A stretch of DNA of 64,000 bases from Candidatus Peregrinibacteria bacterium GW2011_GWA2_33_10. Lineage in GTDB: Bacteria; Patescibacteriota; Gracilibacteria; UBA1369; GWC2-33-13. Shown piece after piece: positions 1 through 64,000 of the stretch; position 1 is the stretch's first letter, and every line of letters begins with the position of its first letter. The position numbers and the translations under genes are program-made. The notes under the pieces were generated by a model. That model did not search any database and was not told the origin of the DNA. It saw only the letters and a list, made by a program, of their open reading frames with translations. The stretch is taken from the NCBI GenBank assembly GCA_000989565.1, contig LBOO01000010.1, forward strand, positions 24,819 to 88,818, written 5' to 3'.

Positions 1-2
1 AA

Positions 3-602
3 GAAAAATATATGGATAATTATAACAAGCACATCAATGATCTGGATGCTCTTTCTCCTTTGTTAATGAAATATGAAAATAATAATTTTCTTTTCCCCAA
101 GATTGAAATTTATGAAGGAGTTAAAGGTGTTGCCAAGTCTTTTGTGAACTTTTATGAAGGTATTCCCGAGAGAGAAATTGTATATGATTTTGTTTCTCCG
201 GCTCCTTTGGAATCAGAAATGTTACGTCGAGAGCTTGGAGATACTATCACTGCCCGAATAAGCAAAAAAATTTTTTCTTATACTTTGGTTAATCCTTGCG
301 AAGATGCTGTCAGATTAAAAATTTTGGATGACAAGCAGTATAGAATAACTAAAATGAGCTTTGAAAAAGTATTGGATTCGATTACTTCGGAAATTTTAAT
401 TTATAAAAATAAGTTTCTTTGTATGTCCGGTTCAAAAGATGGGATTATTTCAACCATTATTATTAATAAAGACATAGCCCTTATGCATCGAGCGATTTTT
501 GAAATGGCTTGGCAGCAGGCAATCAAGGATGATGAGAAGATTTGCAAAAGGAAATCCATTCAGGATCTGTTTAAAAAATTAAAGGGAATTAGAAATTATT
601 AA
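3..602 (+). CDS. TrmB-family transcriptional regulator, 5' end cut by window
   Basis: The reading frame is open to the left edge of the window, so the first ATG (position 12) is probably not the real start. The visible part (about 199 codons) resembles the effector half of TrmB-type regulators. It opens with the coiled stretch that normally follows the DNA-binding domain, then has an FPKIEIYEGVKGVAKSF segment that matches NVLYFEGIEGLCRML in the complete relative at 10300-11070. The ATNSNxxSY-like effector fold continues to the end. The winged-helix N-terminus (roughly 70-80 residues) would lie outside the window. It is convergent with the gene at 617-3418, with only a few bases between. The effector is unknown; in this phylum such proteins are usually called sugar-specific regulators only by homology. 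Confidence 0.6.
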   Translation, partial: EKYMDNYNKHINDLDALSPLLMKYENNNFLFPKIEIYEGVKGVAKSFVNFYEGIPEREIVYDFVSPAPLESEMLRRELGDTITARISKKIFSYTLVNPCEDAVRLKILDDKQYRITKMSFEKVLDSITSEILIYKNKFLCMSGSKDGIISTIIINKDIALMHRAIFEMAWQQAIKDDEKICKRKSIQDLFKKLKGIRNY

Positions 603-616
603 TATAATTCTTTTAA

Positions 617-3418
617 TTAGTTTTGACTGTAAATTTCCAATTTTCGCTGTTCTGATAAAGCATATAAGGAGAAATTGGGATATTCCTGAAGTAACCAATC
701 TGAATTTTGGGCTTTATAGTCGCGTAATATTTTTTCTAAATCCACTAAATTTTGATTATTAGCGCTTTGTTGGTTTTTTCTAGTTAATCTTAAATTTAGA
801 ATTAAATATCTGGTATCTTGAGCTAAATCCTGATGTGTAAAAATCTTTTGTTCTGCTTCAAGTTTTTTAAGATACTCTCTAACAGGTTTTAAGTTGTCGT
901 AATTGTAGGCAATGGTTTCGAGGGCAAATACTTTTTCAATTTTGTAGCCATGATGATCAATTATCTTGAGAAGTTCAGGAATATTACTTATGCTGGAAAT
1001 ATTCAGATTAATGCTTTTTAGATTTTGGATACGGCTGGCTTGACTTAAAATTGGATTAATGAAATCGAGGCCGTTTTCTCCTCCACAGATAAGAGGGAAT
1101 TTTTTAATTTCTGATTGTGGAATTTTATTTTGCTCGCAATAATTGATGAATGATTCAACTTCCTGATCGTCTAGCTGATTATCCGCAGTATCCTTAGATA
1201 ATTGCGTTATATATTCTATAATTTTTGGATTTTTCAAGTAAGCATTCAGTTCCGGAGGCACGGGTTCCCACGGAGGATTGGCGGTTAGAATGCTGTGGGT
1301 GGTTCCTAAAGCCCATTCTAGAAGTTCCTCTGGGAATGCATCTTCAAGTGCGTCATGCTTCTGGATCAAGAAATTTGTTGAAAATTTCTCGCTATGATTT
1401 TCAGGTAACGTGGCTATAAGTTCTTGTTTTTTTGTTAGTGCATTATCAGGATATTTATCAAGTGCGATAATTCTGTCGCAATTTCCATTTAGAAACTGTG
1501 TTGCCGGAATGAGTGCTGATCCGGTACATATATCAATTTGAGTGATACTTGAATATGGTTCCAGATCTTTCAAATTTCTTAAATTTGAATTAACAGCTCT
1601 TAAAAAAAGCGCTGAGTCTTCGGAGGCGAAAAAATGGTTTTCTGATTCTTTTGCTGAATTTTGAGATCCTAGTTCTGATTTTTTGTAAATTGTTTTGATG
1701 AGATATTCTAAGGGGATATTGTCTATTTCTTTAGGTGTTTCTTCTTTAAGTACTTTTTTAAATAATGCACATAGATTATCTTCTTCCGTTCCTTTGAGCA
1801 CTGATGACATATCTGCCATGAGCAGCAATTCGGCGGTGCTTGATAATTGAGGATAAGGCAAGGAATTATGTTTTAAAACGATTTCTTTAGAGAAAAACTC
1901 ATTTTCTTCCTCATAAGGACAAAAATTAGTTGACCAATTTGTAAATATTTCTAGTTGTTCGATTATCTCTTGCTTATCAGGTGTTAAATTTAAAGTAGAA
2001 TTTTTTCTGATTCCTCCCAGTTCTCGAATAAGATTTGAGTATATTTTGTCATTTATTACTCCGTCATTTGAAATCCCACAGTCCTGTCGATTACCAAAAC
2101 ACAAAAGTTTATGCGCAAGCGAATGGAAATTAACTTGAAATAATTTTAATTCTAAAGGTGTTGGGTTGTCCAATTTCATAATGATTTCAATAGGTGCAGT
2201 TATTAACAAACCATTCACACTTTTATTTAATTGTGAAAAATATTCGATGCGTTTTTCCGCTGGCAGGATAAAAGCAATATGTTCTAGTGTTTTGATAATG
2301 ATTGGATTATCTGTATCCGATTCAATGATTGCATTTATATTATCTTCGAACTTCTCTCGGTTTATCTTTGATATTAGGGCTTTCGCCAATATATATTCCT
2401 GAATTGTTTGATGTACAAATGAATATTGATTGTCCACATTTTTGTCAATTAATCCTTCAGAGACAAGGTTCTCTAAAAGTTGTCTTTCAAATAGTATCTC
2501 TGAACTTGAACCTTCTTCTATAGTTAAGTTGAGATTTTTAATATCGATAGAGTTGTTTCCTCTGCTTAAAAGTTTAATTGCAATTTTATGAAGTAAGTTT
2601 TCTCGCAAATCAATTAATTCTTGCTCTGAAACCTCTCCAGTTTTGATAATATGACCAAAAAATGGATTACTTTTTAATTTTTCAAAATCGCATTCCAAAA
2701 CTTTTTTTTGATAATAAATCTCAAGTATTTTTGCTTCTGTAAGTTGATTTAAATCTGTAGTTTCATCAATTGTCTCAGACAGTAATCTTATGTTAATCGG
2801 AATTTTAAGTAGTTCCAGTAAAGATCCTTCCGGATCAAGATTTTCAATTCTATTCAGCAATAATTCTGTCTTTTCCGAAGTTAACTTTCTTTTTTCAAGA
2901 TTTTTAGAGAATAATTCTATTGATTGCTGTTTTGTTAGTGGCTCAATTTTGTAATGCTGGATTTCGTTGTCTAAAAGTAATTTAGATTGTTCTGTTCTAG
3001 AAGCTAGAATAATAATGTATCCCTTATTTCTGAGCCGTTTAAGCTGTGTAAGAACGAATTGATAATTTGTTCTGGTTATATATGGATCAATCCTATCAAT
3101 GAATATTATCGTATTTGGGTAAGGTGAAGGTCTCTCGAAAAGTGTTGAATTTTTGAAAAGTTCATCGAGGTTTAAAGTGATAATTGGTTGGTTTCCGAGT
3201 AAAAATTGATTTTGAATGTGCTGAAGTTCGATTGTTTTACCTATTCCTGCCAAACCTGAAAGGAGAGTTATTCTGTTATTATTTATTTCACCCAACACTT
3301 GCTCATCCGAACATAGCTTGGAAGAATCCGTTTTCAAGAATCTTCTATGTAAATGAATTTGGGATGATTCATTAATAGCTTCTTGTGGCTCTGTAAATTT
3401 TCTTTCTTGTATAAACAT
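617..3418 (-). CDS. STAND/NACHT-like NTPase fused to HemK/PrmC-like methyltransferase
   Basis: 933 residues. An N-terminal P-loop NTPase shows Walker A GLAGIGKT (residues 55-62), Walker B TIIFIDRID (103-111) and a sensor-like IIILASRTEQ strand shortly after, followed by a helical region with the WHD-like segment YSFVHQTIQEYILAKAL. This arrangement is typical of STAND/NACHT signalling ATPases. The last about 310 residues form a class I SAM methyltransferase: motif I IDICTGS (628-634), acidic loop IALDKYPDNAL, catalytic NPPW (714-717) and GGENGLDF (779-786). The last two are the HemK/PrmC signature, in which NPPY/W binds the target amide. HemK enzymes methylate glutamine in release factors, but here the substrate is unknown. 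An upstream TTGACA-17-CATAGT promoter suggests it is transcribed alone. The sensor-plus-effector layout recalls bacterial NLR-like defence proteins, which is an inference only. Confidence 0.72.
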   Translation of the reverse strand: MFIQERKFTEPQEAINESSQIHLHRRFLKTDSSKLCSDEQVLGEINNNRITLLSGLAGIGKTIELQHIQNQFLLGNQPIITLNLDELFKNSTLFERPSPYPNTIIFIDRIDPYITRTNYQFVLTQLKRLRNKGYIIILASRTEQSKLLLDNEIQHYKIEPLTKQQSIELFSKNLEKRKLTSEKTELLLNRIENLDPEGSLLELLKIPINIRLLSETIDETTDLNQLTEAKILEIYYQKKVLECDFEKLKSNPFFGHIIKTGEVSEQELIDLRENLLHKIAIKLLSRGNNSIDIKNLNLTIEEGSSSEILFERQLLENLVSEGLIDKNVDNQYSFVHQTIQEYILAKALISKINREKFEDNINAIIESDTDNPIIIKTLEHIAFILPAEKRIEYFSQLNKSVNGLLITAPIEIIMKLDNPTPLELKLFQVNFHSLAHKLLCFGNRQDCGISNDGVINDKIYSNLIRELGGIRKNSTLNLTPDKQEIIEQLEIFTNWSTNFCPYEEENEFFSKEIVLKHNSLPYPQLSSTAELLLMADMSSVLKGTEEDNLCALFKKVLKEETPKEIDNIPLEYLIKTIYKKSELGSQNSAKESENHFFASEDSALFLRAVNSNLRNLKDLEPYSSITQIDICTGSALIPATQFLNGNCDRIIALDKYPDNALTKKQELIATLPENHSEKFSTNFLIQKHDALEDAFPEELLEWALGTTHSILTANPPWEPVPPELNAYLKNPKIIEYITQLSKDTADNQLDDQEVESFINYCEQNKIPQSEIKKFPLICGGENGLDFINPILSQASRIQNLKSINLNISSISNIPELLKIIDHHGYKIEKVFALETIAYNYDNLKPVREYLKKLEAEQKIFTHQDLAQDTRYLILNLRLTRKNQQSANNQNLVDLEKILRDYKAQNSDWLLQEYPNFSLYALSEQRKLEIYSQN

Positions 3419-3440
3419 ATTAGATATTTTTTGAGTCCAT

Positions 3441-3469
3441 ACTATGTTGCTATTTGCTCAAAATGTCAA
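3441..3469 (-). promoter_or_regulatory. Promoter of the NTPase-methyltransferase gene
   Basis: On the minus strand TTGACA (3464-3469) is followed after 17 bp by CATAGT (3441-3446). The predicted transcript start is about 16 nt ahead of the ATG at 3418, which matches the short leaders of other genes here. Confidence 0.45.
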
Positions 3470-3605
3470 TATATTGTAATATTGATTTATTAAATCATTG
3501 AAAATTTTAAAACATAAGCTTTAATCTTATGATTTAAAATTGCTACTTCATTATGATTTTGAGAATATAGGTGTTTTTTGGCATTTGGATTTGAGAAAAT
3601 TCAAC

Positions 3606-3722
3606 TCAGTCCCCCACACCGGGTTTGATTTGGGATTGGAACGGGTCGTTGAGTTTTGTTTGCGGGACGCCGCATGTGAAAGAGACTATTCCGTTTCCGA
3701 GGGTGCTTAATCGGGTGATGCC
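3606..3722 (-). pseudogene. GC-rich gene-end fragment, 38 codons
   Basis: Between two AT-rich genes lies a GC-rich stretch whose minus strand reads as 38 sense codons bounded by TAA and ending in TGA, with no start codon. It ends NDPFQSQIKPGVGD and contains FTCGVPQTKLND. The smooth amino-acid composition and much higher GC than the neighbours suggest the C-terminal remnant of a protein gene, possibly from transferred DNA. I do not recognise the family. The rest of the gap 3419-3734 holds only the promoter of the 617-3418 gene. Confidence 0.35.
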
Positions 3723-3734
3723 TTAATAAAGTGT

Positions 3735-4823
3735 TCAAAAAGACATTTGATAAATATTTTTTTGATCTTTATTTACTTTATCACCTATCAATTGTTTTCT
3801 TCTTTCTTCTATTTTTCTTCTTTCTTCATGAAATCCTAATTTTAAATAAGTGTCACTGAGAACTTTTAAAGATTTAAGGTTACAGGGATCCATTTCTAAA
3901 ATTTGCAGTTCTATTTTAACTGCTTCAGGGTAATTTCTCAATGTTCTATAAATATTAGATATTTCTATTAAGGCTCCTATGCCGTTAGGTTCCAATTCTC
4001 TGATTCTTAGCTGTATTCTAATTACTTCTCGATAATTTCCCAGTTTTTTTTCCAAATTGCTAAATTGCACCAACATACGAATATTATTTGGCTCCAGTTT
4101 TAAAATTTTTTTAACCAATTTTAAAGCTTTTTCTACATCTCCCAATCCTTTGTAACACATAAAGACTTTTCCTAATATACTTAAATTCTCCTGATATCGC
4201 GGATTTGGCATTGTTAGAAAAGGTTCTAAGAGAGCTAAAGCTTCAGTGTAATTTCCTAATTTTATTAAGTTATATGCCTTGGTTAAATAAACGGATTCTT
4301 CAAATCTTAGAGGTGGGGTTGAATCAAACTTAACTTTCTTTGTTGTTTTTTTGGTTTCAGGATGTAAATTTTGCAGTAAATAATGGATGTTTGTGTTTAC
4401 GGCTTTGATTGTTTCAATTGTTGCTTCCTCAGGTATAAGAGGTGAATGGTTTAATTCGCATATATATGATAATATCTGGTTTAAAAAGCTTTCATTTAGA
4501 TTATCTTCGATTAATTTATCATAAAGTTTTTCTATTAATTCCATTGGAAGCAATTCCAAAATAGAAAATATGGCTTTTTTTGTTATTTTCTCATCAGTTA
4601 TTAATTGGGCAAGTTCATCAACCAATTCTTGCTTTTTTGTATTCCAATCTGTTTGAGAAATTTTTTTATCAATGCAAGAAAAATATTTAATAATAGAAAG
4701 AAATTCTTTCTGAAATGTGGAAACTGCTTCTTCAGAATTTGCTTTAGAAAATTTCTTAAACTCAGAAGCTAATAAGGTTACTTCCGGGAAAATTTTCTCT
4801 TTTGTTTCTGAGTTTTTTTTCAT
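3735..4823 (-). CDS. TPR-repeat protein
   Basis: 362 residues. The N-terminal half is helical without a recognised domain. From about residue 180 on there are four or more tetratricopeptide-like repeats, for example AYNLIKLGNYTEALALLEPF, GLGDVEKALKLVKKILKLEP, KLGNYREVIRIQLRIRELEP and TLRNYPEAVKIELQILEMDP, each with the usual small-residue/aromatic spacing. Such domains mediate protein-protein contacts. There is no signal peptide, so it is probably cytoplasmic. It follows the radical-SAM operon on the same strand but has its own promoter (TTGACA-16-TAAAAT), so a role in peptide maturation is possible but not shown. Confidence 0.75.
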   Translation of the reverse strand: MKKNSETKEKIFPEVTLLASEFKKFSKANSEEAVSTFQKEFLSIIKYFSCIDKKISQTDWNTKKQELVDELAQLITDEKITKKAIFSILELLPMELIEKLYDKLIEDNLNESFLNQILSYICELNHSPLIPEEATIETIKAVNTNIHYLLQNLHPETKKTTKKVKFDSTPPLRFEESVYLTKAYNLIKLGNYTEALALLEPFLTMPNPRYQENLSILGKVFMCYKGLGDVEKALKLVKKILKLEPNNIRMLVQFSNLEKKLGNYREVIRIQLRIRELEPNGIGALIEISNIYRTLRNYPEAVKIELQILEMDPCNLKSLKVLSDTYLKLGFHEERRKIEERRKQLIGDKVNKDQKNIYQMSF

Positions 4824-4849
4824 TTGTTAAAATTATCTCGTAGTGGAGA

Positions 4850-4877
4850 ATTTTAATAGATTTTTCCGATATGTCAA
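4850..4877 (-). promoter_or_regulatory. Promoter of the TPR gene
   Basis: On the minus strand TTGACA (4872-4877), a 16-bp spacer and TAAAAT (4850-4855) place the start of transcription about 20 nt before the ATG at 4823. This separates the TPR gene from the radical-SAM operon upstream. Confidence 0.5.
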
Positions 4878-4984
4878 ATTTACTTTTTTTGCGATTGCAA
4901 GAAAAGGATGTAAAGATTAATTATAATTATAGTAGAGGCTAAATTCTCAACAAACTCAAAACTTTAGGATTCAATGTGAAAAGT

Positions 4985-6640
4985 TTATAAATTTTCTAAT
5001 TTATGTATAAAAGTTAACAATTTATCAGTCGAAATTTTTTCATCAATAATTTCATCTCTTTCTGATAAATAATTTTGAGGATTAAAAGTAATTTTTCGTA
5101 TCCTTTTTAAACCATCATAAATAAAAAATGAATCTGGTATACCTACAGGAAGGGACTGCCTAATAACGATTGTTTTATCAAGAATATTATCTATTGGTTC
5201 TTTCCTTTTAAGCAACTGGTTATCTTCTTTTTTTCGACTTAATCCATGATAAGTTGCTATTATGCGTCCTTGAGGATATTCATGTGTAACACCTCCTTTT
5301 GCCATATTGTAAAGTCCAAACGGTCGTAACTGTATGCCGTTTATACAAGCAATTGAATCCCCCCCATATACATTTCCTGTCTTGTAAAACCTTTTTCCAA
5401 CTATTTTATAATGATCTTGCCAATGTGTTACATAGTTATGCTTTCGACTATTTCCCACGGTCTTATCAAATATGTCTAACATTGATCGGCCAATTTCATT
5501 ATTATATCGATCTGCTAGGATTTTCTTTAAGTAAAAACACAAATGACCTCTTCTTAAATAGTTGTCCTCTTGTGATCTATTTAAATCATCATAATTATTG
5601 TTAATTATATTAAAATAGCAGAAATTTGTATCTTGCACGCATACAATAATAACTTTTAATCTTTCTAATTCACGTATGTCATCTTTATTCAGACCTAATC
5701 TTATTAAGCTCTCTTTTTGAAATTTGCTTTTCTCCAGATTTTTTATAAAAGAAGAATTGGACTTAGTTATACCGGCATTGATTTCAACTTGAGTCGCATT
5801 TTTCTTAAAATAATCGGTTTCTTTATCTAAAAAATCCTCTAATTTCTTAAACGCAGACTCATCAAGTTTTAAAAATTTATCAAGTTTACCAAAATTCATC
5901 TCAAACAAATATTCATCATATATGAATTCGAACTCCTCTTTTAAAATTTCTTCTTTTTTAAAAAATTTAATTAATAAATTTCCTAAAATTTGAGATCTTT
6001 CAAATCGCCATTTTAAACTAATTAAATATTCAAATAATTCTTTTTTATACTGTGGTATGGTTGTAGAAAGCATTGGTGCTGTTCCGGCATGTCTTTTTAC
6101 AAAATTCAAAATTTCAGGGAGACCTTCTACTTCTAATGAATCGCAGTCGCCAAACAATGGACTTCTCAAATGAACTATTCGGCTTTTTTCCAAAAAAACT
6201 AATTGAGTAATATCTTCAGTTCCATTTGATTCATATAATTTCATAGTTTCCGCAAAAAGATGTAGCATTTGTGCAACAGGGATTTTTTCAAAATCTTGAG
6301 TTGGATATGCATCTGCTCCGCAAGTTGCCACGCAAGAACCATTACAGCCATGTACAGGTGACCAGCTATAAATATTCATAAGGACTAATTCTCTTTCTTC
6401 TTCATCCGTTATATTTCTTAGAGCAAATGGTGTTTTTGAGTCCGGTTCGGCAAGATCATAACTCCGCTTTAAAGTTCTTAGTTGTCCTCTTAAAGCTTCG
6501 GCTAGTCGGCGCTTAAAATATTTTAAATAAGGTATGGATCTTTGTAAATCCTCAATCGGTATTTCTTCACCAGACGTTTGCTTTTTAATTACTTCATTAA
6601 TAATAGTCTCCGCTGAATATTTTTTCGTTAACTCTGTCAT
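4985..6640 (-). CDS. Radical-SAM-like enzyme with CX3CX3C motif, RiPP operon
   Basis: 551 residues. After a helical N-terminus comes YSWSPVHGCNGSCVATCGAD, with cysteines at 99, 103 and 107. Canonical radical SAM enzymes bind the 4Fe-4S cluster with CX3CX2C; here the last spacing is one residue longer. The following segments resemble later strands of a radical-SAM barrel: LRSPLFGDCDSLEVEGLPEI, where a GGEP/GDPL-type motif is expected, and GTAPMLSTTIP. The C-terminal half has no match I can name. It contains HWQDHYKIVGKRFYKTGNVYGG and a conserved-looking GGVTHEYPQGRIIATYHG stretch. The gene starts 11 bp after the maturase reading resumes and ends (6652), so it is the third gene of the precursor-maturase operon. 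It may add a second modification or work on something else. Function is unproven. Confidence 0.5.
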   Translation of the reverse strand: MTELTKKYSAETIINEVIKKQTSGEEIPIEDLQRSIPYLKYFKRRLAEALRGQLRTLKRSYDLAEPDSKTPFALRNITDEEERELVLMNIYSWSPVHGCNGSCVATCGADAYPTQDFEKIPVAQMLHLFAETMKLYESNGTEDITQLVFLEKSRIVHLRSPLFGDCDSLEVEGLPEILNFVKRHAGTAPMLSTTIPQYKKELFEYLISLKWRFERSQILGNLLIKFFKKEEILKEEFEFIYDEYLFEMNFGKLDKFLKLDESAFKKLEDFLDKETDYFKKNATQVEINAGITKSNSSFIKNLEKSKFQKESLIRLGLNKDDIRELERLKVIIVCVQDTNFCYFNIINNNYDDLNRSQEDNYLRRGHLCFYLKKILADRYNNEIGRSMLDIFDKTVGNSRKHNYVTHWQDHYKIVGKRFYKTGNVYGGDSIACINGIQLRPFGLYNMAKGGVTHEYPQGRIIATYHGLSRKKEDNQLLKRKEPIDNILDKTIVIRQSLPVGIPDSFFIYDGLKRIRKITFNPQNYLSERDEIIDEKISTDKLLTFIHKLENL

Positions 6641-6651
6641 AAAATTAAAAT

Positions 6652-6738
6652 TTATTTATCTTCAATACTTTCTAATTCAGCGCGCAAATAATCATAAACT
6701 TGTCCTCTGATCATAGCACAATTATCAGCGGAGTTGTA
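6652..6738 (-). pseudogene. Detached C-terminal end of the SPASM maturase
   Basis: Directly overlapping the stop of the maturase, another frame reads from a point after an in-frame TAA (6739-6741) through YNSADNCAMIRGQVYDYL to a TAA at 6652. This looks like the last helix of a SPASM radical SAM protein, where a final cysteine is followed by a helix. It has no start codon of its own. It ends 11 bp before the next gene, as expected for the true end of the maturase. Confidence 0.5.
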
Positions 6739-7942
6739 TTAACCGGTTAAGCTTGTCAGTGTCAAACACAAATCCTTTATCTTTAATATAATTTCCATAG
6801 ATAAAAGTATTTCCGAGTCCTTTTTCGCTATCAATTTCCAAGCAGGAAGTGGCAAGACCTGTGGGAGTAACTATAAATGATGGCCTCACTGCCCCACACC
6901 GAAAATCTCCCTCCAATATACCTTGATTTGGAGTTGTAACTGTATGAATAATATTCTTTCCATAGTTCTTTCCAATTTCAAAAGCTTCAGTTATATATTT
7001 TAAAAATTTAGAATTATGAAGGGATTTTATTCCATTGTCTCTGGCTCGTCCCGAATTAATTACCGGTGCGAAGCTAAGTGATTTTACATTTTTGAATCTT
7101 TCAAAGTTAAATTTGGCTATTTGCGGGATTTTACAAACTGTTTGTTCAGAGACGATAGTTTCGATATTAAATGGGATACCAGATTGGTTAATAAATTCCA
7201 AATTTTTTATTACAGTTTCTTCTGAAGATTGGCCTGATTTAAAAGAGCGATGTAATGTTTGTCCGTCCGGGCCGTCGAAAGTTATGGTTAGCTCATCAAT
7301 ATTTTCGGTGAGCCATCTAATATTTTTCGGATTGTTAGCAGCATTTGTAATGAGTTTTATATCAGAAATCAAATTATGAGTTTGTGATTGTTTCCTAAAA
7401 TAATTAACCGCTGCCTTTAATAATTTCATGTTGCTCGTGGGCTCACCGCCCCCATGAAAATCCATATAAACGTTTTTGGAACCTGCTTCCATGGCATTTC
7501 CAATTACCAAATCAATCGCGGATCTGGCAATTTCCCATGGCATGTTTTTTACTTTATCTTTTTCTCCGGCATGAGAATAACAATAAACACACTTTAAATT
7601 ACAGTTGGATGTGGGAAGCAATCTCACTCCAATAGGCTTAAAATCACTTGATTTTTCAATTCCAAAATCCGGATTATTGTTTCTACTCGCAATAGTGGGT
7701 GGTAAATCGAGACCAATATTTATCATTTCAGCCCGAATTTGTAATGGATTGTCTTTGTATATTCTGATGATATTTTCAATCAAGGCGATGCCTTGCGGGT
7801 TTGCTTCAAAAACACAATTTTCCAATGGGAAATACAAGATGTAGTTATCTCCATTAGTGATGCGGTAAACGCCTTCGTATAGTTTTTCTCCCGCTTGATA
7901 TTCAATCATTGAGTATTCTTCATGGTTTTTCGATTGTTCCAT
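6725..7942 (-). CDS. Radical SAM/SPASM peptide maturase, C-terminus disrupted
   Basis: About 405 residues from the ATG at 7942. A GTG- or ATG-initiated extension to 8161 is open but codes an implausible sequence and covers the precursor gene, so I reject it. An N-terminal RiPP-binding-like region (KLYEGVYRITNGDNYILYFP) precedes the radical SAM core with CNLKCVYC (CX3CX2C), the GGGEPT SAM-binding loop (DFHGGGEPT) and LTITFDGPDG. Near the end the SPASM domain begins (CGAVRPSFIVTPTGLATSC, then a YG/GKY-type insertion), but the reading frame stops at RLIQLR. The usual CXXC...HCXGXC auxiliary-cluster segment is absent, and a later piece continues in another frame to 6652. The family installs thioether, C-C or epimerised residues in ribosomal peptides using SAM. 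The substrate is most likely the peptide encoded at 8025-8123. Confidence 0.72.
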   Translation of the reverse strand: MEQSKNHEEYSMIEYQAGEKLYEGVYRITNGDNYILYFPLENCVFEANPQGIALIENIIRIYKDNPLQIRAEMINIGLDLPPTIASRNNNPDFGIEKSSDFKPIGVRLLPTSNCNLKCVYCYSHAGEKDKVKNMPWEIARSAIDLVIGNAMEAGSKNVYMDFHGGGEPTSNMKLLKAAVNYFRKQSQTHNLISDIKLITNAANNPKNIRWLTENIDELTITFDGPDGQTLHRSFKSGQSSEETVIKNLEFINQSGIPFNIETIVSEQTVCKIPQIAKFNFERFKNVKSLSFAPVINSGRARDNGIKSLHNSKFLKYITEAFEIGKNYGKNIIHTVTTPNQGILEGDFRCGAVRPSFIVTPTGLATSCLEIDSEKGLGNTFIYGNYIKDKGFVFDTDKLNRLIQLR

Positions 7943-7982
7943 AAATTTAAAGTTAAAAATTAAGCTTATTAATTTTAAGTTT

Positions 7983-8019
7983 AGGGAGAGGAAGATACTT
8001 TGTAGATCTTCCTCTCCCT
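7983..8019 (-). promoter_or_regulatory. Perfect 14-bp hairpin between precursor and maturase
   Basis: AGGGAGAGGAAGAT (7983-7996) and its exact complement (8006-8019) enclose a 9-nt loop, starting 5 nt after the precursor stop. There is no run of U after it on the minus strand, so it is not a standard terminator. It could stabilise or process the short precursor transcript, giving more precursor than enzyme, as is common in peptide operons. Confidence 0.65.
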
Positions 8020-8024
8020 TTGGA

Positions 8025-8123
8025 TCACCCCCCATGCACGGGGCAATCACACCCATAACCATAACAACGTCCATGCCTTTTTTCTCTAACTTTAAGTAAC
8101 TTTTTTCCTTTGAATTTGAACAT
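8025..8123 (-). CDS. RiPP precursor peptide, Cys/Gly/Tyr-rich core
   Basis: A 32-codon gene in a different frame from the maturase extension that covers it. The peptide has a basic leader beginning MFKFKGKKLLKVREKRH, then the core GRCYGYGCDCPVHGG with three cysteines, two tyrosines and a terminal Gly-Gly. It starts 6 nt after AAGGAG (8130-8135), the clearest Shine-Dalgarno I found in a window where most genes lack one. This strongly favours real translation. A perfect hairpin follows its stop, and then a SPASM radical SAM maturase. Known families: SPASM enzymes crosslink Cys to alpha, beta or gamma carbons (sactipeptides, ranthipeptides) or modify Tyr/Gly. Which reaction applies here cannot be read from sequence. 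No transporter or protease gene is adjacent. I do not recognise a named precursor family. Confidence 0.72.
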   Translation of the reverse strand: MFKFKGKKLLKVREKRHGRCYGYGCDCPVHGG

Positions 8124-8129
8124 TTCTTT

Positions 8130-8135
8130 CTCCTT
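8130..8135 (-). promoter_or_regulatory. Shine-Dalgarno of the precursor peptide
   Basis: AAGGAG on the minus strand, 6 nt before the ATG at 8123. It decides the start of the small gene and contrasts with the SD-less starts of neighbouring genes. Confidence 0.65.
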
Positions 8136-8152
8136 TTTGGGTGTTTTTTTTT

Positions 8153-8188
8153 GCCCATCACCTCTCCGCTTTTTGCGGGGGCAATGGG
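8153..8188 (-). promoter_or_regulatory. Imperfect stem-loop in the precursor leader
   Basis: CCCAT/ATGGG outer arms and CCGC/GCGG inner arms around a loop of five A (minus strand) form a GC-rich imperfect hairpin in an otherwise very AT-rich gap, 30 nt ahead of the precursor start. It may be a 5'-UTR structure. The rest of the gap, 8190-8400, is AT-rich with no clear signal. Confidence 0.35.
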
Positions 8189-8400
8189 TCAAAAGTACGC
8201 ACAAATTTATAAATGAAATTTTTATTTAAAACAAAAAAATTAAAATATTTTACAGAAATTTTTATAAATTATTTTAATTTATTAATTTTTATTTTATTTT
8301 TAAAAATGGTTTATTTAAACCAATAATCAAATATTAATTTAGTCATTTTCTTACTTTTTAAATATTTGAATGCAAATATTTTTTATGGTGACAGCTTTTG

Positions 8401-8428
8401 TTGACATCTGAAATAAAATCATTATAAT
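8401..8428 (+). promoter_or_regulatory. Promoter of the 8452 gene
   Basis: TTGACA (8401-8406), a 16-bp spacer and TATAAT (8423-8428) form a consensus sigma-70-type promoter. The transcript would start about 15-17 nt before the ATG at 8452, a nearly leaderless message. Confidence 0.7.
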
Positions 8429-8451
8429 TTTTCCTTAATTTAATTTGTTCA

Positions 8452-10290
8452 ATGCAGAGACTTGATAATCATTTAAGGTTAGATGAGGCAAATGGTTTGA
8501 TTGCAAAAGAACAGCTGTATTTTATTGTTGGTTTATCAAATGGGATAAATGAAAATCCTGAGCAGAATCTTTATTTGCCTTTTGATATGGTTAGGTATTT
8601 GGATTATTTGGCCAGAAATGATGGTTTGATTATGCTTTTTGATGCTCCGAATATTGGAGGTGGATTGCCTGATTCTGTATGGGAAAAAGCGTGCGGAGAC
8701 ATGCGAAATAGAATTCAGTGTTTGATAGATGCTTTTGAATTTAAGGAATTAAAAGTCTTGAAAGCTTCCGAAGCTATTGATAAAGACAGATTTATTGAAA
8801 CTTTTGAGTCGGTAAGAAAAATTGTAATTCAGAATAGTGATATCGCTGAAAAAATGTGGCAAATAGTTCCTCCCAGCGCGAGATTAAGCGAGAATTTGGA
8901 TGCAAAATGTAAAATCAGTAATTTGACTAGTGAGGAAAAAGAAAGAGCGTTTAAGCTAATGGAATATGAAATGCAACATGTGGCGGCAATTTTAGCTAAT
9001 GATGGGACAAAAATCTTGCATGGCAGATCTGAAGAAAGAAGCGCGCAAATAGTTAAAATTTTGGCTGAAAATTTTTCAGATGAAACTTCATGCTTAAAAT
9101 GGCAAGGTAATATCATGAATCCTTCAGAATTAAAAGATAGGAGACTGGACCCTGAAAAATATCCTTTACCATATCGTCTCGCAGATATTAAGTCAGTGGA
9201 AGAAATCAATTATTTTATTTTGAGTTTTGGTCAAATACCTTTAATTCCTTCAATTCATCTTGGCGACTCTATTTTTGAATTATCTCGTTTAGGTAAAAAA
9301 GATTTGATTAGAAAATATTTATTAAATAATTTCAGATCTGAAAATGATAAAATTTTAATTGATCAACTGGATTTTGAGATAATGAAAGATTGTTATATTT
9401 TGGCGAGTTTTCTGGTTAATAAAATAATCTGGCCTGTTGAGAGAAAAAAACTGGAAAAAATAAAAGAAAACTCTGATCCTGTTTTGGAATCCAAAGCTAT
9501 GTTACAGGTTTTGAATATTCAGAGTGATATTTGTTTATCACCTTTTTTTAAAACAATAATTGAAAAAGTCATGCCGACCTATTATGGAAAATGCGATATG
9601 TCGGATCTCAAAGTTTATTTAAAATGGTTAATAGAGGGTATTGTCGGTCCGTTTTCAATTTGTCCCGATTCTTTTGAAAGAGATATGTTGCAACATTGTA
9701 TTTATCAATTATCGGATATTTATAATATCTTGGGAGGGGACGAACTTGAACTTAGCAAAAATCCCAACTGGATAAATATTTTTTTTGAGATTGATGCTGA
9801 CTTAAATCATGGAAAATTAACCTCCGTTTTAATGAATAACGCGGTTTCAATGAAAAATGTGCCGGAAATACGCACTCAAGAATCAGAAAATTTAAAATAC
9901 ATAGCGGGCGTTAATTATTTTGACATGCAATTTGATAATATTTCTTTTCTTAGCCCTCTTGACATGAAACTTCCTGAGAATAGAGAGTTGAGAAAAACTT
10001 TCCTGTTGCATATTTTGATGCCTTATTTTAATAAAACCAATCCCGGGGTTATTTCTTTATTGAATAGATCTTTGGGTACTTCTACGGAACAGATGACTAT
10101 TTCTTTATTTTTTGAAAACTTTCTAAGCAATTTTTGTAAAAATATTGCCGCTAAAAATGGTATGAGCTTGAATGTATTAAAAATTATTTGCAACTGCGCC
10201 TTAAGAGATCATACTTTAAATTCCGGATATTGGGATTATCTATGTTTTTTGTCAGGTATTGATTCTTTATCTCAAGATGAAATTGTATGA
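8452..10290 (+). CDS. Unknown 612-aa protein, N-terminus possibly cyclodipeptide-synthase-like
   Basis: The first about 210 residues have features that recall tRNA-dependent cyclodipeptide synthases: a strand ending in the loop FIVGLSNGI (residues about 24-32, Ser at the place of the catalytic serine), a helix, LIMLFDAPNI, then EKACGDMRNRIQCLIDAF, KVLKASEAID and a YEMQHVAAIL helix where the family has its Tyr/Glu pair. The second conserved Tyr appears replaced (KILHG). Those enzymes take aminoacyl groups from tRNAs to make cyclodipeptides. The remaining 400 residues match nothing I know and have no membrane segment. The gene is divergent from the RiPP operon, with its own consensus promoter. 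It could equally be an unrelated family; the similarity is judged by eye. Confidence 0.4.
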   Translation: MQRLDNHLRLDEANGLIAKEQLYFIVGLSNGINENPEQNLYLPFDMVRYLDYLARNDGLIMLFDAPNIGGGLPDSVWEKACGDMRNRIQCLIDAFEFKELKVLKASEAIDKDRFIETFESVRKIVIQNSDIAEKMWQIVPPSARLSENLDAKCKISNLTSEEKERAFKLMEYEMQHVAAILANDGTKILHGRSEERSAQIVKILAENFSDETSCLKWQGNIMNPSELKDRRLDPEKYPLPYRLADIKSVEEINYFILSFGQIPLIPSIHLGDSIFELSRLGKKDLIRKYLLNNFRSENDKILIDQLDFEIMKDCYILASFLVNKIIWPVERKKLEKIKENSDPVLESKAMLQVLNIQSDICLSPFFKTIIEKVMPTYYGKCDMSDLKVYLKWLIEGIVGPFSICPDSFERDMLQHCIYQLSDIYNILGGDELELSKNPNWINIFFEIDADLNHGKLTSVLMNNAVSMKNVPEIRTQESENLKYIAGVNYFDMQFDNISFLSPLDMKLPENRELRKTFLLHILMPYFNKTNPGVISLLNRSLGTSTEQMTISLFFENFLSNFCKNIAAKNGMSLNVLKIICNCALRDHTLNSGYWDYLCFLSGIDSLSQDEIV

Positions 10291-10299
10291 AAAAAAAAT

Positions 10300-11070
10300 T
10301 CAGTTATTGGTTTTATTCGTAAATTCTCTGATTATCTGAAAAACAGTTCTCATGTTATCGGCAATTAATCGGTTTTCAATGATTACGCCACTCATGTCTT
10401 TTGGATCGTATGACCAGAAAGCCGTTTTGTCGCCATAAATCGCAGTGGTTAGAGTAAAGGGGAATTTTTGAAAATCGACAAATATGAATTCGTCGTAGCT
10501 TTCAGAGGCGATTTTTTTATATTCTCGAGCTTTTTCACCGTCATTTAAAATTATTTTATTTTTATTTTTATGCTTGTTACATGTAGGTATGTAAACATTG
10601 TAGGTGTATTCTCGAATTTTCGGGTGCATCATGTTGTGTCCGGAAATGTATAAAACTGTTTGATCTTTAGTCGCAAAGTCGTCAAGCATACGGCAAAGTC
10701 CTTCGATGCCTTCGAAATAAAGCACATTCGATTTATTGATTTTTGACTGTTTAATTGTATTTAAGATAGGAATGAATGTTTGGGAATCATTAATTAATTT
10801 TTGGACTTTTGCTTTTTTCTCCAACAGTTTATATTCGAGTAATTCGGGATTGATACAGTTAAAATATATAACTTTTTTGCGTTGAATTTTGCCGGCAAAT
10901 CCTTTTTTTATCAGTTCTTCAAATATAAATCTTGTTGTGGTTCTCGGAAGATTTAATTTTTTGGCAATTATACTCGCGGGCTGGGAACCGTATTTTAAAG
11001 AAGCAAGATATATTTCAATTTCTTTATTATTTAAGTCAAAATTTTTGAGAAATGATCTTAAGTTGAGCAT
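10300..11070 (-). CDS. TrmB-family transcriptional regulator
   Basis: 256 residues. The N-terminal winged helix has the TrmB arrangement: FLKNFDLNNKEIEIYLASLK, then QPASIIAKKLNLPRTTTRFI (recognition helix) and a wing KGFAGKIQRKKVIYF. A coiled linker (about 85-110) leads to a PLD-like effector domain containing NVLYFEGIEGLCRML and YISGHNMMHP. Archaeal TrmB proteins bind sugars, but CPR members are uncharacterised. The 3' end lies 10 bp from the stop of the convergent 8452 gene. A promoter TTGACA-16-TATACT gives a leader of about 13 nt. Related genes lie at 3-602 and 56325-57074. Confidence 0.78.
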   Translation of the reverse strand: MLNLRSFLKNFDLNNKEIEIYLASLKYGSQPASIIAKKLNLPRTTTRFIFEELIKKGFAGKIQRKKVIYFNCINPELLEYKLLEKKAKVQKLINDSQTFIPILNTIKQSKINKSNVLYFEGIEGLCRMLDDFATKDQTVLYISGHNMMHPKIREYTYNVYIPTCNKHKNKNKIILNDGEKAREYKKIASESYDEFIFVDFQKFPFTLTTAIYGDKTAFWSYDPKDMSGVIIENRLIADNMRTVFQIIREFTNKTNN

Positions 11071-11089
11071 GTATAAATTTTACCAAAGC

Positions 11090-11117
11090 AGTATATAATA
11101 ATTACCAATTATGTCAA
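11090..11117 (-). promoter_or_regulatory. Promoter of the TrmB-like gene
   Basis: Minus-strand TTGACA (11112-11117), a 16-bp spacer and TATACT (11090-11095), about 20 bp before the ATG at 11070. Confidence 0.65.
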
Positions 11118-11198
11118 TACTTTTGTCTTGGTTCTAATCATATAATTATAGTATGATTATCTATTAAAAAATTCGTTGTTTATTTTAACTTTTTATTT

Positions 11199-13418
11199 AT
11201 GAGAAATATTCAGGGAGAATTGGATAATAACATTATTCCATTTCCGATTCCGAAAACCAAGGCATTAAATCCCGACGCTTATTATAAAAAGGAGGAACCG
11301 AAAGATGAGTTAGGCGACGAGATGATTGACTTTATTGAAGATGCGGATTCATATAGAATCTCTTCTATCAATTCAGAAAATTTTAAAGATTTTTATCACT
11401 TCTTGATAAAGGGAAGTTTACAAAAAAATGATCATCCGATGTTAATTCAAACTTTAGATAGATTAGAGAAAATAATGGATGTGATCGAATATGCAAACCA
11501 AGGAAGAGATGAGGATAAAAAGATTTATTTATTTAATTTACTTTTTGAAGCCAATAATCTGAAAGCAGAATCGGATATTGATCACTCCCTTATTTTCGGT
11601 AGAGAAAAACTGCGGAACATTACCAAGCTGGAACAATATTTACTGGCATATAGAGATTTAATCCATGCATACTTAAAAGAAGATGAGAGTTCTATGCAAT
11701 TAATCAATAACTCTTTAAAAAAATGCCGAAAATTACAATTCAGAATTGAACTTTCCATGATTTTTACAAAAATCAGATATTATTTACAAACAAGCGGCGC
11801 GTTCGCATCCCTTTTGTTTGTTGATGATATAGATAGAATTATAAAACCGGCTCCTCAATCATTCAATTTTGAAGAATTGAGTGGCAATATCGAAATTCCT
11901 CAATTGAACGAAATTGATCTGCAAGAATCAGATTGGAACGCTCTTCATGCGGAACATAAAGAACTATTTTCGACTTTTTTGCAATTGGAAGACATGCCTA
12001 AAGAGAGTTTAGTGAAACCTTTCTCGGTTGTATCATTGAGCATTAAACAAGGGAACGGGATAACTCAAGCCATTTATTCATATTTAATCAAGCATTTTGA
12101 TGAGAATTCGGTGTTAAAATTTTTTAATCAAAAAAGTATTTTAGATATTTTAAATCCTTTAATTATTGAAAGACCTGACACGTGGCAAGATGGAAAATTA
12201 CCAAAAATCGTAAGAGCCGGTGATAACTTTAAAATTAATCAAGACGCTCTTTTTGATGCAGTGAAAATATTGGAGAAAAATCCAAACAAGGCTTTTGTCC
12301 GGAAAGAAGTTGATAAGAAACCTGAGTCGAAGATGAGCGATGATTTTGAAAAGTTTAAGGGTGTATTTTTCGAAGACACAAATGATGGCATAAATGTCGG
12401 CAATAAGGATTCAATAGATAAAGCTTTTTTTCTTGATGAAAATAATAACCCCATACCAACAAAAGAAGTGAGGAGGCCTGAATTCTCGAAAACCGAGAAA
12501 CTTAATGATCAAATGTCAGATGATAATCCGACAACACATGTGTCTGCTCGGCACATAATCGGAGATTCTCAGCATTCCTTATTTGGATCCAATAAAGTGG
12601 ATTTAAAAAAACCTTCCCCCTTAAGAATTGACATGGATAATTATAATCAAACACTGGCTATGTTATACGCGAATTCAGATGGTCCCGAAAACTTGAAAAA
12701 ATTTCCTTCTGTGAGGCAATACTTTGTGGATCAACTTTCAACTTGCCCATCTTATATATCTTTATCCAAGAATATTGATGCCAATTTGATGTCCGGAATT
12801 TTTATCGATTATTTCATTGAGCTTTTAAGTAAAAATTACGGAACAAATCATGCAAATTATGATATAGATTCTTTGAGAAATTTTTTTGACACTGATAAAA
12901 ATTCCCAAAAATGGCTATGGAATAATTTAAATAAATATCTGGAAAAAAACTCTGTAATTGGCATGAATGGAGATAGAGTTATTAATTTTCCCGGATTTCA
13001 GCAAGATATTTTAGGGAATGTGATGAAGGAATCAAAAAGTTATTATGAGAAGAAAATGGAATCGCAAAGTCCCAAAGGCGGAGTACGTAACTTTTTCGGA
13101 AAAATTTTTAAGCGTAAAGAGGCTGAACCTGTGGCAATGACAAATGCTGATCCATTGGAGATTATTATTCCTGAAGGAGAAAGAGATACTATGGAATATT
13201 TATCACGAATTTATGATTTCGGTATTTTATACAATGCCAGAGCTTTAAGTAACTTGAAAAATAATGATCCGAAAACTCACAGTCAATTAATGGAAATTAA
13301 ATTTATTATAGAAAAAAGTCGGCAAAATCATGATTCCGGTAAACCTGTTGTACACATACCTTATCATTTAAAGCAGATATTTTATGATGTAATTAAGAAA
13401 AAAAATATTCGCGCTTGA
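11199..13418 (+). CDS. Large cytoplasmic protein of unknown function, paralogue A
   Basis: 739 residues, no signal peptide or clear membrane segment. It shares an ordered set of blocks with the next gene: a helical N-terminus ending in TKIRYYLQTSGAF, then KQGNGITQAIYSYLIKHF and FFNQKSILDILNPLIIERPD with a following DTWQDGKLP segment. Next comes an acidic, low-complexity linker (about 380-470), and finally QKWLWNNLNKYLEKNSVIG with NGDRVINFPGFQQDIL and a basic tail (NFFGKIFKRK). The GxGITQ block resembles a short motif repeated in other CPR proteins, but I cannot assign a function. It is probably co-transcribed with its paralogue 61 bp downstream. Confidence 0.7.
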   Translation: MRNIQGELDNNIIPFPIPKTKALNPDAYYKKEEPKDELGDEMIDFIEDADSYRISSINSENFKDFYHFLIKGSLQKNDHPMLIQTLDRLEKIMDVIEYANQGRDEDKKIYLFNLLFEANNLKAESDIDHSLIFGREKLRNITKLEQYLLAYRDLIHAYLKEDESSMQLINNSLKKCRKLQFRIELSMIFTKIRYYLQTSGAFASLLFVDDIDRIIKPAPQSFNFEELSGNIEIPQLNEIDLQESDWNALHAEHKELFSTFLQLEDMPKESLVKPFSVVSLSIKQGNGITQAIYSYLIKHFDENSVLKFFNQKSILDILNPLIIERPDTWQDGKLPKIVRAGDNFKINQDALFDAVKILEKNPNKAFVRKEVDKKPESKMSDDFEKFKGVFFEDTNDGINVGNKDSIDKAFFLDENNNPIPTKEVRRPEFSKTEKLNDQMSDDNPTTHVSARHIIGDSQHSLFGSNKVDLKKPSPLRIDMDNYNQTLAMLYANSDGPENLKKFPSVRQYFVDQLSTCPSYISLSKNIDANLMSGIFIDYFIELLSKNYGTNHANYDIDSLRNFFDTDKNSQKWLWNNLNKYLEKNSVIGMNGDRVINFPGFQQDILGNVMKESKSYYEKKMESQSPKGGVRNFFGKIFKRKEAEPVAMTNADPLEIIIPEGERDTMEYLSRIYDFGILYNARALSNLKNNDPKTHSQLMEIKFIIEKSRQNHDSGKPVVHIPYHLKQIFYDVIKKKNIRA

Positions 13419-13479
13419 TTTTTATACAGATAATTTCGGATTATATTGCAAGTTTTTAAACAATCAATTACTTTAATAT

Positions 13480-15285
13480 ATGTCAGATAATAATATTTAT
13501 TTAGATGAAAATTATAAAAACTCGGTACACGCTTCTTCTCCTGATGATGATGATAAATTCGGTTTTTTTATAAATGAAAAAAAAGATCCAGAGAATGGCG
13601 ATACTAAAAACGCTATTTTGGATGATGATACAGGCTTTTTCGAAGATTCCAATAAATTCGATGCTTATGTTGAATTTAATAATACTGTTCAGAATCTTAA
13701 ATTGGAAAAAATTGAAAATACTGATTTAATAAATGATTTAATCAGAAAAGGCACTGAATTGGGTGATAGTGAAATCCTCAAAGCCAGCTTGGATAAGTTG
13801 AATAATTTTAAAAGATTTTTCGATATCGTTCGGCAAAAAGGTTTAGGTTATCTAAAGCCATATTTGGATACACCTCCAGACCTCGAGATTGATGAAGAAA
13901 ACGATTATTTGATAATTCCGGGCCGGAAAAAAATTTTAGAAATCAGAGAATTTCAAAGGAGATTAAATAATTATAAAAATCTTATTAGTGTATATGCTTA
14001 TGAACAAATAAGCGCCATTAAATTAATTGAAGAACAAATAAAAAAATGTGAAAAAGTTATAAGTAAAATCGAAATCAGAAGAAAAATCACCAAGTATAGA
14101 TACGCGATTCAAACGAGCATCGCCGTAGGAATAGCTTTGGCAGTTCCGGCGGATAATAAAACTGTCTTTGAAAGACCGGCTTCCGCTTATGTAGAACGCG
14201 TTGACATGGATTTCGGGCCTCAAACCTTGCCGGAAGATTTAGAGCCGGAAAATGAATATGCCGCCGAAAAAACATTTTTAAAAATTGCTCAAGGAAAAGG
14301 TATAACGCAAACCATTGAAGATCATTTAAAAAAGAAATACGATCCTAATCTTTTGAATGATTTTTTCAATCAAAAAAGAATTTTAGCCATTTTAGATCCT
14401 TTAATCGGAGACAAGCCCGATGCGTGGAATGAAAAATTGCCGAATAATGTCAAACCAACGGATAAATTTTCATTTGATGACAAAGGTGCGGATGATGCTT
14501 TAAATAAATTTATCAAATCTCAAGAGCAGAAAAAGCATTTCGTGGTTCAAAGAGAAAGGCCTAGTTTTAAAGCAAAAGCAAGTGATTTGAAGGAAAAAAA
14601 ATCATTACCCCAAAAATTTTCCGATGATACAATTAAAAGTGAAAAAACTGATCAGGAGCAAGAAAGTACGCAAAAAAATGCCGGCAAATTCCAAGCATCT
14701 GAGCCATCTATTGCGAGGCCGAAAATTGATGACAATGAATATTTTCGATCTAATGGGACGGTAAGAATTGATCGTGCAGTCTATTATAAAAATTTGGCAA
14801 TGGCGAAACACGCAGGTTATGAAGGTAATTTTCCGAATTCCGTTGAATATTTTTCTAATCAATTATTAACGAGAAACCCAAAATTCGTGGTTCTTCCTCA
14901 TTATACAACTCAAACTTTTGTTTCAGGCGTGCTAATGGACTTTACAAAAAATTTATATGATGGAAATTCAGGAATTGATCTTTCAAAAATTGACCGTGGG
15001 AGAACGCTTCAGCAGTTACGAAGTTTTCAAAGTTTATTGGCCAATAATAAAGAAGCGCAGAATTGGCTTTGGAAGCAGCTGGAATTTTATTTGGAAAAAA
15101 ATCAATCTATTGGCAAAGACGGAGATATTGTCATAAATTGGACAAGCTTCCAAACTGATATTTTGGAAGAATTGATTAGTAAATCATGCGATTATTTGGA
15201 AAAATTTCAGAAAAACGCAGATCAAAAATACAATTCAGGTCTTTTTGGTCGTGTAAAAAGTTTCTTTGAAAAAAGATTTGTTTAA
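13480..15285 (+). CDS. Large cytoplasmic protein of unknown function, paralogue B
   Basis: 601 residues, colinear with the upstream gene: acidic N-terminus, helical block ending TKYRYAIQTSIAVGIALAVP (weakly hydrophobic), AQGKGITQTIEDHLKKKY, FFNQKRILAILDPLIGDKPD, a charged linker with many Lys/Gln, then QNWLWKQLEFYLEKNQSIG and KDGDIVINWTSFQTDIL, with a basic tail VKSFFEKRFV. The order of blocks shows a tandem duplication followed by strong divergence of the linker. The stop overlaps by 4 bp the stop of the convergent rnc gene. Confidence 0.7.
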   Translation: MSDNNIYLDENYKNSVHASSPDDDDKFGFFINEKKDPENGDTKNAILDDDTGFFEDSNKFDAYVEFNNTVQNLKLEKIENTDLINDLIRKGTELGDSEILKASLDKLNNFKRFFDIVRQKGLGYLKPYLDTPPDLEIDEENDYLIIPGRKKILEIREFQRRLNNYKNLISVYAYEQISAIKLIEEQIKKCEKVISKIEIRRKITKYRYAIQTSIAVGIALAVPADNKTVFERPASAYVERVDMDFGPQTLPEDLEPENEYAAEKTFLKIAQGKGITQTIEDHLKKKYDPNLLNDFFNQKRILAILDPLIGDKPDAWNEKLPNNVKPTDKFSFDDKGADDALNKFIKSQEQKKHFVVQRERPSFKAKASDLKEKKSLPQKFSDDTIKSEKTDQEQESTQKNAGKFQASEPSIARPKIDDNEYFRSNGTVRIDRAVYYKNLAMAKHAGYEGNFPNSVEYFSNQLLTRNPKFVVLPHYTTQTFVSGVLMDFTKNLYDGNSGIDLSKIDRGRTLQQLRSFQSLLANNKEAQNWLWKQLEFYLEKNQSIGKDGDIVINWTSFQTDILEELISKSCDYLEKFQKNADQKYNSGLFGRVKSFFEKRFV

Positions 15286-15971
15286 ATATGCCAGCCTTTC
15301 TTTTCTAATGCTCTATCTGCCGCTTGCACTTCGGCTTTTTGCTTGCTCGGACCTTCACCCGTGGAGATTAATTCATCGCCCAAATACGCGCCCATCGTAA
15401 AAATTTTACTGTGATCCGGACCTTCTTCACTTTCCAGCCGGTATTCAGGGGTAATCGCGAGTTTTTCTTGGGCCATTTCTTGAAACAATGATTTGGCGTC
15501 TATATGTTTTTTTTGTTCAATGATTTCCTCCAAATATTTGATAATGAATTGATTTATAAATTCCTTGGCAACTTCATACTTTTTATCCAAATAAATCGCG
15601 CCAATGAATGCTTCCAAAGTATTCGCAAGCAAATAATTCTTTTTTCTTCCTCCTGAATTTTCTTCGCCACGGCTTAAAAATAAATATTTGCCCAACTGCA
15701 ATTCATTTGCCACTTTTGCCAGATGTTCGCCTTTAACCAAAGCGCTTCGCCAATTTGTCAATTCTCCTTCAGCATTTTTGTAATTTAAATATAAAAATTC
15801 CGTGACCACCAGTTCCAATACGGCATCGCCCAAAAATTCCAATCTTTCATTGTCTTCCAAATCATTATTTGAGATTTCATTCAAATATGATTTATGAATA
15901 AATACATTTTCCAATAATTTTCGATTGGTGAATTTGATATTAATTTTTTGTTCTAATTCTTGATATTTCAC
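15282..15971 (-). CDS. rnc: Ribonuclease III
   Basis: 229 residues, normal length. The catalytic domain carries the signature ERLEFLGDAVLEL with the metal-binding Glu/Asp, preceded by FIHKSYLNE, and a second acidic site in NTLEAFIGAIYLD. The C-terminal double-stranded RNA-binding domain spans about 155-229 (DAKSLFQEMAQEKL ... GPSKQKAEVQAADRAL). The enzyme cuts double-stranded RNA during rRNA maturation and mRNA decay. It is encoded after nusB and rpmF, as one short operon of RNA-processing and translation genes. Confidence 0.95.
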   Translation of the reverse strand: MKYQELEQKINIKFTNRKLLENVFIHKSYLNEISNNDLEDNERLEFLGDAVLELVVTEFLYLNYKNAEGELTNWRSALVKGEHLAKVANELQLGKYLFLSRGEENSGGRKKNYLLANTLEAFIGAIYLDKKYEVAKEFINQFIIKYLEEIIEQKKHIDAKSLFQEMAQEKLAITPEYRLESEEGPDHSKIFTMGAYLGDELISTGEGPSKQKAEVQAADRALEKKGWHI

Positions 15972-15988
15972 AAATTTATGGATGATTA

Positions 15989-16333
15989 TTATATCTTCTT
16001 TTTATTTATTTTTGTTTTATAATCTTCATAAATGGAACTAAGTACTCCGTTGATAAATTTCGGTGAATTGTCTCCTCCATATTGCTTGGCGATTTCTATA
16101 GCTTCATTTATAGCAACCAGAGGCGGTATATCATCTGAATACAGAATCTCATAAATTCCCATTTTGAGAATATTTCTATCTATAATGGCAATTTTTTCAA
16201 GAGGCCATTGCGGCGCGTGAGCTATAATTTCTTTTACCAAACTTTCGTTCATTCGTAAAATTCCATCAAGTAGAGTTTTTGAAAAGGTTTTATCGAGATT
16301 TTGAAAAATTGAATCTTCTAAAATGTAATCCAA
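15989..16333 (-). CDS. nusB: Transcription antitermination protein NusB, N-terminus missing
   Basis: The visible 114 residues match the C-terminal two-thirds of Nus[37 protein letters not shown] and [15 protein letters not shown]. NusB with NusE binds boxA RNA in rRNA antitermination. The only start codon in frame is TTG at 16333; full NusB is about 130-145 residues. The frame is open further upstream ([16 protein letters not shown]), which looks like genuine NusB, but it runs inside the rpmF reading frame to a TAA without another start. So the first 20-30 residues seem lost, with rpmF and nusB pushed together (see findings). Confidence 0.85.
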
Positions 16334-16340
16334 TAATTGT

Positions 16341-16580
16341 TCAGGGTTTACTTTGTTGTCCCTTTTCGATTTCTTTGGATTTGTTTATTATTTGCTTTCC
16401 TTTGTATGTTCCACATGAAGCGCATACTTTGTGCAATAATTTAGGTGTTGCGCATGTTGGGCAATTCTCCAACCTTACGGTATTATTAAGCCTCTTAATA
16501 ACACTATTTTTAAACTCAGCATATCTGCGGGATGTACGTCCTTTTGAAGTTTTTTTCTTTGGTACTGGATGTTTAGCCAT
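16341..16580 (-). CDS. rpmF: 50S ribosomal protein L32
   Basis: 79 residues. [19 protein letters not shown] is the usual start, and CPTC (about 40-43) with CASC (53-56) form the zinc-ribbon pairs of the C+ form. KGKQII is the usual end. The last 10-12 residues ([13 protein letters not shown]) are beyond the normal family length and are the nusB sequence read in another frame. It overlaps the open frame of nusB, so the two genes look truncated into each other. Confidence 0.93.
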
Positions 16581-16665
16581 TTTTTAAAAGTTAAATTCTG
16601 AATTTAAGTTAATTCTTATCGGCAAAATTTTACTGAACTTTGAGATAAAATGCAAATATTATTTT

Positions 16666-16827
16666 TTAAACATTATTATTTGCGCAATTTTCCAAATTTA
16701 TTGAACCTTTTTTTTGAATTAACCGAGCTTTCAAATTTTGCGTTTGGATAGCCGCAATTAAGATTAAACCGGTTACTAAGATTGATATGATAATTAATCC
16801 GAATTTTTGTTTTAATGCTTTTTTCAT
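16666..16827 (-). CDS. Small membrane-anchored protein, relative of the SLH surface-protein N-terminus
   Basis: 53 residues from the ATG at 16827 (an upstream in-frame start at 16872 is less likely). A basic start MKKALKQKFG is followed by a single hydrophobic segment and AAIQTQNLKARL. The large surface protein downstream of it on the map has the same order: MKKRGNISLSKKAKL, a hydrophobic segment and TAIQTENLKTQV. It therefore looks like a decayed or minimal copy of that N-terminus. The tail SINLENCANNNV has one cysteine. Whether it is expressed is unclear. Confidence 0.45.
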   Translation of the reverse strand: MKKALKQKFGLIIISILVTGLILIAAIQTQNLKARLIQKKGSINLENCANNNV

Positions 16828-16894
16828 ATATTTTGTTTTTATTTTTCTTAAAAAAGATTTAATATAATACATCTTCTTTAAATTTAAGTCAATT

Positions 16895-16925
16895 AAAAAG
16901 GCCCCGTTTTTATCGGGGCCTTTTT
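16895..16925 (-). terminator. Rho-independent terminator of the surface-protein gene
   Basis: AAAAAGGCCCCG (16895-16906) pairs with CGGGGCCTTTTT (16914-16925) around a short loop. On the minus strand the stem is followed by a U-run, just after the stop at 16953. Confidence 0.9.
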
Positions 16926-16952
16926 GTTACTCTTTAATATCAGAAGTTAATT

Positions 16953-19900
16953 TCAGGGAGTAGGAAGAGGGTTAACTCCACGTTCTTCCAACAAATTAGC
17001 AGCTTCCATTCTATCCAATACAGCAGCTAATTGAGCTCTGTTTACGATTCCGTAAATGTCAGCTTTTACACCATTATCCGTGTCTTGACCGGTGATGATA
17101 CCATAGAAATTAAGTGCTCCGATTGCTTGACAGTAAGGCAAGTCAGCCTCGTTCGCACAATCCGAGAAAATTTCTTTTACGTCATCAACACTTAAGTCAC
17201 CTGCTACATCTTGCATGCCATAAGCACTTACAAGTAATTGAGCTAATTGACCTCTTGTGGCGGCGTTGAAGTAATTTGTTTGAGAATTACAATTTGTCCA
17301 ACCATTGTCTTCACAAGTTCGGATATTACCTTTTGCCCAAGCCGGAGCATTTTCAGGATTTGTCGGCTCGCCAGTTTGGTCTTTTCCGTATTTATCACGA
17401 ACGATAGTTGTAATTACTTCAGCTAAAGCTGCAGGATCGCCCGGAGCAAAGCTTTTATCGGTATAATCATTTTCAATTTCTTTACCTTTGATCATACCCA
17501 ATTGGCTCATAGCATTTGCTGACTTGTAATACCAGTCATCAATTTTTACATCGCCAAAATCAGTTAATCCTTCTTCAACAGCATATTTTTGTTCTTCGTT
17601 CTTTAATTTTATAATTGCTGATTTTGCTGTTGTTAAACAATTGATATCTTCTTTAGCGACACAAGCTTCGATTTCAACACGTTTGGCTTCGATTTTAGAA
17701 GCCATTTCGTCGTTAATCGGATTTAATTTAGCCAATTCCGTAGTAGCTCCATCAAATTGTGTTTTTAATTTTTTGTTCTCTGAAGCCAATTCTTCGTTGG
17801 CTGATTCCAATTCGGCAATTTTTTGAGCCATTTCGCTCATTCTTTTACCGATTTCATCTACTTTTCCGGTATCACCGACAGCTAGAACATTTTCCATTAA
17901 ATTAGTATGTTTCTGTTCCAATGCTGATTTAACCTGTTGATTTGTGATTGTCGCTACAGTTTCAACCAAGCTGGAAACAACACTTTGGGTCATTTGTTCA
18001 ACTTGTTGCAACATTTGAGCCATTTTGGCTTCAAACATCGCATTCAATTGTTGTTCAAATTGTTCAAAACTGACTGCTCTTGATGATTCTCCTGAATCAC
18101 CTTCTTCAAACATGTATCCAAATTTATCTTGAATTTGTTCATTATACATGCCTTCTTGATTTTTCATAGGGTAGCCCATTCCGGCTCCGCCTGAGATCTG
18201 CATCAAAGCGCGTTCGAAGTTTTCTTTGATAAATCCGGCTGAACGCATTGCTTCTTCAGCGCAGCCAAAATCTTCTACTGCTATACATTTTTCAGCTTCA
18301 TTGGATAATCTTTTTGCTTTATCCAAAATTTTAATTAATGCATCTGTATTTTTGCCTTTTGCTTGTAAATCAGAGATAATTCCTTCTCCTTCAGCTATTC
18401 CGCTCTTTAAATCTTTTACCCATCTAGAAATATCTTTGCCCATTCTGACATCTTTTACAGATTCATGAAGGTTTTTCACTTGTTCCCACATATCTCCCAT
18501 TTCCCAACGAGCATCATCAAATGCTGTTCTTACTGTATCGCCGTCTCCGCTATTGAATGCTTCTTCAATTGAAGTTACAAAAGCAGTACAAGTTTCCACT
18601 ATTTTTTTAGCGGCTTCAGCATCTGCGCCTTCTTTTACAGCTCTACCTGTTTCTTTTTCAATATTTTTACATTCTCGTACAAAGTTTTCTTTTTCACGAG
18701 ACATGTTTGCCAGCATCTCGAAACTTTGGAAAGACTGCCACATATCTTGGCGGCTCCAATTAAGTTCGTCTCTGCCTCCTTGGCATTCCTGCATTTGAGA
18801 CATATATTCCATCTGATCATAACAAGATTTTACAGTGTTAACTACGGCCTCAAAGTCAGTTAATTTAGTTTGAAAAGCGGCAATGGCTGAATTATCTGAG
18901 CCAAGTTGTTTTGCCATTTTTTCAAGCATTCTTTTCCATGTTTTCAAATCGTTTGCATTCTCGCGTTCAACTTCTTTTTTCATTCTTTCAATATCTTTTT
19001 GAGCTCTTGGATCTTCAGAAATTTTTGGTCCGTTTTGGTCAAAATTTCCTTGCTCAAAATTTGGACCTTGCCATTGCTGTCCTTCTTTTCCATTGTTAAA
19101 ATTGTAATTTCCCCATGGATCATTTGTCATTGGAGGATTCATTCCAGGCTGCCCCGGCATTCCAGGTTGAGTTGGAGCTCCATATTGAGGATTCATAGTA
19201 TTATTCATGGCTTGTTCACAACTCATGTTTGGAGGAAAACATGGAGCATCTGTTACGTTTCCACACCATGTACCGCCATTAGCAGAACATTCTTCCTGAT
19301 CCATATACATCCAATCAGTACCGGCATCCGGATATTTTTGATCGGGATATTGCTGTCCAGGTTGTGTACCGTTTGGATATTGTTGTCCAGGGTATGGTTG
19401 TGGTTGTGTACCGTTCGGATATTGTTGTCCAGGGTATGGTTGTGGTTGTGTACCGTTCGGATATTGTTGTCCAGGGTATGGTTGATAAGGTTGTGTACCA
19501 TTTGGATAAGGTTGACCATTTGGTTGTGTGCCGTTTGGATATTGTTGTCCAGGCTGTGTGCCGCTTTGTTGATCACAGTGTACCTGACCATCAGGTGTTT
19601 TATAACAACCTGGAGGAACTCCTTGTTGATCCATTGGATATTGTTGTCCAGGATATGGTTGATAAGGCTGTTGGCCGTTTGGATATGGCTGTCCGTTTGG
19701 TTGTGTACCATTTGGATAAGGTTGTCCATTTGGAGGTGGCATTTGTCCGTCCGGTGGTGGTGGCATGTTGCCATTCGGTGGTGGTGGCATATTGCCATCC
19801 GGTGGTGGTGGCATATTGCCGTCCGGTGGTGGTGGCATATTGCCGTCCGGTGGTGGTGGCATATTGCCGTCCGGTGGTGGTGGCATTTGTCCCTCAGGTG

Positions 19901-20045
19901 GTGGTGGAGGATTATCTACCTGAGTCTTCAGGTTTTCTGTTTGGATGGCTGTTGCCAATACCAAACTGAAAGTCAAAACAGCAAGCACTGACGCGCTTAC
20001 TAATTTCGCTTTTTTACTTAAACTAATGTTTCCTCTTTTTTTCAT
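16953..20045 (-). CDS. Large secreted surface protein: Pro-rich repeats, coiled coil, SLH domains
   Basis: About 1030 residues from the ATG at 20045; an in-frame start at 20141 adds an unlikely 32 residues. A signal peptide (basic start, hydrophobic VSASVLAVLTFSLVLATA) is followed by a Pro-rich stretch of 8-residue repeats (GNMPPPPD) and 14-residue Gln/Tyr/Pro repeats (PGQQYPNGTQPQPY). A Cys-containing segment comes next, then a long helical/coiled-coil region (about 380-850) and a C-terminal about 200 residues with SLH-like modules (FGDVKIDDWYYKSANAMSQLGM, ATRGQLAQLLVSAYG). SLH domains anchor proteins to cell-wall polymers. The likely role is in the cell envelope or adhesion. A strong terminator follows. 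Confidence 0.8.
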   Translation of the reverse strand: MKKRGNISLSKKAKLVSASVLAVLTFSLVLATAIQTENLKTQVDNPPPPPEGQMPPPPDGNMPPPPDGNMPPPPDGNMPPPPDGNMPPPPNGNMPPPPDGQMPPPNGQPYPNGTQPNGQPYPNGQQPYQPYPGQQYPMDQQGVPPGCYKTPDGQVHCDQQSGTQPGQQYPNGTQPNGQPYPNGTQPYQPYPGQQYPNGTQPQPYPGQQYPNGTQPQPYPGQQYPNGTQPGQQYPDQKYPDAGTDWMYMDQEECSANGGTWCGNVTDAPCFPPNMSCEQAMNNTMNPQYGAPTQPGMPGQPGMNPPMTNDPWGNYNFNNGKEGQQWQGPNFEQGNFDQNGPKISEDPRAQKDIERMKKEVERENANDLKTWKRMLEKMAKQLGSDNSAIAAFQTKLTDFEAVVNTVKSCYDQMEYMSQMQECQGGRDELNWSRQDMWQSFQSFEMLANMSREKENFVRECKNIEKETGRAVKEGADAEAAKKIVETCTAFVTSIEEAFNSGDGDTVRTAFDDARWEMGDMWEQVKNLHESVKDVRMGKDISRWVKDLKSGIAEGEGIISDLQAKGKNTDALIKILDKAKRLSNEAEKCIAVEDFGCAEEAMRSAGFIKENFERALMQISGGAGMGYPMKNQEGMYNEQIQDKFGYMFEEGDSGESSRAVSFEQFEQQLNAMFEAKMAQMLQQVEQMTQSVVSSLVETVATITNQQVKSALEQKHTNLMENVLAVGDTGKVDEIGKRMSEMAQKIAELESANEELASENKKLKTQFDGATTELAKLNPINDEMASKIEAKRVEIEACVAKEDINCLTTAKSAIIKLKNEEQKYAVEEGLTDFGDVKIDDWYYKSANAMSQLGMIKGKEIENDYTDKSFAPGDPAALAEVITTIVRDKYGKDQTGEPTNPENAPAWAKGNIRTCEDNGWTNCNSQTNYFNAATRGQLAQLLVSAYGMQDVAGDLSVDDVKEIFSDCANEADLPYCQAIGALNFYGIITGQDTDNGVKADIYGIVNRAQLAAVLDRMEAANLLEERGVNPLPTP
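19361..19490 (-). repeat. 42-bp tandem repeats coding PGQQYPNGTQPQPY
   Basis: About three near-identical 42-bp units within the surface-protein gene encode a 14-residue Gln/Pro/Tyr repeat. Degenerate copies continue to about 19740. Confidence 0.8.
19749..19885 (-). repeat. 24-bp tandem repeats coding GNMPPPPD
   Basis: About five to six copies of a 24-bp GC-rich unit in the surface-protein gene encode an 8-residue Pro-rich repeat. Several units are identical in DNA, which suggests recent copy-number change. Confidence 0.85.
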
Positions 20046-20268
20046 TTGTTTTTGTTTTAAAAAATAAAAAGAGTTCTTTAAAAAATATATTAAAGTTTTG
20101 TTGTATTTAATGTGATTTTTAGTTTTTTGTCGCATTAACAATAAAATGGATAAAATCAGGTAATTATGACATGCTTTTAGAGATATGTCAAGAATGACAA
20201 ATAAGATTATCCTTTTAAATTAGGAACTTTATTACTTTTTAATCCGATAAATCATTGTTTATTCAATT

Positions 20269-21285
20269 TTAATATCCTCTTCTTATTTTTCGAATTTTTT
20301 CAATTATCCAATTTAAATAATACTTAATAGTAATAGGATAATCTTGGACATGGAGATATTTTTCTTTCTGACCGCCAAATTTCATTTTAAATTGACTTAA
20401 CCCAAACCATGGATGATTATCATTATCATCCACAATTCCCCAAAAGTTATAACGCAGGCAGCCTTTTTCTTTGGCTTTTTTTATAACTTCCCATTGGATT
20501 AAATATGAAGCGGGAATTTTATTATATTCACTTAAAGAAGCGGCATGATGGTATGATGCTTCCTGCCCGTAAAATACAATTATCGCAGATGCTATGATTT
20601 TATTCTCAAAAATTGCGTTGAATATTTCTATTTGGTGATCTTTCGAAAGTACCTGTAATTGTTTTTGGAGAAAATTTAAGGGAAAAGGAATAAATTTATG
20701 CCTTTTTACGGTATCCATATGAATTTTATAAAATTCATTCAATGCTTTTTCATCGCACGAAGATTCTATTTTTACTCCCATTTTTACAGCTCTATTTATT
20801 TCGTAGCGAGTATTTTTTTTAAAATCCGTCATTATCTCATTTTCAGTCGCGCCAATATCTTTTATCCAACTCGTTTCAGGATTTATCAAATGAATTGGCG
20901 CATTTTTGAATCCATGACTTTTAAATAACAGGTCATTTTGTTCATTATCTTCAATTAATGGATTGATTCTGACAAAGGAGGCTTTCTCTTGTTTGGCAAG
21001 CTTTTTCAAGTAATTCAATATTATTTCGAATTGTTGTTTATCATTGAAATCAATTACCGGACCATACGGAATATGCAGAAAAGTGCCGCGTTTGGCTATA
21101 ATTTTTAAAACTTGGCAAATTCCCACCAAATTAAGTTGTTTATCGTATAATCCCAAGCGAAATATTTTTTTCCCCAATTCTTTATTTACTTCACCCCAAT
21201 TCCAAGACTGCAGGAATGATTGTTTTTTTTGATTCAGGAGAAATTCTTCCCATACTTTTTTATCTGTAATTTCCTGTATTTTCAT
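20269..21285 (-). CDS. FemAB/FemX-like aminoacyltransferase (peptidoglycan bridge)
   Basis: 338 residues with the two GNAT-like halves of the Fem family: SFLQSWNWGEVNKELGKK near the N-terminus, FLHIPYGPVID, the mid-protein WIKDIGATENEIMTDFKKNTR (polar helix before the second domain), ASAIIVFYGQEASYHHAASL and YNFWGIVDD near the end. Fem enzymes use aminoacyl-tRNA to add amino acids to the lipid-II peptide side chain. This is the last gene of an operon with a DegT-type aminotransferase and a MurF-like ligase (10-bp gap), which supports a cell-wall precursor role. The amino acid added cannot be told. Confidence 0.85.
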   Translation of the reverse strand: MKIQEITDKKVWEEFLLNQKKQSFLQSWNWGEVNKELGKKIFRLGLYDKQLNLVGICQVLKIIAKRGTFLHIPYGPVIDFNDKQQFEIILNYLKKLAKQEKASFVRINPLIEDNEQNDLLFKSHGFKNAPIHLINPETSWIKDIGATENEIMTDFKKNTRYEINRAVKMGVKIESSCDEKALNEFYKIHMDTVKRHKFIPFPLNFLQKQLQVLSKDHQIEIFNAIFENKIIASAIIVFYGQEASYHHAASLSEYNKIPASYLIQWEVIKKAKEKGCLRYNFWGIVDDNDNHPWFGLSQFKMKFGGQKEKYLHVQDYPITIKYYLNWIIEKIRKIRRGY

Positions 21286-21295
21286 AATTTTAATT

Positions 21296-22534
21296 TTAAT
21301 TATTTTTTAAAAAATCAATAATTTTTTCCGCCTTTTTTAAAGTGATGTGTATGTGGGTTGGCAGATTTATGCTTTCCAAAGCTCTTTTTTCAGCATTCTT
21401 GCAAGATCCTTTTTGATAAAATACGGATTCAAAATCCACATTTTTCGGTGCTATAACATTATCATACCAGTCTCCCAAATAAATATGTTGTTTCGCGGCG
21501 AGGCGCATTAATTCATCTCTTTGTGAAATAAAAATCGTAAATCGAAGATAAATGTTTTTAGAACTTTTATTTACCTTAGGTGTTCGCAGAATTGATTCAG
21601 ATAATTCTTGTTGATAAAAATCGGCAATATTTTTTCGATGTTTATTGAATTTATCTAAATTTTTCATTTGATTACAAGCAATTTCAGCTAGGGCATTAGG
21701 AAAACAAGAGGGTTGCGATTTCGGGAATTTACCTTTTTTTTCTTCTTGAATCAAAGCTTTCGATAAGAGATTAATTTTTTGAAAAAATAAAATCATTATT
21801 TTTCCCAGATGTAAAAAATTATATAAAGGTAAGGAAATCGCAAATATTATAGGATGAAGCAAATGGCTATAAATTTTTTTATAACTTTGATATGAAAGAT
21901 CTTGTTGAAATTTTTTCAAATTTTTGCCGATTTCCGGATTATTTGTCACGGCCATTCCGCCATAAACCGCGGAAATCACTTTGTCGCGACCAAAACTAAA
22001 CATGGCGGCATCTCCGATTGTGCCGATTTTTTTATTTTTAAATTCTGCGCCAAGCGAATGAGCGCAATCTTCAATGATTTTAAGTTTATGTTTATTGGCG
22101 ATTGTTTGTATTTTTTCATAATCAGCGATAGCACCGAATGTGTTTTGGATGATTATGGCTTTGGTTTTAGGTGTTATTTTCTTTTCCAGATCGTTTTGAT
22201 CAATATTCAGAGAATCCTTTTCAATATCCGCGTAAATCGGTACGGCGCCGGCGTGAATTATGGCGTTTGGCACTACAACGCAAGTGTAAGCTTGCAAAAT
22301 AATTTCATCTCCTTTTTGGACATTCATTGCTTTTAATATGGCGTAAAGAGCTGAACGGCCACTATCAAAACTGACCGCATGTTTGATCGGCAAGTATTTT
22401 TTAAATTTTTCCTCAATCTGATGAACGTATTTGCCATGGCGTATTGATAACCATTTCCATGGGAAAAAAATATAGGATTTGGCTATGAAAATATCCTTAA
22501 GAGTGGTGTTTGGAGATAAAGAAGTGTGAATCAT
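21296..22534 (-). CDS. DegT/DnrJ/EryC1/StrS-family PLP aminotransferase
   Basis: 412 residues. SFDSGRSALYAILKAMNVQKGDE is the PLP-phosphate region, EDCAHSLGA (Asp about 156) contacts the pyridine nitrogen, and FSFGRDKVISAVYGGM carries the Schiff-base lysine (Lys185). The family aminates sugar-linked keto groups during synthesis of cell-surface sugars, or acts as a dehydratase in some branches. The Lys is present, so transamination is expected. It sits between murF-like and fem-like genes with gaps of 20 and 10 bp, so it likely supplies an envelope sugar or precursor. Confidence 0.88.
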   Translation of the reverse strand: MIHTSLSPNTTLKDIFIAKSYIFFPWKWLSIRHGKYVHQIEEKFKKYLPIKHAVSFDSGRSALYAILKAMNVQKGDEIILQAYTCVVVPNAIIHAGAVPIYADIEKDSLNIDQNDLEKKITPKTKAIIIQNTFGAIADYEKIQTIANKHKLKIIEDCAHSLGAEFKNKKIGTIGDAAMFSFGRDKVISAVYGGMAVTNNPEIGKNLKKFQQDLSYQSYKKIYSHLLHPIIFAISLPLYNFLHLGKIMILFFQKINLLSKALIQEEKKGKFPKSQPSCFPNALAEIACNQMKNLDKFNKHRKNIADFYQQELSESILRTPKVNKSSKNIYLRFTIFISQRDELMRLAAKQHIYLGDWYDNVIAPKNVDFESVFYQKGSCKNAEKRALESINLPTHIHITLKKAEKIIDFLKNN

Positions 22535-22554
22535 GTGTTTTAATTATAAATTTT

Positions 22555-24234
22555 TTATTCTTCTCGATTTAACAATATTTTCATTACACTTTCAGTGCCA
22601 CGGCTTTCAAATAGTATAACCGAATTATAGCCGATTTCTTTTTCAATTATATCGAGTATTTTTGATTTTTCGTTTTCATAATAAATTTTAAGATTACTTT
22701 TTATTGTTTTTATTCCAATTTCCAAGTTTGATTTCTGATCTTTATCCAAAAAAATGGCATGTGTACAGATTTCACTGATTTTTTCCCCTATTTCTTGATG
22801 TGAATCCCGGCTTTTTTCTCCCAATTCCAACAAACTTGGCATAACAATAACTCTCTTTTGATTTTGATATAATTTCAAATGTTCCAAAGCGCTTTTAATT
22901 CCGTCCGGATTGGCATTGTAAGTGTCATCAATAATCATTAAATCATTTTTACCTGTTTTTCTGTTCATGGTTTTATCTATTGGTTTTAAATCTTTAATTT
23001 TTTGCGGCAATTTTCTAAGATCCATACCTAAATAATCAGCTATTAATATTGATGGCAAGATATTGGCAATATTGTGTTTAGGAATGATATTTGTTTCTAG
23101 TTTTATATTTTGATTGTTAAAATTAATGGAGAATTTTAAATTATTTTCTGTTTCTTCAATATTTTCAGCGTATACATAAGCCTTTTTATTATCTAAAGAA
23201 TAGGTTTTATAAGGAGAAGTTACTTCTTTTAAAGATTCGCGAATTGAATTATTGTCAAAATTCATTATTGCCAAGCCATCTTCAGGTAGTGAGTCTATTA
23301 ATTCCATTTTAGTTTGGCGTATTTTTTCCTGTGATCCGAAGAGTGCTAAATGTTGGTTTGATATGGCTGTCAGGATTCCGATTTTTGGTTTTACCATTTG
23401 GCAGGTTGTTTTAATTTCTCCTTTTTTATAAGCCCCCATTTCAACTATAAATATTTGATGATCTTTGTTTAATTTGGATAATACTGTTTGTGCGACTCCT
23501 ATTTCGGAATTTATGTTTTTTTCCGTTTTTAAACAATTATAATCGTTTGAAAGTATTTGATACATAAATTCTTTTGTACTGGTTTTTCCATAGCTGCCGG
23601 TTATGCCGATTACCAGTAAATCCTGAAATTTTTGGATTTTTAATTTTGCTTTGTAGTAAATGTATTTTTTGATCAGTTGCGTGATTATATTAAATATCAA
23701 TACTATCGCGAAAACTAAAATGGGTAGAATGAAGGTAATAAATATTGTTCCGGCGGTACCTCCCATCAAAAAAAGCAAACCAAATTTCCGCTCAGTAAAT
23801 TCCGAGTATAAAAATATAGCATCGTATAAGAATATTCCCGGGAAATAACAAACTGTTCCAAAGGAAATAAGAGAAATCAGAATAGCTTTTTTTGTTAATA
23901 TCGGTTTTTTTAATGTTTTATTTTTAATTTTAATTAAGGAGTTTACGGTTTCCAGTAAATAGATCAATAAAATCAATGATAAAATATTGTTTTCTATAAA
24001 TCGCACACCGAAAAAAAATATCAGGATTATAAATAAGCGGACATAAAAAAATATATTAAATATTGATTTTCTGTTTTTTTTACTTTTTAAATGGTCGATT
24101 AGGCGATCAATTCGATATTCCTTTAATTGCCATAGATAAACCTGAAAGAGGGTCGCAAAAAACGTTCTTCCAAAAAAGGCCAAAAGAGTTAAAACTATTA
24201 ATATTCTGTAGGTATTATCTGTAAAGTTAAACAT
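22555..24234 (-). CDS. Membrane-anchored MurF-like Mur ligase
   Basis: 559 residues. The first about 205 residues hold around five hydrophobic segments (for example ILIVLTLLAFFGRTFFATLF and LPILVFAIVLIFNII) and replace the usual substrate-binding domain of MurF. The Mur ligase ATP site GITGSYGKTST (210-220) follows, then IVEMGAYKKGEI, the NQHLALFGS region, MIIDDTYNANPDGIKSAL (a MurF hallmark) and the C-terminal Rossmann domain to GTESVMKIL. MurF adds D-Ala-D-Ala to the UDP-MurNAc peptide. In this operon (hydrolase, ligase, aminotransferase, Fem) a wall-related ligation at the membrane is likely, but the substrate may differ from standard MurF. Confidence 0.82.
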   Translation of the reverse strand: MFNFTDNTYRILIVLTLLAFFGRTFFATLFQVYLWQLKEYRIDRLIDHLKSKKNRKSIFNIFFYVRLFIILIFFFGVRFIENNILSLILLIYLLETVNSLIKIKNKTLKKPILTKKAILISLISFGTVCYFPGIFLYDAIFLYSEFTERKFGLLFLMGGTAGTIFITFILPILVFAIVLIFNIITQLIKKYIYYKAKLKIQKFQDLLVIGITGSYGKTSTKEFMYQILSNDYNCLKTEKNINSEIGVAQTVLSKLNKDHQIFIVEMGAYKKGEIKTTCQMVKPKIGILTAISNQHLALFGSQEKIRQTKMELIDSLPEDGLAIMNFDNNSIRESLKEVTSPYKTYSLDNKKAYVYAENIEETENNLKFSINFNNQNIKLETNIIPKHNIANILPSILIADYLGMDLRKLPQKIKDLKPIDKTMNRKTGKNDLMIIDDTYNANPDGIKSALEHLKLYQNQKRVIVMPSLLELGEKSRDSHQEIGEKISEICTHAIFLDKDQKSNLEIGIKTIKSNLKIYYENEKSKILDIIEKEIGYNSVILFESRGTESVMKILLNREE

Positions 24235-24242
24235 TTATATGA

Positions 24243-25019
24243 TTATTTTTTATAAAACCATTTTTCCACTTGTTCGGCAAATTCATCGGGCATCGCATAG
24301 GGCAATCTGTGGCCTATATTATCATAAATTATAATTTGCGAATTTTTAATTTTTTCATGCATTATTTTTGCGTGCGATACTGGAGTAAGTGTATCTTCTC
24401 TACCCCAAAGCAGCAAAGTCGGGATGTTTATTTTATGCAAAAGATTTGTTAAGTTTTCTTCAACAATCAGCTGAAATGTTTTTTTCATTATCGGATCTGT
24501 CAATTTCAAATAATCATAGCCTTTTGATAATCTATATAATATTTTTCGGGCAGATTTTTCCATTTTGCTGATTATAGGTAATGAAAAAAATGCGTTTCCT
24601 GTTTTTGCAAGGATTTTAAATATATTTTTTTTGAGATTATTTTTATCTTTTATTCCGGCAGCTCCGGTTAAAATTAAATGTTTTAATTTCACAGGTGATT
24701 CTGCGGCAATTTTTATGGCTATTCTTCCACCAAATGAATGAGCCAATATGTTATACTGAGGTAAATTTAATTTTCTGATAAATTCGCAAACAACATGGGC
24801 GTAATCAGAAACAGAATATGGTTTTTCAGGATTGGTGCTTTCCCCAACTCCCGGCAGATCCAGAGAAAATGTATGAAAATTTTTGGATAAGATTTTTTGT
24901 AATTCCAAAAATTTATCGGAAGTTAATCCCCATCCTGGTAAAATTATCAATGGCGTTCCTTCGCCCATTTCAAAATAGGCAATTTTTTGAGTTGTTAGTT
25001 GGAGATATTTTTTTTGCAT
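24243..25019 (-). CDS. Alpha/beta-hydrolase
   Basis: 258 residues with the full fold: oxyanion region LIILPGWGLTSDKF, nucleophile elbow HSFGGR (Ser95), acid in LLWGREDTLTP and His in NIGHRLPYAMP. There is no signal peptide. It is the first gene of the envelope operon, 8 bp ahead of the MurF-like gene, and divergent from the FtsA-like gene at 25137. The substrate cannot be predicted; esterases, thioesterases and C-C hydrolases all share this pattern. Confidence 0.88.
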   Translation of the reverse strand: MQKKYLQLTTQKIAYFEMGEGTPLIILPGWGLTSDKFLELQKILSKNFHTFSLDLPGVGESTNPEKPYSVSDYAHVVCEFIRKLNLPQYNILAHSFGGRIAIKIAAESPVKLKHLILTGAAGIKDKNNLKKNIFKILAKTGNAFFSLPIISKMEKSARKILYRLSKGYDYLKLTDPIMKKTFQLIVEENLTNLLHKINIPTLLLWGREDTLTPVSHAKIMHEKIKNSQIIIYDNIGHRLPYAMPDEFAEQVEKWFYKK

Positions 25020-25136
25020 GAGGTTATTATAAGTGTTTCAATTTAAAGAGGAAAGATCTTGCTAAAAAATTTGAATTTATTTATGATCTTGAATAGACTT
25101 TTATTTATCTTTTCTGAAAGTTAATGAATATTTGAT

Positions 25137-26387
25137 ATGCGCAGCTTATTCAATAAAGATCGCCGTACTAATTCCTATTTTTTAGCTTTGGATATAGGTA
25201 CTGAATATGTGAAAGCATTGGTGTGCGAAAGTCAAGAAAGCAGGGGGCTTGTTCTTGGTTGTGGCAAAAAAAAGCAAAGATTGGGTGAAATGCAAGGAGG
25301 TGTGGTTACTGATATTGCGGGTGTTATTGAAAATTGTAAGGATGCGATTAAACAAGCGGAAAAGGGGTCAGGAATCAAGGTAGATCAAATGGTTATGGGA
25401 ATAGCGGGCGAATTAGTAAAAGGTGCCACGAGTACCACGACTTATACCCGCAGTGATCCGAACAGTAAAATCAGTTTTGATGAATTGAAAAATATTATTC
25501 ATAAAATTCAATGGAAAGCATTTGATCAAGTTAGAGCGCAGCTTGCTTATGAAACAGGGCATAATGAAATAGATGTCAAGCTTGTTAACGCGGGAATCGT
25601 GGATGTGCGAATTGATGGTTATAAGGTTTCGAATCCGCTGGGTTTTCAAGGCAAGGAAGTTACTATGTCGATTTTTAACGCTTTCGCTCCTTTGGTTCAT
25701 TTCGGAGCTTTACAGACGATCGCGGCTGAATTGGATATGGATTTGCTGGCAATAGTTGCTGAGCCTTATGCTGTCGCGCGATGTTTGGGGCAAGAGGATC
25801 GAAGTAATTTTAGCGCGATTTTCATTGATATAGGTGGAGGAACCACTGATATCGCTTTGGTTAGAGACGGAAGTGTTGAGGGTACTAAAATGTTTACACT
25901 CGGAGGACGGACTTTCACAAAAAGACTTTCTCAGAGTTTAAACATTTCTTTTGATGAAGCTGAAGAAATAAAATTGGCCTACGCCGAGGATAAATTGGAA
26001 AAACAATCTTATAATATTGTTAGAGAAGCCATGAAAAGTGATTGTGAAGTTTGGCTTACAGGCGTTTCTTTGACTTTATCCGAATTTGAAAACATTGACA
26101 GTCTTCCTTCAAGAATTTTATTATGCGGGGGGGGGTCTCATCTCCCTGAGATCAAAGAAGTTTTGGATACAAGAAATTGGATAAAATCATTACCTTTTTC
26201 CAGAAAACCGCAAATAAATTTTTTGCAACCTAAGCATATTTCCAATATTATTGACATGACGAACAAGTTAAAAGATCAGCAGGATGTCACTCCTATGGCG
26301 CTTGCCAATGTTGCTTTGGATTTAGCCGGAGAGGAAAAAATATTATCCAGAATTTTACGCAAAGTTGTCCGCCTTTTACAAGTTTAA
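25137..26387 (+). CDS. FtsA/PilM-like actin-fold ATPase
   Basis: 416 residues. Actin-family motifs: phosphate 1 FLALDIGTEYVKALV near residue 20, phosphate 2 AIFIDIGGGTTDIAL near 230 and the adenosine motif RILLCGGGSHLPEI near 330. The FtsA-type inserted region lies between about 80 and 170. It lacks a clear C-terminal amphipathic membrane helix, although it ends in RKVVRLLQV. It is the first gene of a pair with the membrane baseplate-J-like protein (12-bp gap). FtsA tethers FtsZ at the division site, and PilM organises type IV pili. The context does not decide between them. Confidence 0.82.
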   Translation: MRSLFNKDRRTNSYFLALDIGTEYVKALVCESQESRGLVLGCGKKKQRLGEMQGGVVTDIAGVIENCKDAIKQAEKGSGIKVDQMVMGIAGELVKGATSTTTYTRSDPNSKISFDELKNIIHKIQWKAFDQVRAQLAYETGHNEIDVKLVNAGIVDVRIDGYKVSNPLGFQGKEVTMSIFNAFAPLVHFGALQTIAAELDMDLLAIVAEPYAVARCLGQEDRSNFSAIFIDIGGGTTDIALVRDGSVEGTKMFTLGGRTFTKRLSQSLNISFDEAEEIKLAYAEDKLEKQSYNIVREAMKSDCEVWLTGVSLTLSEFENIDSLPSRILLCGGGSHLPEIKEVLDTRNWIKSLPFSRKPQINFLQPKHISNIIDMTNKLKDQQDVTPMALANVALDLAGEEKILSRILRKVVRLLQV

Positions 26388-26399
26388 TCTTAAATTTTT

Positions 26400-28301
26400 A
26401 TGATCGATGATACCCAAAATGACAATCAGGAAAATTTAGAGGAAGAAATTCCTGTAAATAAAAATTTAAGCAAAAAAAAATCAGAAAATGCTGAAGAGAC
26501 TTTGGAATCAAAGGAAGAAAAAGCAGCAAAAAAATATTCGGATAAAAAAATATTATTTGTGGATATTGATGATGAAATCACTGGTCTTTTCGATAGAATA
26601 AGGAATTTGAAGGTGGAAAATATTTATCTGGTAATTCCCAAAAGAGCGAATATTTTAAACAGCGTTGTAAATTTAAAAATTTTGAACAGAAAATTAAAGG
26701 ATGTGAATAAAAATCTTTTTATAATCACCAATGATGAACAGGGCGTTAATTTGGCAATGCAAGCGGATATTCCGGTTTATGAAAAATCTGAGGAAGATCT
26801 TTTTAATAAAGATGATGCGAATAAATCTCCACATTTGAAAATATCCCCTATTTCAGCGCTTAAAAACTTTTTGGAAGATGACAAACCTGTTCGCTTGGAA
26901 CAAAGGAAATATTCTATTTTTGATATTGTCAGAAAAAACAAAAATCCGGGTTTGAAAATGTCAAAAACAAGAGAAGCGCCGTTGCCGCAATCCGGAAGAA
27001 GAAAATCAAAAAAAACAAGAAGTGTTAAAGATTTTTTTGTGATTTTCAGTTTTGTAAAGGGATATCGCGGAACTTTGGGAATTATGATTTTAGCCAGCTT
27101 GGTGCTGCTTTTCGCGGTAAGCTATATCGCGCTTCCCGGAGCAACTATTTATTTGAAACCAAAATCCGATGTGATTGAGCAGTCCGTAAATATTACTTTG
27201 GCCGATAATAGGGTGAACGCGGCGGAATTGAATACGCATCCCACGAATATGATCGCTTCTTATGAAGTATATCCGGGAGGTCCGATTAAAAAAACATATA
27301 CTTATAATTCAACAGGCAGAAAATTTTATGGGCAAAATGCAAACGGAGAAATAACGATTATTAATCAAGATAAAAAAGAATGGCCTTTAATTCCAAAAAC
27401 TCGTTTTCAATCTCCTGACGGAATAATTTATCGTCTGCAAAATCGGATAGTTGTTCCGGCTGCCACGGACCAGGGATTTGGCACAATTAAAGCATTTGTA
27501 AGCGCGGACGAAACTGATATTCATGGAGCGATTGTAGGAGAAAGAGGTAATATCGCACCGACAACTTTTTTTCTTCCCAGTTTAAAACCGGCAAGTCAAA
27601 AATTATTATATGCAAAGAGTGAAACCGTGATGACAGGCGGAAAAACCGATGTAAAAAAATTTGTGACAAAGGAAGATTTGGAGGCTGCGAAAAAATTCGC
27701 GCATGAGAAGATTATTGAAGAAATCATTCCGACATTGGATGCCTACATTAAAGATTTGAATGATGTAAAAAAATCGAATTTGCGGCTTTTAGTGGAGCAA
27801 AATATCGCATGGAAAAGGGCGATTCGATATGATGATCCAAAATCATTCGTTGATATGAAATTGGTGAATAAAGAGCTGGATTCATTTGAAGTTAACGCCG
27901 AAGTTAATGCGACAGGGATTTCATTCAATTATGATGAATTTAAAAATATTTTAAAAAGAGAATTGAAAAGCCGAAAATTGCCGCAAAAAAAATTAACGAA
28001 AATTGATGAAGAATCCATTACTTATCGTTTGTTCAATAACGACGCCGGCACCAAAAAATATGTTGTAACAGCATCAATTAAAGGAATAGAAGAATTTGAA
28101 CTCGATCCTGATAAAGAAAACGGAAAAAGGTTGATTGAAAAAATTAAGGAACATATTCTTGGTTGGAATAAAAAAGAAGCGATAAAGTTTATTCAAAATC
28201 TTGATGAAGTTGAGAGAGTTGAGATCAAGACCTGGCCGGTTTGGGCTCCAAATATTCCAAATTTGGAAAATAATGTTAAAGTGAATTTGCTCGAAAATTG
28301 A
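26400..28301 (+). CDS. Baseplate-J-like single-pass membrane protein
   Basis: 633 residues. A charged N-terminus is followed by a Rossmann-like cytosolic part (KILFVDIDDEITGLFDRI, YLVIPKRANILNSVVNLKIL) and then one membrane segment (about 226-246). The large extracytoplasmic part has a repeated beta-rich module of baseplate J/gp47 type: ATIYLKPKSD, then IINQDKKEWPLIPKTRFQSP, GIIYRLQNRIVVPA and HGAIVGERGNIAP. Such proteins are widespread in CPR genomes without an experimentally known function. Pairing with an FtsA/PilM-like ATPase suggests an envelope-spanning complex such as a pilus or division scaffold (inference). Confidence 0.7.
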   Translation: MIDDTQNDNQENLEEEIPVNKNLSKKKSENAEETLESKEEKAAKKYSDKKILFVDIDDEITGLFDRIRNLKVENIYLVIPKRANILNSVVNLKILNRKLKDVNKNLFIITNDEQGVNLAMQADIPVYEKSEEDLFNKDDANKSPHLKISPISALKNFLEDDKPVRLEQRKYSIFDIVRKNKNPGLKMSKTREAPLPQSGRRKSKKTRSVKDFFVIFSFVKGYRGTLGIMILASLVLLFAVSYIALPGATIYLKPKSDVIEQSVNITLADNRVNAAELNTHPTNMIASYEVYPGGPIKKTYTYNSTGRKFYGQNANGEITIINQDKKEWPLIPKTRFQSPDGIIYRLQNRIVVPAATDQGFGTIKAFVSADETDIHGAIVGERGNIAPTTFFLPSLKPASQKLLYAKSETVMTGGKTDVKKFVTKEDLEAAKKFAHEKIIEEIIPTLDAYIKDLNDVKKSNLRLLVEQNIAWKRAIRYDDPKSFVDMKLVNKELDSFEVNAEVNATGISFNYDEFKNILKRELKSRKLPQKKLTKIDEESITYRLFNNDAGTKKYVVTASIKGIEEFELDPDKENGKRLIEKIKEHILGWNKKEAIKFIQNLDEVERVEIKTWPVWAPNIPNLENNVKVNLLEN

Positions 28302-28337
28302 GGTATTTCAGTATTAAATTAACTTTATTAAATTTTT

Positions 28338-29768
28338 ATGGCAAAAAATAAAATTACAACTCAATCTCAAGATTTTTCTCAGTGGTATCTGGATGTGATC
28401 AAAGAAGCTGATTTGGCGGAATATTCGAAAGTCAAAGGGTGCATGATTATTAAACCTTATGGTTATAGAATTTGGGAATTGATTCAAAGAGAGATGGATG
28501 ATCGAATTAAAGCGGCGGGCGTACAGAATTGTTATTTTCCTTTATTTATTCCTGAGAGTTTTATTAATCGTGAGAAAGAACATGTGAAGGGTTTCGCGCC
28601 GGAATGTGCTATTGTTACGCATGGTGGCGGGAAAAAATTAGCGGAAAATTTATATGTTAGACCTACTTCGGAAACAATAATGTATGATACTTTTTCAGAA
28701 TGGGGGCAAAGTTATCGGGATTTGCCGCTTTTAATAAATCAATGGGCAAATATTGTGCGTTGGGAAATGCGCACCAGACCTTTTTTGCGAACTACGGAAT
28801 TTCTTTGGCAGGAAGGGCATACAGCTCACGCAACTCTGGAGGAAGCCGATATTGAAGCTGCTCGCGCATTGAAGATGTACAATGATTTTGACAAGAATTT
28901 TTTGGCTTTGCCTGTTCTTACGGGAAAAAAATCACGCAAGGAAACTTTTGCCGGAGCTTTGTATACTTTGGCAACAGAGGCTTTGGCTAAAGACGGGAAA
29001 GCGATTCAGGCAGGAACTTCTCATAATCTTGGGCAAGGATTCGCCAAATCATTTAATATTCAGTATCAAGATGAAAAAGGAGAATTGCAGTATGTCTGGC
29101 AAACTTCATGGGGTGTTTCCACGCGTTTGATCGGCACGATAATCGTGGTTCACGGAGATGATCATGGCCTTGTTTTGCCTCCAAAAGTCGCACCTTATCA
29201 AATTGTGATTATTCCAATTTATAAAACGGATCAAGAAAAAGATAAGGTTTTGGAATTTGTGGAAAATATGAAGGATTCTTTTGATAAAAATCTGCGAGTA
29301 CATGTAGATAATCGGGAAAATTTAAGTCCGGGATTTAAATTTAATGAATGGGAAGTTAAGGGCGCGCCAATCAGGATTGAAGTCGGGCCAAAAGATCTTG
29401 AGAAAGATCAGGTTGTATTATTTAGAAGAGATACTTTAGAGAAAATGTCCATAGAAAGCGGTAATATGAAAAAGGAAGTGGATAAATTATTAAGTGAAAT
29501 TCAGGAAAATATTTATAAAAAAGCTTTGGAATTTCAAAAAGAAAACACATTTTCAGTAAATGATTATAATGAGTTTAAAAATTTGATTTCAGAAAAAAGC
29601 GGGTTTTATAAAGCTTATTTTTGTTGTGATGCCAAAGTTGAAGAAAAAATTCAGGATGAAACAAAGGCGACAATCAGGGTAATTTTGGATGAAGACGTGA
29701 AGGGGAAGAGATGTTTTTATTGTGGAGGGGAAGCGACGCAGGAGGTGGTGTTTGCGAAGGCGTATTGA
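28338..29768 (+). CDS. proS: Prolyl-tRNA synthetase, archaeal/eukaryotic type
   Basis: 476 residues, the length of the short ProS type without editing insert. Class II motifs: motif 1 region GYRIWELIQREMDDRIKAAG, motif 2 RWEMRTRPFLRTTEFLWQEG and motif 3 GVSTRLIGTIIVVHGDD. The anticodon-binding domain follows (PYQIVIIPIYKTDQEKDKVL). The C-terminal zinc-binding segment is present (GKRCFYCGGEATQEVVFAKAY). It charges tRNA-Pro. Many bacteria of this radiation carry this type rather than the bacterial long form. Confidence 0.96.
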   Translation: MAKNKITTQSQDFSQWYLDVIKEADLAEYSKVKGCMIIKPYGYRIWELIQREMDDRIKAAGVQNCYFPLFIPESFINREKEHVKGFAPECAIVTHGGGKKLAENLYVRPTSETIMYDTFSEWGQSYRDLPLLINQWANIVRWEMRTRPFLRTTEFLWQEGHTAHATLEEADIEAARALKMYNDFDKNFLALPVLTGKKSRKETFAGALYTLATEALAKDGKAIQAGTSHNLGQGFAKSFNIQYQDEKGELQYVWQTSWGVSTRLIGTIIVVHGDDHGLVLPPKVAPYQIVIIPIYKTDQEKDKVLEFVENMKDSFDKNLRVHVDNRENLSPGFKFNEWEVKGAPIRIEVGPKDLEKDQVVLFRRDTLEKMSIESGNMKKEVDKLLSEIQENIYKKALEFQKENTFSVNDYNEFKNLISEKSGFYKAYFCCDAKVEEKIQDETKATIRVILDEDVKGKRCFYCGGEATQEVVFAKAY

Positions 29769-29892
29769 TGAGGCGTAATTCCGTAGATTCGTAAGAATAC
29801 CATTTTTCGAAAATTTTGGAGGAATTGATTGAAAGAATTATTTAAATTTTACTCAGATACAATATGATCATTTGTCTATGTTTAATTTTTAC

Positions 29893-29920
29893 TTGACTTT
29901 TCTATAGAAGATTATACAAT
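29893..29920 (+). promoter_or_regulatory. Promoter of the PKD/SLH protein
   Basis: TTGACT (29893-29898), a 16-bp spacer and TACAAT (29915-29920), about 30 bp ahead of the ATG at 29950. Confidence 0.55.
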
Positions 29921-29949
29921 AATGTTCTTTTGTATTAAAAGAATATTTC

Positions 29950-32010
29950 ATGAAAATGTTTTTTGGAAGAAAAGAATTAGTTGTTTTAGGCTTATTGTTG
30001 AGCTTTGTCACATCTTTTAATTTTCCTGTATTGGCGCAGAATAATTCGTTGAAGGATGATTTTAGAGTTATTTTTGGGGCTTATCCTGATAAAGGAAGTA
30101 TTGAGACGCAGTTTAAATTTCAAGTTGATATTGAGCCTTCAAAAAATTATAACAAAAATGATTATTTGATGAGGGTGGATTTTGACGGGGACTTAAAATT
30201 TGACACTAATTATTCTACTCAGAGAGTCTTTTATTATTCTTATAATGAGGTTGGATATTATCTTCCGAGATTGCTTGTGAAATCTCCTACTTCTGAGGAA
30301 AAATTGATTATTGGTTTGAATGCGACTAATCAGAAAGAGATTTATGTGCAGCAATCAAACAAACCTGAGGCTAAAATCGTAGCTAATCCTACTTCAGGAG
30401 AAGTTGATGATAGGTTTTATTTTGACGCGATTGATTCTTTTGATTTTGAGGAACAATATCGTCTTCAGTATAGATTTGATTTTAATAATGATGGAATTTT
30501 TGAAACTGAATTTTCCGATAATTCCGAAGGTTCGTTTAAATATACGACTCCGGGGCTTAAAGAGGCTTTAGTTGAGGTAAAAGACAGGGATGGCAATACG
30601 GATACCGAAAAAATCAATGTTATTGTGAGGGAAAGGGATTTTCCTCCAAGGGTTACAATTGTGATCAGATCCGGCACTAATTATGGAAATAATGATAAAT
30701 TTTTGGCCGGCGTGGAAATGTTGTTTACGGCGAACGCCAAAGATACGGAAAGAAAAGGTTATTTGCTTTACAGATGGGATTTTGATGGGGATGGGAAGTT
30801 TGATTCTCCTTTTTTGAGGGTGAATTCAGTAAGGCATACTTATCGGGAATCGGGTTATAATAAGGTGATTGTTGAGGTTCAGGATGCGGCGAATAACACT
30901 GATACGGCGGAAAGAGAAATATTTATTGCCGAAAATACCGCTCCAAAAGCGGTTTTGAGAGTTAATGTTTTGAACGGAACTACCGCCACTCGTTTTACTT
31001 TTGACGCTAGAGGCTCAACCGATAATCAATTCAATAATAATTCTTTAAATTATAGATGGGATTTTGACGGAGATTTGATTTATGATACTCAATTTCTTAG
31101 AAATGCCACTGAAAATTATTTTTATGAAACTTCCGGGAAGAAAAAAGTGACTGTGCAGGTTAGAGATCCTTTGGGAATGACTGACGAGGCAAGCGTTGAG
31201 GTGGAGGTTTTGGTTAATTCTGCGCCAAAAGCATTTTTTATTGTGTCTCCTTATGAAGGGACTTTCAATACTCTTTTTCAATTTGACGCTTCATCTTCCG
31301 GCGACAGGCAAGATAGACGTTTGCGATACAGATGGGATTTTGATTATCAAGGTGAAGATGATATCAAATCTGATACAATAAGTTTCAATAGCAAGATTTC
31401 GCATAGATTTCAAAGAATCGGATTTCATGTAATTAAACTTGATGTTATTGATGAGGTTGGCGCCATGTCCAGTTATTATCAAAATGTTCAGATTCATTGG
31501 GCGTCTCCGTATTTGCAATTTTTGCAGAGGCAAGGTGTGATGCGTGGATATACTGGTGGAGACATGAAGCCTGAACAATATATTACTAGAGCGGAATTTA
31601 TCACATTGATCATTAGGGCAAAAAAAATCAACACTTATCAAAGAAATGCCGCAAATCCTTTCGCTGACATTAATCGTCGCGATTGGTATTACAATACAAT
31701 TTTGATTGCCAATCAGTCGGGTTATGTTCAAGGTTATGCCGATAATACTTTCAGACCGAATAATTTAATTAATAGGGCTGAAGCTACAGCGATTTTAATG
31801 CGAGCTTTTGAGATGAAGGGTGGCCATAGTCAAAATTATAAATCTTTTTCAGATGTCAATTATAATTCATGGTATGGGGACGCGCTTAAAAAAGGCAATA
31901 TTATGGGAATAATTGACGGATACGCGGATAATACTTTTAGGCCGTATCAACCTTTGAAAAGGGGTGAGGCCGCGAAGTTGATTACGAACGCGTTGAAAGC
32001 GGGGTGGTAG
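29950..32010 (+). CDS. Secreted PKD-domain and SLH-domain surface protein
   Basis: 686 residues. A signal peptide (KELVVLGLLLSFVTSFNFPVLA) is followed by about five PKD-like Ig modules with the typical YRWDFDGDGKFD / YRFDFNNDGIFE strand (from about residue 30 to 515), then three SLH modules (SPYLQFLQRQGVMRGY; DINRRDWYYNTILIANQSGYV; DVNYNSWYGDALKKGNIMG). PKD modules serve as spacers or adhesins, and SLH modules bind secondary cell-wall polymers. So this is an anchored surface protein. Its 3' end overlaps the convergent lipoprotein gene by 29 bp. Confidence 0.9.
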   Translation: MKMFFGRKELVVLGLLLSFVTSFNFPVLAQNNSLKDDFRVIFGAYPDKGSIETQFKFQVDIEPSKNYNKNDYLMRVDFDGDLKFDTNYSTQRVFYYSYNEVGYYLPRLLVKSPTSEEKLIIGLNATNQKEIYVQQSNKPEAKIVANPTSGEVDDRFYFDAIDSFDFEEQYRLQYRFDFNNDGIFETEFSDNSEGSFKYTTPGLKEALVEVKDRDGNTDTEKINVIVRERDFPPRVTIVIRSGTNYGNNDKFLAGVEMLFTANAKDTERKGYLLYRWDFDGDGKFDSPFLRVNSVRHTYRESGYNKVIVEVQDAANNTDTAEREIFIAENTAPKAVLRVNVLNGTTATRFTFDARGSTDNQFNNNSLNYRWDFDGDLIYDTQFLRNATENYFYETSGKKKVTVQVRDPLGMTDEASVEVEVLVNSAPKAFFIVSPYEGTFNTLFQFDASSSGDRQDRRLRYRWDFDYQGEDDIKSDTISFNSKISHRFQRIGFHVIKLDVIDEVGAMSSYYQNVQIHWASPYLQFLQRQGVMRGYTGGDMKPEQYITRAEFITLIIRAKKINTYQRNAANPFADINRRDWYYNTILIANQSGYVQGYADNTFRPNNLINRAEATAILMRAFEMKGGHSQNYKSFSDVNYNSWYGDALKKGNIMGIIDGYADNTFRPYQPLKRGEAAKLITNALKAGW

Positions 32011-32311
32011 TTATCACTGATTCCCTGCAGAGCCCCTGTATTGGGGCTACAAAAATATTCGCGCAATGATTTGGATCATGTCTTTCTTTTGCTTGTTCGA
32101 AAACTACGGAGTATTGGCAATTTTTTTCCGTGTTTTTGTTTTTTATTTTTTGGCAGTATTTTTCATCTTTAGTTTTTATGGCTTGTGTGTACAGTTTATT
32201 TTGCTCTTCAATGGGCATTGTTATGCCTAACTTTTGGGAAATTTTGCTGATTAAACTGCAACCGGAAAAAGTTGTGATTATTAATGAAATTATTAAAATT
32301 TTTCGAAACAT
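31982..32311 (-). CDS. Small lipoprotein with cysteine-pair motif
   Basis: 109 residues with a lipoprotein signal (MFRKILIISLIITTFSGC, lipobox SGC). The mature part has KTKDEKYCQKIKNKNTEKNC, matching the tail KTKGDCDKINDPDYKERC of the lipoprotein at 34551-34865, so both share a short helical Cys-pair module. The function is unknown. The 3' end overlaps the end of the PKD/SLH gene. Confidence 0.7.
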   Translation of the reverse strand: MFRKILIISLIITTFSGCSLISKISQKLGITMPIEEQNKLYTQAIKTKDEKYCQKIKNKNTEKNCQYSVVFEQAKERHDPNHCANIFVAPIQGLCRESVITTTPLSTRS

Positions 32312-32445
32312 AATGGAAATTAATTTTGATTTATTTTACTTATTGGTTGGAGTTTAGCAAGGAATTTTTTGAAAAATATTTTATTGTTTTTGAGGGCAAA
32401 ATATGTTAATATAATAAGAATTTTTAAATAAATAACAAAAACAAA

Positions 32446-34494
32446 ATGCGAAAATTGTTCAAAACTTCTTTAACTGCAGTAATTTGTTTCGTTTTTGGTG
32501 TTACTTCCGCTGCTTCATTAAATTATGTTTTTGCAGCGACGGATACTGCGCCGAAAGAACCGCCTCCGAATGCGAAGGTTGTACCGACGTTTGATGGTGT
32601 TGTGATTAAAGATGTTAAATTGCCTATTGGGGCAGACATTAATATTGAAGATGAAAAAATAAAAATACATAGAACACCTGTTGGAACTACGGCAGCCTTT
32701 TCATCATCAGAAGTTATTGATAATGATAATTATTCCAATGCTTATGGTCATCAAGGTTTTTATTCTTTTTTAAATTTAAAAACTACAAATAGACCACTTA
32801 TTCCAGACGCTCCTTATATGGGCAAGTTTGCTTTTTCTAATATCAATCTTCATACACAAGCGGAAAATAATAGTAAGTATTTAGTGGGTGATCAGGGGAC
32901 ATCCATTAGTAGTCAAATATCGAATCTGATGAAGTCATCTGATGGGGCTATAACTTTACAGGCTGATATGAATGATTTTTATCTATCTGACGAGGGTAAA
33001 GAATCATTTAGAGGACTGGGAGCTTATACTACCGGGACTTATTCAAATATTTGGAATACTGACTGGCGATCAAAATCAACAGATAATAAAATTGATAAAT
33101 TTAAGATTAGTGCTTCAGGTTATTTGAGTTTATCTGGCAATGTATCCGCTATTGATAAATTCTCACATGGTATAGGTGTATATGGTTCAGGTCTAGACTA
33201 TGGTGTTTTAGGAACGACCTATACGGATGGATCTATTGGTGTGGCAGGTATCATTGGATATAACGAATATAGCAAGAAAGTTGAAAGCGGCGCCGGTATT
33301 ATGGGAGCTATAATAAATAATAAAAAAGAATACTTGAAGACAGCCTACTTAGGGGCAATTAGACAAGATAGTAGTTCAAACAGTTCTATTCATTATGGTA
33401 TTTATACAGATGATAATGCTTATATTAAAGAATTAAAATCTTTGGATATACAAAGTTCGGCGAACACAGATTTAAGTGTATTTGGTCTTAACAATTTAAA
33501 TTTAAAATCCGGTAATGATGTAATTATTGCCGCAGGGAAAAATAATATTTTAAAAGGCGCGAAAACAGTTATTGATTCTAAATCAGGGTTGCAAATCATT
33601 CAAGGCGACGTAGAAATCAATAATGTGAGCAATATTAGCGCCAATGCTAAAAAGATTGCTTTAAACGCTTCCGAAAGCGGTATTACCATTAATAGCGACA
33701 AAGGTCCCATAAGTATTAAATCTTCTGACGACAAGACAATTTTAGAAATTGTGAATGGTCAAATTCATATAAAAGATATTTATGTGTATGATAGACTATA
33801 TTGCGTGAAGGGAGCGACAAGTTGTCTACCAAAAGATACTGACCCTATTGTTAATGAAGAAAAACCAAGAAAATTTTTACTTTGGATAAAAGAAAAATTA
33901 TCAGCACCGGCCAAAATTGCGAGATCTTCCGATCCTAAAGTTATAAATGGAGAGAGATCCGTATTAAGCAATTTGGAAAATATTTCGATTACTTTCCAAA
34001 AACCAGCAAAAGTCGGAATCTATGATTATACTGAATTTAAATTAAGAGGCGCAAATCCGTGTACGGGAAATGGATTGGATAGATTTAACGCTGATAGAGT
34101 ATTTGATGTATTGAAGAAAAAAGATGATAAAACATGTGAAGCAAGAAATAGAGGTAATTTCCAATTTCAAGCTCACGGCGAATCAACCAGAGCAGGAGCC
34201 AGAGCAATTTATGGAAATGTATTTGAATTAAAAGATGGAACCAGAACTCCAATTAGAGATGTTTCAGTTGATTGTATTGATAAATATGGAAATAGCACAA
34301 ATGGGAAAAGCGATGTAGTCGGCTTCTTTAGAAATACCTTAGGAGATAATTATACTGGTATATTAACTTGTACAATTAAAAAACCAAGTGATCTAAAATT
34401 TGAACCGTCAGATCCTATTGAAATTAATATTGATAATGTGGATGATGTTGTTCATATGGATTACTATGTAAATCCAAAAGAAATATATTATTAG
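32446..34494 (+). CDS. Secreted surface protein, possibly adhesin
   Basis: 682 residues. A signal peptide (FKTSLTAVICFVFGVTSAASLNYVFA) is followed by a Pro-rich joint (PKEPPPNAK), a long beta-rich, Asn/Ser/Gly-rich region with repeats like GVYGSGLDYGVLGTTYTDG, then stretches resembling beta-helical passengers (LKSGNDVIIAAGKNNILKG). The C-terminal part (about 560-682) looks like an Ig/carboxypeptidase-regulatory module (AIYGNVFELKDGTRTPIRDV ... GILTCTI). There is no sorting signal or SLH module. The family is not recognised. A TATAAT box at 32410-32415 lies 31 bp before the ATG. Confidence 0.65.
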   Translation: MRKLFKTSLTAVICFVFGVTSAASLNYVFAATDTAPKEPPPNAKVVPTFDGVVIKDVKLPIGADINIEDEKIKIHRTPVGTTAAFSSSEVIDNDNYSNAYGHQGFYSFLNLKTTNRPLIPDAPYMGKFAFSNINLHTQAENNSKYLVGDQGTSISSQISNLMKSSDGAITLQADMNDFYLSDEGKESFRGLGAYTTGTYSNIWNTDWRSKSTDNKIDKFKISASGYLSLSGNVSAIDKFSHGIGVYGSGLDYGVLGTTYTDGSIGVAGIIGYNEYSKKVESGAGIMGAIINNKKEYLKTAYLGAIRQDSSSNSSIHYGIYTDDNAYIKELKSLDIQSSANTDLSVFGLNNLNLKSGNDVIIAAGKNNILKGAKTVIDSKSGLQIIQGDVEINNVSNISANAKKIALNASESGITINSDKGPISIKSSDDKTILEIVNGQIHIKDIYVYDRLYCVKGATSCLPKDTDPIVNEEKPRKFLLWIKEKLSAPAKIARSSDPKVINGERSVLSNLENISITFQKPAKVGIYDYTEFKLRGANPCTGNGLDRFNADRVFDVLKKKDDKTCEARNRGNFQFQAHGESTRAGARAIYGNVFELKDGTRTPIRDVSVDCIDKYGNSTNGKSDVVGFFRNTLGDNYTGILTCTIKKPSDLKFEPSDPIEINIDNVDDVVHMDYYVNPKEIYY

Positions 34495-34510
34495 GATAAT
34501 TAATTAGTCA

Positions 34511-34542
34511 AAAAAAAGAGGCTTAGATAAGCCTCTTTTTTT
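34511..34542. terminator. Bidirectional terminator
   Basis: AAGAGGCTT and AAGCCTCTT form a stem flanked by A- and T-runs, midway between the convergent genes ending at 34494 and 34551, so it can serve both. Confidence 0.9.
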
Positions 34543-34550
34543 AAATCATA

Positions 34551-34865
34551 TTAGTCTTGAAGTTCAAGATAACATCTTTCCTTATAGTCCGGATCATTGA
34601 TTTTATCACAATCCCCTTTGGTTTTCGCGGATTTGGCTGAATCCAAATCTGAAACAACCGCTTCAGGCGATGGAGCTAAAACCACATCCACTTCTTTTTT
34701 ATCACTATCATTATTTTTAACATTTGTATTCTTGGTTGAGGTATTTTTATCCGTGGCTGCGTTCTTAGTCTCTTCTTCCGCCGCCTTTCCGCAACCTGTC
34801 AATAAAAGTGCAAAAATAACTAGTGCAGATGTTATAAATTTGCAGGCAAATAAATTTGGCTTCAT
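34551..34865 (-). CDS. Small lipoprotein
   Basis: 104 residues from the ATG at 34865. A signal with lipobox LTGC (ITSALVIFALLLTGCGKAAE) is followed by an Asn/Thr/Lys-rich linker and a short folded end KTKGDCDKINDPDYKERCYL with two cysteines, shared with the lipoprotein at 31982-32311. An earlier start at 34889 only adds eight residues before the signal. Co-directional with the next small lipoprotein upstream. The function is unknown. Confidence 0.7.
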   Translation of the reverse strand: MKPNLFACKFITSALVIFALLLTGCGKAAEEETKNAATDKNTSTKNTNVKNNDSDKKEVDVVLAPSPEAVVSDLDSAKSAKTKGDCDKINDPDYKERCYLELQD

Positions 34866-34899
34866 TTTATATTTTTTAATAATATTCAAGCTAAATTTA

Positions 34900-35085
34900 T
34901 TATTCTGCTATTTCTTCCTCAGTATCGTCTGTTGTTGTGTCGTCAGTAGTAGTATCAGTATTTGTATCGTCAGTAGTAGTATCAGTAGAGTCGGTTGTAT
35001 CAGTTGTGTCATTGTTCAACGCTGAACATCCTGCTGTTAAAACCAATGCCATTACAAGGAACATTCCTGTCAGAAACTTTTTCAT
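34900..35085 (-). CDS. Small Thr/Asp-repeat lipoprotein
   Basis: 61 residues. A signal with lipobox TAGC (LVMALVLTAGCSALNN) is followed by an almost pure Thr/Asp tail built from repeated TTDDT units, encoded by an internal DNA repeat of about 30 bp. No folded domain. It may be a spacer-like or surface-charge lipoprotein, or a low-complexity decoy. Confidence 0.6.
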   Translation of the reverse strand: MKKFLTGMFLVMALVLTAGCSALNNDTTDTTDSTDTTTDDTNTDTTTDDTTTDDTEEEIAE

Positions 35086-35361
35086 ACTTTTTAGGTTAGA
35101 AAATTAATAAATATTTCAAAGAGATTGTATAGATGTGTAGGTTTTATTTCAAGGATTTGAAGTGTAGGTTATGAGATTTTGTTTATATCAAATGAAAACT
35201 TGGGGTTGATATTTTTTTGGGTTATTTTGTAATGATAGTAATGTGTAGAGGTCAGGGATCAGGGATCATTTTACAAAAATATGGTGAAACTCTTCTGATG
35301 AATATTTGTTTAAATTGTTGTTTTGTAGTATAATTTTAAGAATTCTTTTGATTTATTTTTT
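35086..35361. promoter_or_regulatory. Gene-free gap with promoter of the 35362 gene
   Basis: The gap holds a consensus-like promoter TTGTTT (35306-35311)-17 bp-TATAAT (35329-35334) reading rightward, and a short tandem repeat GTCAGGGATCAGGGATCA near 35250. Nothing else is seen. Confidence 0.5.
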
Positions 35362-35715
35362 ATGTCAGTTGAAGGTGATTCAAATAAGGAAGAAGATTTA
35401 AATGTTAAAAATTTCGGTGAGAAAACCGGCAGTGATAATATTTTACAAAAGACTTTTTCGGAGGTTTTGGATGAGTTTGCGGATGTTTCTTTGGTTTTGG
35501 CCAGAGAAAGATTTGAAGCGGAATATTTTACTGAAATGAAAAAAAATTCTTTTTTAATGTTTGCGAAGGATTTTAGTTTGAATTTTCAAGTAGTTGAAAG
35601 TGAAGAGATTCCAACTGCCTGTATTAATTTGGAAACAGGGGAAGTGAAGTTTGGCAAAGGGTTGGTTTTAGCTTGTTTGGAGGGAAAAAGGAGAATGATG
35701 AACTTTATCAAATAA
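35362..35715 (+). pseudogene. 5' part of a frameshifted gene of unknown function
   Basis: 117 codons ending LACLEGKRRMMNFIK. The sequence continues naturally in another frame from the same spot (GGKKENDELYQIIAILGLPK, 35673-36431), with the switch in the run GGGAAAAAGG (35682-35691). One missing A would restore a single reading frame of about 356 codons. The visible part has IPTACINLETGEVKFGKGLV near its end. No family recognised. Confidence 0.5.
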
Positions 35716-36431
35716 TAGCTATTTTGGGATTGCCAAAAAGTTATGTGGCAAATCTTCCGGAAGATTATTTTGATAAGGTTTATCAATTGGCAAGAATTTT
35801 CAGAATTATTCAAAACGCTTATAGCGGAAAGAAAATAAATCAAAAATATTTATGTGGTATGTCGCAAAAACCTCATACATTTTTAAAGCTGGCGGTGCCT
35901 TCGATGAGAGCGTTAAGAACAATTATGGAAGATTGGAGAGATGATGGATATGAAAGGGATTTGGATTTTTATCTTTGGAAGCATTTTATTCAGCGTTTTG
36001 AAGCTGAGGAACAGGAATGGGTGTATTTATTGTTTAATACTTTTGGTGGATTTTTTTTAGATAAAACCATGAAAACAATAAAGAAAGATGGTGAAGAAAA
36101 AGATATTTTGGAAGATAATGGTGTTTTCAAAATTGGAGAATTAAATCTGACGGGAAGCATTCCCAAAAATCCGGCAGTGCCTAGAAAAAAAACAAACAGA
36201 AAAACTTTTTCTCAACAGGAATTACTTGAAAATTTGTTTGGTGTCCTCCCGAAAGTTACAGAAAAAGATTTAAAACGAATGGAAAATATAAAGCCTGAAA
36301 TTGATTTGGAACAAGAAAAGGGCAAATTAATTGATACATTAAATTCTACTCTTTTAGTGAAAGAAGAGAATTATACGAACTTTCTAAATGAAACTATGAA
36401 AAAGTATTGTAAGGAGAAGTGTGGATTATAA
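35673..36431 (+). pseudogene. 3' part of the frameshifted unknown gene
   Basis: 252 codons beginning with a TTG inside the preceding gene. The real start is most likely the ATG at 35362 in the original, unshifted gene. Helical, charged sequence with VANLPEDYFDKVYQLARIFR, KHFIQRFEAEEQEWVYLLFN and a Lys/Arg-rich linker (PRKKTNRK). No recognised domain. A reading error in the poly-A run or true decay could both cause the break. Confidence 0.5.
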
Positions 36432-36449
36432 TTTTATTATTTAGTATTT

Positions 36450-37328
36450 ATGCATATTTGTCATGTTTTACAACAAGGTTTGGAGGAGCAGAAGAAGCTT
36501 TTGGATGAGATTAAAGAGCTTCGCGGGCAAATAGAGGATATTGAGACTGTTTCAGAGTTTATGAATAAAAAAATCGAAGCAGAGAGAAGATTGGTTGAAA
36601 TTGTTGATGGTTTAACGGTTTTACAAAAAGAGTGCGAGGGAAGGAAATTGAATTTTAAGGAGGAATTGTTGCAGTATTTGGGAGGGAAGGAAAAAGATTG
36701 GGAGTTTGGGTTTGATGAGGATGGGTATGTGGTTAAGATAAGAAGAGCTGATGCGCATTATGAAGTTCCTTTAAAAAATATTAATTTGAATTTTTTATTT
36801 TTAGATCATTTGGAATCCTTGGATTTGAGTAATACAAATTTAAATAGTGTAAATTTTAATAAAAATAATGTTAGTAATTTGAATTTAGATAATACTAATG
36901 TATTTTTCCCTTTTTTTGATTTAGGACAATTTAGAAATATGGAATTTTTAAATCTTAGTTATGCAAAAGTGGATAAATTAATTTTAAATAATAATAATAA
37001 TAAATTAAAGAGTTTAGTTTTATATGGATGTAAATTGAAAGAGGAGGTTTTAGATGTTTCAGAAATTTTGAATTTAGAGATCTTAGATATTTCAGAAACT
37101 TATGTTAAAGATGTAAAATTTGAAAATCCCAATCTTAAAGAATTGTATATGGAGAATACGAAACTTAGCAGGAAAAAACTTGATATTAGTGAATTATATA
37201 ATTTAGTTAGAATAAATATAGAAGGTTCTGATATTAGTGAATTATATATTTCGAAAGATCAGGAAAAGAAAATAAAAGATAAAAAATTGCAAATCAGTGT
37301 CAGTGAATCTCAATCATTGATCTCTTGA
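36450..37328 (+). CDS. Leucine-rich-repeat-like protein with coiled-coil start
   Basis: 292 residues. A coiled-coil N-terminus (about 10-60) is followed by a segment HYEVPLKNINLNFLFLDHLE and short LRR-like units rich in Leu and Asn: LESLDLSNTNLNSVNFN, VSNLNLDNTNV, MEFLNLSYAKVDKLIL, LKSLVLYGCKL, NLEILDISETYVKDV. No signal peptide. Such repeats bind proteins. It stands 18 bp after the frameshifted gene, possibly one operon. It has no recognised effector domain. Confidence 0.6.
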   Translation: MHICHVLQQGLEEQKKLLDEIKELRGQIEDIETVSEFMNKKIEAERRLVEIVDGLTVLQKECEGRKLNFKEELLQYLGGKEKDWEFGFDEDGYVVKIRRADAHYEVPLKNINLNFLFLDHLESLDLSNTNLNSVNFNKNNVSNLNLDNTNVFFPFFDLGQFRNMEFLNLSYAKVDKLILNNNNNKLKSLVLYGCKLKEEVLDVSEILNLEILDISETYVKDVKFENPNLKELYMENTKLSRKKLDISELYNLVRINIEGSDISELYISKDQEKKIKDKKLQISVSESQSLIS

Positions 37329-37379
37329 GAAATATTAAAACTTTCGTTATTTTTGTTACGTTCATAAAACAAATTTACC

Positions 37380-38567
37380 ATGAAAATCGGTTTTAAGACT
37401 TTGGGTTGTAAGGTCAATAAATATGAATCCGATAAAATTGCGGCAATTTTATCAAAAAAACATGAGATTAAATCAAAAACTGAAAATTTGGATATTTGTA
37501 TCATCAATACTTGTACGGTTACGCATATCGCTGATAGAAAGTCGCGTCAGGCCATAAGGCAGATCAAACAAAACAATCCGATGGCTAAGATTATTGTTTT
37601 TGGTTGCGGGGCGCGTAAAAAAGATAATATTTATATTGAAATGCCAGAAATTGATCATGTTTTCGCGACTTATGATGAAGTAATCAATTTTTTATCTTCG
37701 GATAAAGATATTGATGATTTTGAAAATTTTAATGGTTCTCGAACACGTGTTCTTCTAAAAATCCAGGATGGCTGCGATAATTATTGCAGTTATTGTATTA
37801 TTCCTTTTGTCAGAGGAAAAGCTACAAGCTATCCTGAAAGGAGGGTTATTTCCGAATGTTTGGCACGGGAGAAACAGGGATTTAAAGAATTGGTGATTAC
37901 CGGAGTTAATATTGGAGAATGGAAAAATCAGGAAAAAAATCTTTCTTATTTATTAAAAAAGATTTTGGATAATACAAAAGAGATGAGAATCAGAATTTCG
38001 TCAATCGAGCCCGTGCATTTTGATGATGAGTTTTATTCGTTATTTAATAATCCCCGACTCTGTGGCCACGTGCATTTATCTTTGCAGTCAGGAAGTAATA
38101 AAATTTTAGAAAAAATGCGGCGCAGATATACTACGGATCAATATGAATCCATTTGTAATAATTTGCGTAAAATTCGGCCTGATATCGCGATCACAACTGA
38201 TTTAATTATTGGCTATCCGGGAGAAGATGAATCTTTTTTTAATGAGAGTAAATTATTTTGTGAAAAAATGAAATTTTCCAAGATTCATGTGTTTAAATTT
38301 TCAAGCAGAATAGGCACTATCGCGGAAAAATTAAAAGATATTGTTTCTGATGATGAAAAAAACAAACGAGCAAAAATAATGAGAGATTTATCTGTAAAAT
38401 TGGAAAAAGAATTTAGGAAAAATAATGCGGGAAAAGAAAAAGTTGTGCTGGTTGAAAGCAAAATCGGGAAAAAAAGGTATATTGGGTATACAGATAATTA
38501 TATTCGGGTGGAGGTTTTTAGTGAGAGGGATGTGAGGGGGGAATTTGTGGTTGGGAGGATAGAGTAA
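37380..38567 (+). CDS. mtaB: tRNA methylthiotransferase MtaB (ms2t6A)
   Basis: 395 residues. The UPF0004 N-terminal domain has FKTLGCKVNKYES and IINTCTVTHIADRKSRQ with the three auxiliary-cluster cysteines. The radical SAM motif CDNYCSYC (CX3CX2C) is followed by the family marker IIPFVRGKATSYP and TGVNIGEW. A C-terminal TRAM-like part ends the protein. It methylthiolates t6A37 in tRNAs reading ANN codons. The NKYES and RGKATSYP forms favour MtaB over MiaB. Confidence 0.9.
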   Translation: MKIGFKTLGCKVNKYESDKIAAILSKKHEIKSKTENLDICIINTCTVTHIADRKSRQAIRQIKQNNPMAKIIVFGCGARKKDNIYIEMPEIDHVFATYDEVINFLSSDKDIDDFENFNGSRTRVLLKIQDGCDNYCSYCIIPFVRGKATSYPERRVISECLAREKQGFKELVITGVNIGEWKNQEKNLSYLLKKILDNTKEMRIRISSIEPVHFDDEFYSLFNNPRLCGHVHLSLQSGSNKILEKMRRRYTTDQYESICNNLRKIRPDIAITTDLIIGYPGEDESFFNESKLFCEKMKFSKIHVFKFSSRIGTIAEKLKDIVSDDEKNKRAKIMRDLSVKLEKEFRKNNAGKEKVVLVESKIGKKRYIGYTDNYIRVEVFSERDVRGEFVVGRIE

Positions 38568-38627
38568 TCCGTAAATAGAATAATTTATATAATAAAAAAA
38601 TTCCTTTTGCGGATTTATTTGATCTAC

Positions 38628-39272
38628 TTACAATCCCAATTTTTTTCTAATTTCATCAGCTTCAGATTGATCTTGTTTGGCTTTTTCTTCGGCAACGACC
38701 GCTGCTTCTATGTCGTGCCAGTCTTCAACGTGTTTGCGCTCCAATTTTTCCAGTTGTTCACCGTGTTTTTCCGATAATTCAGTGAATTTTTCCTGTTCTT
38801 CCTCCAAAATTTTCATTAATTCATCAATTTGAAACTGGCTTAATTTTGGGAGAGATTTGATTATTTTTACTTTTTCATCTTTGGTAAGTGAAATTGATCC
38901 TGCAAGAAGTCTCAAAAAGCGTACTTCATCAAATTTTAAATTATGAGAGGGCAGTTTTATATTGGTTTTAAAATCATTCAACATTTTTCCAAATGTATAT
39001 TTTGGCTTATTATCATCTGTCGGAGGTTGTGTGACAGGTGGTTGAGGTATCATACCGCCGGGATTGAATCCTGCTCCCGCAGGTGGATTAAATGCTCCCT
39101 GAGGCGGGAATCCGGAAAAATTTTGAGGGTTGAAATTTTGTCCAAAATTTTGTTGCATTTGATTAGAATTCATAGTGTCATCGAAATTATCCGCCTTTAT
39201 ATTTTGAAATGGATTTGCGTTATTTTGATTATTTTGCTGGTTTCCCTGTTGTGAGCCTTGAGTATTGTCCAT
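38628..39272 (-). CDS. Asn/Gln/Pro-rich protein with conserved helical C-terminus
   Basis: 214 residues. The first 80 are low-complexity Gln/Asn then Pro/Gly/Phe (GFPPQGAFNPPAGAG). The C-terminal about 120 residues form a helical domain: LLAGSISLTKDEKVKIIKSL, LSQFQIDELMKILEEEQEKF, EHGEQLEKLERKHVEDWHDIE-type coil. The same order occurs in the protein at 49668-50120 (LILGTESMNDDERQYWF ... MTPDQIEKLKKILIHEKEQL ... NHASEWDAF), so they are paralogues. Function unknown. Confidence 0.6.
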   Translation of the reverse strand: MDNTQGSQQGNQQNNQNNANPFQNIKADNFDDTMNSNQMQQNFGQNFNPQNFSGFPPQGAFNPPAGAGFNPGGMIPQPPVTQPPTDDNKPKYTFGKMLNDFKTNIKLPSHNLKFDEVRFLRLLAGSISLTKDEKVKIIKSLPKLSQFQIDELMKILEEEQEKFTELSEKHGEQLEKLERKHVEDWHDIEAAVVAEEKAKQDQSEADEIRKKLGL

Positions 39273-39347
39273 GTAAAATTATGTATTATGAATTATTAGA
39301 GATATTATTATAGTGTATTTATGTGAAAAATCAAGCAAATGCGTAAC

Positions 39348-39908
39348 TTAATTGGCGCGTTCGGAGTAGAGTCCGGTTTCGGTGTTGATACGGATTACAT
39401 CACCTTCTTTAATAAATAAAGGAACTCTTAATGTATACCCTGTTTCAGTAACCGCTTCTTTTTGAGCATTACCGGCTGTATCACCTTTCGCGCCGGGTTC
39501 GGCCTGCGCTACTTTCAAATCTACTTTTGGTGGCAGAATAACGCCTTTAGCTGTGCCATCCAAATACATAATATAATATTCCAAACCTTCAATTAAAAAA
39601 TATTTTTGATCTCCAATTACATTTTCACTGAATTCAAATTGGCTAAAGTCATCGATATCCATAAAAATATAACCGGATCCATCATTATATAAATATTGAG
39701 CTTTTTTCTTTTCAATACTCACTTCTTCCAAATTTTCCCCTGATTTGATTGTAAACTCAGAAATACCATTCGTTAAAAGATTACGGCATTTTAAAATATA
39801 AATTCCGGCACCTCTGGCTTGTTTTACAAAACCTTGTTTTAAAACAATCCACTTTTGTCCCTGATAAACAAATGCTGCGTCTTTTTTGGCTTCAGAAACA
39901 TTGATCAT
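39348..39908 (-). CDS. efp: Elongation factor P, Arg at the loop tip
   Basis: 186 residues with all three EF-P domains. The central OB fold includes YIFMDIDDFSQFEF, and the C-terminal signature is KGDTAGNAQKEAVTETG with VPLFIKEGDVIRINTETGLY. EF-P rescues ribosomes stalled at polyproline. The loop that reaches the peptidyl centre reads VKQARGAGIY: the residue at the place of Lys34 of the E. coli protein is Arg32. Arg-type EF-Ps in other bacteria are rhamnosylated by EarP; no earP lies in the window. The gene product with polyproline surface proteins (GNMPPPPD repeats) makes functional EF-P relevant here. Confidence 0.88.
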   Translation of the reverse strand: MINVSEAKKDAAFVYQGQKWIVLKQGFVKQARGAGIYILKCRNLLTNGISEFTIKSGENLEEVSIEKKKAQYLYNDGSGYIFMDIDDFSQFEFSENVIGDQKYFLIEGLEYYIMYLDGTAKGVILPPKVDLKVAQAEPGAKGDTAGNAQKEAVTETGYTLRVPLFIKEGDVIRINTETGLYSERAN

Positions 39909-40047
39909 ATAGAAGGGTTAAAACTTTTTAAATTTTTAATAATTAAATCTACTTTACTGTATTTCTTTGGCTGTGCCATTCGTAGTGCGGCCGTTAGTAT
40001 ACGTATAAATACTCACCTTTATTGCCCTTCTTCTCCTGCGCGAAGAA

Positions 40048-40123
40048 TGGTGGAGCCTACTGGATTCGAACCAGTGGCCTTTCGCACGTCAAGCGAACGC
40101 TCTACCAACTGAGCTAAGACTCC
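40048..40123 (-). tRNA. tRNA-Val (GAC)
   Basis: 76 nt. The 7-bp acceptor stem GGAGTCT/AGGCTCC has one G-U pair; D arm GCTCAGTTGGTAGAGC; anticodon stem TTCGC/GCGAA with loop TTGACGT giving anticodon GAC; T arm with GGTTCGAATCC; CCA is encoded. All canonical elements are present. Confidence 0.95.
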
Positions 40124-40269
40124 GATATTCGGAATTATTCTATTTATTTTAAATTAAAAAGGCAAGTAACTAAATAATTCGTAAGTTGTTTAATAATTTT
40201 TTAATAATTTTTTAATGTTTATTTGATAAGACTAAAGCATTATCAATATCTAAATTATTAATTTCGTAT

Positions 40270-40947
40270 ATGATTAAATATTTTTTAAATTTTATTTTTC
40301 CGGAGAGATGTATTTTTTGTCGCAAACTTGGAGGATATATATGCAGTGAATGTGATAAAAATTTTATTGAGGTCAAACCACAAATTTGTTATTTTTGCGA
40401 GGAAGTTTCCGTGTTTGGAAAAATTTGTCCAAGATGCAAAAATTTTTTTTCTTTTGATAATTTATTTATTTGTTATCGATATAAATTTTTTTTAAAAAAA
40501 TTGCTTTTAAATTTTAAATATAATTTTCGCAGTATTCTGGCTAAAAAATGCGCTTTGCTTATTTATAAACGGATAAAAGAGATTAATTTCAAAAATTGTT
40601 TGATTTGCTATGTTCCGAGTGATAAAAAAAGATTCAGATGGCGGGGATTTTGTCATACTCAACTAATCGCGCGATATTTAAGCGATTATTTGGATTTAGA
40701 ATGTAAAGATATTTTAGAAAAAAAAGTTAATTCTGATTTTCAGTCGCGTTTAGATCGTGGCGCAAGAATGAGTAATATTAAAGGTAAATTTTCAGTCAGA
40801 TTCAATTGCAATATTGTAAATAAAAATATCATTCTAATTGACGATGTTGTGAGTACCGGCTCTACATTGAATGAATGCGCGAAAGCGCTGAGAAACGCAG
40901 GCGCGAGGAGGGTTTTCGCTGTGGTGATGGGGAGTAATAAAGGTTAG
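40270..40947 (+). CDS. comF: ComF-family phosphoribosyltransferase-like protein
   Basis: 225 residues. An N-terminal zinc-ribbon pair region CIFCRKLGGYICSEC and CYFCEEVSVFGKICPRC precedes a phosphoribosyltransferase fold with the PRPP loop IILIDDVVSTGSTLNECAKAL and GARRVFAVV. Family members act in DNA uptake for natural transformation (ComFC). An RGFCHTQLIARYLS stretch matches the flexible loop. No other competence gene lies in the window. Confidence 0.9.
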   Translation: MIKYFLNFIFPERCIFCRKLGGYICSECDKNFIEVKPQICYFCEEVSVFGKICPRCKNFFSFDNLFICYRYKFFLKKLLLNFKYNFRSILAKKCALLIYKRIKEINFKNCLICYVPSDKKRFRWRGFCHTQLIARYLSDYLDLECKDILEKKVNSDFQSRLDRGARMSNIKGKFSVRFNCNIVNKNIILIDDVVSTGSTLNECAKALRNAGARRVFAVVMGSNKG

Positions 40948-41029
40948 TAACCCTTATTGGGATAATGTGATAAAAAATACAGATTTTTAATTGTATTTCC
41001 ACTTACGGGTTACAAGGCTATTTGTCTCG

Positions 41030-41058
41030 TTGCTTTATAATTACTTCTACCTTATAAT
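41030..41058 (+). promoter_or_regulatory. Promoter of the first glycosyltransferase
   Basis: TTGCTT (41030-41035), a 17-bp spacer and TATAAT (41053-41058), 26 bp before the ATG at 41084. Confidence 0.6.
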
Positions 41059-41083
41059 TGCTTTACTTTAATCAATTTTTCCT

Positions 41084-42235
41084 ATGATTATAGGAATTGA
41101 CGCATCAAGATATGATGCTAAAGAAAAAACCGGAGTGGAATTTTATTCTAAATATATTATTGATGAATTGATAAAGTCCGCTCAAAAACAGAAGACTCAT
41201 CAGTTGCGATTTTATAGTCCGTACAGGCTTCCGCGCAGATGCGGACAGGAATTGAACGGAAGCCGTATTTTAGATGAAAATATTCTCATCGGCCAAAGAA
41301 TAATTCCTTTTAAAAGATTGTGGACGCAATTTCGGCTTTCTTGGGAAATGAGAAATAAAGCTCCTGATTTGTTGTTTGTGCCTTCTCATACTTTACCGAT
41401 TTTTCATCCTAAAAAAACAGTTATTACAATTCATGATGTGGCTTTTATATTCTTTAAAAAAGCATATAGCTTTTTTCAATATCATTATTTGATGTGGTCG
41501 ACAAAATACGCGTGTAAAAGAGCAACAAAGATTATTGTCCCGAGTCAAGCGACGAAAGATGATTTAGTTGGTTTTTTCAGATGCCGCGAAGATAAAATCG
41601 CTGTTATTCATCATGGAGTGGATTTTGATTTCAAGAGTGAAATCACTAAAAATAAAGAAAAACAAATTTTAAAACAATTTAAATTATATAAGAAAAAGTT
41701 TATATTTTTTGTGGGCAGGATTGAAACAAAGAAAAATTTGGAAAATATTATTGAAGCTTTTTCAGAATACAAAGAAAGGTATGATCATGATATTTTACTG
41801 GTGCTCGCCGGCAAAAGAGGAATAGGGTTTAAGAGCATTTGGCAGAAAATTGTGGAAAAAAATTTGATTACGGATATTTTTCTGCCCGGTTATGTTACTG
41901 AAGAGGAAAAAGATGTTTTAATAAAAAATGCTCAGTTTTTTATTTTTATTTCTCTTTATGAAGGCTTTGGATTTCCGATTTTGGAAGCTTTTAGAGCAAA
42001 AACTCCGGTTTTAACGGCAAATACTTCCGCGATGAAAGAAATCGCCGAAGACGCAGCAATGAGAGTAAATCCAACGAGTATAAATGAAATTGCGCAGGGA
42101 ATAAATAAAATTTTAAATGATGAAGTTTTTAGAAGATTTTTAATCACTAAAGGAGAAGAAAGATTGAAGAGTTTTGATTGGGGAGATGCGGGGAGGATGA
42201 CGTGGAGAGTTGTAACGGAGGTGAGTGATTCGTAA
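41084..42235 (+). CDS. Glycosyltransferase family 4
   Basis: 383 residues, GT-B fold. The N-terminal domain begins MIIGIDASRYDAKEKTGVEF and has TVITIHDVAF. The C-terminal nucleotide-sugar domain has FIFFVGRIETKKNLENIIEA and FISLYEGFGFPILEAFRAKTP (EX7E-type motif), with PVLTANTSAMKEIAEDAA. It transfers a sugar from a nucleotide donor in exopolysaccharide or glycan synthesis; donor and acceptor unknown. The stop codon lies inside a (TAATYCG)-type short repeat. Confidence 0.9.
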   Translation: MIIGIDASRYDAKEKTGVEFYSKYIIDELIKSAQKQKTHQLRFYSPYRLPRRCGQELNGSRILDENILIGQRIIPFKRLWTQFRLSWEMRNKAPDLLFVPSHTLPIFHPKKTVITIHDVAFIFFKKAYSFFQYHYLMWSTKYACKRATKIIVPSQATKDDLVGFFRCREDKIAVIHHGVDFDFKSEITKNKEKQILKQFKLYKKKFIFFVGRIETKKNLENIIEAFSEYKERYDHDILLVLAGKRGIGFKSIWQKIVEKNLITDIFLPGYVTEEEKDVLIKNAQFFIFISLYEGFGFPILEAFRAKTPVLTANTSAMKEIAEDAAMRVNPTSINEIAQGINKILNDEVFRRFLITKGEERLKSFDWGDAGRMTWRVVTEVSDS

Positions 42236-42264
42236 TCCGTGATTCGTAATCCGTAATTCGTAAA
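42227..42264 (+). repeat. Short tandem TAATTCG/TAATCCG repeats
   Basis: Four to five degenerate copies of a 7-9 bp unit (GATTCGTAATCC, GTAATTCG) start in the last codons of the first glycosyltransferase and cover its stop. A like repeat lies at 43413-43446 at the end of the next gene. Confidence 0.7.
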
Positions 42265-42312
42265 TTGATTATTTATTATTAAATTATTCCTTTTACTAAT
42301 TACGCTCTATAT

Positions 42313-43431
42313 ATGAAAAATAATCCTAGATTAAAAATAGCGCTTGTGCATGAATATCTTGTGAAGCTTGGGGGGGCGGAGAAGGTTTTGGCTGTTTTTG
42401 CCGAGATGTTTCCGGATGCTCCCATTTTTACGATGTTGTATGACGAAAAAATATGCGGGAAAGTTTTTCCGAAAGAAAGAATCAAAGTAAGCGGTTTAAA
42501 TAAATTGCCTGAATTTATCAAGAATAAACGCAGGTATTTATTTCCTTTGATGCCAAAAACAATCGAAAATTTTGATTTCAGCGATTATGATATTGTTATA
42601 AGTTCAAACAGCGCTTACTGCCATGGGATTATCACTAATTCCAATACTTTTCATATATGTTATTGCCACTCTCCAATGCGTTATGCTTGGGATTGGTATC
42701 ACGAATATAAAGATGAGCAAAGAGTAGGTTTTTTTAAAAAAATGATTATTTCTTATTTAATGAAAAAAATCAGGATTTGGGATAAAGCCGCTTCTGACCG
42801 GCCTGATGTTTACATCGCAAATTCAAAAAATGTGCAAAACAGATTGAAAAAATATTATCGCACCAATTCTTTAATTATTTATCCGCCTGTTGATATCAAT
42901 AGATTTAAAGTACAAAAAACGCATGAGGACTATTTTCTGATTGTTTCCACTCTAACACCTTATAAAAAGATAGATTTAGCAATTAAATTATTTAATAAAA
43001 TAGGTAAAAAACTGATTATTATCGGTAGTGGCAATGAGATGCAATATTTAAAAAATATCTCTGAAAATAATATTGAATTTTTAGGTTATAAAAATGATCA
43101 GGAAGTTTCAGAATATATGCAGAATTGCAGAGCATTGATTTTCCCGGGGGAGGAAGATTTTGGAATCGCGCCAATTGAAGCACAAGCTTGCGGAAAACCG
43201 GTTTTGGGTTTGGAAAAAGGAGGTTTAAAAGAAACTATAATTTCGGGAAAAACAGGAGAGTTGTTTTCCGAACCAACAATTGAATCAATGGAAAACGCTT
43301 TGGCGAAATTGATTGATAATGAAAAATTTTATGATACAGAATTAATGAGAAAGAACGCGGAGAGGTTTGGGAAGGAAGTGTTTGTGGAGAGGATTAGGGA
43401 CATTATTAAAAGCGTAATTCGTAAACCGTAA
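42313..43431 (+). CDS. Glycosyltransferase family 4
   Basis: 372 residues. KIALVHEYLVKLGGAEKVLA and YCHSPMRYAWDWYHEYKDEQ in the N-terminal domain. The donor domain shows LIVSTLTPYKKIDLAIKLFN, IFPGEEDFGIAPIEAQACGKP (EX7E) and VLGLEKGGLKETI. It pairs with the preceding transferase and is likely part of surface-polysaccharide synthesis. The gene ends in a short repeat of the TAATTCG type. Confidence 0.9.
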   Translation: MKNNPRLKIALVHEYLVKLGGAEKVLAVFAEMFPDAPIFTMLYDEKICGKVFPKERIKVSGLNKLPEFIKNKRRYLFPLMPKTIENFDFSDYDIVISSNSAYCHGIITNSNTFHICYCHSPMRYAWDWYHEYKDEQRVGFFKKMIISYLMKKIRIWDKAASDRPDVYIANSKNVQNRLKKYYRTNSLIIYPPVDINRFKVQKTHEDYFLIVSTLTPYKKIDLAIKLFNKIGKKLIIIGSGNEMQYLKNISENNIEFLGYKNDQEVSEYMQNCRALIFPGEEDFGIAPIEAQACGKPVLGLEKGGLKETIISGKTGELFSEPTIESMENALAKLIDNEKFYDTELMRKNAERFGKEVFVERIRDIIKSVIRKP

Positions 43432-43446
43432 TCCGTAATTCGTAAA
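43413..43446 (+). repeat. Short tandem TAATTCG/TAATCCG repeats
   Basis: About four copies of the same degenerate unit as at 42227-42264, again spanning a stop codon (43429-43431) at the 3' end of a glycosyltransferase gene. Confidence 0.7.
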
Positions 43447-43521
43447 TGGAATTAGTTTTAATTTAGGGAATTGTAGGCTTCGAGGTTTAAGGTAGTAAGG
43501 ACTTTTAAGATTTTTATCGAG

Positions 43522-43550
43522 TTGTATTTTTTGATTTGCATTGTTATATT
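43522..43550 (+). promoter_or_regulatory. Promoter of dnaX
   Basis: TTGTAT (43522-43527), 17 bp and TATATT (43545-43550), about 20 bp before the ATG at 43570. Confidence 0.55.
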
Positions 43551-43569
43551 TTGATTACTTTATTTTTAA

Positions 43570-45132
43570 ATGAATGATATGAGTGAAATTTCTTTATATC
43601 GCAAGTATCGGCCGCAACGATTTTTCGATCTGGTTGGACAGGAGCATATTGTAAAAGTTTTAACTAACGGTGTAAAAACCAATAATGTTTCGCATGCTTA
43701 TTTATTTTGCGGACCTAGAGGAACGGGAAAAACTTCATGCGCAAGAATTGTGGCCAAGGTCTTAAATTGTACTGATGTAAAAGAGGGAGAGCCTTGCTTG
43801 GAATGTAATTTTTGTTTGGATACTCAAGAAGGCAAGCTTATTGATCTTCTGGAAATTGATGCTGCTTCGAATCGCGGAATTGATGAAATAAGAGAGATTA
43901 GGGAAAAAATCAAATTTCTTCCAACTCATGGCGGGAAAAAAATTTATATTATTGATGAGGTGCATATGTTGACGAAGGAAGCATTTAATGCGCTTTTAAA
44001 AACTCTGGAGGAACCGCCGACGCATGCTCATTTTATTTTAGCCACGACTGAATCACATAAAGTACCTGAGACAATTATTTCACGATGTCAGAGATTTGAT
44101 TTCCGCAGAATCAATGACACTGATATTATTAAACGCTTACAATTCATTGCTCATGAAGAAAATATCGAGGCTGAAGAAGATGCGTTAAAACTGATTGCCA
44201 AAAATGCGCAAGGGGGTTTGCGAGACGCGATTTCATTTTTAGAACAGATGGTTGATGGCGGGAAAATCACTCTGGACGGAGTAAAAGATAGTTTGGGATA
44301 TATTGGATTTAAGACCGTTGAACTGTTTTGTGAATATTTGTTTAAGAATGAAACTCATAAGCTTTTGGAAATTATTGATAATGCTTTTAAAGATGGCCAA
44401 GATTTAGTGTTTTTCGCTAAAGAAGCTATTGAAATTTTGAGAAAAAAAATGCTGCAGAAAATAAAAAATAATGAATTGACGGATATTTCGGATATTATTG
44501 AAAAAATAAACAATCTTCAGGAAGCTGTTTGGGGCTTGAAAGAAAGCCTTATTCCTCAACTGCCTTTAGAAATAGCGGTTATTAAATCGTGTTATAAAAA
44601 AGATCAAAAAAAAATCATAGAAAATAAGGAAAAAATCGGAAGTGATGAACTTATCACTAAAAAGTCTGAAATAAACGAAGGGAATAACTTAAAATTATCG
44701 GATTCAATCAGTATGGAAAGGGTACATAAGGGAATTGAAAGCAGTGAAAATCAGGAGAACGTAATATCTTTGAATGAGGAGCAGATTAAAAATAATTTCA
44801 CGCGAATTTTAGAACACATTAAAACTCCTTCAATTCGGCGTTCTTTCAATGAATCAAAATTGGATAAAATTAATGGAAGGGATTTAATTTTTGTATTCGG
44901 TTCAAATTTTCATTTGGAAAAAGTCAATAACGCAAAAGGAAAAGAAGAAATCAGTAATGCTTTTGAAGAAATTTTTGGCAAAGGAATTTTTATTCATTTG
45001 GAATATAGAGAATTATCGTTTGAAGCGAAAAACCATTGGAGAGAGGATGAAAAAATACAGGAAAATATGGAGAATAAGAATAAAGATTTGGCTAATTCGG
45101 TGCTGGATATTTTTGGCGGGGAAGTGATTTGA
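43570..45132 (+). CDS. dnaX: DNA polymerase III subunit gamma/tau
   Basis: 520 residues. The AAA+ clamp-loader domain has YRKYRPQRFFDLVGQEH, Walker A GPRGTGKTS, a zinc-binding cluster CTDVKEGEPCLECNFC, the Walker B and sensor segments IIDEVHMLTKEAFNALLKTL and TTESHKVPETIISRCQRF. A C-terminal collar and a shorter tail follow. It loads the sliding clamp on DNA. At 520 residues it is mid-length; I did not look for a tau/gamma frameshift site in detail. Confidence 0.95.
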   Translation: MNDMSEISLYRKYRPQRFFDLVGQEHIVKVLTNGVKTNNVSHAYLFCGPRGTGKTSCARIVAKVLNCTDVKEGEPCLECNFCLDTQEGKLIDLLEIDAASNRGIDEIREIREKIKFLPTHGGKKIYIIDEVHMLTKEAFNALLKTLEEPPTHAHFILATTESHKVPETIISRCQRFDFRRINDTDIIKRLQFIAHEENIEAEEDALKLIAKNAQGGLRDAISFLEQMVDGGKITLDGVKDSLGYIGFKTVELFCEYLFKNETHKLLEIIDNAFKDGQDLVFFAKEAIEILRKKMLQKIKNNELTDISDIIEKINNLQEAVWGLKESLIPQLPLEIAVIKSCYKKDQKKIIENKEKIGSDELITKKSEINEGNNLKLSDSISMERVHKGIESSENQENVISLNEEQIKNNFTRILEHIKTPSIRRSFNESKLDKINGRDLIFVFGSNFHLEKVNNAKGKEEISNAFEEIFGKGIFIHLEYRELSFEAKNHWREDEKIQENMENKNKDLANSVLDIFGGEVI

Positions 45133-45223
45133 GTAAGAATGTCCTTTTTGTTTATAAATCGCTTTCATGCGCTATTGTACCAGTTCAGGATTTCCGATTT
45201 TATTAATCCACTTTTTTTTCTTC

Positions 45224-47380
<2,157 letters not shown>

Positions 47381-47435
47381 TTAGTATAGCAAATTATGGA
47401 TTGGTTGGTAATTTATTTATGACCCGTCACAAATA

Positions 47436-47464
47436 TTGTTTTTTACCCTTTATTATGATAAAAT
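47436..47464 (+). promoter_or_regulatory. Promoter of the 47494 gene
   Basis: TTGTTT (47436-47441), 17 bp and TAAAAT (47459-47464) with an extended TGA before it, about 30 bp upstream of the ATG. Confidence 0.6.
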
Positions 47465-47493
47465 ATTAAGATTTTAATAAAACGCACTTTAAT

Positions 47494-47901
47494 ATGTCTG
47501 ACCAGAAATACAATCCATTATTTGATCCTAAAAATCAGGAAGTATTCAATGATTATGTTGTGCCTAAAGATTTGGTTAATAATCCGCCTATTGATCCTGA
47601 TGAATTTAATGATGAGGATCAGAAATTTTTGAAACATATTTTAAAATTAATTGAGGATAAAACTATTGATTTAATGACTCCTTCGACTCTTTACAATGAT
47701 AAAGTTTATGATGAATTATCTCCTGAAGGTAAAACTAAAGTCGAATTTGAAGCCGCTAATTTGCTAGCGAAAATAAGGCAGATTAAAAGTTTGTATGACG
47801 GAGGTTTTGAAAGGAGTTATCAACTGGAAAATCTGATTCGTAGCGTGAGGCTTTCCAAAGAGAGAATTGAGGAAATCAGAGGGGATGTGTTTATAATTTA
47901 A
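47494..47901 (+). CDS. Conserved-looking small cytoplasmic protein, unknown
   Basis: 135 residues, mostly acidic helical sequence (EFNDEDQKFLKHILKLIEDK, KTKVEFEAANLLAKIRQIKS, YQLENLIRSVRLSKERIEEI). No signal, no catalytic motif, no family known to me. It has its own promoter and may be co-transcribed with the next gene (30-bp gap). Confidence 0.6.
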   Translation: MSDQKYNPLFDPKNQEVFNDYVVPKDLVNNPPIDPDEFNDEDQKFLKHILKLIEDKTIDLMTPSTLYNDKVYDELSPEGKTKVEFEAANLLAKIRQIKSLYDGGFERSYQLENLIRSVRLSKERIEEIRGDVFII

Positions 47902-47931
47902 TTTTTTATTTTAATTTACTAAAATTGATAT

Positions 47932-49611
47932 ATGACAGTTTCACAATCACCGGAAAGACAAAAGTTAGAAGTTGAGAACGCAAATTTAAAACAATCTTTA
48001 CCTGAGGTTTCAACAATGCCTCCTTTAGAATCAAAACAAGCACTGGATGCAGCAAAAATAGCTGAAGAAGAAAGTAGAATAAAAGAAGGTGATCCGGATA
48101 AAATTTTAATTGACGAACCTAGCTCGAAAAATTCTTCAAATAAAAGCATAACTGAGAGCGCAGAACCGAAACCTAATGTAAACGTAGAATCAGGAAATAA
48201 TTCTACTTTAAAGCCTAGACAATTTAAGGATGAAGGCGCGCAAAAAATATATGATAATATTTTAAGAGCTGAAGCATTGCACGGAAAAGCCAAAAGCAGG
48301 ATTGAGAAAGAGTTGCAGTTAAAAGTTGATGCAGCGAAAGATGAGGCAAGTAAAAAAAAGGAATTGGGAACCATTAATAATCATGTAGATAATTTTTTTG
48401 GTTTAATTGATAGTTATTCAAGGCTGGATATTTATATCGGTTTTATTTCCGATGAAAATAAGAAAAATTTTGTTATGTCCGGTATCAAAAGTTATTTTGA
48501 ATTTAATGATAAGGGAATAAGTGAATTTGCAGTGGGTGATACTATGGATTTAAAAACTTATTTGGATAAAAGCTCAAAAGCACTTGATGAGGCATATGAA
48601 AAAGCAAAATCAAATCTCAGCGGATTGAATCAATATTTGGCTACTGCATCAGTTTTTTTAAAACCACACGCGCCGATCGTAAGTATGATTTTAACATGGT
48701 TAGGCAGCGGGGCAAGAGATTGGTTTAATTCATTACTTCCTTCGTTTTTTAAGGAAGACTCAAAAGAAGCAAAAAGCACTGAAGAAAAAATTAAATCAGT
48801 TGAAGCTGAAATCGCTAAAGTAAAAGATCAAAGCAAAAAGCAAACATTTGAAGGAACAATTAAAACTCTTAAAGAGACACTTAAGACCGATGCTAAAAAA
48901 GCAGGTGAGGCTTTGACTACTTTGGAAACCGATGTTAAAACGCAATTAGAGAAAGAAGGTAAGGAAGCTGAGTATAAAACTAAGTTTGAGAGTGTGAAAA
49001 AATTAAATGAGGATGAAAGCATGAAAGATCTTAAAGGAAAAATTGAAAAGAAGTTGGGAGAGAATAAAATTCAAGAAAAATTAAATGAATCGGAAGCTCT
49101 TAAAGGCCAAAATATTGATGAGGCTATTAAAGTATTAAATTCCGTACTAGTCATTAAGTCTCAAATTGAAGCTGAACAAAAGGGAAAAGCAGGTGTGACT
49201 GAAAATCAGGTTCTGCTTAAAGAGGCAAATGTTTTTATGGAGAAAGTTTTAAGTTCCTGCACGCAAGAGCAACATAAAAAAATACTAAATTTAAATAGCA
49301 CTGTTTTTCTTAATATGTCAGAAAAAGATATGAGAGAAAAAATTGGCGATAGAATTATTGTTTCAGATAAAGAACAGATACTTGCATTACAAAAATACAT
49401 GAAAAATTTTCTGCAAATTCCTAAATTTAAAAAATATAATATAGATCGAAGTTTAGAAGAAGTTATTGCAACTATGATAGAAAATACTAATGATTTCACA
49501 GAGTTTGTGGCATATTTAGATAAGAACGCAAAATCTGAGGATAAATTAAATTTTGCTGAATGGAATTTGTACCAAAAGTCTAAGGAAAAAACTGAAACTC
49601 CTAAAAAATAA
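47932..49611 (+). CDS. Long helical/coiled-coil protein, unknown
   Basis: 559 residues, charged and rich in Lys/Glu/Ser. One weakly hydrophobic segment near 225-260 (YLATASVFLKPHAPIVSMIL, then TWLGSGARDWF) may form an amphipathic or membrane-touching helix. The remainder is coiled-coil (KSVEAEIAKVKDQSKKQTFE, TLETDVKTQLEKEGKEAEYK). No enzyme motif. The position between two small unknown genes suggests one unit, but function is not deducible. Confidence 0.6.
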   Translation: MTVSQSPERQKLEVENANLKQSLPEVSTMPPLESKQALDAAKIAEEESRIKEGDPDKILIDEPSSKNSSNKSITESAEPKPNVNVESGNNSTLKPRQFKDEGAQKIYDNILRAEALHGKAKSRIEKELQLKVDAAKDEASKKKELGTINNHVDNFFGLIDSYSRLDIYIGFISDENKKNFVMSGIKSYFEFNDKGISEFAVGDTMDLKTYLDKSSKALDEAYEKAKSNLSGLNQYLATASVFLKPHAPIVSMILTWLGSGARDWFNSLLPSFFKEDSKEAKSTEEKIKSVEAEIAKVKDQSKKQTFEGTIKTLKETLKTDAKKAGEALTTLETDVKTQLEKEGKEAEYKTKFESVKKLNEDESMKDLKGKIEKKLGENKIQEKLNESEALKGQNIDEAIKVLNSVLVIKSQIEAEQKGKAGVTENQVLLKEANVFMEKVLSSCTQEQHKKILNLNSTVFLNMSEKDMREKIGDRIIVSDKEQILALQKYMKNFLQIPKFKKYNIDRSLEEVIATMIENTNDFTEFVAYLDKNAKSEDKLNFAEWNLYQKSKEKTETPKK

Positions 49612-49614
49612 ATT

Positions 49615-49643
49615 TTGATTTTTTTAATTTTTTATACTATACT
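49615..49643 (+). promoter_or_regulatory. Promoter of the 49668 gene
   Basis: TTGATT (49615-49620), 17 bp and TATACT (49638-49643). The transcript would begin near 49650, which supports the ATG at 49668 over the upstream TTG at 49647 as the start. Confidence 0.5.
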
Positions 49644-49667
49644 TATTTGATCCTGATAATAAAAAAA

Positions 49668-50120
49668 ATGACTAATACAAATCCACAAACAGTAAATACA
49701 GGCACGGCGCAAACTGCCGCCGTCAATCAAAATTCTCCGACAACCGATGATCCAAGATTATCCAAATTTAAAATTACGGCTGATGTTAAAGCAAAATTCG
49801 GGGATTTAATTGAGTTGATTTTGGGCACTGAATCTATGAATGATGATGAAAGGCAATATTGGTTTAATATTTTGCCCATCATGACTCCTGATCAGATTGA
49901 GAAATTAAAGAAAATTTTGATTCATGAGAAAGAGCAATTATCCGAGCTTGATAAAAAATATGCTGAAGAATTGAGTTCTATAAACTCAAATCATGCTTCG
50001 GAATGGGATGCTTTTAAAGCCAAAGAAAAACGCGATCAGATAAAAAAAATGGAACACGCCGATGAGGAGGATGAAAAAAACGCGCAAGAACAACTATTAA
50101 ACAGGCTGGACGAGATTTAG
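49668..50120 (+). CDS. Paralogue of the 38628 protein (helical C-terminal domain)
   Basis: 150 residues from the ATG at 49668. A Thr/Asn/Gln-rich start (NPQTVNTGTAQTAAVNQ) is followed by the helical domain LILGTESMNDDERQYWFNIL, TPDQIEKLKKILIHEKEQLS and a coiled C-terminus with NHASEWDAFKAKEK. The blocks match those of the protein at 38628-39272 in order and spacing, though that copy has a longer Pro-rich N-terminus. Function unknown. Confidence 0.65.
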   Translation: MTNTNPQTVNTGTAQTAAVNQNSPTTDDPRLSKFKITADVKAKFGDLIELILGTESMNDDERQYWFNILPIMTPDQIEKLKKILIHEKEQLSELDKKYAEELSSINSNHASEWDAFKAKEKRDQIKKMEHADEEDEKNAQEQLLNRLDEI

Positions 50121-50134
50121 GAGAGCAGCATACT

Positions 50135-50434
50135 TTAATTCACTAATTTTGCTGTGATTACCAATCGGCGTAGATTTGTTCCTACGGGAGTGCAGGTTAT
50201 TACCGTTAGGATGTTTTCGCCGGCTTTTGGGTGCATTACTTGGATATCTTCGGGGTTTACGACTTTTATGTCCTCTACTTCATAAAAGTATTTTTTTTGT
50301 TGGTAATAAATATAAATCTCATCTCCTAAAATTATTTCGTGAAGGCGGGCAAAAACATCTTTATATTTGCCATCGTCCCATGCGTAATATGAACTATGGC
50401 CTGTTACAACCGTATTTCCTTTTTTCCCGGGCAT
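50135..50434 (-). pseudogene. Sortase, C-terminal catalytic part
   Basis: 99 codons that hold the catalytic core of a class D/E-like sortase: GNTVVTGHSSYYAWDDGKYK (catalytic His in TGHSS) and ILTVITCTPVGTNLRRLVIT (catalytic Cys in TC, Arg a few residues on). Sortases join surface proteins to the wall. The N-terminal membrane part is in another frame at 50404-50775, and about 35 residues between the two (the normal strand segment before the GNT..TGH motif) are missing. The gene is broken, not merely frameshifted. Confidence 0.75.
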
Positions 50435-50775
50435 GGCCGAACTTGGGGTATTATTATGCGGTTATCAGGAGGGATGACTTCCAATGAATCCATTTCAGGA
50501 TAATCAGTTTTCAACTTGCCGGAATCTTTAACCACATCAAGCGGGAGGGGTTCATCTTTAACTTTAACTTTTTCTTTTGTGAATACTTGTTCGTCTTTTG
50601 TTCCCAATATTGTTTTTATTTTTGATTTTCCAATTTCAGAAAAAGCCTGAATATTGGCAATAATAAATAATATCGCAAAAATTATGATGCTTAGAATCGC
50701 AGTTTTAAAAAAATATTTAAGTTTTTTTCTAGCTTTCTCAGCTTTAGAATGAATGAGTTCTGAAAATTTTATCAT
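50404..50775 (-). pseudogene. Sortase, N-terminal membrane part
   Basis: 123 codons from the ATG at 50775 (an in-frame start at 50835 adds an unlikely 20 residues). A basic N-terminus, one membrane segment (TAILSIIIFAILFIIANIQA) and a linker lead to PPDNRIIIPQVR, the sortase entry strand (N-RIIIPKI in relatives). The frame then stops. The catalytic half follows in another frame with about 35 residues lost between, so active sortase is not expected. Confidence 0.75.
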
Positions 50776-50970
50776 AATTTTTTTATTCGCTTTATTATAG
50801 ATTTTAATTTTTTTTAAATCAATAACCGACATCAAAACATAAAGTAGCCTTTCTTGTTAACCTGAAATGATTTACGTCTTATGTCAACCTTTTTTTCCAA
50901 ATTAGATTAAAGATTTTTGGATTTTAGATGTTTTTTCTGTATCATTTTTATATGAATTTATTTCTCAAAT

Positions 50971-53328
50971 ATGATTGATTTACAATTATTGGAAAATAAA
51001 GTTCAAGAGTACCTTTCTCACTTTAACAAAAAAAGATTAACTAAAGCTTTTGAATTCGCCAAGCAGGCGCATTCGGGCCAGAAAAGAAAAACCGGTGAGG
51101 ATTATTTCAATCATCCTTTTAATACCGCGTTAATTTTAACGGAAATCCATGCTGACGAAGACACTTTAATCGCGGCTTTATTGCATGATGTTCCTGAAGA
51201 TACCACATACAGTTTAAATGATATTGAGAAGCTTTTCAGTAAAGATATCGCTTATTTGGTCAGAGGTATCACAAAACTTTCCAAAGTTTATTACCGTCAT
51301 GATATGCATGAACGGCAAATTGAATCTTTAAAAAAATTATTGATTCACAGCGCCAAAGATGTACGCGTAATATTAATAAAATTAGCTGATAGACTGGATA
51401 ATATGCGAACTTTGTATGCGCACGAAAATGTTAACAAACGGATAAGAATAGCCAGAGAAACACTGGAAATCTACGCGCCGATCGCGAATTTGTTTGGTTT
51501 ATATGAGTTTAAAAGGGAGATGGAGGATTTGTGTTTTGAATATTTATTTAATTCCAAATATTTGAGCTTGAAAAGCGCGCTTGAAGATAAGCAGGAGTTC
51601 TTTCACCAAATATTGAATAGCAGCATTCAAAAGTTAGAAAAATTTTTAAATGGCAGAAATATAAAATTTTCTATTGAAGGTCGTATAAAAAATTTATACA
51701 GCATATTCAAAAAAATGGAGGAGAAAAATAAATCTTTGATGGATATCGAAGATTTAGTCGCTTTAAGAATAATAGTGGAAACGCCGGAAGATTGTTATCG
51801 AACTTTAGGTCTTATACATGAAATTTTCAAACCTAAAACCACAAGATTTAAAGACTATATCGCGGTACCAAAACCAAACGGGTATCAGAGTTTGCATACT
51901 GTTGTTTTCAGCGCAAACGGTATTCCCATAGAACTGCAAATCAGAACACAAAAGATGAATATTGAAGCAACCTATGGTTTTGCTTCTCATTATTTTTATG
52001 AAGAAAAAGTTCTTCAAGATAAAAGTCCGATGAGCCGGAGTAAATTTCAGGAAAAAAATTGGGCTAAAAAGATATTGCTTTTACAAAGAGAAATGAAGGA
52101 CAATCGCGATTTTATGAAAAATCTACAGAGTGATATTTTTCAGGATAGAATTTTTGTATTTACACCAAAAGGCGATGTGATTGACTTGCCTTTAGGCGCT
52201 TGCTGTATTGATTTTGCTTATGCGATTCATACGGATATTGGAAACAGCTCTGAAGAAGCATTAATAAATAATAAAAAAGTAGCTTTAAATCAAATTCTGG
52301 AAAATGGGGATGTAATCAGAATAATTACAAATAAAGAAAATGCCGGTCCTCAAAGAGAATGGCTTACTTTCGCAAAAACTCAACTCGCGCGAAATAAGAT
52401 CAAAGATAAATTAAGACAAGAATCTACGGAAAAAAAGAAAAAATTGGGAATAAAATTTTTGGAGAAAGAATTGAAAAAAACAGGTAAGAATCTTTATGAA
52501 ATCTTAAATAACCGCCATATTAAAATTTTGCTGGCGGAGTTAAATTTTGAAACTTTCGATGATTTATTGGCCGCTGTCGGCGAAGGAAACTTAGAGCCTC
52601 AAGTTATTTTGGATAAAATATATTCTCAAAAATTTCATTCCTATGAAGAAATTCTAGGTTCAGCTTTAAAGAAAGACACACGGGGCCGATATAAGGTGGA
52701 ATTAAAGATTTTTTGCAAGGATCGAATCGGTCTTTTAAAATCTTTATTGGTTCCAATCGAAGACATGGGGATAAACATACTTAATTTAAATCTAAAACTT
52801 AATTTAAGTAGCCATAGTGTAATCTGCAATGTGTCAATTATGATCAAAGATTTTGATCAATTAAGCAAGGTTTACGAATCAATCGAACAAATTCCGGAGG
52901 TTATGAGTATTGAAAGACTAGTGCCTAAAAGAATTTTCTGGGTGATGGGAATCGGAACTTTATTTGTGATATTCTGGTCGATTCTTCCTTATGGAATCGC
53001 TAAAATATTTTCTCAACAGCAAAGATTTGATCTTATTTTTTGGTTTTTTTCAATTTTCGGTATTTTAATGATTTTTTTATCAATATTTTATTTATATCAA
53101 TTGTGCCGTATTTATTTCGCAGATCTCGTATACACAAAATTTCGAAAATATTTTATTCCTTTACTCACGCTCATCGCATCAATTATTTTAGTCGTAGAAT
53201 TAAAATTTCTTAACTTGCCTGATTTTTTTGCTTCATTGTATGGATTGATCAATTTTCTTTTTACAATGGCCGGTATTCATTTTTTAGGCAGAAGAATCGA
53301 AATTTTTGATAAATTGATTGAAAAATAG
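50971..53328 (+). CDS. rel: Rel/SpoT (p)ppGpp synthetase-hydrolase with membrane tail
   Basis: 785 residues. The HD hydrolase domain has FNHPFNTALI and ALLHDVPEDT (His48, His72/Asp73). The synthetase domain carries GRIKNLYSIFKKM, DYIAVPKPNGYQSLHTVV and ELQIRTQKMNIEATYGFASH. The TGS domain (RIFVFTPKGDVIDLPLGACC) follows, then an ACT domain (about 570-650: KIFCKDRIGLLKSLLVPIED). The last 130 residues form four hydrophobic, likely membrane-spanning helices, absent from usual Rel proteins. The catalytic residues of both activities look present. Tail function is unknown, perhaps envelope-stress input. Confidence 0.9.
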   Translation: MIDLQLLENKVQEYLSHFNKKRLTKAFEFAKQAHSGQKRKTGEDYFNHPFNTALILTEIHADEDTLIAALLHDVPEDTTYSLNDIEKLFSKDIAYLVRGITKLSKVYYRHDMHERQIESLKKLLIHSAKDVRVILIKLADRLDNMRTLYAHENVNKRIRIARETLEIYAPIANLFGLYEFKREMEDLCFEYLFNSKYLSLKSALEDKQEFFHQILNSSIQKLEKFLNGRNIKFSIEGRIKNLYSIFKKMEEKNKSLMDIEDLVALRIIVETPEDCYRTLGLIHEIFKPKTTRFKDYIAVPKPNGYQSLHTVVFSANGIPIELQIRTQKMNIEATYGFASHYFYEEKVLQDKSPMSRSKFQEKNWAKKILLLQREMKDNRDFMKNLQSDIFQDRIFVFTPKGDVIDLPLGACCIDFAYAIHTDIGNSSEEALINNKKVALNQILENGDVIRIITNKENAGPQREWLTFAKTQLARNKIKDKLRQESTEKKKKLGIKFLEKELKKTGKNLYEILNNRHIKILLAELNFETFDDLLAAVGEGNLEPQVILDKIYSQKFHSYEEILGSALKKDTRGRYKVELKIFCKDRIGLLKSLLVPIEDMGINILNLNLKLNLSSHSVICNVSIMIKDFDQLSKVYESIEQIPEVMSIERLVPKRIFWVMGIGTLFVIFWSILPYGIAKIFSQQQRFDLIFWFFSIFGILMIFLSIFYLYQLCRIYFADLVYTKFRKYFIPLLTLIASIILVVELKFLNLPDFFASLYGLINFLFTMAGIHFLGRRIEIFDKLIEK

Positions 53329-53329
53329 T

Positions 53330-55456
53330 CTATATATATTTCAGAGCGTCATTTATATCCAATTTATTGAGCATTAATGCTTTATTGATGAGGGCACCTT
53401 TGCATCCGATCTTTTTTAAAGTTTGTAAATGTTTAATTTCTGAAATGCCACCGGCGTGGAATACATTTATATTTTTGAAAAAACTGATTACTCTGTCTGT
53501 TTCGTCAAAATGAGGCAGTAAGGTGCCTTCCGTATCCAGATCTTTAATAATAATATTTTTTATACCAAAAGATACTATTTTTTCAGCGTAACGCAGAACC
53601 TCTATTTCTTGCGTTTTATCATTCTCCTGTAGTTTTACATATCTACCGCGGCTTAATAAACCGAAAATTATTTTTTCATATCCAAAAACATTAATTGCCT
53701 GTTTTATGATTAATTCCGCTCTTTTACCTAAAATAACTTTATCAATTCCAATATTTATTAAATTTTCGATTTGATCGAAAGAATTGATCCCTCCGCCATA
53801 AATTATAGGGACATTGGTATTTAGAACTATTGATTTAACTATTGATAAATTCTCCCCTTCTCCATTATGAGCATCCAGATCAATTATTTCCAAAATATTG
53901 GCGCCTCTTTGAACCAAATTAATGGCTTTTTTAACGGGTTTTTGATAAAAAACCTCTTTTTGCTCATTCTCGTAACCTTTGTATAGGGAGACGATTTTGC
54001 CTTTCTGAAGCTGCAGGGAAGGAATAAGGAGCATGAGGAAGGAGTAAGTTACCGCATTGTCGTTTTCACTTTCAAAATCGTAAGTTACACAATATGGTGT
54101 GCCTATTTCATCTTGGCGGCGGTATCTTTTGCCTATTGAACCGCTTAAGTCGTATTCGGCTGTAAAATATTCTTTTAATTGTTTGTAAACTGAATATGAT
54201 TTTTCCTGCAACTTATTTGATAATGGCAAAATCGCCACTTTTATCGGAGCAATGCTTTTATTAAAACGCATTACAACCCTTTCCTCACTTTCAACTTTTT
54301 CTTCGTGATAAGCATTTATTAAAAACGTTAACACCGTGCGATCCAAACCAAAAGACGGTTCTATGACATGTGGCAGGAATTTTTTATTGGTTTGCGGATC
54401 CAAATACTGTAAATCTTCACCGGAGAATTTTTGATGCTGTGAGAGGTCAAAATCTCCGCGATACGCAATTCCCTGTAATTCACCCCATCCAAAAGGAAAT
54501 TTATATTCAATATCTTTGGTCATTGATGAATAATGTGATAATTCTTCTTTGGTATGTTCTCTGAAATGGAGATTTTCTTTTTTTATACCTAAATCTGTGA
54601 ACCAATTCATGGATATTTGACACCATGTTTCAAAAATTTCTTTTTCTGAACCGGGTTCAATAAAATATTCTATTTCCATTTGTTCAAATTCGCGGGTTCT
54701 AAACGTAAAATTGCCGGGAGTGATTTCGTTGCGGAAAGATTTTCCGATTTGAGCGATTCCGAATGGTAATTTTTTGCGGCTTGTAGTCTGGACATTTTTA
54801 AAATTTACAAAAATTCCCTGAGCAGTTTCAGGTCTGAGAAATATGGCTGCTGCTTGCTCTTCAATCACGCCCTGAAATGTTTTGAACATCAAATTAAATG
54901 AACGCGGTTTCGTGAATTCATGAGAACCGCATGATGGACATGTTATATCAAGAAATTGTAAAAGCGGAGTTAATGCTTCCATTAAAAATTTTCCCTGGTC
55001 TTTTTCCAGTAATGGCATTAATTCCAAGGCTTGTTCACGGCTAAAAGCATTATTATCTTTGGAAATATCTTTTTCTTCGGAATCAATCCATTCTTCAATG
55101 TGTTTTTTGGCCAATTCCGGATAAACTTCATTTGATTTTTCTTCAATTAATTTATCGCCTCGAAAACGTGTTTTACATTTTTTACAATCAACCAATGGAT
55201 CGCTAAATGATGTTACGTGGCCGGAAGCTTCCCAAACTTTGGGATTCATTAAAATCGCGCTATCCAATCCCACCATATCTTCTCTTTGCATTACAAATGT
55301 TTTCCACCAATTATCTTTAATATTTTTCTTCAATTCGCAGCCATAAGGGCCGTAATCCCAAGTATTCGCCAATCCGCCATAAATTTCAGAACCGGGAAAT
55401 ATAAATCCCCTTCTTTTACATAAAGAAACTATTTTATCCATTGTTACTTCTGCCAT
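53330..55456 (-). CDS. glyS/hisA-like: Glycyl-tRNA synthetase fused to HisA-like barrel
   Basis: 708 residues. Residues 1-473 are an alpha2-type Gly[22 protein letters not shown], class II motif 2 [20 protein letters not shown], motif 3 [12 protein letters not shown], and the anticodon domain to [20 protein letters not shown] and DNAVTYS. The usual last about 20-30 GlyRS residues (DRDTMEQ...) are absent. From Met475 a HisA-like half-barrel repeat protein begins: [66 protein letters not shown] and [12 protein letters not shown]. The first catalytic Asp of HisA appears replaced by Gln (PSLQL for PAIDL), while the second (IIIKDLD) is kept. An internal ATG at 54034 may start separate translation. 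See findings for fusion versus deletion. Confidence 0.85.
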
Positions 55457-55530
55457 AAGAAACGGGTAAATGTATGCTTAAATTCGTTTTTTAAGATATA
55501 GGTTTGCGGGGGCAAATGCAAGGGTCGGGA

Positions 55531-55962
55531 CTATACTATTATAGTTACCGGACCGTCATTAACAAGACTTACCTCCATCATGGCTTGGAATTGTCCTTCT
55601 TCTATTTTCAGGTTTGAAGTTTTGAATTTTTCGACAAATTTTTTATAGATTTCTTCAGCAATGGATGGAGGTGCGGCATCCGTGAAACTTGGGCGGCGGC
55701 CGCGTCCACAATCAGCGTATAATGTGAATTGAGACACTATTAATATTTCTCCTTTTATATCCAAAATCGATTTGTCAAATTTGCCTGTTTCATCCGGAAA
55801 AATACGGAGATTTAAGATTTTGTCGTAAAAACAATTAATTTCTTTTTCGGAATCATTATTGGATATTCCAACAAATATCAAAAGACCTGTATTTATGGAA
55901 CCAATAATTTTATTTTCGACAGTTACGGATGCTTTTTTTACACGCTGCAATACTGTTTTCAT
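55531..55962 (-). CDS. dtd: D-aminoacyl-tRNA deacylase
   Basis: 143 residues, normal. MKTVLQRVKKASVTVENKII start; catalytic SQFTLYADCGRGRRPSF; C-terminal NDGPVTIIV (Gly-cisPro-type GP motif). It removes D-amino acids wrongly attached to tRNAs. The gene overlaps the DUF3467 gene by 4 bp, and lies behind the GlyRS fusion in the same direction. Confidence 0.95.
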   Translation of the reverse strand: MKTVLQRVKKASVTVENKIIGSINTGLLIFVGISNNDSEKEINCFYDKILNLRIFPDETGKFDKSILDIKGEILIVSQFTLYADCGRGRRPSFTDAAPPSIAEEIYKKFVEKFKTSNLKIEEGQFQAMMEVSLVNDGPVTIIV

Positions 55963-56261
55963 GCTTGTTTTTTTTCTCTTAATTGTGCTTGTTTGTTGCG
56001 GAAATCCAACAACGCGTTTTGAAGAATCCTCATAAAAGATTCAGCTGTGCGATGGTTCATATTAATTCTGCTTACAACTTCTATGGTTGTTGGAGAAATA
56101 TTTGGCAAAATATAACCCATATCTATAATTACTTCATTTTGATTCACGTTAACGGAAACAGCATTGGAATAAACTCCGGATCGTAGATTCTCGGGTACTT
56201 TTATTTGAACCTGCTGTTGCTGTTGTTTTTGAGTTTGATTATTCTGATTTTCTTCAGTCAT
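55959..56261 (-). CDS. DUF3467-family protein
   Basis: 100 residues. A Gln-rich start is followed by VPENLRSGVYSNAVSVNVNQ, EVIIDMGYILP, VVSRINMNHRTAESFMRILQ and a helical end, the pattern of DUF3467. The family has no known biochemical role. The start overlaps dtd by 4 bp (translational coupling). Confidence 0.75.
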   Translation of the reverse strand: MTEENQNNQTQKQQQQQVQIKVPENLRSGVYSNAVSVNVNQNEVIIDMGYILPNISPTTIEVVSRINMNHRTAESFMRILQNALLDFRNKQAQLREKKQA

Positions 56262-56324
56262 ATCAGTTAGTTAATGATTTTTTTAAGATTATTACTTTTT
56301 CGCTTTAAGAGCAAGGAAAAAACC

Positions 56325-57074
56325 TTATAAATCTCCGGCTATGGACCAAAAATGGTCGAAAATTTTTTGAAATATTTGGTTTATATTTTCATTTATTATT
56401 GATATGCCATTTGGACGGTGCTCATTCGTAATAAAGAGAAGATGATCGGAATTACAGTGCATGGAAGCGGAGAAACAGTATTTATGCTCTTCAAGTAATC
56501 TGATTTGGGTAAATTTATTGGAAATTTTAGATCCTAAACCGGCTTCAGAATCCGGAATAATTATTTTATGGCTTATTTCTTTATCTGATGCTTCTTTTAA
56601 AAAATCGAGATATTTGCGGGTTAAATCCTGAGTTTTAGAAATACTCAGCAAGCTATAACATATTTCTTTTGTATTGTTGATGAAATCTTCATAAATATGT
56701 TTGATTTTCTCCTCGCCGCAACAATGAAAAACTTTAGTTCCGCTCATGTGCTTGCCGGAAAAAAGCAGATTCAATTCCGGCATTACTATTTTTAAACGAT
56801 CGATTTTCTTTTTGTGGTCGCTGATTATATCTTCGCGGCAATTTATAAGTAATTCGGGATTTTTAGCAAAAAAACAATGTTTGCCATTAATAAGGGAAAC
56901 AGTCAGTATATTTTTGCTTTCCAATATTTTAGCTGTTTGATAGATGGAAGTTCTGTTTATTCTCGTGTATTCGGACATTTTAGTCGCGCAAATTCCGGGA
57001 TTCACTAAAGCTGTGAGGTAAATTTTTGCTTCATTTTCACTTAAACCGAAATTTTTTAATTCTTGAACAAGCAT
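56325..57074 (-). CDS. TrmB-family transcriptional regulator
   Basis: 249 residues. Winged helix: LVQELKNFGLSENEAKIYLT, ATKMSEYTRINRTSIYQTAK (recognition) and the wing LTVSLINGKHCFFAKNPELL. A linker and effector part contain TKVFHCCGEEKIKHIYEDFI and SHKIIIPDSEAG. It is divergent from the winged-helix response regulator at 57228. An imperfect dyad TTGTTGT-N7-ACAACAA (57079-57099) just upstream of its ATG is a possible operator. Confidence 0.75.
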   Translation of the reverse strand: MLVQELKNFGLSENEAKIYLTALVNPGICATKMSEYTRINRTSIYQTAKILESKNILTVSLINGKHCFFAKNPELLINCREDIISDHKKKIDRLKIVMPELNLLFSGKHMSGTKVFHCCGEEKIKHIYEDFINNTKEICYSLLSISKTQDLTRKYLDFLKEASDKEISHKIIIPDSEAGLGSKISNKFTQIRLLEEHKYCFSASMHCNSDHLLFITNEHRPNGISIINENINQIFQKIFDHFWSIAGDL

Positions 57075-57078
57075 TTTG

Positions 57079-57099
57079 TTGTTGTCAATTAAACAACAA
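57079..57099. promoter_or_regulatory. Candidate operator dyad
   Basis: TTGTTGT (57079-57085), a 7-bp gap and ACAACAA (57093-57099), between the divergent TrmB-like and response-regulator genes. Symmetry alone supports it. Confidence 0.25.
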
Positions 57100-57227
57100 G
57101 ACTTCTATTTATCATGTTTGCTATCTGTAGGCAATATTTCAGGGTCTAATTTTTTTTATTGTCAATATTTTTTTTAAAAATCATTTTTTTTTGTATTTTC
57201 TTATTACTAATTTTTAATTTTATTTTT

Positions 57228-57914
57228 ATGAACGCGCTTTTAATTCACAGTGGTCAATCATTGATCATGAAAAGGCTTTTTAGCGGATTGAAGTATCTTG
57301 ATGTGAATCTTGATTTGATCAACACGGAAAAGGAGGTCGTGCAAAAAATTTATAAACATTCTTATTTGGCCATACTTATAGATATGAGCATGTCTAAAGA
57401 AATATTCATAAATATTTTAAATAATTTAGAAAAATCCCTGATTAATACTCCGATTATCTTTTTTCACCAAAATGAAGATTTATCATTAATGGAAAAGATA
57501 AAAAATCAATTTACGAATGTTTTTTTCCAAAAATTCCCTTTTATGTATCATGATGTTAAAAACTTATTTTATAAAATAAAAAATTTAAAAAACACTTTCC
57601 ACGATGAAAATATGAATTTTCCGGAATTGCTTTTAGATTGCGAAAAAAGAAGAGTCATCAGGTCCGATAAAATTATTAGTCTAAGAAACAAGGAATTCAA
57701 TTTGCTGAAATATTTAATGACGAATTCCGGAAAAACGCTTTCCAGAACGGATATTTTGGATGAAGTTTGGGATCATAACGCAAATTTATTCACCAATACG
57801 ATTGATGTTCATATCAATTCTTTGCGGCGGAAAGTCGATAATGGTTTTGAACATGAACTAATTCGAACGGTGCATGGAGTCGGGTATATGTTTTGGGATG
57901 GGGTGTCGTCATAA
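57228..57914 (+). CDS. OmpR/PhoB-type response regulator with degenerate receiver
   Basis: 228 residues from the ATG at 57228 (an in-frame GTG/TTG-type start at 57159 would add a hydrophobic stretch that I discount). The receiver starts NALLIHSGQS instead of a run ending in Asp-Asp, so the acidic pocket is missing. A candidate phospho-Asp remains in AILIDMSM. The C-terminal winged helix is intact: NKEFNLLKYLMTNSGKTLSR, TIDVHINSLRRKVDNG and IRTVHGVGYMF. It probably binds DNA without standard phosphorylation. No partner kinase gene lies in the window. Confidence 0.8.
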   Translation: MNALLIHSGQSLIMKRLFSGLKYLDVNLDLINTEKEVVQKIYKHSYLAILIDMSMSKEIFINILNNLEKSLINTPIIFFHQNEDLSLMEKIKNQFTNVFFQKFPFMYHDVKNLFYKIKNLKNTFHDENMNFPELLLDCEKRRVIRSDKIISLRNKEFNLLKYLMTNSGKTLSRTDILDEVWDHNANLFTNTIDVHINSLRRKVDNGFEHELIRTVHGVGYMFWDGVSS

Positions 57915-57916
57915 CT

Positions 57917-57948
57917 CAAGAGACAAAACCTAACGGTTTTTTCTCTTG
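57917..57948 (+). terminator. Hairpin with T-run behind the response regulator
   Basis: CAAGAGA..AAAACC and GGTTTTTTCTCTTG form a stem with a TAAC loop, directly after the stop at 57914. A second copy of the inner part is at 58099-58147. Confidence 0.55.
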
Positions 57949-58147
57949 GACTCTTTTTCCCTATATTGTTATTCTTAAAAATACTTATTGCTTAGGGCAG
58001 CTTTTTCTCAACTTGGGAACCCACGAGACCCAAGTTGATAAAAAGCTTTCTTTGCAATAACTATTTTTAAGAATCTTTATTCTATCTCTTTTAATAAAAC
58101 AAAACCTAACGGTTTTTTCTCTTGGACTCTTTTTCCCTATATTGTTA
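57923..58147. repeat. 49-bp direct repeats flanking a long inverted repeat
   Basis: Identical 49-bp copies (57923-57971 and 58099-58147) bracket a near-palindrome: left arm 57971-58017, right arm 58029-58074, loop of 11 nt. The arms pair at more than 80% of positions by eye. The right-hand direct repeat runs into the stop codon of the LCP gene. No coding sequence is evident. It may be a small mobile element, a structured RNA or a terminator-derived duplication. Confidence 0.75.
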
Positions 58148-59335
58148 CTGGTTTATCAAGGTTTCGACGTGGGTTTTGATGTCTTGATAGTTGCCGCTAA
58201 TTGGTAAAAGAATGTATTGGCCTCGGGTATTTTTGGTGGAATGCAGAAAATTTGAGGTGCTTAGGACATTTTCGCGGATAAATGTAAAATTTTTATAATT
58301 CTGATAATACGAAAACGCGCTTAGCATTTCGATATTCGTATTAATGCCGGCCATTAAATTGGTAAACAGTTTATAATATTCAGGAAGATTTTCACTTATG
58401 CTCATTGATTTTAATTTCGCATAAAAACTTTCTATTATTTGCTGCTGTCTTTTGGAGCGTTCAAAGTCGGATGATGATTTGCGGCTGCGAGCGTATTTTA
58501 AGGCTGTAGCGCCATCCAAATGCTGCTGTCCGGCTTCGATTTCGAAGACTTGATAACTGCTATCAGGTCCCGGGTAAGATTTGTCATAAATCTTTTTTGG
58601 GACATTGAGGTCTATTCCTCCAACTGAATCAATTACTTCGACAAATGAATTCAAATCAAGGACTATATATTTTTCCGGTAGAACTCCGCTTATCAGATAA
58701 ACCGCTTCAGCTATTTTTTCGATTCCGTATTTATTATAAATTTCATTAATTTTTCGTCCGTTAAAATATAAATCGCGAGGATAGCTCACTAAAATTATTT
58801 TTTGTGTTTTTTCGTTTATGGTTGCGGTGATAATTGAATCAGTAAGTCCGTCTCTTTTTCCTAAAATTAAAAAATCCAAATGATTATCGGCATAAAAGCC
58901 TTGATCGGAAGTTAGTTCATTTCCAATTGCTTTAGCTACTAAATTTTCAATCTTTTGATCTTTTATGTAATTATTTTTTTGCATTATTTGTAAGTCTATT
59001 TGCGCTTTTTGTAATTCCAATTTTGTTTGTTCCAAATCTTTTTCCGTATTTTCCAAAATACTTAATTTTTTATTTATTAAATTCAATTGTTTTTCCAATT
59101 TTTTTATTTTTAAATCCGACACTTTTGATTCAAATGTCTTTATGAGCATTTCTTTTTCCATAGCTCCAACTTCTTGAATCAGCGAATTTGAATTGAATTT
59201 CCCTTTACTAATTTCATCTCGTATACGAAAGAAATTGATAATAAACGCTGTACTGACAACAACAATCGTCAAGCAAACAGCAATTATTTGAATTTTTACA
59301 TTTTTATCTTTATTTTCAAAATTAAGTTTAAACAT
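58145..59335 (-). CDS. LytR-CpsA-Psr (LCP) family protein
   Basis: 396 residues. One membrane segment (IQIIAVCLTIVVVSTAFIIN) precedes a coiled-coil (about 60-140), then the LCP catalytic domain: DHLDFLILGKRDGLTDSIITA, VSYPRDLYFNGRKINEIYNKY, VEVIDSVGGIDLNVPKKIYD, and ALKYARSRKSSSDFERSKRQ. LCP enzymes move glycopolymers from a lipid carrier to peptidoglycan or to proteins. The next gene in the direction of transcription boundary is the TraG-like gene 14 bp upstream (59350). It ends inside a 49-bp repeat. Confidence 0.9.
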   Translation of the reverse strand: MFKLNFENKDKNVKIQIIAVCLTIVVVSTAFIINFFRIRDEISKGKFNSNSLIQEVGAMEKEMLIKTFESKVSDLKIKKLEKQLNLINKKLSILENTEKDLEQTKLELQKAQIDLQIMQKNNYIKDQKIENLVAKAIGNELTSDQGFYADNHLDFLILGKRDGLTDSIITATINEKTQKIILVSYPRDLYFNGRKINEIYNKYGIEKIAEAVYLISGVLPEKYIVLDLNSFVEVIDSVGGIDLNVPKKIYDKSYPGPDSSYQVFEIEAGQQHLDGATALKYARSRKSSSDFERSKRQQQIIESFYAKLKSMSISENLPEYYKLFTNLMAGINTNIEMLSAFSYYQNYKNFTFIRENVLSTSNFLHSTKNTRGQYILLPISGNYQDIKTHVETLINQ

Positions 59336-59349
59336 CAGTTTTTGTTTTT

Positions 59350-62073
59350 TTATTTAAATGCCTGAACAGCGGGATCATCCGCTTTCGCAGGGGGCGGGGT
59401 TTGGATATTGGTGGCGGTATTTTGCGGGATTATAGGCGGAACCTGAGTTTGAAGACCCACTGCCTCTTGAGGCGGTAACGGTTCCGGTGCTTGAGTGTCC
59501 GTATTTGCTTCCGCCGGTTCGTCAGGATGCAGGTCGATTCCTATTCTGGCGGCTATTTCTTGATCCACAAATATTTTTTTACGTCCATATTTCATACGGG
59601 AATATTCTTTTAATATTTCTCTAATCTTCGCGCTTTCGGTAGAGGTATCCCAAATTGTTTGTATGGAAAATGGGCGGGAAGTGGCGTTATCTATTAATAA
59701 TTTTATATATGCTTTGTAATTGGCTATTCCAATAATATCCTGAGGAGAAAGCACGGGTGCGTATTCTTTTTGTAAATATTCAGCGTCATCAGCGCCGACT
59801 TTGAAAGACATAATTGTACCGCAGTTACCGAATACCGCGTCGCGTATTTGGGTATTTGATGCGCCGGATTTACTGACCACCAGCTGATTTATATATTGAT
59901 GCGCCATGATTAAACAGAGATGATATTTACGTGCTTCTGAGAGGATTGAACAGAAGCTGTCAGTGGCGAAATTCTGAAACTCATCCACGTAGAGATAGAA
60001 ATCTTTTCTTTGATCTTCAGGCATATCAACTCGGCTCATGGCAGCCATTTGTACGCGAGCCACAAGAATCAATCCCAAAAGTTGCGTATTTAAATCCCCT
60101 ATTTTACCTTTGGAAAGATTTACTAATAAAATTTTCTGTTGGTCCATACATTCACGAAAATTAAACGCGGATTTGGTCTGTCCAATTGTGTTTCTCATGA
60201 TGGAATTGGTAATGAACGGACCGAATTTGGATGAGAAATAAGGTATCATTTCTTGTTTTTCACGATCTCCGGTGTGCGCGTATTCATGCTCCCAAAATGA
60301 TCTGACAACAGGATTTTTTACTTTGGTTACTTTATATTTCATGAATTCGTCATCAGTGAACATTCTAGGCACATCAATCAATGTAGCGCCTTCTTCTTGG
60401 TCTTCCATAAGCGTTAAACAGGCATTTCTAAAATAATGTTGAATACGAGGTCCGAATATTTCATCACCAAATAATTTAATAAAAATTTCAGTTGCTTGGC
60501 TTGAAGCCATGTCTTGCTGTTCAGGTGTTTTTGCCTCAAGAATATTCAATCCCATAGGCCGATCAACATCCGCGGGATCAAAAACAATAACATCTTTTGC
60601 TCTTTCCTTAGGGATAAATCCGAGAATATCCTCAATCAAATCGCCGTGAGGGTCAATAACGCATAGTCCGTCTTTTTGGGCATCCTGACGCGCCATATAA
60701 CTTAACAAAGCTGATTTACCGGAACCGGATTTACCAATGATATAATGGTGTCTGGACCTATCTTTTCTCTTGAAACGAATTTCTTTTTTTACACCTCTGT
60801 AAACATTATGACCTAATAAAATTCCTTCTTCAGGCATATTGGTTGGTGCCGGCAAAGTTTTATACAATAACCAGCGAATAACAGGCGTGTAATTGTATCT
60901 ACTGGTGGGAAAATGGTAAACGGAAGCCAATTCATCAGTAGACAACAAGGACCCTTTTTCAAACAAATTCAAAAAACGATGCCTAAAATTAAAATGCATT
61001 ATTTTGTTATTGATAAAATCAATTGGTATTATGCGTCGGTTTTGGAAATAATTTCGATTTTGCTGTTTAAATATATTAAATGAAAGAACAATATTATTTG
61101 CGATCAATTCCGCTCTGGAATCTGTTTTTGCCGATGAAACAATGCGGATTACCGTATCAAATCCGCTTCTTTGGGCTTTTTCTCCGACTGATTTAGCGTC
61201 TTCTTCCTTGGTTTGGAGCATTCTGATCATCGGGTCGCCGCCTCCGGCTTTTGAGGGATCTTTCTGTACTTTATCATAACCAAACAAAATTCCTATAAAG
61301 ATACTATTCAATATACCCAGTCCGGGTATATGAAATTTGGATACTTTTTTATTTTTAAACATTGCAGTTCCTATTTTATCGGCTTCTTTTTGCCATTTTG
61401 TACTTGTTCTTGGACGCATTACCATTTGAATCGCACCGATTTCTTCTTCTTCCAATTTTGAAAGAACGTTTGTCATATCATTTAAAGGATCATTTTCCAA
61501 ATCTTTATAAACTCTGACAGGAAAATAATACGGCCTTGTCTGATACATACAGTACATTTTTGATTTTAATCCTTTATCGATTATTTTATATGGCTTAACT
61601 ATTTCCACGTCAGCATCTTTATAAAAAGCTGTTATTTGCTTTTCAACCAATTCCGCATAGTATTTCGGGCAAATTACATAAAAGTCCAAAACTTTATTAT
61701 GTACAACCATTTCGAATGAAACCAAATCATGCTGAAGTAAAATTACTTTCAGGTGATTCCAAAGATTGAGTTCGGAAATTTCGTGCAAAGAACGATAAAG
61801 CTGTTCCATAATGGCAACTCTCTCTTTGAAATCTTTTTCCAACGCGTCTTCTTTGTCTTTTTGGCTATCGGCGCGAGGCTGAATAACCTGCATATAAACA
61901 AGATTTCTACTCTGATAATAATAATAAATCAATCTTGTCAAACCAAGTAAAATTTTGATTGTAATCTTCAAAATTATTAAAGCCCCGATAGTGTACAATA
62001 TGGCTTTTACAGGCTGTTCACTATAAAAGTCCATTATAGATTGAGGAATATACGCGGTCAGTTTTTCAATCAT
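59350..62073 (-). CDS. TraG/VirD4-like conjugative coupling or HerA-type ATPase
   Basis: 907 residues. An N-terminal membrane segment (VKAILYTIGALIILKITIKI) and a long soluble region lead to the ATPase: Walker A GKSGSGKS (447-454) within HHYIIGKSGSGKSALL, Walker B DFYLYVDEFQNFATDSF and a following SEARKYHLCLIMAHQYINQL arginine-finger-like helix. VIDPHGDLIEDILGFIP is the TraG/DUF87 landmark. The C-terminal tail is Pro/Thr/Gln-rich. Such ATPases pump DNA or couple type IV secretion. No other T4SS gene is next to it, so its role is open (DNA uptake or transfer). Confidence 0.88.
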   Translation of the reverse strand: MIEKLTAYIPQSIMDFYSEQPVKAILYTIGALIILKITIKILLGLTRLIYYYYQSRNLVYMQVIQPRADSQKDKEDALEKDFKERVAIMEQLYRSLHEISELNLWNHLKVILLQHDLVSFEMVVHNKVLDFYVICPKYYAELVEKQITAFYKDADVEIVKPYKIIDKGLKSKMYCMYQTRPYYFPVRVYKDLENDPLNDMTNVLSKLEEEEIGAIQMVMRPRTSTKWQKEADKIGTAMFKNKKVSKFHIPGLGILNSIFIGILFGYDKVQKDPSKAGGGDPMIRMLQTKEEDAKSVGEKAQRSGFDTVIRIVSSAKTDSRAELIANNIVLSFNIFKQQNRNYFQNRRIIPIDFINNKIMHFNFRHRFLNLFEKGSLLSTDELASVYHFPTSRYNYTPVIRWLLYKTLPAPTNMPEEGILLGHNVYRGVKKEIRFKRKDRSRHHYIIGKSGSGKSALLSYMARQDAQKDGLCVIDPHGDLIEDILGFIPKERAKDVIVFDPADVDRPMGLNILEAKTPEQQDMASSQATEIFIKLFGDEIFGPRIQHYFRNACLTLMEDQEEGATLIDVPRMFTDDEFMKYKVTKVKNPVVRSFWEHEYAHTGDREKQEMIPYFSSKFGPFITNSIMRNTIGQTKSAFNFRECMDQQKILLVNLSKGKIGDLNTQLLGLILVARVQMAAMSRVDMPEDQRKDFYLYVDEFQNFATDSFCSILSEARKYHLCLIMAHQYINQLVVSKSGASNTQIRDAVFGNCGTIMSFKVGADDAEYLQKEYAPVLSPQDIIGIANYKAYIKLLIDNATSRPFSIQTIWDTSTESAKIREILKEYSRMKYGRKKIFVDQEIAARIGIDLHPDEPAEANTDTQAPEPLPPQEAVGLQTQVPPIIPQNTATNIQTPPPAKADDPAVQAFK

Positions 62074-62152
62074 TTTTTTATTTTTATTTTAATCTTTATA
62101 TTTTAGCAGAAAAAAGGGAAAAAACAAAGATTATCTTTTTAAAACAGGTAAA

Positions 62153-63247
62153 TCACACATTGAATTTAAAATGCATTACATCGCCGTCTTTGACTATGTA
62201 CTCTTTGCCTTCTTGTCTTGCCAATCCTTTTTCTTTGGCTTTTAATTCGCCTCCGGCTGTAATATAATCATTAAAACCAATGACTTCGGCTTTTATGAAG
62301 CCCTTTTCAAAATCCGTATGAATAACTCCGGCTGCTTGAGGAGCTTTTGAGTTTTTTTCAATTGTCCACGCGCGAACTTCTTTTACTCCGGCTGTGAAAA
62401 ATGTTTCCAAATTCAGAAGTTTATAAGAACTTCGGATTACTTCTTCCAATCCTGTTTGTGAAAGACCTGCTTCGCTTAGAAGTTCTTTTGCTTCTTCTTC
62501 TTCAAATCCCGCCAAATCTTCTTCCAATTTCGCGCAAATCGGAATTATATCTTCGTGTTCCCTGATATTTAAATGTTTTTTAATATTTTCTTTGTTAAAT
62601 GAGGAAATTTCGTGCTCTTTTAAGTTTGCGATATAAAGAAGCGGTTTATTTGTCAGGAGATGAAGATCTTGAATCAGCTCTTTTTGTTCATCTGTTAATT
62701 TAATATTTATTGCTCTTATTCCTTTTCCCAATTCGTTTTCAATGAAAGTCAGCGCGTCCAAATCATGCGCCAATTTTTTATCACCGGATTTTGCTTGGGA
62801 TCTGACTTTATCGATTCTTTTTCCTAATGTTTGCAAGTCCGCTAAGATCAGTTCAGATTCAATTATTTCAATATCTCTTTTAGGATCAATTTCATTATGA
62901 ACGTGAATAATGTCTGAATCTTCAAAAAAGCGAATTACTTGCGCTATCGCATCACATTCACGGATATGGCTTAAAAATTGGTTTCCAAGTCCCTCTCCTT
63001 GAGAAGCGCCTTTTACCAGACCGGCAATATCTACAAATTCAATTGTATTATGGATTACTTGAACAGGTTTAATAATATCCGCCAATTGATAAAGTCTGGG
63101 ATCAGGTACGTCCACTATGCCTTTATTCGGATCAATTGTACAAAAGGGGAAATTCGCGGCTTTGGCGGCCTGGGATCTTGTCAGTGCGTTGAATATTGTG
63201 GATTTGCCGACATTTGGAAGTCCGACGATACCGATTTTTAAGCTCAT
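62153..63247 (-). CDS. ychF: Ribosome-binding GTPase YchF
   Basis: 364 residues, full length. G1 GLPNVGKST; G3 and neighbours FVDIAGLVKGASQGEGLGNQ; coiled region; NKPLLYIANLKEHEI; TGS domain at the end (IEKNSKAPQAAGVIHTDFEK, KEYIVKDGDVMHFKFNV). YchF/Ola1 proteins hydrolyse ATP or GTP and bind ribosomes; the specificity motif reads NKPLLYIANL. Confidence 0.96.
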   Translation of the reverse strand: MSLKIGIVGLPNVGKSTIFNALTRSQAAKAANFPFCTIDPNKGIVDVPDPRLYQLADIIKPVQVIHNTIEFVDIAGLVKGASQGEGLGNQFLSHIRECDAIAQVIRFFEDSDIIHVHNEIDPKRDIEIIESELILADLQTLGKRIDKVRSQAKSGDKKLAHDLDALTFIENELGKGIRAINIKLTDEQKELIQDLHLLTNKPLLYIANLKEHEISSFNKENIKKHLNIREHEDIIPICAKLEEDLAGFEEEEAKELLSEAGLSQTGLEEVIRSSYKLLNLETFFTAGVKEVRAWTIEKNSKAPQAAGVIHTDFEKGFIKAEVIGFNDYITAGGELKAKEKGLARQEGKEYIVKDGDVMHFKFNV

Positions 63248-63338
63248 GAGTGTGGTTGGTAATTTGTAATTGAAAATTTGAAAACTGTAACCTGTAACCT
63301 GTAAATGGAATGTTTTATTCTGATATACTGCTTGAATT

Positions 63339-64000
63339 CTATTTTTTTAAAGCGGAGCAGTATATTATTTTATGGCAGATTTTATATTCTTTTAAGGTTA
63401 GTTGGCCGGGGGCTGTTAATTTATTAGGGGTGATGGGGATAAAAGTCAATAGAGATCCTAGTTTGGGAGCAATAATGCGGCTGATTTTTCCTTTTTCTCC
63501 CATGCATAGAGCGATTATTTGATTCTTTTTTTGCTTTTTTATTTTATCGATCAGTTGAAAAATTACCAAATTATCAGAATATTTATTAGCGAATGTGGCT
63601 ATTTTTATTACATCCGCGTTCATTTTAACAGCTTTTTCAAAAATTTTGGATAAAACTTTTAAAGAGGGTGTTTGTTTAAAGTTATGATAGGAAATAATTA
63701 TTTTTGAATTTCCTTTATTTTTAATGAGCTTTTGTATAAGCTCTTTTTTTAAATGAATGTCTATATCAATGTAATCAAAATTATTTTTTATAGCATTCTC
63801 TAAAATTTTAACTCTATCTGCTTCCTTTCCTTTAAAATTACCAAGCTCACTTATTCCTTTACAGACAGCAATTAATGGTTTGGGAGTTGCATTTCTTAAT
63901 TTTTTGTAATCTATTTTTTTAAATTGATCCAACCATACTTCAAAAAAGTCGGCTTTATTCTGATTTTTACGAATTAATTTTAAAGCATCTAAAAAAGAAT
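63339..64000 (-). CDS. aroD: 3-dehydroquinate dehydratase type I, 5' end outside window
   Basis: The frame stays open to the right edge and no natural start is visible. The first in-frame TTG at 63932 lies within the protein, where ADFFEVWLDQF (type I hallmark ADLVEvRlD) is upstream. KIIISYHNFKQTPSL carries the active-site His, MNADVIKIATFANKYSDN the Schiff-base Lys, and IIALCMGEKGKISRIIAPKL the family end. It removes water from 3-dehydroquinate in the shikimate pathway. The remaining part in the window is 220 codons. Confidence 0.88.
   Translation of the reverse strand, partial: SFLDALKLIRKNQNKADFFEVWLDQFKKIDYKKLRNATPKPLIAVCKGISELGNFKGKEADRVKILENAIKNNFDYIDIDIHLKKELIQKLIKNKGNSKIIISYHNFKQTPSLKVLSKIFEKAVKMNADVIKIATFANKYSDNLVIFQLIDKIKKQKKNQIIALCMGEKGKISRIIAPKLGSLLTFIPITPNKLTAPGQLTLKEYKICHKIIYCSALKK

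Follow-up and report, generated by a model that had tools for sequence, protein, structure and literature searches.

The window analysed here is the whole 64,000-nucleotide stretch of Candidatus Peregrinibacteria bacterium GW2011_GWA2_33_10, whose draft genome (G000) comprises 1.26 Mb in 30 contigs and is 87% complete. Within the window, two convergent genes face each other across a nested repeat that, according to the window's open reading frames, lies exactly between them. The features of the locus are as follows (window coordinates).

57159 to 57914, plus strand: upstream gene with a C-terminal OmpR/PhoB-type DNA-binding domain (Trans_reg_C, PF00486, E = 1.7e-25)
57916 to 57949, plus strand: hairpin H1, TCAAGAGACAAAACC-TAAC-GGTTTTTTCTCTTG, identified by its fold and homologous to H1 of the covariance model R1 (below)
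57923 to 57971, plus strand: first copy of a 49-bp direct repeat, covering most of H1 and the linker up to the base of H2
57935 to 57961, plus strand: mirror repeat formed by the H1 3' arm TTTTTTCTC, the spacer TTGGA and the linker CTCTTTTTCC (8 of 10 mirror matches)
57971 to 58074, plus strand: hairpin H2, with an outer stem, an internal loop (GCTTAGGGCAG / CTTTCTTTGC), an inner stem and an apical loop carrying the family motif (GGGAACCCACGAGACCC), identified by its fold and by a 78% identical paralogue
58013 to 58033, plus strand: apical motif specific to the class, present here as the variant TTGGGAACCCACGAGACCCAA of TTGGGRCCCACRAGACCCAA
58075 to 58098, plus strand: T-rich spacer separating H2 from the second repeat copy
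58099 to 58147, plus strand: second copy of the 49-bp repeat, a partial H1 and linker, read as a secondary duplication
58145 to 59335, minus strand: convergent gene of the LytR-CpsA-Psr family (PF03816, E = 1.4e-32)

The first-pass annotation, made from the letters of the window, had described two identical 49-bp copies around inverted arms of 47 and 46 nt with an 11-nt loop, lying between two convergent genes and ending in one stop codon, and this description is accurate. The repeat copies are identical at 49/49 positions with a spacing of 176; the arms occupy 57971-58017 and 58029-58074, and the loop (58018-58028) is AACCCACGAGA. A repeat search lists the arms as a stacked pair of inverted repeats, each at 95%. 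The stop codon of the plus-strand gene (end 57914) abuts H1, which begins about 1 nt past it and thus shows the stop-codon placement that marks the family, and the stop codon of the minus-strand gene (58145-58147) falls within the second 49-bp copy. It had further been claimed that each 49-bp copy carries a terminator-like hairpin. This holds for the first copy, where the hairpin is complete (CAAGAGA..TCTCTTG plus AAAACC..GGTTTT), but not for the second, which lacks the lower stem's left half and retains the small AAAACC/GGTTTT core alone. The folding energy of the element lies far below that of 200 shuffles on both strands (z of -8.3 and -9.2). Elsewhere in the window, at 19329-19931, there are repeats at 24-, 42- and 45-nt spacings that probably code for a low-complexity repeat protein.

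Relatives in the genome and across the class

Looking for further copies in the genome, as the first-pass annotation had suggested, was productive. A paralogue of the palindrome, 78% identical and carrying the exact apical motif, lies on another contig (C7:53018-53118), and the same contig holds a deletion derivative (C7:32651) and a remnant (C7:40677). The hairpin part alone is found 3' of a CorA-like gene (C15) and 3' of a tRNA (C20). The arms diverge among these same-genome copies yet still pair, as in GTCATTGC/GCAATGAC, CTTATTGC/GCAATAAC and TTGATCGC/GCGATCAA.

A 22-nt match in other genera yielded the apical loop motif TTGGGRCCCACAAGACCCAA, which occurs with at most two mismatches in 12 of 89 genomes of the order (reversed control, 0). 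Searched exactly against a collection in which a single genome represents each of 84,980 species, the loop 20-mer gave 13 matches, all titled Peregrinibacteria or Gracilibacteria. The 16-mer core of the loop is present in 40/288 genomes of the class and absent from 343/343 sampled genomes of the phylum's other classes, with one match in the control. The loop consensus RCCCACRAGA with GGG/CCC closure is present in the window with one extra A, as seen in its 11-nt loop. Viral matches to the 20-mer were set aside as a coding coincidence, since those inspected read as a single phage protein (..MDWDPQDPNW..) and the sequence around them does not fold as the element does. The first-pass annotation had held that a single-copy element without conservation would speak against its reading; the same-genome paralogue, the class-wide distribution of the loop core and the match of model R1 to the window all contradict that picture. 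The 288-genome class search gave no loop motif in any genome of families f25, f29 and f33. As a separate observation, transposase frames in these three families often contain in-frame TGA, as expected if TGA is read as an amino acid.

A two-hairpin unit with compensated stems

Reading the loci side by side, we find a constant order of H1, a pyrimidine linker and H2. An example is H1 CGTGAGAGACAAACC-TAC-GGTTTTTCTCTCACG, linker AGCTCTCTTTTCCCT and H2 GTCGC-TCC-AGCG..GGG-GCCCACGAGA-CCC..CGCT-TC-GCGA; in the window's order, H2 is extended by a long outer stem. The H2 stems vary within one genome but compensate (AGCGTTGGG/CCCAACGCT, AGCAATGGG/CCCATTGCT, AGCGATGGG/CCCATCGCT), while the loop and bulges stay constant. 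Conservation of secondary structure had been proposed as a check, and it bears out the fold: among 36 copies, two-sided changes occur in 19 of 28 pairs, with 120 compensatory cells against 39 in column shuffles, which ignore relatedness, and the paired fraction is 89% for the true structure against 39-52% for slid structures, a control that does not ignore it. These are the uniform copies of family f19; MAFFT and RNAalifold on the long H2 copies of the window's own order misaligned them and returned no consensus.

The covariance model R1 was built from the same 36 copies, among which neither the window nor its order is represented, and it re-finds the window copy at 57911-58005 (24.1 bits, E = 0.0057 in 449 kb). 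At 24 bits and with the extra A in its loop, the window copy is diverged; R1 matches the C7 paralogue more weakly still. Across the class, 56/288 genomes have matches at E <= 0.001, with scored candidates saturating at 13 per genome. About ten strong copies lie in 320 kb of one genome (G112) and many in stretches of its congener G182; in these two genomes several copies have other apical loops and the same UCC/UC internal loop. In Rfam, no family was found above the gathering threshold, and a permissive scan gave chance microRNA-type matches and true tRNAs; a literature search of partial coverage returned nothing relevant to the element. One copy (L248:9867-9998) has a 30-nt insert in the H2 apical loop with CCTTCGTCAGGCTCAGGACAGGC, resembling a short dispersed repeat, CCCTGAGCTTGTCGAAGGG, found nearby in the same genomes.

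Position at gene ends

Where both neighbours could be called, the upstream frame lies on the same strand in 65 of 87 copies, a figure that is approximate because ORF calling was automatic. For copies with a frame of at least 100 codons ending nearby, the median distance from stop codon to H1 is 2 nt. The upstream genes, named from sequence by eye, are unrelated and include SecY, HisS, ClpP, DnaA, phosphoglycerate kinase and sortase, among others, and in G112 a convergent gene pair is served by two facing copies. Sequence 3' of H2 is T-rich in the family, with 65% T in the first 6 nt and about 30% further on. For about one quarter of the copies with the loop motif, no gene on the same strand clearly lies upstream, and some copies adjoin tRNA genes. 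Several copies (L033-L035, L041) adjoin tRNA-Ser-like genes, and beside one such gene (L034:1500-1780, G068:C28) the 3' half of H2 and its flank form three tandem repeats. The ordinary gene-end hairpins of the window's genome are A-tract/U-tract terminators, which lie farther from the stop and carry no mirror; H1 was therefore rejected as the genome's standard terminator. The tail of H1 in the window is CTCTTTTTCCC, and the locus was not called by a simple terminator scan.

A linker that mirrors the first hairpin

The linker is a mirror image of the 3' arm of H1. In the window this reads TTTTTTCTC-TTGGA-CTCTTTTT, and examples elsewhere are TTTTCTCTCG-TGA-GCTCTCTTTT (G044) and CCCCCTC-ACGAG-CTCCCCC (G011). 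The mean mirror score is 7.45 of 10, against 6.09 ± 0.12 when linkers are swapped among copies. After thinning to 32 dissimilar copies, it is 6.72 against 5.66 ± 0.19, a value reached in 0 of 2000 permutations. Some copies (for example L003 and L116) have little mirror. Gene-end hairpins from other classes, from E. coli and from the window's genome outside the element did not have this excess, and the linker considered as an alternative Watson-Crick partner, that is, as a direct repeat of the arm, gave a much weaker signal than the mirror. H-DNA mirror repeats and RNA triple-helix 3'-end elements have a purine 5' arm, a pyrimidine 3' arm and a pyrimidine tail in mirror register. A purine 5' arm followed by a mirror linker, as found here, is the layout expected of a hairpin bearing a parallel pyrimidine third strand, in which a triplex could form.

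Gain and loss between relatives

Comparing the congeners G112 and G182 at 11 testable sites, we find the element in both at 4, in G112 only at 3 and in G182 only at 4 (one of which may be a decayed copy), so that 7 of 11 sites are polymorphic. In the alignments, the whole unit is present or absent from the stop codon onward, with neither a clean empty site nor a constant target duplication found between these two genomes. For 26 of the 36 copies the nearest relative sits in another genome, which argues against a recent burst. The Y1 (IS200/RAYT-type) transposase, PF01797, is found in 127 of the 288 class genomes, and none was detected in the carriers G000, G011, G042, G044, G112, G149, G182 and G229; having no association with the copies, it was rejected as the element's partner.

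What the element may be

The window holds a member of an undescribed, class-specific family of two-hairpin gene-end elements in Peregrinibacteria and their kin. Its repetition, compensated structure, position at gene ends, coupling of arm and linker, restriction to one class, and gain and loss between congeners are observed. Because the family follows stop codons, has compensated stems and keeps a mirror between its hairpins, the element is probably a gene-end signal rather than a local curiosity. We put at about even (roughly 0.5) the probability that it is a lineage-specific, repeatedly gained and lost structured element of gene 3' ends, a terminator or 3'-UTR that would end or protect transcripts. 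In that case it would form the 3' end of the mRNA and work at the level of the transcript: H2 and the T-rich stretch after it would stop RNA polymerase, while H1 and its mirror linker would fold back into a very stable, possibly triple-helical cap that may help to pull the RNA out or block 3' exonucleases. Gene-end hairpins would be copied or converted, and units would reach new genes in this way. Against termination, however, the H1 linker is C-rich and makes a poor U-tract, and termination at H1 alone would leave H2 untranscribed. The loop-motif copies that lack a clear upstream gene and the divergence of the window copy also count against this reading. Fast turnover, like the presence after unrelated genes, would be expected of a selfish element no less than of a functional one. 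A more specific proposal, which we make tentatively from the sequence pattern and think rather unlikely in its full form, is a triple-helical gene-end signal, where the linker would lie on H1 as third strand, the mirror of arm and linker would be selected as both change, and, together with H2, the structure would end transcription or cap the mRNA in place of a long U-tract.

The turnover between congeners, the placement after unrelated genes and the presence, in five copies, of direct repeats made of hairpins, 19-49 bp long, on both sides of H2 or of H1-H2 would also be expected of a selfish palindromic repeat of the REP or MITE type, moved as single-stranded hairpin DNA by a trans-acting enzyme, with gene ends tolerating the insertion and the long direct repeats representing target duplications. 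Such mobility, the main rival reading, is a possibility that we take seriously while holding it to be improbable on balance, since Y1 transposase went undetected in eight carriers including the window's own genome, most copies are closest to a copy in another genome, neither a clean empty site nor a constant target duplication was found, and a start 0-6 nt from the stop is too exact for tolerated random insertion. A mirror repeat that persists while its sequence changes could instead point to duplex DNA, with homopurine-homopyrimidine tracts adopting H-DNA in supercoiled gene ends and blocking RNA polymerase or replication forks; with tracts of 8-11 nt only, and with an inverted-repeat stem in H1 and a covarying stem in H2 that H-DNA would not need, we regard this as quite improbable. 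An independent trans-acting small RNA, one of the identities raised in the first-pass annotation, would agree with the strong fold on both strands and the conserved apical loop, but is very improbable: the copies are numerous within a genome and each is tied to a stop codon, they share no consistent promoter, and no Rfam family scores above threshold. Least credible is the idea that a local duplication made an ordinary bidirectional terminator at this locus alone, with no wider meaning: the convergent genes and the exact 49-bp repeat would fit it, and the paralogues, the class-wide family and the covariation contradict it.

Among known systems, the element resembles Rho-independent (intrinsic) terminators in being a gene-3'-end hairpin, with H2 followed by a T-rich stretch, yet it differs from them in its two coupled hairpins, conserved internal and apical loops, a C/T-mixed H1 linker that mirrors the H1 arm, and a start 0-6 nt past the stop. 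Like REP and BIME sequences with their RAYT transposases, it is a short extragenic palindrome in many copies with compensating stems; unlike them, it is a two-hairpin unit fixed at stop codons, and Y1 transposase is undetected in many carriers. Class C group II introns and other terminator-targeting elements are likewise tied to terminator hairpins, whereas this element is about 100 bp long, has no ORF and matched no intron model in the Rfam scans. With H-DNA and RNA triple-helix 3'-end elements it shares the purine and pyrimidine arms and the pyrimidine tail in mirror register (a putative triplex here), and it departs from them in having a second, covarying hairpin and conservation across a bacterial class. 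To our knowledge, little is known about how transcripts are ended or protected in the ultra-small, uncultured Peregrinibacteria and Gracilibacteria, and this element, which occurs across the class and is missing from Rfam, provides a concrete signal that can be tested through its compensated stems, its conserved loop and a mirror linker that changes together with the arm. Bacterial examples in which mirror symmetry, and with it triplex potential, is conserved beyond base pairing would be rare, and this would be one. The element may also help to trace how gene ends move or are converted in reduced genomes.

Origin of the nested repeat

The locus looks nested only incidentally: what the family conserves is H1-linker-H2, and the 49-bp copy on the 3' side is a secondary, partial duplicate of H1. 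The first-pass annotation had proposed a miniature mobile element or a bidirectional terminator built by duplication. H1 has indeed been duplicated, and four more copies carry a duplication of this kind, with the hairpin duplicated on either side of H2 or of H1-H2, but it is not the part that is conserved; its idea of a terminator-like, disseminating element was near the mark, because the unit is repeated, gained and lost between relatives, and placed at gene 3' ends. The base of H2 is exactly where the 49-bp repeat stops, and this suggests that H1 and its linker were copied once more beyond H2, most simply by a polymerase slip around that hairpin; target duplication would be an alternative origin. 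The element does not behave as an insertion sequence or MITE, since its direct repeats, found in few copies, range in length from 19 to 49 bp. A 41-bp repeat flanking the L092 copy was considered as a target duplication and rejected, being a partial duplicate of a methionyl-tRNA-synthetase-like start. At this locus (L092:1383-1604, G149:C1), a truncated second start of that gene lies directly upstream of H1, before the intact one. Finally, a segment between two facing copies is inverted between the congeners (L203:16395-16638 and G182:C33:85740-85890, L247), which suggests recombination between H1 copies.
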